49,563 nucleotides of DNA from Oscillospiraceae bacterium. Lineage in GTDB: Bacteria > Bacillota > Clostridia > Oscillospirales > CAG-382. Shown here piece after piece: positions 1 to 49,563 of this stretch (positions are counted from its first letter, which is position 1; the number at the start of each line of letters is the position of its first letter). The stretch covers positions 1 to 49,563 of the forward strand of contig JAFLUP010000007.1 of NCBI GenBank assembly GCA_022508745.1, read 5' to 3'. The notes below the pieces were generated by a model. The model was not told where the DNA came from. It did no database searches and worked only from the letters and a program-made list of their open reading frames with translations. Both the position numbers and the translations under genes were made by a program.

Positions 1-650
1 AGATAGCGGTACCCGAACAGCCCGTACAGGTCATGCACGCCGGAGGGGAGGAATCCGCGTAGCCGCAGATCGGAGGGGACGATGCCGAGGTAGGCGGCGC
101 CCAGCTCCGCGATATTGACAAATTCCGTTCCGTTTTTGCGGAAATGCAGGGCTCGCGCCGGACCGGAAACGCTGTAGTGCAGATTCTCTCTGCCGCTCTC
201 TCCCCGCAGCACAACGCGCAGCTGCTCTCCGTTGTAGTCGAACAGGCGGACGGTTTTCCGAAAGGTGGCATATATACGTGCCTCGCCCCCTTCCGATGCA
301 GGGGAGAGGTCCATCAGACATCCGGTGTCCTCGCAGTTGCCGTCCCCTGTTTGCAAGTCGATACTGCCCATCTCTTCGAACCGGCAGTTCAGCAAGTAGA
401 CCCGGTTGCGCGTGGAGCAGCGGCTGCTCGCGAGATAGGTTCCGGCAGTTGCACTGCGGCATACGGTATGATACGGGCGCACGGTCTCCACGGATTCCGT
501 GAAGGCGCCTCCCGATGTGAATAGATAGACCGCGTTTTTCTGCCCGTCCACCGCTGCAAACCCGTCATCTTCCGCGTCCTCTGTACGGGTTGCCGACAGA
601 GCGGGCAAACCGCTTGGCAGACGGAAAGCGATTACACTTTGTTCCGGCAT
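1..650 (-). CDS. Hypothetical protein, 3' part cut by window edge
   Basis: An open frame of 216 codons runs from an ATG at 650 leftwards off the edge without a stop. The start is supported by a GAGAGGTG ribosome binding site 6 bases upstream. The protein has no signal peptide and begins MPEQSVIAFRLPSG. It is rich in short beta-type stretches such as NAVYLFTSGG, NRVYLLNC and ARIYATFRKTVRLFDYNGEQ, with several cysteines, which resembles a beta-propeller or a sheet-rich scaffold. I do not recognise the family, and the missing C-terminal part may hold the diagnostic domain. It is divergent from the DUF4855 gene at 796 and shares a 145-bp intergenic region with it. Certain as a gene; function unknown. 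Confidence 0.75.
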   Translation of the reverse strand, partial: MPEQSVIAFRLPSGLPALSATRTEDAEDDGFAAVDGQKNAVYLFTSGGAFTESVETVRPYHTVCRSATAGTYLASSRCSTRNRVYLLNCRFEEMGSIDLQTGDGNCEDTGCLMDLSPASEGGEARIYATFRKTVRLFDYNGEQLRVVLRGESGRENLHYSVSGPARALHFRKNGTEFVNIAELGAAYLGIVPSDLRLRGFLPSGVHDLYGLFGYRY

Positions 651-730
651 GATTCTTCACCTCTCAAGGGAAGTGTATGCGCGAAAGGGCAAAGAGGTTC
701 CGCGATTTTTGCAAAATCCGTCATTCCCTC

Positions 731-759
731 TTGCTTTTTTCCGTGTAAAGCCGTATAAT
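731..759 (+). promoter_or_regulatory. Sigma-A promoter of the DUF4855 gene
   Basis: TTGCTT (731-736) and a perfect TATAAT (754-759) are 17 bases apart, about 37 bases before the start at 796. Confidence 0.7.
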
Positions 760-795
760 GAGGTGAAACTTTTCTCGAAAGGACCAATTGACAGG

Positions 796-2949
796 ATGAA
801 ACGAACAGCTTGCGCGCTGCTTTTGCTTGCGCTGCTTTTACCGTTTACCTATGCGGCGCTGCCCGCACAGGCAGAGGGAGACGAAAATTTGGTGCGAGGG
901 ATGGCATATACCATCGAAAACAGCCTGCCCACAGAACATTCCTATTCCAACTATGCGGAAGGGAATGTGAAATTCGATGTAGACAACGGTCAATTGACGG
1001 ATGGCGTGCGCGCACAGGGAAGTCCTTCAGATAACGCATGGTACCGCGCGTTCCGTTCCCACTCCCGCTATGTGACCTTCGCCTTCGACGCACCCGTGGC
1101 GGTGACGGGGCTTTCCGCAGGGTTTTACCATGGCGCTGGTTATACTGCACCCCGTTATGTGCGTCTGTACCTTTCGGAAAACGGAGAAGATTGGTTTTTA
1201 GCCGGGGAAACCTCTCCCTCCTTCCCGCAAAACGCCTCCGCACAGCGCTACGACGCGTCCCTTACGGTGGAAAGGTACGCCGCACAGTACGTCCGTGTGG
1301 AATTTTGCTGCGACATCTTTTCCTGCTGCGATGAGATCGAGATCTACGGAAGCAGAACGACGGATGGGTCGGAACGTTCCTTCACGCCGGACAAGGAGGA
1401 GGATCCTTTCTACTGCACCGGGCTGGAGGGGGACTCTTACGGCATCAGCGATATCATCAAGATCTATAACGGATATTATCCGTCCGCGCAGGAGCGCATC
1501 AATAACACGGTAGACAAGCTGCTCCCGTACATCGCATACCTTGCCGAGGACGGCACGGTGCAGGATACCATGTTCGACGCGGTGGCGTTCGTTCCCTGCG
1601 TCGGAGTGCCCTATCCCTCCGGCGGTACGCTGGTCAAGACCGCCAAGGATCCGGCTGCGGTCATGTCCGACTGGATCTATTATACCGATTTCCTGTTTGC
1701 CGACGGTTTCGAGCTGGACGCCCTCAACCAAGCGGTGGAGCAGGTGTACACGGCGCTGGGAAAAAGCAGCGAGGAAAAATTTCCCGTCCTGTTGACCATG
1801 CCGTATCCAGGTGTGCTTACAAAGCCCTTCGGCGATCTGGACGGGGACGGCGTGCAGGAAGGCTGTTCCACCAATGAGGAGCGCGTCGCCATCGTGAAAT
1901 GGTATGACGAATATCTGTCCGCCCGGTTCGCAGACGCGGGCTTTTCCCGGCTGGACTTTGTAGGATACTACTGGTACGAGGAGGAAATGAGTGAAAGCTG
2001 GTCGGCGGACGAGCGTGGATTCACCACCGACGCCATCGACGCGCTGAAGCAGACGGGAAAACAGGTGATGTTCGACCCGTTTTACCTGTCTGTCGGATTT
2101 GACGATTGGAAAGCGCTCGGCTTTACGGGCGCGGTGATGCAGCCGAACCTTGCGTTCACGGGGAGCCGCGAATACTTTGATTCGGAGATGCTCTGGGAGT
2201 TCGCGGAGGCCATCGGCAAATACCACCTCGGCGTGGAGATGGAGACCAACGAACCCTCTTATTTCCGGGGGGATCAGGCGGCGGAGAACTGCGCTATTTA
2301 TGAGCGCTATCTCTATGTCGGCTACAAGACCGGCTATATGGATGCGCTACACACCTTCTATCAGGGTGCGGGGCCCGGTTCGCTTTACGACTTCTGCCAT
2401 GCGGATTCCTCCAACTCCGCCGGCGCCCGTTTGCGCAGGCTGTACGACCGTACATACGATTTTATCAAAAACCGCTACGAGAACCTTCCCCCCGTGGTGG
2501 AGATCACGGAGGTTCCCGATGCGACCGCCGGGGAGCGGTGTATGATTTCCATGAAATATACGGACGAGGATTCCTTCTACGGGGATCTGACGGCAAAGGT
2601 GATCGAATGTGGCCACGGACGTGCGCAGGTGGCGCCCAGCCGGGCGCAGATCACCTATCTGCCGGATGCGGATTTCTCGGGGGAGGACACCATCCTGCTG
2701 GAATACAGCGATGGGCAAAATCCGCCCCAGCAGATCACCATTCACGTCCGCGTTGACGCGCCCGGTGAAAAACCGGAGGAAACAAGCGGTGAGAAACCAA
2801 AGGAAAGCAACCCCTCTGGGGAGGAAACAAGCGGGGAAGATGCGGATGGTACGCCGTGGGGAACGGTGCTGCTCATCGGCGGGATCGCATTGGTGATTGC
2901 CATGCTCGCCGTTGCCCTTCTGGTTCTGAAACGGAAGAAACAAGCATAA
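796..2949 (+). CDS. Secreted, membrane-anchored DUF4855 protein
   Basis: 717-residue exported protein. Residues 1-26 are a signal peptide (KR, then a Leu/Ala-rich core, cleavage near AQA). Residues about 30-190 look like a discoidin/F5-8C-like carbohydrate-binding fold (ARYVRLYLSENGEDWFLAGE-type strands). The middle, about 210-590, matches DUF4855, with the typical YNGYY, DTMFDAVAF and DFVGYYWYEEE segments and a DGDGVQEG calcium-loop-like stretch. A cadherin/Ig-like sheet domain follows (PPVVEITEVPDATAG onward), then a Glu/Lys/Ser/Gly linker and a C-terminal membrane helix (688-710) ending in RKKQA, so the protein is tethered on the outer face. ATG 796 is chosen because it opens the signal peptide; the frame is open further upstream but lacks a ribosome binding site. 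DUF4855 has no established activity; a glycan-related role is inferred from the architecture. Confidence 0.85.
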   Translation: MKRTACALLLLALLLPFTYAALPAQAEGDENLVRGMAYTIENSLPTEHSYSNYAEGNVKFDVDNGQLTDGVRAQGSPSDNAWYRAFRSHSRYVTFAFDAPVAVTGLSAGFYHGAGYTAPRYVRLYLSENGEDWFLAGETSPSFPQNASAQRYDASLTVERYAAQYVRVEFCCDIFSCCDEIEIYGSRTTDGSERSFTPDKEEDPFYCTGLEGDSYGISDIIKIYNGYYPSAQERINNTVDKLLPYIAYLAEDGTVQDTMFDAVAFVPCVGVPYPSGGTLVKTAKDPAAVMSDWIYYTDFLFADGFELDALNQAVEQVYTALGKSSEEKFPVLLTMPYPGVLTKPFGDLDGDGVQEGCSTNEERVAIVKWYDEYLSARFADAGFSRLDFVGYYWYEEEMSESWSADERGFTTDAIDALKQTGKQVMFDPFYLSVGFDDWKALGFTGAVMQPNLAFTGSREYFDSEMLWEFAEAIGKYHLGVEMETNEPSYFRGDQAAENCAIYERYLYVGYKTGYMDALHTFYQGAGPGSLYDFCHADSSNSAGARLRRLYDRTYDFIKNRYENLPPVVEITEVPDATAGERCMISMKYTDEDSFYGDLTAKVIECGHGRAQVAPSRAQITYLPDADFSGEDTILLEYSDGQNPPQQITIHVRVDAPGEKPEETSGEKPKESNPSGEETSGEDADGTPWGTVLLIGGIALVIAMLAVALLVLKRKKQA

Positions 2950-2955
2950 AACAGA

Positions 2956-2990
2956 AAAGAACGTATGCAGAAATGCCTACGTTCTTTCTT
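2956..2990. terminator. Bidirectional terminator between convergent genes
   Basis: AAAGAACGTA (2956-2965) pairs with TACGTTCTTT (2978-2987), with T-rich flanks on both strands. It lies between the ends of the DUF4855 gene and the mazF-like gene. Confidence 0.75.
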
Positions 2991-2993
2991 TCG

Positions 2994-3434
2994 TTATGCG
3001 GTGGTCGCGTCGTTTGCCGCGCCGCTCGCGCCGTTGTCGCCGAGACCGAAGCTGACGGAGATGGCGTTATCCACCATTTGCATGGTTTGGTCGTCCAACC
3101 GCCCCATTTTCTCCCGCAACCGCCGTTTGTCGATGGTGCGGATCTGCTCCAGCAGGATGATGGAATTTTTGGCAAGTCCGTTGCGCACCCCGCCCGTGGT
3201 CGGATTGCTGCCTGTGAGCGGTTCGCTTTGTACTTCGATGTGGGTTGGCAGTTTGGTCTTTCCGGTCTGGCTGGTGATGGCTGCCGCGATCACCGTCGGA
3301 CTGTATCGGTTCCCGATGTCATTCTGCACGATCAGGACCGGTCGAATCCCTCCCTGTTCCGAGCCGACAACGGGGCTGAGGTCGGCGTAATAGATGTCTC
3401 CGCGGTGTACGACGTTTCCGCTTTGTCCCTTCAA
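2994..3434 (-). CDS. mazF: MazF/PemK-family endoribonuclease toxin
   Basis: 146 residues. The family core is clear: [20 protein letters not shown], then [12 protein letters not shown] with the conserved Arg, then [10 protein letters not shown] with the conserved Thr, and the C-terminal [13 protein letters not shown] stretch that matches Bacillus EndoA/NdoA. MazF toxins are sequence-specific mRNA interferases held in check by a cognate antitoxin. The TTG at 3434 is preferred because AGAGGAG sits 7 bases before it; a GTG at 3443 abuts that site with no spacing. The C-terminus has an unusual Gly/Ala/Asn/Thr tail of about 15 residues. No antitoxin gene precedes or follows: upstream is the divergent feoA and downstream is a convergent gene. 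It may be an orphan regulatory RNase or depend on an antitoxin elsewhere. Confidence 0.92.
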
Positions 3435-3531
3435 AATAAACACTCCTCTTTGTCCCTTAACAGAATATGTTTGCTTACAGGATTAGTTTCACCTTTGCCC
3501 CCGTTCTTTATTCTGAAAAAGGAACAAAAAA

Positions 3532-3801
3532 ATGAAAAAGCAGAAAGGGTGCATATACATAGCCATGCTGCGACAGCTTTCAACGCTGGAGGCGGGTCGC
3601 TCCGCCGTGATCCGGGAAGTAGGGGGAGATGAGATGCTCCGCCGCCGCCTGTTGGAATTGGGGCTGCTTCCGGGAACGGCAGTGTCCGTCCGCAAGCGCG
3701 CCCCCTTCGGGGATCCGATCCTGCTCCGTCTGCGGGGATTTGACCTGACCCTACGGGCGTCGGAGGCCGAAAAGATCCGTGTGGAGGTGCAGGCTCCGTG
3801 A
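3532..3801 (+). CDS. feoA: FeoA, ferrous iron transport accessory protein
   Basis: 89-residue SH3-like FeoA protein. The family pattern is visible: L..L..G..A.I, then MLRRRLLELGLLPGTAVSV, then GDPILLRLRGFDLTLR. FeoA is a small cytoplasmic protein needed for Fe(II) uptake through FeoB. The start at 3532 has AAAAGGAAC upstream at suitable spacing. An internal ATG at 3565 would give the more usual length of 78 residues, so the N-terminal 11 residues are uncertain. The stop overlaps the GTG start of feoB, giving translational coupling. No clear Fur or DtxR operator was recognised in the short divergent region shared with mazF. Confidence 0.9.
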   Translation: MKKQKGCIYIAMLRQLSTLEAGRSAVIREVGGDEMLRRRLLELGLLPGTAVSVRKRAPFGDPILLRLRGFDLTLRASEAEKIRVEVQAP

Positions 3802-5777
3802 CGGTAGCGCTGGTGGGGTTCCCAAATTGCGGGAAAAGTACGCTGTTTAACCGGCTGACCGGCGCACATCAGCATATCGGCAACTTTCCCGGGGTGACGG
3901 TGGAGCAAAAGCGCGGCGGACTGCGGGGGCACCCCGAGGTAGAGATCGTGGACCTTCCCGGGCTGTACTCCCTGTTTCCGTACAGTGCGGAGGAAGCGCT
4001 GGCGAGGGATTTTCTGTTGGAGAACCCGCCGGATGCGATCATCCAGATCGCGGATGCGTCCTCTCCCGAACGGCATCTGTATTTGACTTTACAGCTTTTG
4101 GAGCTGGGGATCCCACTGGTGCTGGCGCTGAATCTGATGGACGAAGCGCAGGCGAGCGGACGCACCTATGACCTGCGTTTACTGGAAGAACGGCTGAGCG
4201 TGCCGGTCCTGCCGCTCTGCGCTTCCCGCGGAGAGGGTGTTACGGCGTTGAAGGACGCACTGCTTTCTTCGCGCCCGTCGTCCCCGCGTGTGTTTCTGCC
4301 GGACGATCCATTTTACGGGGAGATCGGCACGCTGCTTTCCCGCGGAGCGGAAAAGGCGAATCTGCCGTTTCCGTACCTTGTCTCTTGCGCAGTCATGGGG
4401 GAGGAGTCTGTTCTGCGCCGTCTCCCGCTGCAAATGGAGGAACGGACGCGTCTTACCTCACTTATCAAAAGCTGGAAAAAGGATCCCGTTGCCGCGATGA
4501 TACAGGCGCGGTATGACGCGGTGGACGCTCTTTGCAAAGGCGTGACGTCGCCGCCGGACGATTCGCCGCAGCAGACCCGCACCCAGCGTGCGGATCGCCT
4601 GCTCACCCACCGGTTTCTTTCCGTTCCGCTGTTTTTTGCGGTGCTGTTTGCCGTCTTTTTTCTGACTTTCCGCGTTTTTGGTGCATTTTTGCAAGATGTG
4701 CTGGAACTGCTGCTGTCCGCCGCATCCGATTGGGTACGGCAGACGTTGGAAGGCTTCGGCGTTTCGGAAGTGCTGACCCTCTTGCTCACGGACGGCATCC
4801 TTGCCGGTGTGGGCGGCGTGCTGCTCTTTCTGCCCACCATCCTCGTGCTGTTTTTCTTTCTCTCTTTGCTGGAGGACAGCGGCTACCTCGCACGGGTGGC
4901 GTTCGTGCTGGACCGTCCCATGCGCCGTCTCGGTCTTTCCGGGCGGGCGCTGGTGCCGGTACTGTTGGGGTTCGGCTGTTCCGTCCCGGCGATTTTAGCC
5001 ACCCGCACGCTTTCCTCCCGAAGGGAAAAGACGCTGGCGCTCCTGCTGCTGCCCTTCATCGCCTGCTCCGCGAAGATCCCGCTGCTGACATTGATCTGCG
5101 CTGCGTTTTTCCCGAAAGAAGCGCCGTTTCTGTTGCTTGCGTTGTATCTGTTCGGCGTGCTCGCCGGTCTGTTTTCCACCGCGTTCCTTTCGGGGCGTGT
5201 CCTGCCGGGGGAGTCCGGCGCGTTTCTGTTGGAGCTTCCTCCGTATCGCCTGCCGTCTCCCGCCACCGTGTTCTTACATATGTGGGAGAAAGCAAAAGAG
5301 TTCGTAAAAAAGGCGTTTACGGTACTATTGCTTGCCACCATCGCCATCTGGTTCCTGCGCTCGTTCGATTTATCCTTTCACCTTGTTCCGCAGGAGGAAA
5401 GCCTGCTGGCGGATTGCGCCAAAGGGTTTGCCGTACTGCTCATGCCGTTGGGGATCGAGGATTGGCGGTTGGCTGCTGCACTGCTCTCCGGGCTTTCCGC
5501 CAAGGAAGCGGTGGTCAGTACGCTTTCGGTGTTGTTCGGCGCAGGGGAGGGAGATCTTGCGCGGATCCTACGTACTTCTGGCGCTTTGCCGGGCGTTCCC
5601 GCTTCCCTCGCTTTTTTGGTGTTTTTCCTGCTTTATTTGCCCTGTTTTGCCGCCATGAGCGCTATCTCCCGGGAACTGGGAAAGCGCCGCTATGCCCTTG
5701 CGGCGTTCGCTTATCAAACCGTCGTCGCATGGCTGCTTGCGTTTCTCGTTTACCGCGTTTCCATGTTGTTTGTATAA
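3798..5777 (+). CDS. feoB: FeoB, ferrous iron transporter with N-terminal G domain
   Basis: 659-residue inner-membrane Fe(II) permease. The cytoplasmic G domain holds the P-loop GFPNCGKST (7-15), the G3 motif DLPG (52-55) and the G4 motif NLMD (112-115), followed by a helical linker domain. From about residue 270 there are two Gate-type membrane regions, with the signatures GGVLLFLPTILVLFFFLSLLEDSGY and VLLGFGCSVPAI; the CS in GFGCSVPA is the conserved pore motif. The C-terminal core ends in FVYRVSMLFV. The length is slightly short of the roughly 700 usual for the family. Translation starts at GTG within the feoA stop (GTGA). No feoC follows; the operon ends at a terminator. Iron supply fits the Fe-S enzymes seen elsewhere (radical SAM proteins, HemZ, fumarase). 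Confidence 0.96.
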   Translation: MTVALVGFPNCGKSTLFNRLTGAHQHIGNFPGVTVEQKRGGLRGHPEVEIVDLPGLYSLFPYSAEEALARDFLLENPPDAIIQIADASSPERHLYLTLQLLELGIPLVLALNLMDEAQASGRTYDLRLLEERLSVPVLPLCASRGEGVTALKDALLSSRPSSPRVFLPDDPFYGEIGTLLSRGAEKANLPFPYLVSCAVMGEESVLRRLPLQMEERTRLTSLIKSWKKDPVAAMIQARYDAVDALCKGVTSPPDDSPQQTRTQRADRLLTHRFLSVPLFFAVLFAVFFLTFRVFGAFLQDVLELLLSAASDWVRQTLEGFGVSEVLTLLLTDGILAGVGGVLLFLPTILVLFFFLSLLEDSGYLARVAFVLDRPMRRLGLSGRALVPVLLGFGCSVPAILATRTLSSRREKTLALLLLPFIACSAKIPLLTLICAAFFPKEAPFLLLALYLFGVLAGLFSTAFLSGRVLPGESGAFLLELPPYRLPSPATVFLHMWEKAKEFVKKAFTVLLLATIAIWFLRSFDLSFHLVPQEESLLADCAKGFAVLLMPLGIEDWRLAAALLSGLSAKEAVVSTLSVLFGAGEGDLARILRTSGALPGVPASLAFLVFFLLYLPCFAAMSAISRELGKRRYALAAFAYQTVVAWLLAFLVYRVSMLFV

Positions 5778-5781
5778 AAGA

Positions 5782-5816
5782 AAGCTGCTGCGAAGGATTC
5801 CTCGCGGCAGCTTTTT
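5782..5816 (+). terminator. Terminator of feoAB
   Basis: AAGCTGCTGCGA pairs with TCGCGGCAGCTT, followed by a run of T. Confidence 0.85.
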
Positions 5817-5829
5817 ATACGAATATGGG

Positions 5830-6345
5830 TTACAGCTCGATGTTTATCTGATACGCCTCATCGATCAAAACGTATTCCGTTCCGTGCCGGATACACTGTT
5901 CCAGCACTTGCGCGTTATCCCGAAGGACGGTTTCCAATGTGCAGTCCTCGTCGTTTACGCGGTTTTCGATGACACTTGCGAACTTCTTGATATCCTCGAA
6001 ACGGTTGCGAATATACCTTTCACTCATGACCAGACAGTAGAACCGGATTTCGTCCAGATATGCCTTTTCAAAATCTTTTGCCCAGTCGAAGGGGATATAG
6101 CACCCCTCCACGATGAGATTTTGATGATTTTCGACGGCCGTCTTAATCATTTCCCGCACGATGGGCCATAGATAGTCCGTCAGCGCTCCGTCGTCGCTGG
6201 TGGGAGTGAGCGCCGTATTTCCGCTGCGGATCAGCCCCATCTTCAAATGGTCAATGGAGACATACGGATATTGATACCGTTCCAGAAGTTTTTGTGCAAG
6301 CGCCGTCTTGCCGGTATGGGAGGCGCCCGTGATCAAAACAATCAT
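5830..6345 (-). CDS. P-loop ATP-binding protein, putative small-molecule kinase
   Basis: 171 residues. The N-terminus has a Walker A motif (MIVLITGASHTGKTALAQKL, GASHTGKT at 7-14), then VSIDHLKMGLIRS as in zeta-toxin, AAA_33 or shikimate/adenylate-kinase-like folds, and NLIVEGCYIPFDW, which resembles the substrate lid and Walker B region of 2-phosphoglycerate-kinase-like enzymes. It most likely phosphorylates a small metabolite; the substrate cannot be read from the sequence. Its ATG overlaps the stop of the upstream gene (ATGA), so the two are co-translated. The 3' end faces the feoB terminator. Confidence 0.8.
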   Translation of the reverse strand: MIVLITGASHTGKTALAQKLLERYQYPYVSIDHLKMGLIRSGNTALTPTSDDGALTDYLWPIVREMIKTAVENHQNLIVEGCYIPFDWAKDFEKAYLDEIRFYCLVMSERYIRNRFEDIKKFASVIENRVNDEDCTLETVLRDNAQVLEQCIRHGTEYVLIDEAYQINIEL

Positions 6346-7442
6346 GCGTCTTCCGATTCGCCCATGGTGCGGTCGATGAGCGCCAGCAAACCGTTGGTGG
6401 CGAGATGGGTATGATTCTCCGGGTGGCGAAGGACATACATGCCGGTTTCGAATCCTTCGAAATAGGCGCCTTTCTGCCCCACGGGGGTCAGGGAAATGCG
6501 GTAGCGCAGCCCTTCGCCGCCGGTGAAGATCAGATTCCGGTAGGGAATGCCCGCTTCGGACAGCACGTCCAGATACTTCTGGGCATTGGAAACCATTTTT
6601 TCGTAGCTGGTGGCGCCGCCCAGCTGGATGCAGTAAGAGACCTGCCCGCTGTAATCCTTCTCCCGATAGATGCTGAACGGCTCCTCCGGCGAAGGAAAGT
6701 TGTCGATGCCCAACCGAACGAGGGTAAAGGAGCCGTTGGGAAACACTTCCCGCAGCGCGTTCAGCAGTTCATTTGCCGGTTCTTGCATGGCCTGTGCTTC
6801 CAACTTTTCCCGATAGTGATCCACCACATAATCGCCGCAGAGAACCAGTTCCCCCGTAACGATGGGGTAGTAGCTCTCTCCGTCCTCCTTCCGCTCGCCC
6901 CCGCTGGAAGCGGTCAGGGTATACAGACGACTGGAGGTATCAAAGCGGATGACTCCGAAGGTGTGCCCACCGTTTTCCACATCGTAAACCTGTTCGATGT
7001 ACGCATGGATCTTCTTTTGCGCGGAGAAAGCGGAAAAGGGGTTGCCGAACAGCAGGGCATTGATGCAGATACAGCCTGCTGCCAGGACTGCGCCCATCAG
7101 ACAAGGATAGATTTTCTTCCTGCGGAAGCACCAAACGGCAAGCTCCGCAAGTACATAAAATGCGAACGCAACGCCAATGATGGGCAGTGCGTCCAGGACG
7201 GTATCCGTCTCCACAAGGTTGAGCACCGCCGTGATCGCGAGGAAAAAGACCCCACGGTGCCAGAGCTTGTTTTGCAGGAAGGTCGCACCGGCGACACAGA
7301 GGGGAAAGATGGGGAACATCATCCAAAAGCCTGCGCTCTTTCGGAAAGAAAGCGCAGCGACGCAGGCCAGCAGCGCCAGCAACAGCAGGTGCAGCAGACC
7401 GGGCGTATTCCGTTTCTGTGTTGTCTTTTCCGAACCGTTCAA
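6342..7442 (-). CDS. Hypothetical membrane protein with cytosolic or outer C-domain
   Basis: 366 residues. Five hydrophobic helices occupy roughly residues 15-35, 40-57, 62-80, 85-105 and 112-135, with RRKK after the fourth. A soluble domain of about 230 residues follows with no recognised motif; it contains TFGVIRFDTSSRLYTLTAS and GIPYRNLIFTGGEGLRYRISL. The start is a TTG at 7442 with an excellent AAAGGAGGG ribosome binding site 7 bases upstream. It lies just behind the RNHCP gene and is coupled by overlap to the P-loop kinase gene, so the three probably form one transcript. Function unknown. Confidence 0.8.
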   Translation of the reverse strand: MNGSEKTTQKRNTPGLLHLLLLALLACVAALSFRKSAGFWMMFPIFPLCVAGATFLQNKLWHRGVFFLAITAVLNLVETDTVLDALPIIGVAFAFYVLAELAVWCFRRKKIYPCLMGAVLAAGCICINALLFGNPFSAFSAQKKIHAYIEQVYDVENGGHTFGVIRFDTSSRLYTLTASSGGERKEDGESYYPIVTGELVLCGDYVVDHYREKLEAQAMQEPANELLNALREVFPNGSFTLVRLGIDNFPSPEEPFSIYREKDYSGQVSYCIQLGGATSYEKMVSNAQKYLDVLSEAGIPYRNLIFTGGEGLRYRISLTPVGQKGAYFEGFETGMYVLRHPENHTHLATNGLLALIDRTMGESEDA

Positions 7443-7456
7443 GTGAATACCCTCCT

Positions 7457-7777
7457 TTATGTGCGGTTATAGGGGTTGGTCAGCCGGATGAGAAGATCCG
7501 TATCGTCGTCCTGCTGGGAGCGGTTGTTCTTTTCTTCCCCGCAGGAGGTGCATTTGTGCGTAATGAGAAAGCCCTTGCGCGGATGCAGTGTGACGGCGTG
7601 TGGTTTCATCAACCCGCCGCAGGTGCAGGCGCGGTCGCCGGGGAGCAGATCCACGTGCAGCGACCAAAGGCAGAAAGGGCAATGGTTTCGAGAACTGTAT
7701 TGCAGCGGAGGGACCTCTTTTCCGCAATGTTTGCAGAGGAATCCGCTGTCATTTTTGGCAAAGCGTTTGGTTTCCAC
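7457..7777 (-). CDS. RNHCP domain protein
   Basis: 106 residues with the diagnostic RNHCPFCL segment (hence the family name), two CxxC pairs upstream and downstream (CKHCG, CTCGG, CTSCG), and HVDLLPGD. Such spacing of Cys pairs suggests a zinc-ribbon protein; the family has no assigned role. The start is taken as GTG 7777, 8 bases after AAGGA. The frame is open further upstream but would then run into the divergent DUF1385 gene. The C-terminal tail DDDTDLLIRLTNPYNRT is family-like. Likely first gene of a three-gene minus-strand operon. Confidence 0.85.
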   Translation of the reverse strand: METKRFAKNDSGFLCKHCGKEVPPLQYSSRNHCPFCLWSLHVDLLPGDRACTCGGLMKPHAVTLHPRKGFLITHKCTSCGEEKNNRSQQDDDTDLLIRLTNPYNRT

Positions 7778-7808
7778 GAAAAAAATCCTTGAAAATTTAC
7801 AAATGGTC

Positions 7809-7857
7809 TTTACTTTTGTGGTCAAAGATAGTATAATGCAAAGATAGTATAATACAA
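7809..7857. promoter_or_regulatory. Divergent promoter region with duplicated -10 module
   Basis: A 16-bp module (AAAGATAGTATAATGC) is tandemly repeated at 7824-7839 and 7840-7855 with one mismatch, giving two TATAAT boxes (7832 and 7848). On the plus strand TTTACT (7809-7814) is 17 bases before the first. On the minus strand TTGTAT (complement of 7852-7857) is 16 bases before TATACT (complement of 7830-7835), so both directions share the module. Confidence 0.6.
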
Positions 7858-7891
7858 AAAAATAAAAAATGCAAGAATGGAAGGTGAAATT

Positions 7892-9202
7892 TTGAGCAAA
7901 AAGAAAGAAAAAAACTGTCAGGTAAACTGCCGGCTCGGTCAAGTGGGCGGTCAGGCGGTGATGGAAGGCGTGATGATGCGCAGCCCGAAAGAGACAGCCA
8001 TCGCCGTTCGCCGCACGGATGACGGGGAAATCGTCGTCCGCTCCAAGCCCACCAAAACCGTCCGGGATCGTCATAAAATATTAAATCTACCGCTGATCCG
8101 CGGCGTTGTCAATCTGGTGGAGATGTTCATTCTCTCCTTTTCTACGCTGACCGCCTCCACCGAGATGATGGGTCTTGAAGAGGAATTGAAGAGCGATAAG
8201 CCCTCCAAGGCAGGCAAAGAGAAGGACGGAAAGGGCATCCTTGCCGTCATTTCCGCCATCTCCGTGGTGCTGGGGATTGCGCTGGCGGTGGGGCTGTTCA
8301 TCGTCCTGCCCGCTTTCCTGACCAACTTACTGTTCCCGAACAGCAGCGGGATCCGCGGCACGTGGGAGGTCACGGTGGAAGAACACACCGTACAGTACCA
8401 ATTTGACAAAAATACGATGACTCTTTATTATGACGGTGAGAAGACAGGCGAAACCTCATACGAATATCATGACGGAACCATCTACTATGACCTCGCCGTT
8501 ATGGGGGAAGGTGTAGAACAGAAAGCGGAGGTAAATGGCAATACGCTGACCCTCGTCAACGGTTCCGAAACGGTGGAGCTCACCCGCGTGGAGGACTTCT
8601 GGACGAACCGGCTGAAATGCCTTGTGGAAGGGCTGGTCAAGATCGCCATCTTCATCGCGTATCTGTACCTGACCTCGCTGATGAAGGAGATCCGCCGGAT
8701 GTACCAATACCACGGCGCGGAGCATAAGAGCATCTTCTGCTACGAGGCAGGTCTTGAGCTGACGGTGGAGAATGTGAAGAAGCAGAAGCGGTTCCACCCT
8801 CGCTGCGGAACCTCCTTCATGTTCGTCATGGTGTTCCTTTCCATCTTCATTTCCATCGTGTTCATCCCGAACGTCTGGGGCTGGTGGCGGATTCTGCTCA
8901 AGGTCGCCCTGCTGCCGATCTGCGTCGGCTTGGGATATGAGTTTATCCGCTACGCCGGCAAGCACGACAACGCGCTGGTGAGAGCGCTTTCCGCTCCCGG
9001 ACTCTGGATGCAGCGGATCACCACCCGGGAACCGGACGATTCCATGATGGAGGTTGCCATCGTTTCCATCAAATCCGCACTGCGGGAAGAGTTCCCGGAG
9101 TTTGAAGTTCCTTACGAGGAGGACTATCTGAAACGCAAGGAAGAAAGCAAGCAGGAGGAAAATAAGGATGCTTCTGAAGGAGTACAGGACCAGACTTCGT
9201 GA
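7892..9202 (+). CDS. DUF1385 (YqhQ-like) membrane protein with inserted beta domain
   Basis: 436 residues. DUF1385 hallmarks: VGGQAVMEGVMMRSP near the N-terminus, LIRGVVNLVEM, MYQYHGAEHKSIFCYE and FHPRCGTSFMFVM. The His and Cys of YHGAEHK and PRCGTS are the conserved putative metal ligands. Membrane helices lie at about 115-140 and 220-240, then two more near 290-335. Between the first two helices sits an extra segment of about 70 residues (GIRGTWEVTVEEHTVQYQF to TLTLVNGSETVELTRV), which looks like a small lipocalin-like/DUF5640-type sheet and is absent from the roughly 320-residue Bacillus YqhQ. The start is TTG 7892, 5 bases after GGAAGGTG; the ATG at 7877 has no such site. The stop overlaps prmC by 35 bases, a conserved pairing in Firmicutes. 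Confidence 0.9.
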   Translation: MSKKKEKNCQVNCRLGQVGGQAVMEGVMMRSPKETAIAVRRTDDGEIVVRSKPTKTVRDRHKILNLPLIRGVVNLVEMFILSFSTLTASTEMMGLEEELKSDKPSKAGKEKDGKGILAVISAISVVLGIALAVGLFIVLPAFLTNLLFPNSSGIRGTWEVTVEEHTVQYQFDKNTMTLYYDGEKTGETSYEYHDGTIYYDLAVMGEGVEQKAEVNGNTLTLVNGSETVELTRVEDFWTNRLKCLVEGLVKIAIFIAYLYLTSLMKEIRRMYQYHGAEHKSIFCYEAGLELTVENVKKQKRFHPRCGTSFMFVMVFLSIFISIVFIPNVWGWWRILLKVALLPICVGLGYEFIRYAGKHDNALVRALSAPGLWMQRITTREPDDSMMEVAIVSIKSALREEFPEFEVPYEEDYLKRKEESKQEENKDASEGVQDQTS

Positions 9203-10016
9203 CATCTTATGCGAAATGAATCCGGAGGAAGGGGACGTCATCGCGGATTATCTGCTTTGTGCCGCACTGGAAACGGATCGCGGCAGGCTGCTCACGCTGC
9301 CGGACGAGGAAGTTTCGGAGGAAACAGAAGAATTCTGCGGCAGAGCGATCTATGAGCTTTCCATGGGCAAGCCGCTGCAATACGTCCTGGGTTCCTGCAG
9401 CTTTTACGGGCAGGAGATCGCCGTGGGGAAGGGGTGCTTCATCCCCCGCAGCGATACGGAACTGTGCGTGGAGACGGCGCTCAAGCTATTGAAGCCCGGC
9501 GACCGCTTTGCCGATCTTTGCAGCGGAAGCGGCTGTATTGCCAAAGCCATCGCCGCGAATCGTCCGGACTGCTCCGGTTACGCGCTGGAGCTTTCCCGAG
9601 AGGCGCTGCAATACACCCTGTTCAATCTGCAAGAACAGAAGAACGTGCAGGTGCTTCGCTTCGACGTACTGGACGATGAGGAATACGCTGCGCTCTCCAT
9701 TCAGGCGGGGAGCCCCTTCGACCTGCTGATCTCCAATCCGCCGTACATCCCCACGCAGGAGATCGAGCTGCTTTCCACGGAGGTTCGCTATGAACCGGAG
9801 ACCGCACTGGACGGCGGGGAGGACGGACTTCGCTACTACCGTGCCATCATCGCCTATGCGCCGCTGATTTTGAAGCCGGAGGGATATCTGGTGTTCGAGA
9901 TCGGGTACGATCAGGCGGAGGCTGTGTCCGAACTGATGGAGAAAGCCGGCTACAACGTCGCGGTGTTGAAGGACTATTCCAAAAATGATCGCGTCGTTTT
10001 CGGAAAAAAAGGTTGA
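9168..10016 (+). CDS. prmC: PrmC, peptide chain release factor N5-glutamine methyltransferase
   Basis: 282-residue class I SAM methyltransferase that methylates the Gln of the GGQ motif in release factors RF1/RF2. Seen: the N-terminal helical domain with GKPLQYVLGSCSFYG, FIPRSDTE (the usual IPRPDTE with Ser for Pro), SAM-binding DLCSGSGC near 117-123, and the catalytic NPPY at 190-193, followed by the family stretch VRYEPETALDGGEDGLRYYR. The start at 9168 has AGGAGG 8 bases upstream and overlaps the DUF1385 gene. The release factor gene prfA, often next to prmC in Firmicutes, does not follow here. Confidence 0.95.
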   Translation: MLLKEYRTRLRDILCEMNPEEGDVIADYLLCAALETDRGRLLTLPDEEVSEETEEFCGRAIYELSMGKPLQYVLGSCSFYGQEIAVGKGCFIPRSDTELCVETALKLLKPGDRFADLCSGSGCIAKAIAANRPDCSGYALELSREALQYTLFNLQEQKNVQVLRFDVLDDEEYAALSIQAGSPFDLLISNPPYIPTQEIELLSTEVRYEPETALDGGEDGLRYYRAIIAYAPLILKPEGYLVFEIGYDQAEAVSELMEKAGYNVAVLKDYSKNDRVVFGKKG

Positions 10017-10041
10017 CAAGTTGAAAAATCTGTACTATTAT
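10013..10041 (+). promoter_or_regulatory. Sigma-A promoter before the SpoU methyltransferase gene
   Basis: Perfect TTGACA (10013-10018) and TATTAT (10036-10041) are spaced by 17 bases. The -35 overlaps the prmC stop. Confidence 0.7.
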
Positions 10042-10111
10042 TGTATATGGGAATAACTGGTACAGATTTTTTCATGCTGTCAGAAACGGAAAAGCGAGGG
10101 AAAACAAGCGA

Positions 10112-10909
10112 GTGATGAAACGCATCGAATCCCGGAACAACCCGATCGTTGTGCAGACAGGAAAGCTCTCTTCCCGCAAACATCGCGAGGAAACGCGCTC
10201 GTTTTTCTTTGAGGGCGCCCATCTGCTGGAGGAATATCTGCGCTTCGGACAGGAGCCAAAAACGGTATTCGTCCGGGACGGTGCGGAGGAGACTTACGCG
10301 TCCCTGCTGCGGCAGGTGCCGGAGGAGGCGCTGATCTCCGTGCCGGAACACGTGTTTTCCAAACTTTCCACGGAACAGGCTCCGCAAGGGATCCTGACTA
10401 TTTCTCCGTATCTTTCCTGTGTTCGCCGGGTTTCTTCCGCAGAGGAGACGCCCGGGCGTGTCCTGTTTCTCGCCTCTGTGCGGGATACGGGAAACGTGGG
10501 CACGGTGATCCGCACCGCCGCTTCCCTCGGCTGGACGGTGGTTCTTTCGCCGGATTGTGCGGACCCGTATGCGGCAAAGACAGTGCGTGCCTCCATGGGG
10601 GCACTGTTTTCCGGCGTTGTCTGTGTTTGTGAGGATTCGCTTGCTTATATCCGCTCCTTTTCCTCGTCGGAACGTCGGGTGTTTGCCGCGTCCCTCGGGG
10701 AGCGGGAACGGACACTGGGAAGATTCCCTCTGCGGGGGGATGATTGCTTCGTGATCGGCAACGAGGGGCAGGGGATCGATCCTGCGCTGCTTGCCGCCTG
10801 CGGGGAAGCGGTCATCATCCCGATGACAGGAAAGACGGAAAGCCTGAACGCTGCGGTCGCTGCGGCAATCATCATGTGGGAGGGTGTGCGAACGGATGGA
10901 ACCGAATGA
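10112..10909 (+). CDS. TrmH/SpoU-family RNA 2'-O-methyltransferase
   Basis: 265 residues. An N-terminal substrate-binding domain starts with the family pattern MKRIESRNNPIVVQTGKLSSRKHRE and FFFEGAHLLEE. The C-terminal SPOUT knot has its three motifs in order: RDTGNVGTVIRTAASLGW, then VIGNEGQGI, then IPMTGKTESLNAAVAAAI. These enzymes methylate ribose in tRNA or 23S rRNA (RlmB/TsnR type); which nucleotide is not predictable. The start may be GTG 10112 or ATG 10115, as GAGGG lies 11-14 bases upstream. It has its own promoter and its end overlaps dprA by 14 bases. Confidence 0.92.
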   Translation: MMKRIESRNNPIVVQTGKLSSRKHREETRSFFFEGAHLLEEYLRFGQEPKTVFVRDGAEETYASLLRQVPEEALISVPEHVFSKLSTEQAPQGILTISPYLSCVRRVSSAEETPGRVLFLASVRDTGNVGTVIRTAASLGWTVVLSPDCADPYAAKTVRASMGALFSGVVCVCEDSLAYIRSFSSSERRVFAASLGERERTLGRFPLRGDDCFVIGNEGQGIDPALLAACGEAVIIPMTGKTESLNAAVAAAIIMWEGVRTDGTE

Positions 10910-12152
10910 GCAACTCTACGCTTTCTGGCTGCAGCTTGCCTGCGGGATCGCCAATCATGTCTACCTGCATTTGTTTACGCACTTTTCTTCCTTCCGGGAA
11001 ATTTACGAATGTGAGGATTTCTCGTTCCTGAATGGGAAATATAGGTGTGTGACCGCCCTGCGCGACAAAAATCTGGATCAGGCGTACGAATTGCAGAAGC
11101 GCTGCAAGAGTATGCAGCTGCACGTGATCCCGTATTACGACGAACGTTATCCCAAAGGGCTGCGGCTGATCTACGCGCCGCCCGCTATCCTGTATGGGAT
11201 CGGGCAACTGCATGACTTAAACGAAATGGTAGGCGTCGCTGTCGTCGGCACCCGCCGTCCCACGGAGTACGGGATGCAGATCGCGGAGGATTTCGCATTT
11301 TACATGACGCTTTGCGGCGCTTCCATCGTCAGCGGCCTTGCAATCGGCATTGACGTCAGCGCCCATCGCGGTGCGATCAAGGCGGATGGGTACACGGTGG
11401 CGGTCCTCGGTACGCCCATCGACGAGATCTATCCGAAGGAAAACACCCGGGCTTTCCACACACTGTATCAGCGTGGTCTGGTTTTGAGCGAAATGTATCC
11501 CGGCTGCCCCCGTTCCCGCATGGATTTTCCCCATCGGAACCGGCTCATCAGCGGAATCTCCCAGGCGGTGCTGATCGCGGAAGCGCCCGAAGGCAGCGGC
11601 GCACTCATCACGGCGAAGGACGCCATCACGCAGGTGCGCCCGTTGTATGCCATCCCCGGCGCTCTCGGTGATGCGCATGCCGGAACCAATCAACTCATCA
11701 AAAAAGGCGTCCGCGTCGCAACAGAAGCGAGGGACATCCTCAACGATCTGTCGCTTTCTTTCCCGACGAAAATCCACCCGGAATATCTGTTTTCCACGCC
11801 CCGCATCTACGCTTACGGGAATCAGTCGCCGGTCAGGAAGATGACGAACGACCCTCTGTTTGACGATTCCCCGTACCCGGAACCCGTTTTCGAGTCCCCT
11901 GAACCTGAACCCGCATCTGCGCCTGCGCCGAAGCAGAAGAGCCCTGAAACGGAGACGCCCCAACAGGAGTCTTTCGCCGGAACCAACGCGGAAAAGATTC
12001 TGCATGCCCTGCGGGAGCGCCCGCTGACGGCAGACGAACTGACCGCGGAGACCGGTATCGGTGTCGCCGACCTGCTGGCAGAACTGACCATATTAGAGAT
12101 TGAAGGCAGCGTAAAATCCGCTGCCGGCAACCGCTTTACCCGCACCAAATAA
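10896..12152 (+). CDS. dprA: DprA/Smf, DNA-processing protein
   Basis: 418 residues. The Rossmann-like DprA core is clear: YPKGLRLIYAPPAILYGIG, VAVVGTRRPTEYGMQ, IVSGLAIGIDVSAHRGA, VAVLGTPIDEIYPKEN, FPHRNRLISGIS, and the GSGALITAKDA stretch. DprA binds incoming single-stranded DNA and loads RecA during transformation. The C-terminus (from about 365) is a winged-helix DML1-like domain after an acidic/proline linker (PEPVFESPEPEPASAPAP). ATG 10896 is chosen because GGGAGGG lies upstream; a GTG at 10884 overlaps that site. The dprA-topA order is typical of Firmicutes. No other competence gene is present in the window. Confidence 0.95.
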   Translation: MEPNEQLYAFWLQLACGIANHVYLHLFTHFSSFREIYECEDFSFLNGKYRCVTALRDKNLDQAYELQKRCKSMQLHVIPYYDERYPKGLRLIYAPPAILYGIGQLHDLNEMVGVAVVGTRRPTEYGMQIAEDFAFYMTLCGASIVSGLAIGIDVSAHRGAIKADGYTVAVLGTPIDEIYPKENTRAFHTLYQRGLVLSEMYPGCPRSRMDFPHRNRLISGISQAVLIAEAPEGSGALITAKDAITQVRPLYAIPGALGDAHAGTNQLIKKGVRVATEARDILNDLSLSFPTKIHPEYLFSTPRIYAYGNQSPVRKMTNDPLFDDSPYPEPVFESPEPEPASAPAPKQKSPETETPQQESFAGTNAEKILHALRERPLTADELTAETGIGVADLLAELTILEIEGSVKSAAGNRFTRTK

Positions 12153-12175
12153 GTGGAGGAGAAACACCCGTTATT

Positions 12176-14395
12176 ATGAACACACTGGTAATCGTAGAGT
12201 CCCCGTCGAAGGCCAATACCATCAAGAGCTTTCTCGGGAAAGGATATAAAGTCAAGGCGTCGAAGGGCCATGTGCGCGATCTGCCCAAAAGCAAGCTGGG
12301 CATCGACGTGGAGCACGATTTTGAGCCGCAGTATATCAATATCCGCGGCAAGGGAGAGCTGATCAACGAGCTGCGAAAGGAAGCCAAAGCGGCGGACCGC
12401 GTCCTGCTGGCTGCCGACCCTGATCGGGAAGGGGAAGCCATCAGCTGGCACCTGGCTGCGGTTCTGAATCTGGAACCGGAAAAGGTCAAGCGCATCACCT
12501 TCAACGAGATCACCAAATCTGTGGTGAAGGAAGCCATCAAATCTCCCCGTGAGATTGATATGAATATGGTCAACTCCCAGCAGACGCGCCGCATCATGGA
12601 CCGTCTGGTGGGCTACCAGATCAGCCCGTTCCTCTGGAAGAAGGTCAAAAACGGGCTTTCTGCCGGGCGTGTGCAATCGGTAGCGACCCGTATCATCGTC
12701 GAGCGGGAAGAGGAGATCCGCGCGTTCGTTCCGGAGGAGTATTGGCTCCTCACCGCGCAGCTGCAAACGGAGAGCGGAGAGACCTTCCTTGTGAAGTATT
12801 ACGGAAACGCAGAAGGCAAACAGGATCTTCATACCGAAGACGAGGTAAAGAAGGTTTTGGCCTCCATGACGGAGGATTTTCTGGTGCAAAGCGTCCGAAA
12901 AGCGGTCCGTCACCGCAAGCCGCAGCCTCCTTTCGTCACCTCGACCCTCCAGCAGGAGGCGAACCGTCGCCTGGGCTTCCAGTCCTCCCGCACCATGATG
13001 ATCGCTCAGGAGCTGTACGAAGGCGTTAACATCGGGGAGAAGGGAACTCACGGTCTGATCACCTATATGCGTACCGACTCTCTGCGTGTTTCCGAGGAGG
13101 CACGCGCCGTCGCGAAGGACGTCATCCTTTCCAAATTCGGGGATGCGTATTATCCTTCCACGCCCAACCTTTATAAAATACGCAAGAACGCGCAGGACGC
13201 CCACGAGGCGATCCGTCCCTCCGATCCGTCCCTTTTGCCGGAGGATGTGAAGGGAAAGCTGTCCCCCGATCAGTATAAGCTGTACAAACTGATCTGGGAG
13301 CGCTTTATGGCCAGCCAGATGAAGGCGGCGGCGTTTGATACGGTTTCCGCAGATCTTCTTTCCGGCGGCGCTGTGTTCCGCGCCACCGGCAACACTGTCC
13401 GCTTCCGGGGCTACCGTGCGCTTTACGATGACGTGGAAGAGGAGGAGACGGAGGATCATCTGCCGGAACTGAACGAAGGGGATACACTGCACTCCCTTTC
13501 CGTTACGCCCGAGCAGAGGTTCACCCAGCCCCCCGCCCGCTACACCGAAGGCTCTCTCATCAAGATGCTGGAGGACAAGGGCATTGGGCGTCCCTCCACC
13601 TATACCGCCACCATCACCACCATCGTTTCCCGCGGGTATGTCCGCCGCGACGGAAAGGCGTTGGTCCCCACCGATCTCGGGTTTGTGACCACGGATCTGA
13701 TGAAAAAGGTGTTTTCCAATATCGTCAACTACAATTTCACCGCGGAAATGGAGCAGGATCTGGACCGCATCGAACGCGGAAGTGAGGATCACCTTGCTGT
13801 CCTGCAAAAATTCTATGCGGATTTCGAAACCCAGCTCAAGCACGCCTCGGAGGCACTTGACGGGGAGAAGATCGCTCTGCCCCGTGTGGAACTGGACATG
13901 GTGTGCGAAAAGTGCGGCGCAAAGATGATCGAACGGGAGGGGCGTTACGGCAAATTTGCCGCCTGCCCAAACTATCCCAAGTGCCGGAACACCAAGCGTA
14001 TCACCGACCCGTCTGAGGAAGCCGTGGCAGCGGAAAAGCAGCCGGAGATTGTCGCCGACCTGCCCTGTCCCGTCTGTGGCGGGGAAATGGTCGCCCGCCG
14101 GGGAGCGTACGGCAGCTTCTTTGCCTGCCGCAACTATCCCACCTGCAAAGGCTCTATGCCGTTCTATCGCGACAGCGGCGTTTCCTGCCCGCAGTGCGGC
14201 AAACGTCTGATCGCAAGGCAGACCCGCAAGCATAAGACCTATTATTGCTGTGAAACGTATCCCGCCTGCGATTTTTCCTCCTGGGATCTTCCCACTGGAG
14301 AGAAGTGTCCGCAGTGCGGCAAGCCGCTGTTCCGTAAGAAGGGAAAAGGGACGGTCTATTGTAAGGCCGAATGTGGCTGGCAGGACGGAAAATAA
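12176..14395 (+). CDS. topA: TopA, DNA topoisomerase I
   Basis: 739-residue type IA topoisomerase, which relaxes negative supercoils. The N-terminal Toprim domain has VIVESPSKANTI and the metal-binding ADPDREGEA (80-88). The catalytic Tyr is residue 297 in GLITYMRTDS, followed by QDAHEAIRPSD. The C-terminal third carries four Cys4 zinc ribbons: CEKCG with CPNYPKC, CPVCG with CRNYPTC, CPQCG with CCETYPAC, and CPQCG with YCKAEC; the third and fourth vary in the second pair. Starts at ATG 12176, 23 bases behind dprA, with GTGGAGGAG upstream. Confidence 0.97.
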   Translation: MNTLVIVESPSKANTIKSFLGKGYKVKASKGHVRDLPKSKLGIDVEHDFEPQYINIRGKGELINELRKEAKAADRVLLAADPDREGEAISWHLAAVLNLEPEKVKRITFNEITKSVVKEAIKSPREIDMNMVNSQQTRRIMDRLVGYQISPFLWKKVKNGLSAGRVQSVATRIIVEREEEIRAFVPEEYWLLTAQLQTESGETFLVKYYGNAEGKQDLHTEDEVKKVLASMTEDFLVQSVRKAVRHRKPQPPFVTSTLQQEANRRLGFQSSRTMMIAQELYEGVNIGEKGTHGLITYMRTDSLRVSEEARAVAKDVILSKFGDAYYPSTPNLYKIRKNAQDAHEAIRPSDPSLLPEDVKGKLSPDQYKLYKLIWERFMASQMKAAAFDTVSADLLSGGAVFRATGNTVRFRGYRALYDDVEEEETEDHLPELNEGDTLHSLSVTPEQRFTQPPARYTEGSLIKMLEDKGIGRPSTYTATITTIVSRGYVRRDGKALVPTDLGFVTTDLMKKVFSNIVNYNFTAEMEQDLDRIERGSEDHLAVLQKFYADFETQLKHASEALDGEKIALPRVELDMVCEKCGAKMIEREGRYGKFAACPNYPKCRNTKRITDPSEEAVAAEKQPEIVADLPCPVCGGEMVARRGAYGSFFACRNYPTCKGSMPFYRDSGVSCPQCGKRLIARQTRKHKTYYCCETYPACDFSSWDLPTGEKCPQCGKPLFRKKGKGTVYCKAECGWQDGK

Positions 14396-14410
14396 GTATC
14401 GCGAAAGGGT

Positions 14411-15136
14411 ATGACTGTGAACGAGACGGTTTTATCAGATGATCTTTTACAAGAGCGAATCGGTTATCGCTTCCGGGATAACACATTGCTTTCGGAGGCG
14501 CTGACCCACTCTTCCTACTGCAACGAAAATAAACAGTGGAAGCTGCCCTGCAACGAGCGGCTGGAATTTCTGGGAGACTCCATCCTTTCCGTCATCACAG
14601 CGGAGTTCCTGTTTTCCGCCTTCCGGCGGGAGGACGAGGGCTTCCTGACGAGGACCCGTGCCGCATTGGTCTGCGAATCCACGCTGGCTGTTCTGGCGGC
14701 GGAAATCGGGCTCGGGGACTTCATGTATTTCGGGCACGGCGAGCAACATTCCGGCGGCGGAAAGATGCGCAAGAGCATCATTGCGGACGCGTTCGAAGCG
14801 CTTCTTGCAGCCATGTATCTGGACAGCGACATGGAAACGGTTCGGAACTTCCTGCTGCCCCGTTTGCAGCGTATGCTGGAGACCGTTTCTCGCCGGGGGA
14901 CGGAGGATTATAAATCCATGCTGCAGCGGATCGTCCAGCAGACGCCGGAGGAGCATCTCCGCTACGAGGAGCAGGGAGAGGAAGGACCTCCCCACGATCG
15001 CATCTTTCATTTTGCCGTTTATCTCAACTCCAATCTGCTGGGCACCGGTAGCGGACGCACCAAGCGGGAAGCAGAACAGGAGGCTGCAAAGCATGCGCTG
15101 ATCCTGCTGGGAGAACTGGATGAAACGGCATCGTAA
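14411..15136 (+). CDS. rnc: Ribonuclease III
   Basis: 241-residue double-stranded-RNA endonuclease for rRNA precursor and mRNA processing. The signature NERLEFLGDS lies at 48-57; the second set of catalytic acidic residues is in ADAFEALLAAMYLD. The C-terminal dsRNA-binding domain (about 168-236) ends with GSGRTKREAEQEAAKHAL. The start follows AAAGGGT and lies 15 bases behind topA. Its end overlaps the next gene by 17 bases. The order rnc, radical SAM, smc, ftsY is common in Clostridia. Confidence 0.96.
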   Translation: MTVNETVLSDDLLQERIGYRFRDNTLLSEALTHSSYCNENKQWKLPCNERLEFLGDSILSVITAEFLFSAFRREDEGFLTRTRAALVCESTLAVLAAEIGLGDFMYFGHGEQHSGGGKMRKSIIADAFEALLAAMYLDSDMETVRNFLLPRLQRMLETVSRRGTEDYKSMLQRIVQQTPEEHLRYEEQGEEGPPHDRIFHFAVYLNSNLLGTGSGRTKREAEQEAAKHALILLGELDETAS

Positions 15137-16127
15137 CCTTCCGTTTTTTGTCCCTTTTGCCGGCTGTACCTTCCGTTGCGCGTTCTGCTCTCAAGAAAAG
15201 ATCACCGGCAGGAAGGATCCGTCGCCGGAGGATGAGCTCGCCGCATTTGACCGTATGATGGAAACTTGCGGCGATATTTCCGACAGCGAAAACCAGATCG
15301 CCTTTTTCGGCGGCAGCTTTACCAACCTCCCCCGCGAGCGTATGCTGCGGCTTCTGCGGCGGGCGAAGGATTGGATGGACCGCGGGTTTGCGGGGAGCAT
15401 CCGGATCTCCACCCGTCCGGATTGCATCGACCGCGAGGTGCTTACGCTCCTGCGGGAATACGGTGTGACGGATGTAGAACTTGGGGTTCAAAGCATGGAT
15501 GACGGCGTTCTGCTCGCCTCCGGGCGCGGACATACCGCCAACGATACCCGCGCCGCCGCCGCGCTGCTGCGGGAGGAGGGATTCCGATTCGCAGGGCAGA
15601 TGATGATCGGGCTGCCGGGATCCACGGCGGAAGCGGAAGTACAGACCGCCAAAGAGATCTGCGACCTCGGCGCATCGGAAGCGAGGATCTACCCAACCGT
15701 TGTTTTTGCGGATACGCCCTTGTATGTGCAAGCGCTTGCGGGGCGCTATACGCCGTTGGACAACCTGACGGCGGCAAAGCGGATCGTCCCTTGCATGGAA
15801 GTCTTTCTGGAGCGTGGCGTGCGCCTGCTGAAAATCGGGCTGCAATCCTCCGATTCCCTTGCCGAAGCGCCCTTCGGGCCGCGGGACGGCTCCATCGGCG
15901 AACTGGCGGCGGGCATGCTGTACGCCCGGCGTATCGCCGATGCCGTAGGCGAAACAGCGAGAGGCAGATCCCTCACCGTCACAGTCTCCCCACGGGAGCT
16001 TTCCAAACTGACCGGGCACGGCGGCGCTGCGCTGGACGCCATTTGCGCAGCGGTTTCTCCCGCCTCCGTCAAGATACAAACGGACGAATCCGTTCCGCCG
16101 TACCTGCCTGTGTGCAGCGTCGGCTGA
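15120..16127 (+). CDS. Elp3-like radical SAM protein
   Basis: 335 residues. The 4Fe-4S site CxxxCxxC is C16, C20, C23 in GCTFRCAFC. Other marks are AFFGGSFTNLP, SIRISTRPDCIDREVL and VELGVQSMDD, which place it in the Elp3/MiaA-like radical SAM group (TIGR01212/HemN-related families). The C-terminal acetyltransferase domain of true Elp3 is absent. The reaction is not known for this rnc-smc-linked family; RNA modification is a guess from context. It overlaps rnc and precedes smc by 39 bases. Confidence 0.88.
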   Translation: MKRHRNLPFFVPFAGCTFRCAFCSQEKITGRKDPSPEDELAAFDRMMETCGDISDSENQIAFFGGSFTNLPRERMLRLLRRAKDWMDRGFAGSIRISTRPDCIDREVLTLLREYGVTDVELGVQSMDDGVLLASGRGHTANDTRAAAALLREEGFRFAGQMMIGLPGSTAEAEVQTAKEICDLGASEARIYPTVVFADTPLYVQALAGRYTPLDNLTAAKRIVPCMEVFLERGVRLLKIGLQSSDSLAEAPFGPRDGSIGELAAGMLYARRIADAVGETARGRSLTVTVSPRELSKLTGHGGAALDAICAAVSPASVKIQTDESVPPYLPVCSVG

Positions 16128-16166
16128 CGTCTTCTATATAAAATCACACGCGAAAAGGAAACACAA

Positions 16167-19100
16167 ATGCGACTGAAAGCAGTGGAAATGCAGGGGTTTA
16201 AATCCTTCCCCGACAAAACCAAAATGACCTTTGAGCGCGGCGTCACCGCGATCATCGGGCCGAACGGCAGCGGTAAATCCAACATTTCTGACGCCGTCCG
16301 TTGGGTGCTTGGCGAAATGAGCATGAAGAGTCTGCGTGGCTCCAAAATGGAGGACGTGATCTTCAACGGCACGCCCACGCGCCCTGCCTCCAACTACGCC
16401 AGCGTGTCCCTTTACATCGATTCCGAAGAAGAATACCGCTCCACCCATCAGATCATGATGGAGGAGCCGGAGGAATCCTCTTCCGATGACAAACCCCGTT
16501 TGTCCGATGCGCCGGAAACGGTCATCACACGGAAATACTACCGCAGCGGGGAAAGTGAATACTATATCAATCGGAAGCTCACCCGTCTGAAGGACATCTA
16601 CGAGCTGTTTTACAATACCGGCATCGGGCGGGAAGGTTATTCGGTCATCGGTCAGGGCAAGATCGCGGAGGTGCTCTCCCAGAAAGGAGACGAGCGACGC
16701 AGTATTTTTGAGGAAGCGGCAGGCATTTCCCGTTTCCGCTACCGCAAGACCGAGGCGGAGCGCAAGCTGGCGGATACCGAAAACAACCTGCTGCGGGTCA
16801 ATGACATTCTTGCGGAGGTTTCCTCACGGGTAGGACCGCTGGAAAAGGAAGCGGAAAACGCCAGGCAGTACCTTGTTTTGAATGAGGAAAAACGAGGGTT
16901 GGAGATCACCCTCTGGCTCAACCGTCTGGACGACCTGCGGGAAAAACGCGTGCTGGGAGAAGACGGCTTAAATGACGCAAAAGCGGCTCTGGAGAGCGCA
17001 CAAGCGCTGGAAAGTGCAAAAGAAAAGGAACTGGACGAGCAGATCAATGAAGGCTACGAGATCTCCCGCTTGATCTCTTTGAGCGAACAGGATAAATCTG
17101 CTGCAGAGCGCACGCAGGCCGCCGCCGAAGGGGAAAAGGCGGTTTGCCTGAACGATCTGGAGCATTTTGAGCAGCTTTGCAAGGAAAGCAAGGAAGCCAT
17201 TGAGGAATCGGAAAAGCAAAGCGCGCTGACGGCGCAGATCATCGCCGGGATCGAACGAAACCTTGCGGAGGCAAGGCAGGAGACAGCGCTTTCCGAGCAG
17301 GATTGCGGGGAAAAGGAAGCCCGGTGGCAGACGGCACATGACGCGGTGGCTGCTGCGGCGGAGGAAGCGGACAAAACGGAAGGCTTGCTGGCGAAGGCAC
17401 GTTCCGATGTGGCGGAATGGAGCCGCACGGAAGCGGCGCTGAACGCGGAGCTGGAAGCTGCAAAGCGCTCTGCGTCGGAGAGTGACGAGCGCATCGCGGC
17501 GGGCAAGGAGCGTATCGCCCTGTTGGAGGCCGACTGCACGCAAAAACAGGCGGAACGGGATACGGCAGAGGAAGCCTATCTCGAAGTCCTGGGGCAGGAA
17601 CGGGAAAAACGGGAGAGCATCCGTCAAAATCAGGAAGAAGAAGCCAAATTGCGGGAAGAGACCGTCACGCTTCGGCTGAAGCTGACCGCTGCAGAGCAGA
17701 GGCGTGAAAACCTCAACCGGATGGAGCAGCTGTTGGAGGGCTATTCCGACAGCGTCCGGGCGGTGTTGAAGGACGGTGCGGCGGGGAAGATCCGTCGTTC
17801 CGACGGAACGCCGGCGGTCCTGCACGGGCCGGTTTCCAATATTCTTTCCAGCGATAACGAATATGTTGTGGCACTGGAAACCGCACTGGCGGCTTCCGTA
17901 CAGTTTGTGGTTGTGGAGCAGGCGGAGGACGCGAAGGCGTGCATCCGGTATTTGAAAGAGCATCGGATCGGCCGTGCGACCTTCCTGCCGCTGGACACGG
18001 TGAATGGCTCCCTTTGCGACGTGCGGCAGATCAGTCATATGGAGGGTTATCTCGGCATCGCCTCCGATTTGGCACGGTTTGAGGAAAAATTCCGCGGGAT
18101 CGTTCAGGATCTACTGGGACGAACCGTGGTGGCGGATACGCTGGACAACGCCGCAAAGATCGCCGCAGCTACCGGGCACCGGCTGAAGATTGTCACGCTG
18201 GACGGACAAGTCATCCATCCGGGCGGCAGTTTCACGGGAGGCGCTTCCGCCAAAAAGGTGGGTGTATTCACCCGCGCCATGGATCTGGAGCGTTTGGGCG
18301 CGGAGATCCGCGATTTTAATGCCAATTTGCTGGAGTTGGACCGCAAGCTGGCACATGCTCGCCGCGCTATCGCAGACGCGGAGGCGCAGTGCATCGAGTT
18401 GGCGGAGCAGATCCAAGAAAAAAAGACGATCTACGACGCGACGGAGAACGAGATCAGCGGACTTCTCGTGCGTATAGAAGAAGAGAAGAGCCATATCGAC
18501 GCCATCGAGCAAAGCCGCAACGCCGGTTCTGACGGGCGGCGTTCTCTGGAAGAACGTCTTGCATCCGTTCGCACCGGTATGCAGGAGGGCGAAGCCGCCA
18601 TCGCACAGGCGGAGGAAGCCAACCGTGCGGCACGTTCCCGGGCAGAGGAAGCCAGAGCGGCGGAAGCGGCTGCTTACGAGGCATTGAGTCAGGCGCGGAT
18701 GGTGCTTGTCACCAAGCGTTCCCAGGCGGACAGTCTATCGGCGCAGCTTGCCCAGCAGACCGCCGTGCTTTCCGGCACGATAGAGCGAATCAACACCCTT
18801 CGTGTGACCATCGCTTCCGCGCAGAACAGCATCACCGAGCGGGGAAACCGTATCGCTGTCATCGAAGAAAAGATCCTCACTGCCGGCAAGGGCATCCGCG
18901 CCGCAGAAGAAAAGCTGGAACAGCTGTTTGGCGGCAGGGACGCGCAGGAAAGTAAGCTGGGCGAGATCCGCAATCAGCATAAGGAAGCGCAGCAGAAGCG
19001 GGAAGAAGCGTTCGTGCGCATGACCAATGAGGAGAATAATTTCCGCAGAATCAGCGAGGAATTCGATCAGGTGACAGCCAAGCTGTGGGACGAATACGAG

Positions 19101-19823
19101 CTCACCTATTCGGACGCAGAGGCGCACCGCCTCCCGCCGGAGAAGATGGAGAAGGCGCCCTCCCGTCTGGCGTCGCTGAAGGCGAAGATCCGCTCTATGG
19201 GCGTTATCAATGTCAATGCGGTGGAGGAATACCGTCAGGTCAAGGAGCGGTATGATTTCCTGACCGCACAGGTAGGTGATCTGCAAAAGACCCGTCGCAG
19301 TCTGGACAGTACCATCGCCAAACTGGAATCGGAGATGAAGGACAGCTTCGTTTCCACCTTCCAGCAGATCAACGCCAGTTTTTCGGAGGTCTTTACGGAG
19401 CTGTTCGGCGGCGGATCCGCCCGTATCGAGCTGCAGGATCCGGAGGCGCCTCTGGAGTGCGGCATCGACATTGCCATCAAGCCGCCGGGAAAGAGCGTAC
19501 GCAGCATCTCCCTGCTGTCCGGCGGGGAGCAGTCCTTTGCCGCCATCGCGTTGTATCTGGCGCTGCAAAATGTCAATCCCGCGCCGTTCTGTATCTTTGA
19601 CGAGATCGAAAGCGCACTGGACGATATCAACCTCAACAAATTTGCGGAGTATATTCGCCAGCACAGCGAAAAGACGCAGTACATCGTCATCACGCATCGC
19701 CGCGGGACGATGGAACACGCGGACACCCTCTACGGCGTCACCATGCACCAAAAGGGTGTTTCCGATTACCTCAAGCTCAACCTTTCCAAGCTGGAAGAAT
19801 CGATCAAGGAGTATACGAACTGA
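16167..19823 (+). CDS. smc: SMC, chromosome segregation ATPase
   Basis: 1218 residues. The N-terminal head has Walker A GPNGSGKS (31-38) and IGQGKIAEVLSQK with the Q-loop region. Two long coiled coils (about 170-500 and 680-1030) flank a hinge near 540-650, with the glycine-rich end VIHPGGSFTGGA. The C-terminal head has the ABC signature LLSGGEQS and the Walker B segment PFCIFDEIESALDD, slightly divergent from the common LDEVDAALD. The protein is about 30 residues longer than Bacillus SMC, largely from an acidic insert (MEEPEESSSDDKPRLSD) in the N-terminal head. It compacts and segregates chromosomes with ScpA/ScpB, which are not in this window. Its stop overlaps the ftsY start. Confidence 0.97.
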   Translation: MRLKAVEMQGFKSFPDKTKMTFERGVTAIIGPNGSGKSNISDAVRWVLGEMSMKSLRGSKMEDVIFNGTPTRPASNYASVSLYIDSEEEYRSTHQIMMEEPEESSSDDKPRLSDAPETVITRKYYRSGESEYYINRKLTRLKDIYELFYNTGIGREGYSVIGQGKIAEVLSQKGDERRSIFEEAAGISRFRYRKTEAERKLADTENNLLRVNDILAEVSSRVGPLEKEAENARQYLVLNEEKRGLEITLWLNRLDDLREKRVLGEDGLNDAKAALESAQALESAKEKELDEQINEGYEISRLISLSEQDKSAAERTQAAAEGEKAVCLNDLEHFEQLCKESKEAIEESEKQSALTAQIIAGIERNLAEARQETALSEQDCGEKEARWQTAHDAVAAAAEEADKTEGLLAKARSDVAEWSRTEAALNAELEAAKRSASESDERIAAGKERIALLEADCTQKQAERDTAEEAYLEVLGQEREKRESIRQNQEEEAKLREETVTLRLKLTAAEQRRENLNRMEQLLEGYSDSVRAVLKDGAAGKIRRSDGTPAVLHGPVSNILSSDNEYVVALETALAASVQFVVVEQAEDAKACIRYLKEHRIGRATFLPLDTVNGSLCDVRQISHMEGYLGIASDLARFEEKFRGIVQDLLGRTVVADTLDNAAKIAAATGHRLKIVTLDGQVIHPGGSFTGGASAKKVGVFTRAMDLERLGAEIRDFNANLLELDRKLAHARRAIADAEAQCIELAEQIQEKKTIYDATENEISGLLVRIEEEKSHIDAIEQSRNAGSDGRRSLEERLASVRTGMQEGEAAIAQAEEANRAARSRAEEARAAEAAAYEALSQARMVLVTKRSQADSLSAQLAQQTAVLSGTIERINTLRVTIASAQNSITERGNRIAVIEEKILTAGKGIRAAEEKLEQLFGGRDAQESKLGEIRNQHKEAQQKREEAFVRMTNEENNFRRISEEFDQVTAKLWDEYELTYSDAEAHRLPPEKMEKAPSRLASLKAKIRSMGVINVNAVEEYRQVKERYDFLTAQVGDLQKTRRSLDSTIAKLESEMKDSFVSTFQQINASFSEVFTELFGGGSARIELQDPEAPLECGIDIAIKPPGKSVRSISLLSGGEQSFAAIALYLALQNVNPAPFCIFDEIESALDDINLNKFAEYIRQHSEKTQYIVITHRRGTMEHADTLYGVTMHQKGVSDYLKLNLSKLEESIKEYTN

Positions 19824-20743
19824 TGGGATTTTTTGACAAACTGAAAAGCGGTCTGAAAAAGACCAAAGACGCGCTGCTCAAACCCATAGATCTGCTGTTT
19901 TCTTCAGCGGATCGGGTAGACGACGACTTTTACGAGGAGCTTTCCGATCTGCTGATCATGGCGGACGTGGGAGTGGAAACCTCGGAATATATCACAGATA
20001 CCCTCCGCGAGCGGCTGAAGGAAAAGAAGATCAAGGAACCTGCCGCCGCAAGAGAGGAATTTCAGGCCATCCTGCAGGAACTGGTGGGAGACGGCGAGGG
20101 GCTGACGCTGAACGAGGAAGGGCTTTCCGTCCTGCTGGTGATCGGCGTCAACGGCGTAGGTAAAACCACGTCCATTGGCAAGATCGCCCATCATCTGAAG
20201 GAGCAGGGGAAGAAGGTCATGCTCTGCGCAGCGGATACCTTCCGCGCCGCCGCCATCGAACAGTTGGAGGTCTGGGCGCAGCGGAGCGATGTTCCGCTGA
20301 TCCGGCAAAAGGAGGGGGCTGACCCCGCCGCGGTTGTCTTTGACGCTTCCGGCGCTGCCAGAAAGCAAGGAATTGACGTGCTGATCGTGGATACCGCCGG
20401 ACGGCTGCACAACAAGAAGAATCTGATCGACGAGCTGGCGAAGATCAACCGCGTCATCGACCGCGAGCTCCCGAATGCTACCCGCGAGACGCTGCTGGTG
20501 CTGGACGCCTCCACCGGTCAAAACGCGCTGGTGCAGGCGAAGGAGTTCCGCCGCGCGGCGGAGATCACGGGGCTTGTGCTGACCAAGCTGGACGGCACCG
20601 CCAAGGGCGGCATCGTGCTCGCCATCAAGCGGGAACTGGGGATCCCGGTGAAGTTCATCGGTGTGGGCGAAGGGATCGACGATCTCCAGCCCTTCAACGG
20701 CGAGGAATTCGTAAATGCCTTCTTTGAGGGGGCAAACGCATGA
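19823..20743 (+). CDS. ftsY: FtsY, signal recognition particle receptor
   Basis: 306-residue SRP GTPase that docks ribosome-SRP complexes at the membrane. It has the N domain (helical, 1-95) and the G domain: GVNGVGKTT (108-116), DTFRAAAIEQL, DTAGRLHNKKNL and TKLDGTAKGG. The acidic A domain of E. coli FtsY is lacking, as usual in Firmicutes; a short Lys-rich amphipathic N-terminus (MGFFDKLKSGLKKTKDALLK) probably binds lipid. Starts within the smc stop and ends in an ATGA overlap with the next gene. Confidence 0.97.
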   Translation: MGFFDKLKSGLKKTKDALLKPIDLLFSSADRVDDDFYEELSDLLIMADVGVETSEYITDTLRERLKEKKIKEPAAAREEFQAILQELVGDGEGLTLNEEGLSVLLVIGVNGVGKTTSIGKIAHHLKEQGKKVMLCAADTFRAAAIEQLEVWAQRSDVPLIRQKEGADPAAVVFDASGAARKQGIDVLIVDTAGRLHNKKNLIDELAKINRVIDRELPNATRETLLVLDASTGQNALVQAKEFRRAAEITGLVLTKLDGTAKGGIVLAIKRELGIPVKFIGVGEGIDDLQPFNGEEFVNAFFEGANA

Positions 20744-21348
20744 CGACCGTCGTACTTGCCACGGGAAACGCCCATAAGGTGGAGGAATTCCGTCGGTTTT
20801 TCCGGGACCGCGAGCTTCCCGTGGAGTTGATTTCCATGCGGGAGGCGGGGTTTTCCGGTGAGATCGTTGAAGATTCGGACAGCTTTGAAGGCAATGCGTT
20901 CCTGAAAGCCTCCGCCGTGGCGTCTGCCACCGGGATGCTTTGCATCGCGGACGACAGCGGGCTTGAGGTGGACGCGCTGAACGGTGCGCCGGGGATCCAT
21001 TCCGCGCGATACGCGGGGGGGCACGGGGACGATGAAGCGAACATCCGCCGTCTGCTGGAGGAGCTGCGGGAGGTACCGGAAGAAAAACGCACCGCACGGT
21101 TCGTCTGCGCCATTTGCGCGGTCAAACCGGGAAAGGACGGCGAATGCCTGACCGTTCGGGGAACCGCGGAAGGGAAGATCCTGTGGGAAAAACGCGGGGC
21201 GGGAACCTTTGGCTATGACCCGGTTTTCCTGTATGAACCCTTGGGGAAAACCTTTGCGGAGCTGGACGGGAACACCAAAAACAAGGTCAGCCACCGGGGA
21301 CGGGCGTTAGAGCTGCTTCTGCAGGAACGGAATTTCTTTCTGAAATGA
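20740..21348 (+). CDS. rdgB: RdgB/HAM1, dITP/XTP pyrophosphatase
   Basis: 202 residues. It hydrolyses non-canonical purine nucleotides (dITP, XTP) to monophosphates. Motifs: VLATGNAHKVEEF at 5-17, the ADDSGLEVDALNGAPGIHSARYAG substrate loop, GTFGYDPVF and KNKVSHRGRAL. Co-translated with ftsY (ATGA). It is the last gene before a new promoter at 21370. Confidence 0.96.
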   Translation: MTTVVLATGNAHKVEEFRRFFRDRELPVELISMREAGFSGEIVEDSDSFEGNAFLKASAVASATGMLCIADDSGLEVDALNGAPGIHSARYAGGHGDDEANIRRLLEELREVPEEKRTARFVCAICAVKPGKDGECLTVRGTAEGKILWEKRGAGTFGYDPVFLYEPLGKTFAELDGNTKNKVSHRGRALELLLQERNFFLK

Positions 21349-21369
21349 GTATGAAATTTTCCGGATAAC

Positions 21370-21398
21370 TTGACAAGCAAAAACGGATATGGTATGAT
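21370..21398 (+). promoter_or_regulatory. Sigma-A promoter of the cdaA-cdaR operon
   Basis: TTGACA (21370-21375) and TATGAT (21393-21398) with a 17-base spacer, 38 bases before cdaA. Confidence 0.75.
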
Positions 21399-21436
21399 GA
21401 CATACGGCGTAATTTGAGATAAGGGAGTGAGGAAAC

Positions 21437-22315
21437 GTGACGGCAATCATGGATTATTTCCAATACGTTTGGGACCAGCTTCGGTCGATCCGGGCGGTGG
21501 ACGTCCTGGATATTCTGCTGGTTGCGTTCATTTTCTATTACATCTTCCAATTCATGCGCAAACGCCGCGCCGCAAGGCTGCTTGCGGGCATCGTGCTTCT
21601 GATCATCGTCCTGCTCATCAGCAGCGTAGCGCAGATGAAGGCACTGAACTTCCTGTTGACCAACGTCTTTTCCGTGGGGATCCTGTCGCTGATCGTCGTG
21701 TTCCAGCCGGAGCTGCGCAGCTTTCTGGAAAAGGTGGGCGGCACTACCTTCCGCAACATCCGCGGCAAGCTGGATAACGGGCAGGAAGCGGTCATGAAAG
21801 CCGCCATTCGGGAGGTCTGCATCGCAGCGGAATATTTCGCGCAGACCAAGACCGGCGCGCTGATCGTTTTTGAACGGAGTACCAAGCTGGAGGACCATGT
21901 CCGCACCGGAACGGTGCTGGATGCCGGCGTCTCCGCATTTCTGCTGGAAAACATTTTCTTCAAGCTGGCGCCCATGCATGACGGCGCCGCCATCATCAGC
22001 AACGGGCGGTTGCACGCTGCCGGCTGCGTTCTTCCGCTTTCCACCAACGCCGATATCATCAAGGAACTGGGTACCCGTCACCGGGCGGGGATCGGCATGA
22101 GCGAAAACAGCGACGCCATCGTTGTGATCGTTTCGGAAGAGAACGGAATCATCTCCGTGGCGGTGGAAGGGGAGCTGCAGCGCGGTTATAACCGGAGAAC
22201 GCTGGAAATGACGCTTTGCACCTTGCTGTTGACGGATGACGCCATCACGGGCAAGGTAGTCAACCGCGTCAAGGGCACCTTTACCCGAAAAGGGAACGGT
22301 AAGAAGAAAGACTGA
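21437..22315 (+). CDS. cdaA: CdaA, membrane diadenylate cyclase
   Basis: 292 residues. It makes c-di-AMP from two ATP. Three N-terminal membrane helices (about 20-40, 45-64, 68-88) precede the DAC domain, whose catalytic motifs are DGA (182-184) and RHR (214-216), with GVSAFLLENIFF between. c-di-AMP controls potassium and osmotic balance and cell-wall homeostasis. The start is GTG 21437 with AAGGGAG 9 bases upstream. It is followed by cdaR, its usual regulator. Confidence 0.97.
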   Translation: MTAIMDYFQYVWDQLRSIRAVDVLDILLVAFIFYYIFQFMRKRRAARLLAGIVLLIIVLLISSVAQMKALNFLLTNVFSVGILSLIVVFQPELRSFLEKVGGTTFRNIRGKLDNGQEAVMKAAIREVCIAAEYFAQTKTGALIVFERSTKLEDHVRTGTVLDAGVSAFLLENIFFKLAPMHDGAAIISNGRLHAAGCVLPLSTNADIIKELGTRHRAGIGMSENSDAIVVIVSEENGIISVAVEGELQRGYNRRTLEMTLCTLLLTDDAITGKVVNRVKGTFTRKGNGKKKD

Positions 22316-22359
22316 TACAGAAAGCAATATCACTGCACGGAAAGGAGGAGGCGCATAAA

Positions 22360-23628
22360 ATGCACAAGGAGCGAACAGGGAGAAAAGGGAAGATTTTTAT
22401 CTTCATCGCCGCACTGTTCGGCGCACTGCTGCTTTGGATGTATGCCATCGGCTACGATACGGAGATCGACGAACGCGTTTTTTCCGGTATTCCCGTTGAG
22501 ATCGAAGGGATCGGCAGCAACGGATATACCGTGGCGGAAGGCGAGAGCTTTTCCATGAATGTGGATGTGGTGGCATCCGGTACCCGCGCCGTCCTCAATT
22601 CTCTCAGCGCAGGGGATTTCAAAGCGATTGTAGATATTTCAACCGCCGACAAGCCGGGGAAACAGATTTTTCAAATCACCATTGTTCCTCCCAACGGCGT
22701 GACGGCGACGATTCAGGGTTCTCCCAATGCCACGCTGTATGTGGACGTCTTCACGTCCAGAAACATCAATGTGCAGATCACGCCGAAGTATTCCTCCGTC
22801 AATGAGATCGGTGAAACCATGCAGAGCATACGTACCGTTCAAGTCTACGGACCCGAAAGCGTGATCGGAACGGCGGAGGCGTTTTGCGAGTTTGAACTGG
22901 GCAATAACCTGACGGAAGAGGTCATCCACGTCAGCGGGGAGATCCGCCTGCGGGATTCGGTCACGAAAAAAGTGATTTCCGATATGTCCGGTTCGTACGT
23001 CACCATGGATAACAATACCGTGGACGTCACCTTCGTCTTTTACGGAACAAAAACCGTTTCGGTGGATCTGAAACTGGTGGGAGGCGTCTTCGATCCGAAG
23101 GATGTGACGACCTTCGTCAACGAGACAGGCGTGCAGTTGTACGGTCCGATCTCGGAATTGGCGCACGTGTCCTCGCTTTCCATCCGGTATGACGAAACGC
23201 AGATGATCGGCAATACCTTTACGAATACCATTACGGCGGAGGATTTGGTGGAGCAATGCCTGCCGGGCAGTAAGCTCACTGCTCTGAACAAGGATGCGGA
23301 GATCACCTATAGCGTTTCCGCGCCGGAGTACATATCGAAAACCCTTGTGATCCCGCCCTCGCGGATCAAGGTGGAAAACCTGCCGCCCAGCGGATTTGTG
23401 CAAGTGAACATCCTGGATCAGCTGGAGATTACGATATTCGGTCCGGCAGACGCCGTTCGGAATTACAACGCATCCCAGATAACCGTTCAGGTGAATTATC
23501 TGAAGCGGAAGCAGGTAGCGAATGGTCAATATAGCTGCACGGCCGAGATCAATACGGAAACCAGCACCGTTTGTGTGATCGGTGGACCCTATACGGTGTT
23601 GATCGAGGAAACTTTGGCAGAAGAGTAA
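22360..23628 (+). CDS. cdaR: CdaR, YbbR-domain regulator of CdaA
   Basis: 422 residues. One N-terminal membrane helix (about 12-30, IFIFIAALFGALLLWMYAIG) is followed by four YbbR-type beta domains on the outer face; repeating features are VEIEG.., NVQITPKY, SVDLKLVGG and LPPSGFVQVNI. CdaR contacts CdaA and modulates c-di-AMP synthesis. The start has a strong AAAGGAGGAG site. The glmM gene that usually completes the cdaA-cdaR-glmM operon is missing; recJ comes next, 51 bases on. Confidence 0.93.
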   Translation: MHKERTGRKGKIFIFIAALFGALLLWMYAIGYDTEIDERVFSGIPVEIEGIGSNGYTVAEGESFSMNVDVVASGTRAVLNSLSAGDFKAIVDISTADKPGKQIFQITIVPPNGVTATIQGSPNATLYVDVFTSRNINVQITPKYSSVNEIGETMQSIRTVQVYGPESVIGTAEAFCEFELGNNLTEEVIHVSGEIRLRDSVTKKVISDMSGSYVTMDNNTVDVTFVFYGTKTVSVDLKLVGGVFDPKDVTTFVNETGVQLYGPISELAHVSSLSIRYDETQMIGNTFTNTITAEDLVEQCLPGSKLTALNKDAEITYSVSAPEYISKTLVIPPSRIKVENLPPSGFVQVNILDQLEITIFGPADAVRNYNASQITVQVNYLKRKQVANGQYSCTAEINTETSTVCVIGGPYTVLIEETLAEE

Positions 23629-23679
23629 CATCCGCGGGATACTGTCGCGATTGTGTAAAAGAAAGAGGAGGCGGAGTCA

Positions 23680-25779
23680 ATGACAGAACGGAAATGGATT
23701 TTGCAGAGTGGAGATGAAAGCATATATAAGCGATTGCAGGAAGAGCTTGGTCTACTGCCGCTGACGGCAAAATTGCTTGCCAACAGAGGGATCGATTCGG
23801 CTGAAAAGGTGAAGGCCTTCCTGAACAAGGATGAAATTCCTCTCCATGATCCGTATCTGCTCAAGGATATGGACCGTGCCGTGGCACGTGTCCGCCAAGC
23901 GATCGAACGCAAGGAGCGCGTTTGCATTTACGGGGATTACGACGTGGACGGTGTGACCTCCACCATGATCCTGTATAATTATCTCTCCGGCCACGGCGTA
24001 AAATGCGAATATTTCATCCCGGACCGCATTTCCGAGGGGTACGGTTTGAGCATGCCGGTCATCCAGCGGATGGTGGGCTGCGTGGACATGATCATCACGG
24101 TGGATACCGGCATTACCGCCATCGAAGAGGCGCGGTACGCGAAGGAACAGGGCATCGACATGGTGATCACGGATCACCACAGCTGTCGGGAGATCCTGCC
24201 GGACGCGACTGCGGTGGTCAATCCCCATCGGGAGGACTGCGACTATCCTTTTAAGGATCTGGCCGGCGTGGGCGTCGTGTTCAAACTGCTTTGCGCGGTG
24301 GACGGAAACACGCAGCATATCTGCGATATGTATGCGGATATCGTCGCCCTCGGTACCATCGCGGACGTGATGCCCATCGTGGATGAAAACCGCCGCATTG
24401 CCGCTATGGGTCTCAAAAAGCTGGAGACGGTGCGTTCTCCCGGTATTCTTGCGCTGATGCGCCACGCCGGAATCATCAAAAACGGCGTACTGACCAAAAA
24501 AGTCACTTCTTTGACAGTAGGATATGTCCTTGCGCCGCGGATCAACGCCGCAGGACGGATCGCTTCCGCCTCCCGCGCCGTGGAACTGCTGACCACCGAG
24601 GATCCCGCGGAAGCGGATCGGATCGCAGAGGAGCTTTGCGAAACCAACAAGCTGCGCCAACGGATGGAGCAGGAGATTTACGAGCAAGCATTGGAGCAGA
24701 TCCGTACCGCCTGTGCGGACGATTGCTTCTTCGTCCTCGGTTCGGACGGATGGCACCAGGGGGTCATCGGCGTGGTGGCTTCCAAGATCGCGGAGCGCTA
24801 TTCGCTGCCCTGCATCCTGTTTTCTTACGATAACGGCGTCGCAAAAGGCTCCGGCAGAAGCATCAAAGGCTTTTCGCTGATGGATGCGCTTGCCACCTGC
24901 GGCGATCTGTTAAGCGAGTACGGCGGGCACGAGCTGGCCGCCGGGCTGTCCCTGGATCTGGATAAGATCGACGCATTCCGTAAGCGGATCAATGCGTATG
25001 CCTCCCAGTATCTGACGAGGACGGATTCCTCTCTGCCGCTGGAGGTGGAATGTCAGGTCGATTTTTCGGACATCACCATGAAAGGGATCGAAGAAATGCA
25101 GATGCTCGAGCCCTTCGGCTTGCAGAATCCGCAACCGGTCCTGATGATGCGGCATGTGGCAGTGGTGGACATCGTCCCCCTTTCCGGCGGGAAGCACTGC
25201 AAGTTCCGTCTGCGACCCGGCAATCGCCGCCACAGCAGCGAAAAAGAGATCGGCGCCATCTGGTTCTCCGTCCCGGAAAACGTCAGCCTGAACGAAGGCT
25301 GTATCTATGACGTGGTCTTTACGGCGGATATCAACGAATACATGGGGCATCGCTCGCCTCAAGTGACCATCAAGGCCATGCGGTTGAGCGATATCGACGA
25401 GGAGATCAGCGCGGAAGGGGAGCGTACCTACCGCCGTTTGATGGATCCCGAGGATACCTCTCCCGTCTCTTCTAACGATATGCCCTCTCTGGCGGATTTC
25501 CGGGAGGTTTATAAGTTCCTCAAACGGGACGTGCTGGAAAGCAGCAAGCGGACGACGGTCGCCGCCGTCTGCAACCGTCTGGAGCAGGAGGGCGTGTTCG
25601 TTTCCTACTGCAAGCTCAAGATCATCCTCGACGTTCTGCGGGACGAGGGGCTGATTGACTGTACATACAGCGGGGAAGGCAGGATCGTTGATCTGCGTCT
25701 CCTGCCGGTGGGGAAAAAGGTCAATCTGGATCAATCTCCCATCATGATCCGGCTCAGGAGGGCCCATCCGCTGATCTGA
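23680..25779 (+). CDS. recJ: RecJ, single-stranded-DNA 5'-3' exonuclease
   Basis: 699 residues. DHH phosphoesterase motifs: DYDVDG (86-91), DTGITAIEEA, and DHH (165-167) in VITDHHSC. The DHHA1 domain carries GSGRSIKGFSLMDAL and EYGGHELAAGLSL, followed by an OB fold (MLEPFGLQNPQPVLMMRHVAV) and an extra C-terminal winged-helix-like region of about 120 residues, as in Firmicutes RecJ. It acts in recombination repair and mismatch repair. Ribosome binding site AAAGAGGAGG. Probably transcribed with cdaA-cdaR and relA. Confidence 0.96.
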   Translation: MTERKWILQSGDESIYKRLQEELGLLPLTAKLLANRGIDSAEKVKAFLNKDEIPLHDPYLLKDMDRAVARVRQAIERKERVCIYGDYDVDGVTSTMILYNYLSGHGVKCEYFIPDRISEGYGLSMPVIQRMVGCVDMIITVDTGITAIEEARYAKEQGIDMVITDHHSCREILPDATAVVNPHREDCDYPFKDLAGVGVVFKLLCAVDGNTQHICDMYADIVALGTIADVMPIVDENRRIAAMGLKKLETVRSPGILALMRHAGIIKNGVLTKKVTSLTVGYVLAPRINAAGRIASASRAVELLTTEDPAEADRIAEELCETNKLRQRMEQEIYEQALEQIRTACADDCFFVLGSDGWHQGVIGVVASKIAERYSLPCILFSYDNGVAKGSGRSIKGFSLMDALATCGDLLSEYGGHELAAGLSLDLDKIDAFRKRINAYASQYLTRTDSSLPLEVECQVDFSDITMKGIEEMQMLEPFGLQNPQPVLMMRHVAVVDIVPLSGGKHCKFRLRPGNRRHSSEKEIGAIWFSVPENVSLNEGCIYDVVFTADINEYMGHRSPQVTIKAMRLSDIDEEISAEGERTYRRLMDPEDTSPVSSNDMPSLADFREVYKFLKRDVLESSKRTTVAAVCNRLEQEGVFVSYCKLKIILDVLRDEGLIDCTYSGEGRIVDLRLLPVGKKVNLDQSPIMIRLRRAHPLI

Positions 25780-25796
25780 ACAGGGAAGGTACCACC

Positions 25797-28004
25797 ATGG
25801 AAGCATACGACGTAAACGAACTATTTGCCCGCTGCGATGCGAGCGGCAGTTACGATATTGATAAAATCAAGCGCGCCTACCATTTGGCGGAGGATCTGCA
25901 TCGGGGGCAAAAACGCATCTCCGGGGAGGATTATATCATCCATCCGATAGCGGTGGCGCAGATCGTCTATGAATGTCAGCTGGATACCAACTCCATCTGC
26001 GCGGCGTTCCTGCACGATACGGTGGAGGATTGCCCGGATCGGATCACACTGGCGGAGATCCGCACCCAGTTCGGCAAGGACGTCGCCGACATCGTCGACG
26101 GCGTGACCAAACTGAATATCCCTTTTGAAACCAAGCAGGAAGCCAGCATCCGCAACCTGCGCAAGATGTTTCTCGCCATGTCCAAGGATCTGCGGGTCAT
26201 TTTTGTCAAGCTGGCGGACCGGCTGCACAATATGCGGACGCTTTCCGTTCGCACGCCGGAAAAACAGCGCTCCATCGCGCTGGAAACCATGCACGTGTAC
26301 GCACCCATCGCCCATCGTCTGGGGATCCAGCGCATCAAGCAGGAACTGGAAACGCTGGCGCTTTCCTACCTGGATCCCATCGGCTTTCAGGAGATCCGCA
26401 AAGATACCGACAAGCGTTACGGCGAAAGCAAGGATTTCCTTGCGGAAGCCACGCGGAAGGTGGCGGAAAGCCTCAACGCCTACGGCATCCGTTACAAGCT
26501 GGAGGGGCGCGTCAAGAGCATTTACAGCATCTATAAAAAGATGTATAACCAGAATAAGTCCTTCGACGAGATCTACGATTTCTACGCGCTGCGGATTCTG
26601 GTGGACACCGAATTGGATTGCTATACGGTTTTAGGTGTCATCCATGAGATGTTCAACTCCATGCCCGGGCGCTTCAAGGACTATATTTCCACGCCCAAGC
26701 AGAACCTGTACCGTTCTCTGCATACCACGGTCATCGGCTCGGAAGGGATCCCCTTTGAGGTGCAGATCCGCACCTGGGAGATGCACGCCGTGGCAGAATA
26801 CGGTCTCGCAGCGCATTGGAAGTACAAATCCGGCGAGCAGGCGAACCAAGCACTGGATGAAAAACTGCAATGGATCCGCGCGCTGCTGGAGACCGACGCG
26901 GACGGCAGCGATCCGGACGAATTTCTTCATTCCCTGAAGATCGACCTGTTTGAGGACGAGATCTTTGTTTTCACCCCCAAAGGAGACGTGGTCAGCCTGC
27001 CCGCAGGAAGCACTCCCATCGACTTTGCTTACGCCATCCATTCCGCGGTGGGCAACAAAATGGTGGGCGCAAAGCTCAACGGCAATATTGTGCCCATTGA
27101 TACCGTCCTGCAAACCGGGCAAATCGTAGAAGTGCTCACCAACCCCAACTCCAAGGGACCCAGCCGCGATTGGCTTTCCTTCGTCCGTTCCAGCGAGGCC
27201 CGCAGCAAGATCAAGATGTTTTTCAAGCGGGAGATGCGCACGGAGAACATCGAGTTCGGCAAGCAGGCGATTGATCGGGAGCTGCGCCGCTACGGGCACC
27301 GCTATACCGATCAGCAGCGGGATCAGATCATGGCGAACCTCGCGCTCCGCATGGGATACGCGGAGGGGGATGACCTTTATAACAGCATCGGCTTCGGCGG
27401 CATGGAGATCGTCAAGCTTGGCACCAAGCTGCGGGAAGAATTCAACCGTCTGGTGGTGCCGGAGCAGGAACCAAAGGCCAAAGCGCCGGCGCTGAAAACG
27501 GAGAACTCCGAACGGGAAGACCGCAAAGCGCGCAAATCCTCCGAAAGCGTTATCGTGGACAACGTGGAAGGCTGTGCGGTCAAGTTTGCCAAGTGCTGCT
27601 CGCCGCTGCCCGGGGACCGTATCATCGGTTTCATCACCAAAGGGTACGGCATCTCCATTCATAAATACGATTGCATCAACGTCCAGAACGGCTTAAAACG
27701 CCCGGAGGACCGGGATCGCTGGGTGACGGCGTCCTGGACCATACGAGCGGAGAAACGCGCCTTTGGCGGCTTTGAGGCGTATCTGAATGTATATGCCACC
27801 TATACGCCCAGCGTCATTGCGGAGATTTCCATCGCCTTGCGGGATATGAAGGTGGAGATCACCTCGTTCTCTACAAAGGAGAATGACGACGTCATCATCA
27901 TGACCGTCGGCGTGCGCTGTAACGATACCGACCATCTCGCTTCCATCATCGGTTCGCTCAAAAAGCTCCAGGCGGTGCGGGACGTCACACGGGGGAACGC
28001 ATGA
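25797..28004 (+). CDS. relA: RelA/SpoT bifunctional (p)ppGpp synthetase-hydrolase
   Basis: 735-residue Rsh enzyme. Order of domains: HD hydrolase (YIIHPIAVAQI, then FLHDTVEDC with H73-D74), synthetase (GRVKSIYSIYKKM, EIYDFYALRI, RFKDYISTPKQN), TGS (DEIFVFTPKGDVVSLPAGST), a zinc-finger-like region (GCAVKFAKCCSPLPGDRIIG) and a C-terminal ACT domain. Intact HD residues suggest that it both makes and breaks down the alarmone. Residues 480-520 are a Lys/Glu-rich linker. Separated from recJ by 17 bases and from dtd by 4. Confidence 0.97.
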   Translation: MEAYDVNELFARCDASGSYDIDKIKRAYHLAEDLHRGQKRISGEDYIIHPIAVAQIVYECQLDTNSICAAFLHDTVEDCPDRITLAEIRTQFGKDVADIVDGVTKLNIPFETKQEASIRNLRKMFLAMSKDLRVIFVKLADRLHNMRTLSVRTPEKQRSIALETMHVYAPIAHRLGIQRIKQELETLALSYLDPIGFQEIRKDTDKRYGESKDFLAEATRKVAESLNAYGIRYKLEGRVKSIYSIYKKMYNQNKSFDEIYDFYALRILVDTELDCYTVLGVIHEMFNSMPGRFKDYISTPKQNLYRSLHTTVIGSEGIPFEVQIRTWEMHAVAEYGLAAHWKYKSGEQANQALDEKLQWIRALLETDADGSDPDEFLHSLKIDLFEDEIFVFTPKGDVVSLPAGSTPIDFAYAIHSAVGNKMVGAKLNGNIVPIDTVLQTGQIVEVLTNPNSKGPSRDWLSFVRSSEARSKIKMFFKREMRTENIEFGKQAIDRELRRYGHRYTDQQRDQIMANLALRMGYAEGDDLYNSIGFGGMEIVKLGTKLREEFNRLVVPEQEPKAKAPALKTENSEREDRKARKSSESVIVDNVEGCAVKFAKCCSPLPGDRIIGFITKGYGISIHKYDCINVQNGLKRPEDRDRWVTASWTIRAEKRAFGGFEAYLNVYATYTPSVIAEISIALRDMKVEITSFSTKENDDVIIMTVGVRCNDTDHLASIIGSLKKLQAVRDVTRGNA

Positions 28005-28008
28005 CTCT

Positions 28009-28473
28009 ATGAAAATCGTTGTTCAGCGCGTCCGACGCGCAACCTGTACCGTGGACGGAGCGCTCGTCTCACAGATCGGGCAAGGGCTGCTGGCTTTTGT
28101 CGGGATCGCCGCGGAGGATACGGAAGAAGATCTTCGCAAAGGCAGTGCAAAGCTGGCGGGACTGCGTATTTTCGAAAACGAAGAAGGGAAACTTTCGCTT
28201 TCCGCGTCTGACATAGGCGGGGAAGTGATGATCATTTCCAATTTCACCTTGTTAGGGCGTGTCCGGCGCGGCTTTCGCCCGGATTGCACCCATGCCGCCC
28301 GCCCGGAGATGGCGAAACCCATGTACGACGCATTCTGCGACGCGGTGGCGGAGGTGCTGCCGGTGGCGAGAGGCGTCTTCGGCGCGGATATGCAGATTGA
28401 CGCCGCATTGGACGGTCCCGTCAATCTGGTGATCGACACACAGGAGTTGATCCGTCAGGAGCGGAACGCATGA
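28009..28473 (+). CDS. dtd: D-aminoacyl-tRNA deacylase
   Basis: 154 residues. It frees tRNA from wrongly attached D-amino acids. N-terminus MKIVVQRVRRATCTVDGALV, then FENEEGKLSLSASDIGGEVMIISNFTLLG and GPVNLVIDTQEL. Two signature positions deviate from the common form: SQFTL is SNFTL and the GPVT motif is GPVN. The Phe-Thr of the active-site motif is kept, so activity is likely, but the GPVT change deserves a check. Located between relA and hemZ, as in many Clostridia; stop and start overlap with hemZ (ATGA). Confidence 0.9.
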   Translation: MKIVVQRVRRATCTVDGALVSQIGQGLLAFVGIAAEDTEEDLRKGSAKLAGLRIFENEEGKLSLSASDIGGEVMIISNFTLLGRVRRGFRPDCTHAARPEMAKPMYDAFCDAVAEVLPVARGVFGADMQIDAALDGPVNLVIDTQELIRQERNA

Positions 28474-29966
28474 ATGTTACCATCCACAACCGAACCCCAT
28501 ATCTCAACGATTTCTATTTCCGCACGCTCTGTATGCTCTATTTTCCCGGGGAAAAGTTCCGGGAAGGGGCGGAGGAAGCCGGCGAAAACGCCGCTTCTTT
28601 TCTGTTGGAGGAGCGCGCGGACGGCTTTTTTTGCTGCACGGAGCTGAACGCCGGCGGGCGAACGGCAAAGGGCAGCTTCTCCACCGCCGGCTACCGTCCT
28701 TATGTGGAGATGACGAATTCGGATCTCGCCGCTCTCGCTTTGGGAAAGGCGTATCTGGAAGCGGGGAGAAAGCTCTTCGGTTTTTCGCTCCCTTGGGGCT
28801 ATTTGCTGGGGCTTCGCCCGGTCAAACGCGCCAAATATTATCTGGATCGCGGTTATTCCGCAGAAACGGTGGAAAAACTCTTTGTGGAGGACTACGGCGT
28901 TCAGCCCCAGAAGGCGACGCTCGCCGTGGAAACGGCACAGACGGAAATCGAAATGCTGCGGGATACGCTTCCCACCGACTGTGCGCTCTATCTTTCCATT
29001 CCGTTTTGCCCGACGAAATGCGCCTACTGTTCCTTTGTTTCCTGCACCACGCCGCGTTTGCTCGGCCTGCTGCCGGCATATCTGGAGCGATTGAAGCGGG
29101 ACATTACGGACACCTGCCGGGTGATCCGGGAACAAGGCATGCGCCTGACTTCGGTGTACGTCGGCGGCGGCACGCCCTCTATCCTGACGGAGGTACAGCT
29201 GCGGGATCTGCTCGGGCATCTGCAAACCTGCATGCCGGCGGATCATCTGCGGGAATTTTCCTTTGAAGCGGGGCGTCCGGATACCATCACACCGGAGAAG
29301 CTGCATATCCTGAAAGAAAGCGGCGTGCGGCGCATCAGCGTCAACCCGCAGACCACCGATGAAGAGGTTCTGCGGCGCATCGGCAGACAGCACAGCATGG
29401 AAGCCTTCTTTTCCGTTGCGGATGCGGCGATGAAGGAAGGATTCGACGTGGTCAACGCGGATCTGATCGCCGGGCTGCCGGGAGATACCCTGGCGACCTT
29501 TGAAAAGAGTCTGGCAGATGTGATGGCAATCGGCTTTGAGAACATTACGATCCATACGTTGAGCGTCAAGAAAGCCGCTCCTCTGCGTTTTTCGGAGGAT
29601 GGCGTATACGATCCCGCCGGCGCGTTGGCGCGGGAATGTGTGGAATACGCCTGGCGCACGCTGAAGGAAAACGGCTGGCTGCCGTACTATCTGTATCGCC
29701 AGAAAAACATCGTCGGAAACGCAGAAAACGTGGGATATGCGAAAGCAGGGAAGGAAAACCTGTATAACGTATTGATGATGGAGGAATATTCCACCGTCTT
29801 CGCCTGCGGTGCCGGCGCCATTACGAAGCTGGTCTCTCCCGACCGGAACGAGATCTGCCGTATCGCCTTTCCGAAGTATCCGTATGAATACTTAGACGCA
29901 TCGGACGGAATCCGCGAACCGGAGATCCGCTCCTTCTTCGCGTCGCTCCATGAACAGAAAGGGTGA
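28470..29966 (+). CDS. hemZ: HemZ-type oxygen-independent coproporphyrinogen dehydrogenase
   Basis: 498 residues. Radical SAM core from about 170 with C180, C184, C187 in PFCPTKCAYC, then GGGTPSIL, EAGRPDTIT and NADLIAGLPGDT, typical of HemN/HemZ. The N-terminal 165 residues are the HemZ-specific extension (GYRPYVEMTNSDLAAL, GILLGLRPVK-type LLGLRPVK). The C-terminus carries YYLYRQKNIVGNAENVGY and a HemN-like tail. HemN proteins convert coproporphyrinogen III to protoporphyrinogen IX; in fermentative Clostridia, HemZ function is less certain and some relatives are haem chaperones or haem-degrading enzymes. Co-translated with dtd. Confidence 0.92.
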   Translation: MNVTIHNRTPYLNDFYFRTLCMLYFPGEKFREGAEEAGENAASFLLEERADGFFCCTELNAGGRTAKGSFSTAGYRPYVEMTNSDLAALALGKAYLEAGRKLFGFSLPWGYLLGLRPVKRAKYYLDRGYSAETVEKLFVEDYGVQPQKATLAVETAQTEIEMLRDTLPTDCALYLSIPFCPTKCAYCSFVSCTTPRLLGLLPAYLERLKRDITDTCRVIREQGMRLTSVYVGGGTPSILTEVQLRDLLGHLQTCMPADHLREFSFEAGRPDTITPEKLHILKESGVRRISVNPQTTDEEVLRRIGRQHSMEAFFSVADAAMKEGFDVVNADLIAGLPGDTLATFEKSLADVMAIGFENITIHTLSVKKAAPLRFSEDGVYDPAGALARECVEYAWRTLKENGWLPYYLYRQKNIVGNAENVGYAKAGKENLYNVLMMEEYSTVFACGAGAITKLVSPDRNEICRIAFPKYPYEYLDASDGIREPEIRSFFASLHEQKG

Positions 29967-29969
29967 AAG

Positions 29970-30794
29970 GTGTTGAACGAGGAACTGTACGAGCGTGCTT
30001 TGCGTTCCTGCGCGGAGGAGATCTGCGGGAATAGCGACCTGAAGCTGGTGCTGATCGCCGGCGGCTCTTGTTCCGGCAAAACCACCACCACCGGAAAACT
30101 GGCTCGTCTGATCCGTGGGCTTGGCCGCCCGGTTGATACCATCTCTCTGGACGATTATTACCGCAATCCGGAAAATGCGGTCTACCTGCCCAACGGCATG
30201 CCGGATTTTGAAGGGATCCAAAGCCTGCGGCTGGATCTTTTGCAAGATACCATGCGCCGCATTTCCGCGGGGGAGGAAGCACCCATCCCGTTTTTCGATT
30301 TCACCCTCCACAGGCGGACGGATGATTACCGTATGTTGAAGCCGCTTCCCGGCGGGATCATCATCGTAGAAGGGCTGCACGCGCTCAACCCACAGATTTG
30401 CGGGGCGGATACGCCGCCGGAGGCGATCTACCGCATTTATCTGTATGCGGATTCCGGCGACGGCGAGGATTGCCGTTTTCTGCGACGGCTGGTGCGGGAT
30501 TCCCGTTACCGCGCCTCAAACGCCGCCGAAACCTACGCCAACTGGGAGACAGTGCGCGGAGCGGAGAAAGTGACCATCGAACCCTTCGCAAAGCTGGCAA
30601 ACCGTTCTATCAACACGTTTTTTGAATATGAGCGCAGTATTCTGGCAGACGACGCCGTTGCTGTGCTGAAAGGACTTTCTTCCGAAGATCCGCACTTCCA
30701 TCAGGCGCAGGCGTTGATCGAACTGCTGTCTGCCGTCCCGCTGTTGCCGGACGACGCGGTGCCGGAGGACTCGCTTCTGCGGGAATTTATCTGA
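29970..30794 (+). CDS. Uridine kinase-like P-loop kinase
   Basis: 274 residues. P-loop GGSCSGKTT (31-39), SLDDYYRNPENAVYLPNG (nucleoside-binding), PFFDFTLHRRTDD and IIIVEGLHALNP (Walker B/lid region), then RFLRRLVRDSRYR. This matches the uridine kinase/phosphoribulokinase family. Many clostridial relatives are about 550 residues, with an N-terminal TGS/threonyl-tRNA-synthetase-like extension; that part is absent here. The start is GTG 29970 or TTG 29973. The gap to hemZ is only 3 bases. Confidence 0.88.
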   Translation: MLNEELYERALRSCAEEICGNSDLKLVLIAGGSCSGKTTTTGKLARLIRGLGRPVDTISLDDYYRNPENAVYLPNGMPDFEGIQSLRLDLLQDTMRRISAGEEAPIPFFDFTLHRRTDDYRMLKPLPGGIIIVEGLHALNPQICGADTPPEAIYRIYLYADSGDGEDCRFLRRLVRDSRYRASNAAETYANWETVRGAEKVTIEPFAKLANRSINTFFEYERSILADDAVAVLKGLSSEDPHFHQAQALIELLSAVPLLPDDAVPEDSLLREFI

Positions 30795-30798
30795 AAGA

Positions 30799-32475
30799 AT
30801 GGCAAAAACAAACGTCCAAAAAAAGAATAAGAGCTTCTTGGTAGAAGCGGGGATCATTTCCATCTCCAGTTTTGTCGTCAAGATCATCGGCGTGCTATTC
30901 AAGATTCCGCTGGCACATATCCTCGGGGACAACATGGGAATCTTCAGCGCCGCGTACTCGCTGTACGCCATGCTTTACATGATCTCCACCAGCGGACTTC
31001 CGGTTGCCATCAGCCGGATGATCGCTTCCTCCGACAAGCTGGGGCGGCAGCGGGAAGTACAACGCACCTTCCGTGTTTCCCTGACGGTCTTTACCATCAT
31101 CGGCGTGATCGCTACTGCCGTCATGATGCTCGCGTCTCCCTGGTTCTTCAGCGCGACGGAACATTCGGACAGCGTGCAAGCCGCGTACGTCATCGCTCCT
31201 ACGCTACTGTTCGTCTGCGTTTGCTCGGCGTTCCGCGGCTACTATCAAGGGCTACATAATATGTATCCCACCGCCATCGGTCAGTTGATCGAAGCGTTCT
31301 TTAAGATGGGTCTGGGGCTCGGCGCTACCTTCTGGGCGCGCCATATGGGCTATTCTCCCGCGGTGCAGGCTGCCTGCGCCATCAGCGGTATCTCGATCGG
31401 TATGCTGGTGGAAATGGTGATGCTGTTCCTCTACCGGGGAGCTACGCGCAAACGGCTCCGCCCGGGAACGGACAGGCGCGCGGAGTCGGTTCCGGTATTG
31501 ACCAAAAAGATCCTGCTCATCGCGCTCCCCGCCACCATCACGTCCTCCGCGCTTTATCTTTCCAATTTCATCGATACGGTGTTGATCAAGCGCTGTCTGA
31601 TGCTGGGCGGCACGGCGGAGGCGGTCGCGGAGGATCTCTATACGGCTTATACCTCCTATTCCACCGCCATTGCCGACCTGCTTCCCTCTACGTTGATCTA
31701 TCCTATTGCCATCAGTGTGCTTCCCTTGGTTTCGGCAGCAGTGGCGACCCGGGAGGTTTCGGGAGCCAACCGCAGTATCGTCCAATCCATCCGTATCAGC
31801 GTGATCATCGGGCTGCCCAGCGCGGCGTTCCTGCTGGCGACGGCGCCCGCCTGCCTTTCGCTGCTTTACAGCGGCGCACTTACCCAGTATGACCGGATCG
31901 ACGCGTTGCAGGTTTCCTCCGGTACGCTTCGCATCCTCGCCATCGGCATCATCTTTATGGCTGTCGTTTCCACCACCAACGCCCTGCTGCAAGCGGTGGG
32001 GAAGATCTGGTTGCCCATGCTTTCCGTGGGAATCGGCGTGGTGTTCATGGCTTTGATCGAATACTTCGGCGTTTCCGGCGCCCTCGGCATTTACGGTGCG
32101 CCGGTCAGTTCCGTCAGCTGCTACCTGATCGCCGCGTCGCTGAACCTGTATTTCCTGCGAAGGCATACCTCCGCGCATCTTTCCCCGCGTTTCCTGTTCC
32201 TGCGTCCCGCTTGCTGCGCATTGTTGTCGGGTCTGGCCACTTGGGGTACCTACTGCATCGCCGGTCGCTTGCTTCCCGGCGGGGGTAGACTCTCCGCGCT
32301 GTTGATCCTGCTGGTCTGCGGAGTCGTCACGGTCTTTGTGTACGTCGCGTCCATGCTTCTGTTCTGCGGGATCCGAGCGAACGAAGTACGATTGCTGCCC
32401 ATGGGCGAAAAATTAGCTTCATTTTTAATCAGAAGGGGATGGCTGCATGAATCCAAAGGACGAGCTGTGCGGTAA
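30799..32475 (+). CDS. SpoVB/MurJ-type polysaccharide flippase
   Basis: 558 residues with 14 predicted membrane helices, starting SFLVEAGIISISSFVVKIIGVLFKIPL and LYAMLYMISTSGLPVAISRMIA, which are signatures of the SpoVB/PST branch of the MOP exporters. These proteins flip lipid-linked wall precursors; SpoVB is needed for spore cortex synthesis. Which role this one has (spore cortex or vegetative wall) cannot be told, but the neighbourhood (mazG, hup, yabP, yabQ) is the Bacillus spoVT-spoVB region. Overlaps mazG by 29 bases. Confidence 0.92.
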   Translation: MAKTNVQKKNKSFLVEAGIISISSFVVKIIGVLFKIPLAHILGDNMGIFSAAYSLYAMLYMISTSGLPVAISRMIASSDKLGRQREVQRTFRVSLTVFTIIGVIATAVMMLASPWFFSATEHSDSVQAAYVIAPTLLFVCVCSAFRGYYQGLHNMYPTAIGQLIEAFFKMGLGLGATFWARHMGYSPAVQAACAISGISIGMLVEMVMLFLYRGATRKRLRPGTDRRAESVPVLTKKILLIALPATITSSALYLSNFIDTVLIKRCLMLGGTAEAVAEDLYTAYTSYSTAIADLLPSTLIYPIAISVLPLVSAAVATREVSGANRSIVQSIRISVIIGLPSAAFLLATAPACLSLLYSGALTQYDRIDALQVSSGTLRILAIGIIFMAVVSTTNALLQAVGKIWLPMLSVGIGVVFMALIEYFGVSGALGIYGAPVSSVSCYLIAASLNLYFLRRHTSAHLSPRFLFLRPACCALLSGLATWGTYCIAGRLLPGGGRLSALLILLVCGVVTVFVYVASMLLFCGIRANEVRLLPMGEKLASFLIRRGWLHESKGRAVR

Positions 32476-33304
32476 AGCCCGCTATACGATAGAGGATCTG
32501 CGCAAAGTAGTGGAGATCCTGCGTTCCCCGGAGGGTTGCCCCTGGGATCGGGAGCAAACCCACGAAAGCATCCGTATGAACTTCATAGAGGAAGTTTACG
32601 AAGCGGCGGAGACAATCGACCGCGCTGATGTACCCGGTATGCGGGAGGAATTGGGGGACGTTCTGTTTCAGGTGGTATTCCACGCCCGCATCGCGGAAGA
32701 GGACGGTCAGTTCGATCTGGAGGACGTGTGCGACGAGATCTGCCGCAAGATGATCCTTCGGCATCCCCATGTATTCGGGGAGCAGGTGACGGCCGCCGAC
32801 GGCACGGTGCTGCGGGATTGGGAAGCCATCAAGGACCGCACCCACGAGCGGAAGTCCGCCGAGGACGCTTTGCGGGCGATTCCCCGCACGCTTCCGGCGC
32901 TGATGCGGGCGGACAAGCTGGGGTCCAAATCCCGTAAATTCGGGTTTGATTGCGCAGATACCAAGGAAGCGATGGAAAAAGTGGAAGAGGAGCTTTCCGA
33001 GGTGCGCGACGCGCTTTCCTCCGGCGTACCCGCTTCCACGGAAGAGGAGTTCGGCGATCTGCTGCTTGCCATCGTCAACGCCGCACGGCTTGCAGGCGTA
33101 GACGCGGAACAGGCGCTCACCCGCGCAAGCGAAAAATATCTGGACCGTTTTGCATTGGTGGAGGAACAATGTACCGCCACGGGGAGGACCATCGCGGAAA
33201 CGCCCCGGGAGGAATTGCGCCTCTATTGGCAAACGGCGAAAGCGCGGCTTTCCATCAGCGCGGAAAACACCGCGCAAACGGCAAAAAAAGAGGAAAAAGA
33301 ATAG
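32447..33304 (+). CDS. mazG: MazG nucleoside triphosphate pyrophosphohydrolase
   Basis: 285 residues with two MazG domains. First: GCPWDREQTHESIRMNFIEE with EEVYEAAE and EELGDVLFQVVFHARI. Second: EKVEEELSEVRDAL and EEEFGDLLLAIVNAARL. The middle has ILRHPHVFG and DWEAIKDRTHERK. It removes aberrant or surplus NTPs, and in some bacteria lowers ppGpp. The start lies inside the flippase gene and is preceded by AGAAGGGGATGG. Confidence 0.96.
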   Translation: MNPKDELCGKARYTIEDLRKVVEILRSPEGCPWDREQTHESIRMNFIEEVYEAAETIDRADVPGMREELGDVLFQVVFHARIAEEDGQFDLEDVCDEICRKMILRHPHVFGEQVTAADGTVLRDWEAIKDRTHERKSAEDALRAIPRTLPALMRADKLGSKSRKFGFDCADTKEAMEKVEEELSEVRDALSSGVPASTEEEFGDLLLAIVNAARLAGVDAEQALTRASEKYLDRFALVEEQCTATGRTIAETPREELRLYWQTAKARLSISAENTAQTAKKEEKE

Positions 33305-33334
33305 AAGTTTTTTGAAAAATATCGAAAATCCCTA

Positions 33335-33363
33335 TTGCAAAATAGACAAACCTATGGTATACT
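33335..33363 (+). promoter_or_regulatory. Sigma-A promoter of hup
   Basis: TTGCAA (33335-33340), 17 bases, TATACT (33358-33363), 42 bases before the HU gene. Confidence 0.75.
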
Positions 33364-33405
33364 ATCGTCAGATTCATTCTATAAAACACAAAAGGAGTAT
33401 CCATC

Positions 33406-33681
33406 ATGACCAAAGCTACACTTGTTGAAATCGTCGCAAAGAAAGCCGACATTACGAAGAAGGCAGCAGACGCTGCTGTCAACGCAGTCTTCAGCGCCAT
33501 CGAGAATGAACTCGCTACCGGCGGAAAGGTTCAGATCGCCGGCTTCGGTACCTTTAAGGTGCGCGAGCGCGCAGCACGTTCCGGCCGTAACCCCAGAACC
33601 AACGAGACCATCACCATCGAGGCTTGCAAGCTGCCGACCTTCACCGCTGGCAAACCGCTGAAAGACGCTGTCAACAAGTAA
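33406..33681 (+). CDS. hup: HU-family nucleoid DNA-binding protein
   Basis: 91 residues: [20 protein letters not shown], then the dimerisation core and the signature [18 protein letters not shown] with the beta-arm RNPRTNETI, ending KAGK-like [13 protein letters not shown]. It bends and coats DNA. Strong AAAGGAG ribosome binding site and its own promoter, as expected for an abundant protein. The MazG-HU-RqcP order is conserved in Firmicutes. Confidence 0.98.
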
Positions 33682-33717
33682 GAACGAAGGAACCAACTCC
33701 TTCTTCGGGAGGGTCCC

Positions 33718-33960
33718 ATGCGGTTAGACAAATTCCTGAAAGTCTCTCGCGTGATCAAACGCCGCACCGTCGCCAACGAAGCCTGCGACAGCTCTTTGGT
33801 GCTTGCCAACGGCAAACGCGCCAAAGCGTCTTATGACGTCAAGGTGGGCGACGTGCTGGAGATCACCTTCGGCAATCGGACAACCCGTCTGCGCGTGCTT
33901 TCCGTAGCAGAGCATGTCGGGAAGGCCGAGGCGTCGGAAATGTACGAGATCCTGTCATAA
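33718..33960 (+). CDS. rqcP: RqcP (YabO/YlmH-like) S4-domain RNA-binding protein
   Basis: 80 residues, essentially a single S4 domain: MRLDKFLKVSRVIKRRTVAN, then ANGKRAKASYDVKVGDVLEI. In Firmicutes RqcP works with RqcH at stalled 50S subunits in ribosome-associated quality control, adding alanine tails. GGGAGGG lies just before the start, 36 bases behind hup. Confidence 0.93.
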   Translation: MRLDKFLKVSRVIKRRTVANEACDSSLVLANGKRAKASYDVKVGDVLEITFGNRTTRLRVLSVAEHVGKAEASEMYEILS

Positions 33961-34034
33961 AAAACGGATCCGTTTCATAAGGTATCATCGGAAGGTTGAG
34001 AGACACCGACGTAAGGGAAAGGGATGGTCGACCG

Positions 34035-34304
34035 ATGAATACCGCTTCGCGTGCGCATGCACTGACATTGCACGACCGCGAGGTCCTGAAGATCACTTCT
34101 GTCAGTGAGGTCCTGAATTTCGATGAAACGACGGTCAGTATGTCCGTCGGAGAAAGCGTGCTGACCATCAGCGGAGATTCGCTTTCCGTCAGCAGCCTGT
34201 CGTTGGAAAACGGGGAAGTCACTGTCTGCGGCAAGATAGACGCCATCGTCTATCTGGACGGTGCCAAACGGAAAAAAGGCATCGGTCGCTTCTTCGGCGC
34301 ATGA
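34035..34304 (+). CDS. yabP: YabP, sporulation protein
   Basis: 89 residues. Family pattern: HALTLHDREVLKITSVSEVLNFDETTV, then GESVLTISGDSLSVSSLSLENGEVTVCGKIDAIVY. YabP is needed at a late stage of Bacillus sporulation, in the mother cell; the biochemical role is unknown. ATG 34035 is chosen, with AAAGGGA 10 bases upstream; the frame opens at a TTG at 33996 with no ribosome binding site. Co-translated with yabQ through an ATGA overlap. Confidence 0.93.
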   Translation: MNTASRAHALTLHDREVLKITSVSEVLNFDETTVSMSVGESVLTISGDSLSVSSLSLENGEVTVCGKIDAIVYLDGAKRKKGIGRFFGA

Positions 34305-34759
34305 GCGTATCTTATTCGCTCCATTTTCTGCTTGCCGGATGGTCTTTGATAGCCGGAATTGCTCTGGGGTTTCTCTATGAGTTTTTCCGGCTTCTGCACC
34401 GTCTGCATCGGCGCGCCCTTTGGTTGATCTTCGTAGACGACCTTCTGTTTTGTATGTGTTGCACCTGCGCGTTGTCGTTGCTGTTTTTTAATTTATCCTT
34501 CGGGCAAATGCGTCTGTATGCGTTCGCCTGCCTCGCCGTCGGCTTTGCCGTCTGGTATTTTACATTCGGCAGACTGTTCCGCAAGGCGCTTTCCCGGCTG
34601 TACCGTTTGCTTCTCCCGTGTTGGGAAAAGCGGAAAAGCCGGGTTCACACGAAGCTGGAAGGGTATCGCTACCGTCATCGGGCGCGTATGGGATTTGGGA
34701 TTCAAAAATATTGGCGGAAACAAATTCGGAGGGAAAGAGAACATGCTGCGCAGTCATAG
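34301..34759 (+). CDS. yabQ: YabQ, sporulation membrane protein
   Basis: 152 residues with four membrane helices in the first 90 residues (LLAGWSLIAGIALGFLYEFF, LIFVDDLLFCMCCTCALSLLFF and following), then a basic cytoplasmic tail. YabQ is a spore cortex formation protein. The yabP-yabQ-divIC order is that of Bacillus and Clostridia and marks a spore-forming lineage. Overlaps the divIC start by 17 bases. Confidence 0.92.
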   Translation: MSVSYSLHFLLAGWSLIAGIALGFLYEFFRLLHRLHRRALWLIFVDDLLFCMCCTCALSLLFFNLSFGQMRLYAFACLAVGFAVWYFTFGRLFRKALSRLYRLLLPCWEKRKSRVHTKLEGYRYRHRARMGFGIQKYWRKQIRREREHAAQS

Positions 34760-35024
34760 AACCAATCTTGCTGTCAAGGTCGCTTTGGGCGGTATTCTCG
34801 TCGTTCTGTTTATTTCCGTCGTGAATATGCAGTTGAATCTCAAAGACTTGAGAGAAAGAAAGGCGGAGCTGGCGGAGGAAATCGCCGAAGTCCGCAACGA
34901 TATCGAGGAGATCGATTATCGGCTTTCCGAGGAAGTGGACGCTGCATATATCGAGCGTTATATGCGCGCACGAGGCTATCGATATCCGAATGAGATCCTG
35001 TTTTATAACGGTATCCCCGATTAA
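34743..35024 (+). CDS. divIC: DivIC/FtsB-family septum formation initiator
   Basis: 93 residues: short basic N-terminus, one membrane helix (about 10-28, LAVKVALGGILVVLFISVV), then a coiled coil (LKDLRERKAELAEEIAEVRNDIEEI) and a small C-terminal domain with AYIERYMRARGYRYPNEILF. DivIC joins FtsL and DivIB in the divisome. The ATG at 34743 follows GGAGGGAAAGAG. Confidence 0.93.
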   Translation: MLRSHRTNLAVKVALGGILVVLFISVVNMQLNLKDLRERKAELAEEIAEVRNDIEEIDYRLSEEVDAAYIERYMRARGYRYPNEILFYNGIPD

Positions 35025-35084
35025 CCTCTATATTTATTGGCAGAAGTCAGGGGAGATACATCCGGAAAGGCACGGTTATAAGAG

Positions 35085-35537
35085 ATGCAGGTGGAAGTAG
35101 GGCAAAAAGTCAAAGGAAAAATCACCAGAATCACCGATTTCGGTGCTTTTGTGCGGATGGAGGATGGTCTTACCGGCATGATCCACATCTCGCAGGTGGC
35201 AGATACCTACGTTTCCAATATCCAAGATGTTCTGACCGTCGGGCAAGAATTGGAGCCGACGGTTCTCTCCGTGGATGAGAAAGGTCGTATTTCGCTGACC
35301 CTCAAGAGTGGCAAAAAGAACCGCCGCGGCGAGGGAGCTGCTCCCCGGTCGGGCGGAAGACCGTCCATGGCTTCTCCTGCGGATCCCGGTGCCCAGCCGG
35401 CGCTTTTCGAGACGGCGCCCAACCCCACCAGCTTTGAGGAAATGCTCAACCGTTTCAAATCCACCAGCGAAGAAAAAATCAGCGATCTGCGCAAATTCCA
35501 GAACGGCGGGAAATCCGCCCACAAACACAAGAAATAA
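35085..35537 (+). CDS. S1 RNA-binding domain protein (YabR-like)
   Basis: 150 residues. One S1 OB fold at 1-75 (VGQKVKGKITRITDFGAFVR, GMIHISQVAD, ISLTLKSG), then a disordered Arg/Gly/Ser/Pro-rich stretch and a conserved C-terminal helix TSFEEMLNRFKSTSEEKISDLRK with a basic tail KSAHKHKK. Bacillus YabR sits in the same place after divIC. It probably binds RNA or the ribosome; the exact role is unknown. Confidence 0.93.
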   Translation: MQVEVGQKVKGKITRITDFGAFVRMEDGLTGMIHISQVADTYVSNIQDVLTVGQELEPTVLSVDEKGRISLTLKSGKKNRRGEGAAPRSGGRPSMASPADPGAQPALFETAPNPTSFEEMLNRFKSTSEEKISDLRKFQNGGKSAHKHKK

Positions 35538-35611
35538 GTTCGATTGCAACAACGGTGCATCGTTTCCGGCATTGACGGGCGCGATGTACCCGTTTTTTGA
35601 GTGGAGTGACC

Positions 35612-36448
35612 ATGAAAACCGTACAAGCTGCCGCCATTACACAAACCGTGCGCGATCTATTCATCCGCGCCAATTACGAACTGCCGGATTGTATCTGCCG
35701 GCGCCTCTCGGACGCTTTTCGCGAGGAAACGGAGGAACCAGCCCGCGGGATGCTGGAGGTGATCTGCGAAAATGCCGAAACGGCACGCAGGGAGCATATC
35801 CCCATTTGTCAAGACACCGGTATGGCGGTGGTATTTGCCGAGATCGGACAGGAAGTCCACATCGAAGGCGGGCTGCTCCGCGATGCGGTGAATGAAGGGG
35901 TACGGCAGGCATATCGGGACGGGTATCTCCGCAAATCGGTGGTGGGAGATCCGCTCGCACGGGTGAACACCACGGATAATACACCGGCTATTCTGTATAC
36001 GGAGCTGGTGGAGGGGGATCAGATCCGCCTGTATGCGCTTCCGAAAGGGTTCGGCAGCGAGAATATGAGCCGCCAGAAGATGTTTCGCCCCACGGCGGCG
36101 GTGGAAGAGATCATAGACTTTGTCGTGGAGACCGTGCAGATCGCCGGCGGAAATCCCTGTCCGCCGCTGGTAATCGGCATCGGGATCGGCGGCACCTTTG
36201 ATTACTCGGCGGTGCTTTCCAAAAAGGCGCTGCTTCGCGAGGCGGGAGTACATCACCCGGTCTACGGGGAGCTGGAAGATAAGATCCTTGAAGCCGTCAA
36301 CCGTTCCGGCGTTGGCGTACAGGGGCTCGGAAAGGGCGTCACTGCGCTGTGGACGGCGGTGGAGACTTATGCAACCCATATCGCTGGTCTGCCGGTCGCT
36401 GTCAATATCTGCTGCCACGTGACGCGCCACGCGTCCGCGGTACTGTAA
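35612..36448 (+). CDS. Class I fumarate hydratase, alpha subunit
   Basis: 278 residues. Three cysteines in the right places would bind the 4Fe-4S cluster: C66 in ICQDTG, C183 in NPCPPLVIGIGIGG and C267/C268 in ICCHVTRHASA. This is the N-terminal half of two-subunit class I fumarase or L-tartrate dehydratase (fumarate to malate, or tartrate to oxaloacetate). A TTG at 35597 would extend the frame but ATG 35612 follows GGAGTGA. The beta subunit gene, usually adjacent, is absent: an RNA methyltransferase follows. The enzyme would need a beta subunit encoded elsewhere. Confidence 0.93.
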   Translation: MKTVQAAAITQTVRDLFIRANYELPDCICRRLSDAFREETEEPARGMLEVICENAETARREHIPICQDTGMAVVFAEIGQEVHIEGGLLRDAVNEGVRQAYRDGYLRKSVVGDPLARVNTTDNTPAILYTELVEGDQIRLYALPKGFGSENMSRQKMFRPTAAVEEIIDFVVETVQIAGGNPCPPLVIGIGIGGTFDYSAVLSKKALLREAGVHHPVYGELEDKILEAVNRSGVGVQGLGKGVTALWTAVETYATHIAGLPVAVNICCHVTRHASAVL

Positions 36449-36473
36449 CATTTGGGAAAGGCATAGAACGATC

Positions 36474-37598
36474 ATGCTGAAATTGGTTGCAACCTGTCTG
36501 TTCGGGTTGGAAAAGCTGCTCGGGGAAGAGATCGACGCGCTGGGATACCGCCGTCTGGATACCATCGACGGCAGAGTGGTTTTTGAAGCGCCGGAGCGCG
36601 GCGTCGCCGTCTGCAATCTGCGTCTGCGCTATGCGGAACGAGTCATGATCCTGCTTTCGAAATTCCCCGCACGCACTTTTGAGGAACTGTTTCAAGGGAC
36701 AAAAGCCATCCCGTGGGAGGATTGGATCGGCAGAAACGGCGCGTTTCCCGTCAAGGGGCACAGCGTTAAATCTGCGCTTTTCTCCGTGCCGGACTGCCAG
36801 AAGATCGTCAAAAAAGCCATCGCGGATCGCCTCTCTTCCGTCTACCGGATTTCCCGTCTGCCGGAAACCGGAACGCTCTATGCCGTTTCCTTCTTTCTGC
36901 TTCGCGACGAAGCCTATCTGATGATCGACACCACCGGCATCACGCTGCATAAGCGCGGGTATCGCACGCAGGCGGGCATTGCGCCCCTGCGGGAGACTCT
37001 CGCCGCTGCCATGGTGCGGCTCTCCCGTCCGCGGGAGGACGTGCTGCTGGTGGACCCGATGTGCGGCTCCGGTACCATCGCCATCGAAGCGGCGCTGCTC
37101 ACCGGCAACATTGCACCCGGCTTGTACCGCTCCTTTTCCGCGGAAACCTTTGAACTGCTCCCATCCTCTGTCTGGGAGGAAGAGCGCGAACGGGCGCGGG
37201 GGGAGATCCGCCCGTATCCCGGAAAGATCTATGCGTCCGATCTGGACGAGAGCTGTATCCAACTGGCAAAGGAAAACGCCCGTCGGGCAGGTGTGGCGGA
37301 TCGGATCGAGTTCTGCGTTGCAGACGTACGCCGGTTTTCCTCTCCGGAACCGGGCGCCCGCGGCACAATCGTGACCAATCCCCCTTACGGCGAACGCCTG
37401 GGGGATCTGGAGGAAGCGCGTGCGCTTGCTGCGGCGATGGGGAAGGCGTTCCGGGAGAACATTCCGGCATGGCAGCTTTACATCATCACCTCCGACGAGC
37501 AGTTCGAACGCTTTTTCGGCAGGCGCGCGGACAAGGTGCGCAAGCTGTATAACGGCATGATCCGCTGTGGCTTCTATCAATTCTTCCGCCGCACATGA
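36474..37598 (+). CDS. THUMP-domain RNA methyltransferase (YpsC/RlmL-N-like)
   Basis: 374 residues. N-terminal ferredoxin-like and THUMP region (LVATCLFGLEKLLGEEI, RNGAFPVKGHSVKSALFSVPDCQKIVKKAI), then a Rossmann methyltransferase with DPMCGSGTIAIEAA near 193 for SAM and the catalytic NPPYGERL. This is the family of 23S rRNA G2445 N2-methyltransferases and Bacillus YpsC. It has its own ribosome binding site and lies 25 bases after the fumarase gene. Confidence 0.93.
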   Translation: MLKLVATCLFGLEKLLGEEIDALGYRRLDTIDGRVVFEAPERGVAVCNLRLRYAERVMILLSKFPARTFEELFQGTKAIPWEDWIGRNGAFPVKGHSVKSALFSVPDCQKIVKKAIADRLSSVYRISRLPETGTLYAVSFFLLRDEAYLMIDTTGITLHKRGYRTQAGIAPLRETLAAAMVRLSRPREDVLLVDPMCGSGTIAIEAALLTGNIAPGLYRSFSAETFELLPSSVWEEERERARGEIRPYPGKIYASDLDESCIQLAKENARRAGVADRIEFCVADVRRFSSPEPGARGTIVTNPPYGERLGDLEEARALAAAMGKAFRENIPAWQLYIITSDEQFERFFGRRADKVRKLYNGMIRCGFYQFFRRT

Positions 37599-37602
37599 AG
37601 TA

Positions 37603-37629
37603 TTGGCAGTAAAAAACCGAAAGTGCCAA
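37603..37629. promoter_or_regulatory. Second, degenerate CIRCE-like inverted repeat
   Basis: TTGGCAGTA, 9 bases, AAGTGCCAA. The 9-N9-9 geometry and GTGC core fit CIRCE (6/9 and 7/9 matches to TTAGCACTC/GAGTGCTAA). The palindrome TATTGGCA/TGCCAATA spans 37601-37631. It could instead be a weak terminator of the methyltransferase gene. Confidence 0.4.
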
Positions 37630-37698
37630 TATTTGACGATGATCGGCAGAACATTTTCGTGAATTCCTGTAAATTATTTCCTGTTCAATTTCATGATT

Positions 37699-37725
37699 TT
37701 AGCACTTGAAGTTTTCGAGTGCCAG
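37699..37725. promoter_or_regulatory. CIRCE operator (HrcA site) before groES-groEL
   Basis: TTAGCACTT, 9 bases, GAGTGCCAG: 8/9 and 7/9 matches to the CIRCE consensus at the expected place, 106 bases before groES. HrcA repression of groESL is well established in Firmicutes; hrcA itself is not in the window. A TAAAAT -10-like box lies at 37777-37782, with no clear -35. Confidence 0.75.
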
Positions 37726-37779
37726 CAATTTACAAATCGTTCACAACTTTAGCTTTTTTTGTTCAAGAAACTGGGATAA

Positions 37780-38115
<336 letters not shown>

Positions 38116-38125
38116 GGGAAATTAG

Positions 38126-39778
<1,653 letters not shown>

Positions 39779-39802
39779 TCCCGTTTCATCGGTAACAAAT
39801 AA

Positions 39803-39834
39803 GAAAGGAGAGGTTCGCCTCTCCTTTCCGTTTT
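39803..39834 (+). terminator. Terminator of groESL
   Basis: An 11-bp perfect stem (GAAAGGAGAGG) with a TTCG tetraloop, then CGTTTT. Confidence 0.93.
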
Positions 39835-39865
39835 GTACACGGATGATCTTTTTGGCATCGAACTG

Positions 39866-39894
39866 TTGACAAATTGGTCAAAAACCGATATAAT
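39866..39894 (+). promoter_or_regulatory. Consensus sigma-A promoter of the solute-binding lipoprotein gene
   Basis: Perfect TTGACA (39866-39871) and perfect TATAAT (39889-39894) with 17 bases between; 41 bases before the start. Confidence 0.9.
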
Positions 39895-39935
39895 AGCTGC
39901 ATAACACATAGTCAAACAGAAAAGGAACGATTCAA

Positions 39936-41426
39936 ATGAAAAGAGTATCCCCTCTGCTTCTTGCGATGCTTTTGCTTGCGGTTCCATTTTTTACAGCTTG
40001 CGGCGAAGAAGCGCCGGAACCCAGCTCTATCACCGAATCGAAAACCGAATCGCAAACCGAGTCTGAACCGGAAACTGTTTTCCCGTTAGAGGAAAAATAT
40101 TTCGACGGTCGGGTCGTTACGATCCTTTGCTGCAGCCGTCACACCTACGGCGAACTGCAATTTGTGCCGAATGAGGAACTGCAATCTAACGCCATCAACG
40201 AGGCGGTCATTGCGCGCAACGATCTCATTGAAGAAAACTTCGGAATTACAATCGAGACGATTGCAGAACCTTTTCCCGTTGAGTCTCTGCGGCTTTCCGT
40301 GAGCGCGGGTCTTGATGAGTACGATATGATCTGCGATACGATGATGGCAACGATGCCGGTCATTCCGGAGGGGCTGTTTATGCCGCTCGACGAGTATATT
40401 GACCTCAAGCATGCGTGGTGGGATCCGAACGCAACCGAACTGCTCACGCTCAACGACAAGCACTACCTGCTGTCCGGCGACGCGATCCTCACCGATGACG
40501 ATTACACATATCTCCTTTTGTTCAACAAGGATATGTACCAGAAGAACGCCGATCTTGTTGTAAAGTATGGCAGTCCGTATCAGCTCGTGCGTGAAAACAA
40601 ATGGACCTTTGATGTTTTGGAGGAGATGATGCGGGCAGTTTCCATGCCCGATGAAAATGGTGAGTGGACGATCGACGCCACTTACGGTATGCTCGGCAGC
40701 ATCAATATCGGCAACGTTTTCATGAACGCAGCGGGGCTTCTTCCCGCGGAAAAAACGCCGGACGGCGGGATTCAGATCACCATGGACAGATCCATGAACG
40801 TAACCACATTTGACCGTGTTTATACCATGTTCTCCAACAAACGGACAACGATGTTTGCGGAACGCGCCGGTAATTTTGACGCGATCAATGAATCCTTCAA
40901 GTCGGGAAAAGCACTGTTCTATTCGACCAATGCCAGCAACATCTCGACCTTTAAAAATGATCCGGAGTTTACGATTTCGTTCGGCGTTTTGCCGAATCCG
41001 AAACTGAATGAGGCGCAGGAGAAGTATTACCACACGATCAACAGCGGCAATAGCAGCGTGATCGGCGTCGCTTCCACCAACAAAAACAATTTGGAAGCAA
41101 CCTGCTATTTAATGGAACTGCTGGGGTATTACGGCGCAAATACGACGTTCAAATCTGTTAATGAAGCATACTACGAAACCACGCTCAAGCTGCAGGCAGT
41201 GGAAAGCAGCGAAGATGCGGAAATGCTAGACCTGATCTTCAAAAATCGAATGTATGACATTTATACCATGATGGCCAACTGGGGATCTTCTCCTACGCTC
41301 GGCCAAATTTACGGCGTTGCATTGCAGGCGGACACCAACACCGCCACCTCCTTGCTGGATTCCAAGAAACAGTCGATCGAACTTGCGATTGAGGAAACGC
41401 TCGAGAAGTTCAGAGGGATGGAGTAA
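39936..41426 (+). CDS. ABC-type extracellular solute-binding lipoprotein
   Basis: 496 residues. Lipoprotein signal peptide with the lipobox FFTAC (Cys22), then a Glu/Ser/Thr-rich spacer and a bacterial extracellular solute-binding fold: GLDEYDMICDTMMATMP, GLFMPLDEYIDLKHAWWDP, YLLLFNKDMYQKN, ENKWTFDVLEEMMRAV and a helical C-terminus. Such proteins usually deliver sugars or oligosaccharides to an ABC permease. No permease or ATPase gene is next to it: it is a monocistronic unit between the groESL terminator and its own terminator. Ligand unknown. Confidence 0.88.
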   Translation: MKRVSPLLLAMLLLAVPFFTACGEEAPEPSSITESKTESQTESEPETVFPLEEKYFDGRVVTILCCSRHTYGELQFVPNEELQSNAINEAVIARNDLIEENFGITIETIAEPFPVESLRLSVSAGLDEYDMICDTMMATMPVIPEGLFMPLDEYIDLKHAWWDPNATELLTLNDKHYLLSGDAILTDDDYTYLLLFNKDMYQKNADLVVKYGSPYQLVRENKWTFDVLEEMMRAVSMPDENGEWTIDATYGMLGSINIGNVFMNAAGLLPAEKTPDGGIQITMDRSMNVTTFDRVYTMFSNKRTTMFAERAGNFDAINESFKSGKALFYSTNASNISTFKNDPEFTISFGVLPNPKLNEAQEKYYHTINSGNSSVIGVASTNKNNLEATCYLMELLGYYGANTTFKSVNEAYYETTLKLQAVESSEDAEMLDLIFKNRMYDIYTMMANWGSSPTLGQIYGVALQADTNTATSLLDSKKQSIELAIEETLEKFRGME

Positions 41427-41531
41427 GCAAAAATCTCCCATATCAATCAACGAAGACTTCTACAGATACTGTAGGAGAGGATTCATTTTCAGTTTGTGCA
41501 TTGTAAAATACCTTTCTTTTCGTATAAAAAA

Positions 41532-41580
41532 TAGACACATCATCAAGGAAAATTCCAAAATGATGTGTCTAACTTTTTAT
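41532..41580. terminator. Terminator after the solute-binding gene
   Basis: A 12-bp perfect stem TAGACACATCAT/ATGATGTGTCTA (41532-41543 and 41560-41571), then ACTTTTTAT. It may also serve the GGGtGRT stub from the other side. Confidence 0.85.
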
Positions 41581-41634
41581 TGATTGAATTTACGAAATAA
41601 GATTTTTACAAACCTTCAAAAGCCATGCAAATTT

Positions 41635-41706
41635 TTACTTATTCGATGCTTCTTCCACCGCAACAGCGCAAGCGACGGTCGCACCGACCATGGGGTTGTT
41701 GCCCTC
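41635..41706 (-). pseudogene. Orphaned 3' end of a GGGtGRT gene
   Basis: Read on the minus strand, the codons give GNNPMVGATVACAVAVEEAS followed by NK and a stop. This is the C-terminus of the GGGtGRT family and nearly equals the end of the gene at 49103. Homology stops sharply just before GNNP; further upstream the reading is unrelated. No start or promoter belongs to it. I interpret it as the displaced 3' end left after an element integrated into the gene. Confidence 0.85.
41669..41704. repeat. 36-bp direct repeat, left copy (putative attL)
   Basis: Identical over 36 bp to 49134-49169 and in the same orientation. Similarity continues outwards to the stop codon (about 52 of 55 bases). The repeat lies in the coding end of the GGGtGRT gene, a pattern typical of tyrosine-recombinase integration sites. 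Confidence 0.8.
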
Positions 41707-41919
41707 GGCGACTGGATATACTTTCCTATGTTCTACTGTATCTTTTTATATCCATTTATAACGAATATATGGGCAACTACCCACATAATACATAACTTTT
41801 TGTATCTAAATATATTGATAGATATTCGACGGTATTTTAGATAATTTAGATAATGTTGAATTTTCGTTGAAATCAAATTCGGGTGAATTCTCATTTCTTG
41901 CGGTGCGCCCGAGCAGCCA

Positions 41920-41945
41920 CCCCGCCCGAGAGGGCGGGGTCTTTT
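41920..41945 (+). terminator. GC-rich hairpin with T tail, no gene upstream
   Basis: CCCCGCCC and GGGCGGGG around a GAGA loop, then TCTTTT on the plus strand. No intact plus-strand gene precedes it, so it may be a remnant. Apart from this hairpin and the dockerin terminator, I see nothing in 41707-42041, which is A+T-rich. Confidence 0.6.
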
Positions 41946-41972
41946 GCCGTTTGTATCTATTACATCCTGTGA

Positions 41973-42014
41973 ATAAAAAGACTGCCGCGAGAACCTTATG
42001 ACCCCACGGCAGTC
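41973..42014 (-). terminator. Terminator of the dockerin gene
   Basis: GACTGCCG (41980-41987) pairs with CGGCAGTC (42007-42014). On the minus strand it is followed by TTTTTATT. Confidence 0.8.
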
Positions 42015-42041
42015 CGTGTTTTCCTCTGTTTTTTACGCGTT

Positions 42042-44369
42042 TTACGCGATCTTGAAGGTGCCGAGCACATGCCGTTTGACCAGCATGTAGTCCAGCGCGG
42101 TGATCTTGCCGTCGTTGTACACGTCGGCAACAGCCATTTGTTCCTCCGTCAGCTTGAACGTGTCGAGGCAGAACCGCTTGAGCAGCAGGTAGTCCATCGC
42201 GTCGATCTTCCCGTTGTTGTTGACGTCGCCCAACAGGCCGGAGAATTCCTTCTCCCCGCAGACTGTGCAGACTCCGTCCTCGAAGCGGTGCCCGGTGGCG
42301 GGCAGGACGGTCACTTCGCCTTTGGTCTCCCCGCAGTTCTTGCAGTGGATGCCGGTGCTGCCGTCCTCGGTGCAGGTGGGGGGAACGGTGGTGGGGGCCT
42401 CCTCCCAATCGTGCCCGGTAGCGGGGAAGTCGCGGTGGGAGAGGGTCTCATCGCAGTCGTCGCAGAGGATGTCCTCGTATCCGTCCTCGGTGCAGGTCGC
42501 CTTGGCGCTCTTGGTACGGGTATGGATATGGTTGTCCGGATTTTTGTTCCCGTAAAGGAAGGTATCGTCCACCTTTTCGCCGCAGATGGTGCAGCTCTTG
42601 TAGTAGACCGCCGGGGAAACGCAGTTAGCCTCCGACTTCAGATACTGCGCATCGACCTGCTCGATCAAGGTATGGTCACAGAAGATTTCTACGGTCTGTC
42701 GGTTGTAGTTGTCCGGGATGTACCGGTAGAAGACATGGATCTCGTAGACCCCCGCCCGATCGAATTGGAGATACCCGTCCTCGACCCATGTGGAAGCGAG
42801 GCGGATGGTCACGCCCTCCGCCGTCTGCCCTGTCGCTTTGTCGGTGACGGTGACGATCCAATCGTTGTGCGTGGTGTTGTAGTCGGTTGCCACGAAAAAG
42901 TAGAGCCTCGTCCCCACAGCAAACGTTTCTCCCCACAGCTCACGCAAGGGATGATACGTGTCCAAATCTCCGCTCGTGCTCCAGTATACAGACATGTAGT
43001 GGGGCGTTTCAAAGGTTTCCTTGTGCCCGCAGACCGTACATTCGACGGTGCAGTTCCAGTTCGGTGCGCTGGGGTAGGCGATGATCTTTGCCCGGTCGAT
43101 TGCCGTGCAGTTGTTTTGGGAAACGTCGTTTGTGTCGATCTCATAGAACGTGATCACGCTGTTTTCCCGGGTGTACCAGACCACTTTGCCCCCGAAAACG
43201 ATAGGCTTGCAGTCGGAAAGGAAAGAATCCTGCATGCAATAGGTGTCGCTTACCGGCTCCCCGCTGCCGTTCAGCCCCGTATAATAGACGTTCCCGTACT
43301 GCGACCAGAGCAGGAGGAAGGAATCCCCCGAAATCTTCACCAGCTGCGGCGTGGAGGCGGTGAATTCTCCTTCCGCGTAGTCCGTGATCTGCCGGATCGT
43401 CACCTCTTCGCTCGCTTTGTCCATGGCGGAGACGTAGATGTTTCTTGTTTTGTAGTCGCGAAAATGCTCGTCCTGCGGGACGGAGTTGTATGCGACCAGA
43501 TAAGCGCTATCGGAGATCTCGAGCCCGCCCACGGATGCGCCGGTGTAGTTTTCTCCGATTTCTCCCACAAAGGACTGAAGGTTCATTCGCCGGTAACTCC
43601 CCCAATCGATTTTTCCGTCTGTCATCGAGAAGTCTTCCAGCACGATGCAGCGGGGAAAGGCGTCCCCGTGGTCCACCGCCGCCACCCGGTCGCCGTCGAT
43701 TTTGATGAACTGGTTGAAGGAATGGGACACATACCCGCCGGCGAAGGAATCGGTGATCTGCATGGTTTCGGTGTCCACCTGCATGGAGATGTTCGCCTGA
43801 TGGTTCAGCCCGTCGGAAGCCTTGTACATTTCGTGGCAGGTGCGGATGAGCAGCATGTTTCCGCTGTGCGCCATGCGCGCGCTACCCGCCCGGAAGGGGA
43901 TGGTGGTGTTGCAGTCGTAAAGCCCTACGGAATCCAGCCGGTTCCAATCCAGATCGTATTTGGTGATCCGGTAGCACTCCACGGAGGCGGATTCGTCCGG
44001 GTTTTCCTGCCCGGAAAGGATGTAATAGCTGTTCTCCATGGCGTAGAATCCGCCGAAGAGCGGCAGCTCCCTCGGTACCTGCACATCGCGCAGGGAGCGG
44101 TAGTCGGCGTCAAAGTATTCCACTTGATACGATCCGTCTGCTCTGTTCGCCTGCACGCGCATCAGTTCCCCCTCCGCGCTTTTGGTTAGGTAGGAGTAAA
44201 CGGGGGTGGACCAGTCGTAATAATCCTGCTGTTCGATGTTGTCGCCTTGCGCCAAATGGACGCAGGTTTCTTCCGCTGTGGCGGCCTCCACCACTCCGAG
44301 GGGGAGCAGGCAGGTTAGGCTGCTCAGGAAGAGCGCCGCGGCAAGAAACATGGTGATGACTTTTTTCAT
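42042..44369 (-). CDS. Secreted type I dockerin protein
   Basis: 775 residues. Signal peptide 1-29 (MKKVITMFLAAALFLSSLTC, cleavage near VEAATA). Residues 40-430 look like a beta-propeller or other sheet repeats (FYAMENSYYILSGQE, GNMLLIRTCHEMYKA, SAYLVAYNSVPQDEHF). Then come Cys-rich CxxCG modules (ECTVCGHKE, SCTICGEKV, CDDCDETL, HCKNCGETKG, VCTVCGEKE) interspersed with ATGHDWEE/ATGHRFED repeats. Residues 712-775 are a type I dockerin with two calcium loops, GDVNNNGKIDAMDYLLLKRF and ADVYNDGKITALDYMLVKRH. Dockerins bind cohesins on scaffoldins; none is seen here. No catalytic domain was recognised. Driven by an ECF-type promoter at 44430-44455. AGGAG-type ribosome binding site 7 bases upstream. 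Confidence 0.9.
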   Translation of the reverse strand: MKKVITMFLAAALFLSSLTCLLPLGVVEAATAEETCVHLAQGDNIEQQDYYDWSTPVYSYLTKSAEGELMRVQANRADGSYQVEYFDADYRSLRDVQVPRELPLFGGFYAMENSYYILSGQENPDESASVECYRITKYDLDWNRLDSVGLYDCNTTIPFRAGSARMAHSGNMLLIRTCHEMYKASDGLNHQANISMQVDTETMQITDSFAGGYVSHSFNQFIKIDGDRVAAVDHGDAFPRCIVLEDFSMTDGKIDWGSYRRMNLQSFVGEIGENYTGASVGGLEISDSAYLVAYNSVPQDEHFRDYKTRNIYVSAMDKASEEVTIRQITDYAEGEFTASTPQLVKISGDSFLLLWSQYGNVYYTGLNGSGEPVSDTYCMQDSFLSDCKPIVFGGKVVWYTRENSVITFYEIDTNDVSQNNCTAIDRAKIIAYPSAPNWNCTVECTVCGHKETFETPHYMSVYWSTSGDLDTYHPLRELWGETFAVGTRLYFFVATDYNTTHNDWIVTVTDKATGQTAEGVTIRLASTWVEDGYLQFDRAGVYEIHVFYRYIPDNYNRQTVEIFCDHTLIEQVDAQYLKSEANCVSPAVYYKSCTICGEKVDDTFLYGNKNPDNHIHTRTKSAKATCTEDGYEDILCDDCDETLSHRDFPATGHDWEEAPTTVPPTCTEDGSTGIHCKNCGETKGEVTVLPATGHRFEDGVCTVCGEKEFSGLLGDVNNNGKIDAMDYLLLKRFCLDTFKLTEEQMAVADVYNDGKITALDYMLVKRHVLGTFKIA

Positions 44370-44429
44370 GGTTTTTTCTCCTTTTGCTTTTCTTTTTTTT
44401 GAGCGGGTGTTTTTTCTCTTTACACCCTA

Positions 44430-44455
44430 TAGACAACCGAAAAGTGGAAAAGGTT
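44430..44455 (-). promoter_or_regulatory. ECF-type promoter of the dockerin gene
   Basis: On the minus strand AAAACC-TTTT (AACC at 44455-44452) is 17 bases from GTCTATAG (GTCTA at 44434-44430). The layout AAC(C)-N16/17-GTC/CGTC fits ECF sigma promoters. Nearly identical to 48586-48611 over about 45 bases, including the start of the leader. Confidence 0.7.
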
Positions 44456-44479
44456 TTAGGTTTTGAAAAATTATTTTTT

Positions 44480-44517
44480 CGAGAAAAAAGCGTTGCAGGG
44501 TTTTCCGCTGCAACGCT
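44480..44517 (-). terminator. Terminator of the sigma-LRR gene
   Basis: AGCGTTGCA (44489-44497) pairs with TGCAACGCT (44509-44517). On the minus strand a T run follows. Confidence 0.88.
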
Positions 44518-44562
44518 GAAGGATTTTTACATTGTGATCATTCAAGGGAGGTTGTTCGTTTA

Positions 44563-47067
44563 TCAGCTTTTCGGGATATCGCCGTCGGTGCAGTGGACGG
44601 TATAGGCAGGGGTGCCGACATCCCACAGATCGCTTTTTTCAATGCTTTCCCATTCTGCTTTGGTACCTTTGTAAGTGATGCTTGTTAAACTTGAACAGCC
44701 GAGAAATGCAAGACCTCCAATGCTAGTCACACTGTTGGGAATGGTGACACTGGTTAAACTTGTACAAAGAGAAAATGTGTCTTCTGCAATGCTGGTCATG
44801 CTATCAGGAATGGTGATGTGTGTTAAACTTGTACACCCATGAAATGCACGGTTATCGACACTGGTTACGCTGTCTGGAATGGTGATGCTGGTTAAACCCG
44901 TACAACTGTAAAATGCCAAACCTTCAATGGTAGTTACGCTGTCGGAAATGGTAACACTGGATAAACTTGTACAAAGATAAAATGTACCTTCTGCAATGCT
45001 GGTCATGCTATCAGGAATAGTGATGTGTGTTAAACTTGTACACCCACGAAATGCAAAGTTATCGATACTGGTCACGCTGTCTGGAATGGTAACGCTTGTT
45101 AAACTTGAGCAGTCGCTAAACGCGGAATCTCCTATGCTGATTACGCTACCCGGAATGGTGACACTCGTTAAACCCGTACAGCGGAAAAATGCAAAGCTTT
45201 CAATGCTTTTTACGCTATTAGGAATGGTAATTCTTGTTAAACTTGAGCAGTTGCCAAACGCGGAATTTCCTATGCTGATTACGCTATCCGGAATGGTGAC
45301 ATTGGCTAAACCTGTACAGCTTTCAAACATAAATCTTTCAATGGTTGTCACACTGTTGGGAATGGTGATGCTAGTTAAATTTGCGCAGCCTTGAAATGCA
45401 TAGCCTTCAATGGTAGTTACGCTGCCGGGAATGGTGACACTGGTTAAACTTGTACAGCTGGAAAATGCACTTTCTTTAATGGTAGTCACGCTGTCTGGAA
45501 TGGTGATGCTGGTTAAACTTGTACAGCCGTGAAATGTATTCTTTCCAATGGTAGTTACGCTTCCGGGAATGGTGGTACTGGTTAAACTTGAACAGCCGAA
45601 GAATGCATTTTGCCCAATGCTGGTCACGCTGTCGGGAATAGAGATGCTGGCTAAACTTCTACAAAGCCAAAACGCGCTTTGCCCAATGCGGGTGACGCTG
45701 TCGGGAATGGTGATGCTGGTTAAACTTGTGCAGTCGTAAAACGCTTGGATGCCAATTCCCGTTACCGGCAGACCGTTGTATTTTGCGGGGATTACAATTT
45801 CTGTATCGGTGCAGCTTCCAATCCCGGTTACGCTGTAGGATTTGCCATCGTTGTTGAGCTTGAATTCCAAACCCTCGCTTGCATTGATTTCCGGCTCTAC
45901 ATTTGGTTCTTCACTCGTCACAGATTCGTCACTTACCACCGGTTCGTCGCTCACCACAGGTTCATCGCTCACGGTTGGTTCATCACTTACGACAGGTTCA
46001 TCGCTTATGACCGGCTCGTCGCTCACGACGGGTTCATCACTTACAGTAGATTCCTCGTTCATAGCCGGTACATCACTCGTGGACGCTTCCAACACCGAAG
46101 AAGATTCTTCTTCCGACGAAACCGTCTCGGAAACGATGGGCGGTTCGCTCTCCTCGCCACCGCGATTCGCCAGATACACGCCGGTACCGATGCCGCCGCC
46201 GACCAACGCGATCGCAACCACCCCTGCCGTAATTTTCGCGCCAAGGGTGGCAAGCAATCCGCCGCCGACGCCTGTCGCTGTAGCTGTTGTACCGGCTGCC
46301 GCAGTGGTTGTCGTTGCCGTGGTCGCGACCGCCGCGCCTGTGGAGGTCGCGCCTGCCGCCGCGGCAGCTGTCGTGCCGGAGGTGGCGGACATAATACTCC
46401 CAAAGACCGCGGTAGGGGCGTTTCCTGCCGTGGCTTGGAGCATTTGGTTCTTGAACAGCAGCATAAGGAACGGAATCGGAGACAGGGAGTACAGCTTGGT
46501 GCCCTTCTTCTCCAGATCTTCCACGCATAGTCGGATCTTCTTCTTTCCGTAATTCAGACGGCTTTTCACCGTATTTTCGCTGATCTCCAATTCTTCGGCG
46601 ATCTCCGAGATCGTCATGTTTTCATAGTAAAACATACCGATGACCATACGCTGCTCATCCGGCAGGGAATCCAGAATTTCCCTTATCAGCCGCGCGGTCT
46701 CGTTGCGGTCAAGCACTTCTTCCGGCAGATTTTCTTCCCGCTCGTCTTCAAAATCCGGTTCGTTTCCGTCCTCATCCGCCATTTGGGAAAAGGTCATCTC
46801 GTGCTTCTTTTTGAACCAGTTCTTTGCGGTGTTCGTGGCGATGCGTTTCATCCACGCAAGGAATTGTTCCGGATTTTCCAATGTGGATAGGTTGGCAAAT
46901 CCCCTCACGAATGCATCCTGCGTGATATCCAGCGCGGCGTCTTCATCCCGTACCATGGATTTCACGGTACGGTAAACCGCGTCATAGCTGTTTTGGTAGA
47001 GGTCGTAGAACGCGTCCTGATCGTTCTGTTTTGCCCGTTCTACCAGCTCACTCCATGTTTTCTGCAT
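44563..47067 (-). CDS. Membrane-tethered ECF sigma factor fused to a BspA-like LRR ectodomain
   Basis: 834 residues. 1-90: sigma-70 region 2 (FYDLYQNSYDAVYRTVKSMV, DITQDAFVRGFANLS, FLAWMKRIATNTAKNWFKKK). 125-190: region 4 with the helix-turn-helix ISEIAEELEISENTVKSRL. 209-275: Ala/Thr/Gly-rich linker. 279-301: one membrane helix (GVVAIALVGGGIGTGVYLAN). 303-395: Ser/Glu/Pro spacer with VSDEP repeats, encoded by 18-bp tandem repeats near 45917-46054. 411-805: 15 leucine-rich repeats of 23 residues (LRR_5/BspA type, pattern SITIPDSVTSIGxxAFxxCT). The tail has AYTVHCTDGD. Expected topology is sigma inside, LRR outside. Sigma activity would be released by cleavage or ligand-induced change; this is inference. 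A 56-codon gene overlaps its start. It plausibly controls the ECF-type promoters on both sides. The LRR part is more A+T-rich than its surroundings. Confidence 0.93.
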   Translation of the reverse strand: MQKTWSELVERAKQNDQDAFYDLYQNSYDAVYRTVKSMVRDEDAALDITQDAFVRGFANLSTLENPEQFLAWMKRIATNTAKNWFKKKHEMTFSQMADEDGNEPDFEDEREENLPEEVLDRNETARLIREILDSLPDEQRMVIGMFYYENMTISEIAEELEISENTVKSRLNYGKKKIRLCVEDLEKKGTKLYSLSPIPFLMLLFKNQMLQATAGNAPTAVFGSIMSATSGTTAAAAAGATSTGAAVATTATTTTAAAGTTATATGVGGGLLATLGAKITAGVVAIALVGGGIGTGVYLANRGGEESEPPIVSETVSSEEESSSVLEASTSDVPAMNEESTVSDEPVVSDEPVISDEPVVSDEPTVSDEPVVSDEPVVSDESVTSEEPNVEPEINASEGLEFKLNNDGKSYSVTGIGSCTDTEIVIPAKYNGLPVTGIGIQAFYDCTSLTSITIPDSVTRIGQSAFWLCRSLASISIPDSVTSIGQNAFFGCSSLTSTTIPGSVTTIGKNTFHGCTSLTSITIPDSVTTIKESAFSSCTSLTSVTIPGSVTTIEGYAFQGCANLTSITIPNSVTTIERFMFESCTGLANVTIPDSVISIGNSAFGNCSSLTRITIPNSVKSIESFAFFRCTGLTSVTIPGSVISIGDSAFSDCSSLTSVTIPDSVTSIDNFAFRGCTSLTHITIPDSMTSIAEGTFYLCTSLSSVTISDSVTTIEGLAFYSCTGLTSITIPDSVTSVDNRAFHGCTSLTHITIPDSMTSIAEDTFSLCTSLTSVTIPNSVTSIGGLAFLGCSSLTSITYKGTKAEWESIEKSDLWDVGTPAYTVHCTDGDIPKS
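44670..45760 (-). repeat. Tandem 69-bp coding repeats (LRR units)
   Basis: Fifteen 69-bp units encode the 23-residue LRRs. A block of three units is duplicated: the IDNFAFRGCTSLT-to-SMTSIAEGTF set and the VDNRAFHGCTSLT-to-SMTSIAEDTF set are nearly the same at about 44770-45110, a recent expansion. Confidence 0.85.
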
Positions 47068-47218
47068 TTTGATCCGCTCCTTTATCGTCCGATACTTCTT
47101 TCGACACTTGCACGCGTATCCAGATGGACGCGAACATTTTTTTCGCAGCTTCTGCCGTCAGTTTATAATACTGCATCCAATTTTCCAGTAGATTGCGGTA
47201 ATTCAGACGTTTGTCCAT
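47048..47218 (-). CDS. Small 56-residue protein overlapping the sigma-LRR gene
   Basis: ATG 47218 opens a 56-codon frame (MDKRLNYRNLLENWMQYYKL at the N-terminus, ending DQNAENME) that stops at 47048, 20 bases inside the sigma gene. GGAGGT lies 8 bases before its start. Sigma-gene translation is therefore likely coupled to it. The protein is charged, with an aromatic-rich first helix and no membrane segment. It resembles no family I know; it could be an anti-sigma-like or chaperone peptide, or simply a leader. Confidence 0.6.
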   Translation of the reverse strand: MDKRLNYRNLLENWMQYYKLTAEAAKKMFASIWIRVQVSKEVSDDKGADQNAENME

Positions 47219-47272
47219 GTGCATCAACCTCCGTTCTTCCTGTGGAGGGCACGCGCTGTCCGCAGCCTCTAC

Positions 47273-47300
47273 AGTATACCATAATTTGACAAAAAAACAA
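47273..47300 (-). promoter_or_regulatory. Putative sigma-A promoter of the small gene and sigma-LRR gene
   Basis: On the minus strand TTGTTT (47300-47295) and TATACT (47278-47273) are 16 bases apart. It is unlike the ECF-type promoters nearby, so the sigma gene seems not to be autoregulated by the same motif. Confidence 0.55.
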
Positions 47301-47413
47301 TATGTATTTTTCGCAGTCCTTGAAATCCTTTTTGCTAATCGCGTGCCTACATTAAGAGGAGGGACTATCGCAATCGGGTTAGCGGGAGCTTTTTTGGCAT
47401 GTTGGACGGAGCG

Positions 47414-48544
47414 TTAATCGACTTCCACTCCTTCATCGCCGGGTTTATCCAGCGTCAGGGTCAGGCCGTTGCCCGTGCGGAAGATCAGACCGCGATCCCT
47501 GTCCTTATTCGTGAACAAAACGGAAAAGGTGGAGCCATATACCGTTCCTTTTGCGGGAGGGAAGTTATACAAATCGAAGACACTTTCCGGCCCGATTGTT
47601 TCTTGTTTTTGAATGAAATAGTTGTTTGCCGTCCATTCTCTGACCGTTTCAACGGAAATCTGCTCTTTTGTCGTGCGGTTGCCGGTATTGTCGGTCGTAA
47701 CATGCAGCGTATAGTCGCCTGTGGTCATCGCGCTGTCATAACTCCATTTCAACGTCAATTCAGGGAGCTTCAGGTCCCCATATCTTCCATCGTACTCATA
47801 CGCGTCGTACTCATTAAGATACAAATTGCCGAACACATCAAAGTCTAACGTGGTGCGTATTATGTAATCGTTGTCGTCATCATAATAATACAGACCTATG
47901 GAGCTTGAAAAAAGACCGTGGTCGCCTTCTACTTTGATAACTCCCATTCCCGATTGGATATTATATTCTCTTACGGCAAACATATAATCTCCCGGTTTTT
48001 TGATATATTGCTCCAGACCAGTGGGTTCGCCGATATATGTGTCCGATGTGTCCGGGGAGACATAGATGTTCGCGGTATTCGGGTCAAATTCATAGTGGTA
48101 AAAGCTGCCGGCACGATGCGACGCCGTGTACTTTCTTACATGTGCAAGTAGCTCTTCATCGGACATTTTGGCGATTTCTCCCCATGTGAGCGCATACTCT
48201 TTCGTATCGCGGTCGTATTCCCCGAGAGAGACGATAAAATAGAGTTTGCCATTCTCGAACAAGTACATACTGGACGGGGATGCATCCTTGTCCAGCGGGT
48301 ACTCCCCGTAAAACCCTACCTTCGGTCCGTTGTCCAGATATTGCTTGAGGGTGACGGTGCCTGTCAGCGGAGCGGGTGTTCCGCTTGCGGAGCTGTTGCT
48401 GTTCGTAGAATCGGCGCTGTCCTTTGTGCTGCTGTTCTCAGTCCGGCCGTCGGAACCGTTGGGCATAGATCCGCTGCAGCCTGCGAGCAGACCGACGAAT
48501 AGAGTAAGTGCTAAACAAAGTGCGATGAATCTGATTTTTTTCAT
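47414..48544 (-). CDS. Lipoprotein of unknown function
   Basis: 376 residues. Lipoprotein signal peptide with the lipobox LLAGC (Cys23) after MKKIRFIALCLALTLFVG. A Ser/Asn/Thr spacer follows (about 24-60), then a soluble domain with sheet-like stretches: LTGTVTLKQYLDNGPKVGFYG, FENGKLYFIVSLGEYDRDTK, NIYVSPDTSDTYIGEPTG, YTLHVTTDNTGN and GLTLTLDKPGD. No known domain recognised. AGGAGAC ribosome binding site 6 bases upstream. Transcribed from an ECF-type promoter that copies that of the dockerin gene, so probably part of the same regulon as the nearby sigma factor. No clear terminator; the 132 bases after it (to 47281) hold nothing recognised. Confidence 0.85.
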   Translation of the reverse strand: MKKIRFIALCLALTLFVGLLAGCSGSMPNGSDGRTENSSTKDSADSTNSNSSASGTPAPLTGTVTLKQYLDNGPKVGFYGEYPLDKDASPSSMYLFENGKLYFIVSLGEYDRDTKEYALTWGEIAKMSDEELLAHVRKYTASHRAGSFYHYEFDPNTANIYVSPDTSDTYIGEPTGLEQYIKKPGDYMFAVREYNIQSGMGVIKVEGDHGLFSSSIGLYYYDDDNDYIIRTTLDFDVFGNLYLNEYDAYEYDGRYGDLKLPELTLKWSYDSAMTTGDYTLHVTTDNTGNRTTKEQISVETVREWTANNYFIQKQETIGPESVFDLYNFPPAKGTVYGSTFSVLFTNKDRDRGLIFRTGNGLTLTLDKPGDEGVEVD

Positions 48545-48585
48545 GATTGTCTCCTTTTTTATGCGTGTTTTTTCTTTTCACCCTA

Positions 48586-48611
48586 TAGACAACAGAAATT
48601 GGAAAAAGGTT
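48586..48611 (-). promoter_or_regulatory. ECF-type promoter of the lipoprotein gene
   Basis: On the minus strand AAAACC (AACC at 48611-48608), 17 bases, GTCTATAG (GTCTA at 48590-48586). Same sequence and spacing as at 44430-44455. Confidence 0.7.
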
Positions 48612-48639
48612 TTAGGTTTAGGAAAAATTTTCATAAAAA

Positions 48640-48671
48640 ATAAAAAGCGCGCGGCATGAGCCACGCGCTGC
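48640..48671 (-). terminator. Stranded terminator upstream of the lipoprotein promoter
   Basis: AGCGCGTGGC/GCCGCGCGCT stem on the minus strand (48647-48670), then TTTTTATTTT. No minus-strand gene now precedes it, so its gene was probably lost. Confidence 0.65.
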
Positions 48672-48705
48672 AAAATGAGGCCCAAAGTTTGTTGCTACAC
48701 AAAAA

Positions 48706-48903
48706 ATGAATTTCCCCGAATTCGACTATCACTCCTTGCGCCATGCTCATGCGACCATGTTGTTAGAGCAGGAAGCGCCGCCGAAATATGTGCAGAAAAG
48801 ATTGGGGCATAAAAATATTGAGGTCACTTTGAATATCTACGCCCACCTGACGAAATACATGAGCGAACAGGGGACGGCGATTCTGAACAATATGTTTGCG
48901 TAA
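48706..48903 (+). pseudogene. Truncated tyrosine recombinase (integrase), C-terminal end only
   Basis: 65 codons from an ATG without a ribosome binding site. The frame is open upstream only to 48679. The encoded part is the C-terminal catalytic end: HSLRHAHATMLLEQ with the H-x-x-R motif, PPKYVQKRLGHKN with the second His, and LNIYAHLT with the catalytic Tyr. The arm-binding, core-binding and first-Arg parts (about 300 residues) are missing, so it is non-functional. Closest in look to Tn916/phage-type integrases. It lies about 230 bases inside the right copy of the 36-bp repeat, where an integrase gene is expected. Confidence 0.88.
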
Positions 48904-48906
48904 CGT

Positions 48907-48937
48907 CAAAAGCGAAGCCCTCGCAGGCTTCGCTTTT
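48907..48937 (+). terminator. Terminator of the integrase remnant
   Basis: AAAGCGAAGCC pairs with GGCTTCGCTTT around CTCGCA, followed by T. Confidence 0.85.
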
Positions 48938-48938
48938 G

Positions 48939-49009
48939 TGTTGAATTGATGTTGAATTCAACATCCGAGAATTCAACATTTCAGAAAAATGTTGAATTTA
49001 TGTTGAATT
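48939..49009. repeat. Cluster of six ATGTTGAATT repeats (putative integrase arm sites)
   Basis: Copies at 48939-48947 (TGTTGAATT), in both arms of the perfect 16-bp palindrome ATGTTGAATTCAACAT (48949-48964), inverted at 48970-48980, and direct at 48989-48998 and 49000-49009. The last two are 11 bp apart. Such short direct and inverted repeats between integrase gene and core site are typical of arm-type binding sites. Confidence 0.65.
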
Positions 49010-49040
49010 TTGCGTTTTTTCGGGATTTCAACAGGAAAAA

Positions 49041-49072
49041 CGAGGGTTTTCGGAATGTCCCGAAAACCCTCG
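49041..49072 (-). terminator. Terminator of the GGGtGRT gene
   Basis: A 13-bp perfect stem CGAGGGTTTTCGG/CCGAAAACCCTCG (49041-49053, 49060-49072); on the minus strand it is followed by TTTTTCC. Confidence 0.9.
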
Positions 49073-49102
49073 AAAAGTCTTAAAAACCCTTGCTATTGCT
49101 GG

Positions 49103-49563
49103 TTATTTTGCGGATTCTTCCACTGCAACGGCACAAGCGACGGTCGCACCGACCATGGGGTTGTTGCCCATGCCGATGAGACCCATCATTTCCACGTGCG
49201 CCGGGACGGAGGAGGAGCCTGCGAACTGCGCGTCGCTGTGCATACGACCCATGGAGTCGGTCAGACCGTAGGAAGCGGGACCGGCTGCCACGTTGTCCGG
49301 GTGCAGGGTACGGCCGGTGCCGCCGCCGGATGCCACGGAGAAGTACTTCTTGCCGTTCTCCACACATTCCTTCTTATAGGTACCTGCGACCAGATGCTGG
49401 AAACGGGTGGGGTTGGTGGAGTTGCCGGTGATGGAAACGTCCACGCCCTCATGCCACATGATCGCCACGCCCTCGATGGGGTCGTTTGCGCCGTAGCAGC
49501 GGACCTTCGCCTTTTCGCCGTCGGAGTAAGCGGTCTCCTTGACGATGGTCAGCTCGCCGGTCT
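49103..49563 (-). CDS. GGGtGRT family protein, C-terminal part (gene cut by window edge)
   Basis: 153 codons run from the right edge to the stop at 49103. The naming motif is present, SGGGTGRTLHPDN, followed by GPASYGLTDSMGRMHSDAQF and PAHVEMMGLIGMGNNPMVGA. This family is widespread in anaerobic Firmicutes and has no known function; in other genomes it is often next to a NifU-like gene. The open frame continues upstream without a start (reading TGELTIVKETAYSDGEKAKV at the edge). The last 22 codons coincide with the putative attachment site; the end VAVEESAK differs from VAVEEASNK in the left stub, so one of the two was supplied by the inserted element. Confidence 0.9.
   Translation of the reverse strand, partial: TGELTIVKETAYSDGEKAKVRCYGANDPIEGVAIMWHEGVDVSITGNSTNPTRFQHLVAGTYKKECVENGKKYFSVASGGGTGRTLHPDNVAAGPASYGLTDSMGRMHSDAQFAGSSSVPAHVEMMGLIGMGNNPMVGATVACAVAVEESAK
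49134..49169. repeat. 36-bp direct repeat, right copy (putative attR)
   Basis: Identical to 41669-41704, same orientation, 7465 bp apart. It is in frame within the intact 3' end of the GGGtGRT gene. Confidence 0.8.

What the first reader, a model, noticed from the sequence alone, without database searches (positions are those of the whole stretch)
44563..47067. One-protein surface signalling: ECF sigma factor fused to a membrane helix and an outside LRR domain
Seen: complete sigma regions 2 and 4, one membrane helix at 279-301, an acidic SDEP spacer and 15 BspA-type LRRs in a single 834-residue chain. Known: ECF sigma factors are usually controlled by separate membrane anti-sigma factors, and BspA-type LRRs bind host or surface ligands. 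Inferred: the sensor, the tether and the transcription factor are combined, so an outside ligand or proteolysis would release the sigma part. No separate anti-sigma gene is nearby, apart from the small overlapping gene.
Basis: partly seen in the sequence, partly recalled or inferred. Interest (0 to 1): 0.78.

Follow-up and report, generated by a model that had tools for sequence, protein, structure and literature searches.

The report
Membrane-tethered sigma factor with swappable sensor
This gene encodes one protein that joins a gene-switching sigma factor, through a membrane anchor, to a sensor-like domain predicted to lie outside the cell; it belongs to a recurrent family in which the outer domain varies, and it probably switches on neighbouring genes for exported proteins.

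Summary
In detail: 44563-47067(-) is one open frame of 834 aa with sigma regions 2 and 4, one membrane helix (about 279-301), an acidic SDEP spacer and 16 BspA-type LRR units. It is not a chance or assembly fusion: three paralogues in the genome have sigma parts 79-84% identical to it, and the architecture occurs in 18 of 245 order and 15 of 391 class genomes. In 30 aligned members the sigma part, a 'KLY-LSPIPFL'-like motif, usually an Ala/Gly/Ser/Thr-rich tract, and a helix recur, while outer domains differ (LRR, Ig-like, WG repeats, lipase, unknown). An ECF-type promoter motif sits 41-60 nt before exported or membrane protein genes beside all four sigma genes, and again in another family's genome. 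Best reading: a one-piece receptor-sigma, probably freed by intramembrane proteolysis; sensing and release are inferred. [quoted passage not shown] membership in group ECF262 could not be tested. New variant of a known kind.

The parts
44563..47067 (-). fused gene: ECF-type sigma factor + membrane helix + acidic spacer + BspA-type LRR domain, 834 aa
46804..47001 (-). sigma region 2 (aa 23-88)
   Evidence: Pfam Sigma70_r2; model 10-residue blocks at pLDDT 85-97
46534..46692 (-). sigma region 4 (aa 126-178)
   Evidence: Pfam Sigma70_r4_2; model blocks at pLDDT 74-97
46447..46497 (-). conserved juxtamembrane motif KLYSLSPIPFLMLLFKN (aa 191-207)
   Evidence: L192 at least 90% conserved in 30 members; predicted helix 197-213 at low confidence
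46258..46431 (-). Ala/Gly/Ser/Thr-rich tract (about aa 213-270)
   Evidence: 86% A/G/S/T and no charged residue in the 58-residue tract; 97% in the protein's best 40-residue window; pLDDT under 50 in the model
46165..46233 (-). single membrane helix (aa 279-301)
   Evidence: helix 277-302 in the model at low confidence
45898..46158 (-). acidic Ser/Glu/SDEP-repeat spacer (about aa 304-390)
44623..45810 (-). LRR domain with 16 units of 23 residues (about aa 420-815)
   Evidence: Pfam LRR_5 1.8e-139; unit count; solved LRR relatives 4fs7, 4gt6
47048..47224 (-). small conserved gene (58 aa) overlapping the sigma start by 20 nt; candidate anti-sigma or partner
47273..47300 (-). housekeeping-like promoter TTGTTT-N16-TATACT ahead of the small gene; similar sequences precede the three paralogues (read by eye; the consensus scan did not list it)
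44430..44457 (-). ECF-type promoter AAAACC-N17-GTCTA, 60 nt before the dockerin gene
48586..48613 (-). ECF-type promoter AAAACC-N17-GTCTA, 41 nt before the lipoprotein gene
42042..44369 (-). probable target: exported protein with type I dockerin, 775 aa
   Evidence: Pfam Dockerin_1 3e-17; signal peptide read by eye
47414..48544 (-). probable target: lipoprotein (lipobox read by eye), 376 aa, no Pfam family; 53% identical to the lipoprotein beside the C2 paralogue

Best explanation
A one-piece receptor and transcription initiation factor. The N-terminal ECF-type sigma factor is held at the membrane from inside by a C-terminal helix; acidic spacer and LRR domain lie outside. SHOWN by sequence: the architecture, its family, one helix with an N-in/C-out charge pattern, intact sigma regions, and an ECF-type promoter motif ahead of adjacent exported or membrane protein genes. 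INFERRED: the operon is made at a basal level from a housekeeping-type promoter. The outer domain senses a ligand or surface state. A change there leads to cleavage outside and then in the Gly/Ala-rich membrane helix (RseP-type M50), which frees the sigma part to bring RNA polymerase to AAAACC-N17-GTCTA promoters. The products are exported proteins, some with the same LRR type as the sensor. The four paralogues, having near-identical sigma parts but partly different outer domains, would be several inputs to one promoter class.
For: Three paralogues in the genome with sigma parts 79-84% identical to the window's. Same architecture in 18 of 245 order genomes (27 places) and 15 of 391 class genomes (24 places). 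One side of a branch in a sigma-only tree, support 95/95. 30 of 30 aligned members have a hydrophobic helix and a more negative outer side. Near-identical sigma parts with unrelated outer domains: L106 versus L106b; C40 versus the window at 81% sigma identity. Seven perfect sites of the strict promoter pattern in the genome, all 41-60 nt before an exported or membrane protein gene, six of them at the four sigma loci. In G148 (another family) two AAAACC-N17-GTCTA sites were listed, one beside the sigma gene and one before an LRR lipoprotein. M50 proteases present. Precedents: IutY, freed by Prc and RseP (PMC8999054, section 3.5); RsgI sensors cut by RseP in the helix (PMC12203970, abstract and introduction).
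Against: No ligand, cleavage or topology data. M50 proteases were found in all 14 control genomes. The bare AAAACC/GTCTA core is hardly more frequent genome-wide than its reversed control (5 versus 3; 39 versus 44 with one mismatch), and the stricter pattern was made from the seven sites it finds. In G148 the total at up to 3 mismatches equals its control (11 versus 11); the support there is positional. The window's sigma operon has no such site directly upstream. No clear site was found near the 34-40% identical genus relatives. The model does not explain the small upstream gene.
Confidence: 0.55

Rival explanations
1. The small upstream-encoded protein (58 aa in the window) is the real anti-sigma or co-sigma factor. 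The membrane part only places the sigma factor near the envelope, and the outer domain tunes binding of the small partner without cutting the chain.
For: Homologues precede the window gene, its three paralogues and the closest outside relative L099; in a 33-codon core amino-acid changes are strongly suppressed (pN 0.11 versus pS 0.74 between window and C50); its frame overlaps or abuts the sigma start.
Against: A model made of these five proteins found no further homologue in the loci held: the next hit has E 1.1. No Pfam family. The other 25 aligned members lack a detectable one.
Confidence: 0.2
2. The sigma factor works while still tethered: an outer-domain conformational change exposes or hides the sigma part, without cleavage.
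For: The tract of about 60 residues between motif and helix, pLDDT under 50 in the model, would give reach; the conserved KLY-LSPIPFL segment could be a clamp.
Against: The model shows no confident docking of the segment on the sigma domains (pLDDT about 50, pTM 0.34; shallow alignment of 30). The one experimentally characterised case in kind, IutY, is activated by cleavage (PMC8999054).
Confidence: 0.17
3. The outer domain is not a sensor but an adhesin or wall anchor, and the fused sigma part is a quality-control reporter that signals failed export or lack of a partner surface protein.
For: Targets are exported proteins, some with LRR like the sensor; in two loci the outer domain is homologous to a neighbouring exported protein (L037, L110).
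Against: Within one locus, outer domain and neighbour are similar in only these 2 loci, apart from tandem sigma genes; outer domains differ between near-identical sigma parts, which fits input diversity better.
Confidence: 0.06
4. Frameshift or assembly artefact joining a sigma gene to an LRR gene.
For: The genome is in 120 contigs.
Against: Three in-frame paralogues on separate contigs and 27 collected members in other genomes.
Confidence: 0.01

Closest known systems
[quoted passage not shown]
   Same: sigma domain, then a transmembrane segment, a low-complexity spacer and a binding domain (PMC5826349, abstract and section on gene structure read)
   Different: ECF52 has a zinc-finger domain, is described as exclusive to Actinobacteria, and has a carbohydrate-binding module; no zinc-finger family was over its cut-off in the 30 proteins scanned here (L102 had a weak C1_1 match below cut-off)
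IutY of Pseudomonas putida (ECF243)
   Same: sigma factor fused to a membrane regulator, freed by proteolysis (review PMC8999054)
   Different: IutY is an iron-starvation cell-surface signalling protein with its anti-sigma factor fused; no anti-sigma family was found here, and the outer domain differs
SigI/RsgI sensors of Clostridium thermocellum
   Same: several paralogues in one genome with different outer sensor domains and one helix; control of dockerin-type exported proteins (here one of the window's two probable targets) (PMC12203970, abstract and introduction read)
   Different: RsgI is a separate anti-sigma protein and SigI is not an ECF sigma factor; here the sigma factor itself carries the outer domain
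ECF262 (type: Ruminococcus albus) and ECF288 (type: Blautia producta), 'with regulatory extensions, others'
   Same: Firmicute hosts (host phylum recalled) and extensions of unstudied mechanism (Table 2 of PMC8999054); ECF262 may be this very family
   Different: their sequences and the classification paper (Casas-Pastor 2021) are not held, so untested; ECF288 is said to be Cys-rich in its extension, while the window's protein has one Cys before the helix and 18 after it
BspA-type LRR surface proteins
   Same: outer domain is this repeat type (LRR_5; nearest solved chains 4fs7, 4gt6)
   Different: those are exported proteins without a sigma factor

Membership tests
ECF sigma factors (sigma-70 family group IV) | regions 2 and 4 only, no region 3 | tested here: met
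   (TIGR02937 over cut-off); nearest solved SigW 5wuq
[quoted passage not shown]
   extension present; no anti-sigma family in the neighbouring proteins scanned, but a conserved 58-aa gene of unknown role overlaps the start
ECF52 | zinc-finger domain in the extension | tested here: not met
   no zinc-finger family over cut-off in P0001 or the 29 others scanned
ECF52 | carbohydrate-binding module outside | tested here: not met
   LRR_5 outside, no carbohydrate-binding family
ECF243 / IutY | fused FecR-like anti-sigma and TonB-dependent receptor neighbour (feature list recalled) | tested here: not met
   no such Pfam match in P0001 or the three window neighbours scanned
ECF262 / ECF288 | match to the group's HMM | not testable with these tools
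   classification paper not held and no group models among the libraries
RsgI anti-sigma family | N-terminal intracellular anti-SigI domain and autocleaving periplasmic domain | tested here: not met
   the N-terminus is a sigma factor; no RsgI-type family in the Pfam result
membrane factors released by intramembrane proteolysis | cleavage in the helix by an M50 protease | not testable with these tools
   only the presence of M50 genes was seen

The most novel reading that the evidence does not exclude
A receptor family in which a fixed module (ECF sigma + KLY-LSPIPFL segment + small-residue tract + Lys-capped helix) is combined with freely swapped outer domains, so that one genome runs several receptors, each a sensor and a transcription initiation factor in one chain, into one shared promoter class. 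The Ala/Gly/Ser/Thr tract would act as a processing stop: after a cut in the helix, a cytoplasmic AAA+ protease trims up to the tract, grips it poorly and lets go of the folded sigma part. A 58-aa coupled protein would keep the sigma part off until then.
Probability: 0.2. Interest if true: 0.78.

Novelty: new variant of a known kind. Interest (0 to 1): 0.58.

Why it matters
If right, these bacteria have a compact signalling route in which one gene carries receptor, tether and sigma factor, and new inputs arise by exchanging the outer domain. It gives predicted promoters and predicted target genes (dockerin, LRR and lipoprotein genes), so the idea can be tested directly in a heterologous reporter. 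It also suggests what controls BspA-type LRR surface proteins and dockerin proteins in little-studied anaerobes.

Tried and rejected
Genome-wide significance of the bare AAAACC-N17-GTCTA core: not shown by count (5 versus 3 in the reversed control; 39 versus 44 at one mismatch). The case rests on position and on the stricter pattern (17 versus 5 at up to 3 mismatches), which was made from the seven sites it finds perfectly.

Outer domain homologous to a neighbouring exported protein as a general rule: seen within one locus only for L037 and L110, plus the tandem sigma genes of L106.

Small upstream gene as a family-wide feature: a homologue was found only for the window, its three paralogues and L099, all five of which made the model; other loci have short upstream frames that do not match it.

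Ectodomain change count on the tree: 17 changes for 18 labels that I assigned, which is the least possible, so it adds nothing.

Docking of the juxtamembrane segment on the sigma part: no confident contact. A processing-stop role for the tract is weakened by PMC6677533 (passages read): several alanines together improve ClpXP grip, although Gly, Ser and Thr grip poorly. PMC8973945 and PMC8103513 were seen in passages only.

Named relatives: the one genome-contig scan gave two ECF loci without this architecture; in plasmids 131 records matched, none over 80% of the query (25 rows seen).

Not in print: the searches listed no paper whose title or abstract start describes a sigma-TM-LRR protein; I saw listings only (15 of 27, 15 of 19, 8 of 9), and most subscription papers are not held.

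Full report
CHECK OF THE OBSERVATION. The frame 44563-47067(-) encodes 834 aa with ATG start and no stops. Pfam places sigma region 2 at 23-88, region 4 at 126-178 and LRR_5 with E 1.8e-139; NCBIfam's general ECF model is over its cut-off. One strongly hydrophobic region follows the sigma part, then an acidic spacer with SDEP-type repeats and 16 LRR units at an exact 23-residue pitch.

IT IS A FAMILY, NOT AN ACCIDENT. Searching the window's own genome (2.16 Mb, 120 contigs) with the sigma part gave 17 places: the window gene, three paralogues 79-84% identical over (nearly) the whole part with frames of 718-978 aa, and 13 more distant sigma genes. In 63 genomes of the family, 4 have matches at E 1e-25, all in the same genus and including the own genome, 10 places in all. 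A profile of sigma + linker + helix (A1) gave 42 places in 32 of 245 order genomes. Of these, 27 places in 18 genomes (16 genera, 11 families) have the long architecture: 26 match to profile position 275 or beyond, and G148 to 260 with the helix found in its protein. Their frames are 359-1196 aa, and one (G177) has an in-frame TGA. The other 15 places are plain ECF sigma factors of 187-226 aa. With the 30-row profile A2, 24 places in 15 of 391 class genomes run through the helix, and 11 further genomes have plain ECFs only. In 398 phylum genomes only the own genome and one of the same class do; three more matched the sigma part only, one of them in a 551-aa frame that I did not look at. At most 9 or 5 candidates per genome were scored, so these are lower bounds.

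ANATOMY. I collected 31 members: 4 of the own genome, 6 of the genus and 21 of the order. I aligned 30 (A2), dropping L117. Recurrent beyond the sigma regions are a segment of the form G-x-(K/R)-L-(Y/H)-x-x-x-P-x-x-(L/F)-L and, in most rows, a helix start like A-K-(I/V)-x-A-G-V. All 30 have a hydrophobic helix at about 230-350 (L111 has a second near its C-terminus). Mean net charge is +1.9 in the 15 residues before and -5.7 in the 40 after the uncharged stretch, and the second is lower than the first in 30 of 30: the pattern of N-in, C-out. The tract between motif and helix is at least half Ala/Gly/Ser/Thr in 26 of 30 (in L040, L103, L105 and L106 the script placed the motif too early, which lengthens their tract). 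A 40-residue window at 75% or more occurs in 17 of 29 family frames and 0 of 154 neighbouring frames, some of which are not genes. An AlphaFold2 model of aa 1-303 gives a confident two-domain ECF sigma factor, a low-confidence helix at 197-213, pLDDT under 50 at 206-288 and a helix at 277-302; mean pLDDT 67, pTM 0.34. The nearest solved sigma factor by sequence is SigW (5wuq).

THE OUTER DOMAIN VARIES. Of 30 proteins scanned with Pfam (including L117, without L114), 11 have an outer family over its cut-off: LRR_5 in five (window, L041, L042, L034, L038), Big_2 in three (L112, L113, L116), WG repeat in L099, Cu_amine_oxidN1 in L110, Lipase_3 in L111. The paralogue on C40 has a sigma part 81% identical to the window's but an outer domain without similarity to any other collected one; the tandem genes L106 and L106b have nearly identical sigma parts and unrelated outer domains. 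In a tree of sigma parts (30 fused, 8 of the 15 plain order places, 8 of the 13 other own-genome sigma genes), the fused ones form one side of a branch, 95/95, in 96% of 200 bootstrap trees. The fused rows were found with profiles that include the helix, so sampling favours this.

PROMOTERS AND TARGETS. AAAACC-N17-GTCTA occurs twice in the window, 0.02 expected, 60 nt before the dockerin gene and 41 nt before the lipoprotein gene. A stricter pattern built from the sites has seven perfect matches in the genome (17 versus 5 in the reversed control at up to 3 mismatches): two in the window, two on C40 before LRR proteins, one on C50 before a 165-aa protein with membrane-like stretches, one on C2 before a lipoprotein 53% identical to the window's, and one on C76 before a dockerin + LRR protein. 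All seven lie 41-60 nt before the start codon, and six of seven are at the four sigma loci; 'exported' was read by eye from N-termini. Weaker versions lie upstream of the sigma operons on C40, C50 and C2, hinting at autoregulation; none does directly in the window, where a housekeeping-like TTGTTT-N16-TATACT precedes the small gene, with similar sequences at the three paralogues (by eye). In G148, a genome of another family with one family gene found (L099, the closest outside relative), two AAAACC-N17-GTCTA sites were listed: one 49 nt before a membrane-like protein beside the sigma gene, similar to the C50 one (28% identity, pairwise E 5e-11), and one about 50 nt before an LRR lipoprotein on another contig. 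G148 was not used to build the pattern. At up to 3 mismatches the total in G148 equals its control (11 versus 11), and no clear sites lie near the genus relatives with 34-40% identity.

THE SMALL GENE. In all four paralogues and L099 a protein of 51-67 aa (M-x-K-R-L-N-Y-R-x-L-L-x-N-W-M-Q...) is encoded just ahead of the sigma gene, overlapping its start by 20 nt in the window. Between the four paralogues, in a 33-codon core, pN is 0.11-0.23 and pS 0.56-0.83. It has no Pfam match. It is the best candidate for a partner or anti-sigma factor; its role is unknown, and its structure job failed.

MECHANISM. Shown by sequence: architecture, family, charge pattern, promoter positions, target classes. 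Inferred: outside sensing, cleavage, release. The genome has M50 proteases, but so have all 14 control genomes. Release by proteolysis is the demonstrated mechanism for IutY and the proposed one for ECF52 (PMC8999054: section 3.5 part 1, tables and passages seen). RsgI sensors with different outer domains, cut by RseP in the helix, control cellulosome genes (PMC12203970, abstract and introduction read). The parallel with RsgI is of function, not of descent.

COMPARISON AND NOVELTY. [quoted passage not shown] This family lacks the ECF52 zinc finger, and no IutY-like feature was seen in the window. Table 2 of that review lists ECF262 (Ruminococcus albus) among groups with extensions of unstudied mechanism; this may be the same group, and I could not test it. 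In the listings I did not find the modular outer domain including BspA LRRs, the shared promoter class or the small coupled gene described. Hence 'new variant of a known kind'.

Noticed in passing
L005 2899-4668(+), L006, L007, L008, L010, L011, L013, L014 (own genome): A second set of sigma factors with long C-terminal extensions of about 350 aa that look soluble, with a winged-helix-like stretch read by eye; Pfam sees little but sigma domains in the three scanned (L006, L010, L013).
   Followed up: partly
L005 1598-2899(-): A sigma factor fused to a zf-HC2 zinc finger (433 aa), head to head with a member of the soluble-extension set.
   Followed up: no
L004 1450-4632(+): Sigma factor of 1060 aa with weak TPR matches below cut-off and a very long extension; a promoter-like site of middling score lies upstream.
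   Followed up: no
L039 439-4824(-) (C76): Exported proteins with LRR and type I dockerin, the longer one under the same promoter motif, although no family sigma gene is in that stretch.
   Followed up: partly
L037 4547-6612(-) and L110 2284-4118(-): Outer domain of the sigma protein is homologous to the exported protein encoded next to it.
   Followed up: partly
L106 2641-7022(-): Tandem sigma genes with nearly identical sigma parts and unrelated outer domains.
   Followed up: yes
L117 976-2190(+): A family member with an in-frame TGA in the sigma part.
   Followed up: no
L111 64-3591(+): A member with a class 3 lipase family outside and a second, C-terminal hydrophobic helix.
   Followed up: no
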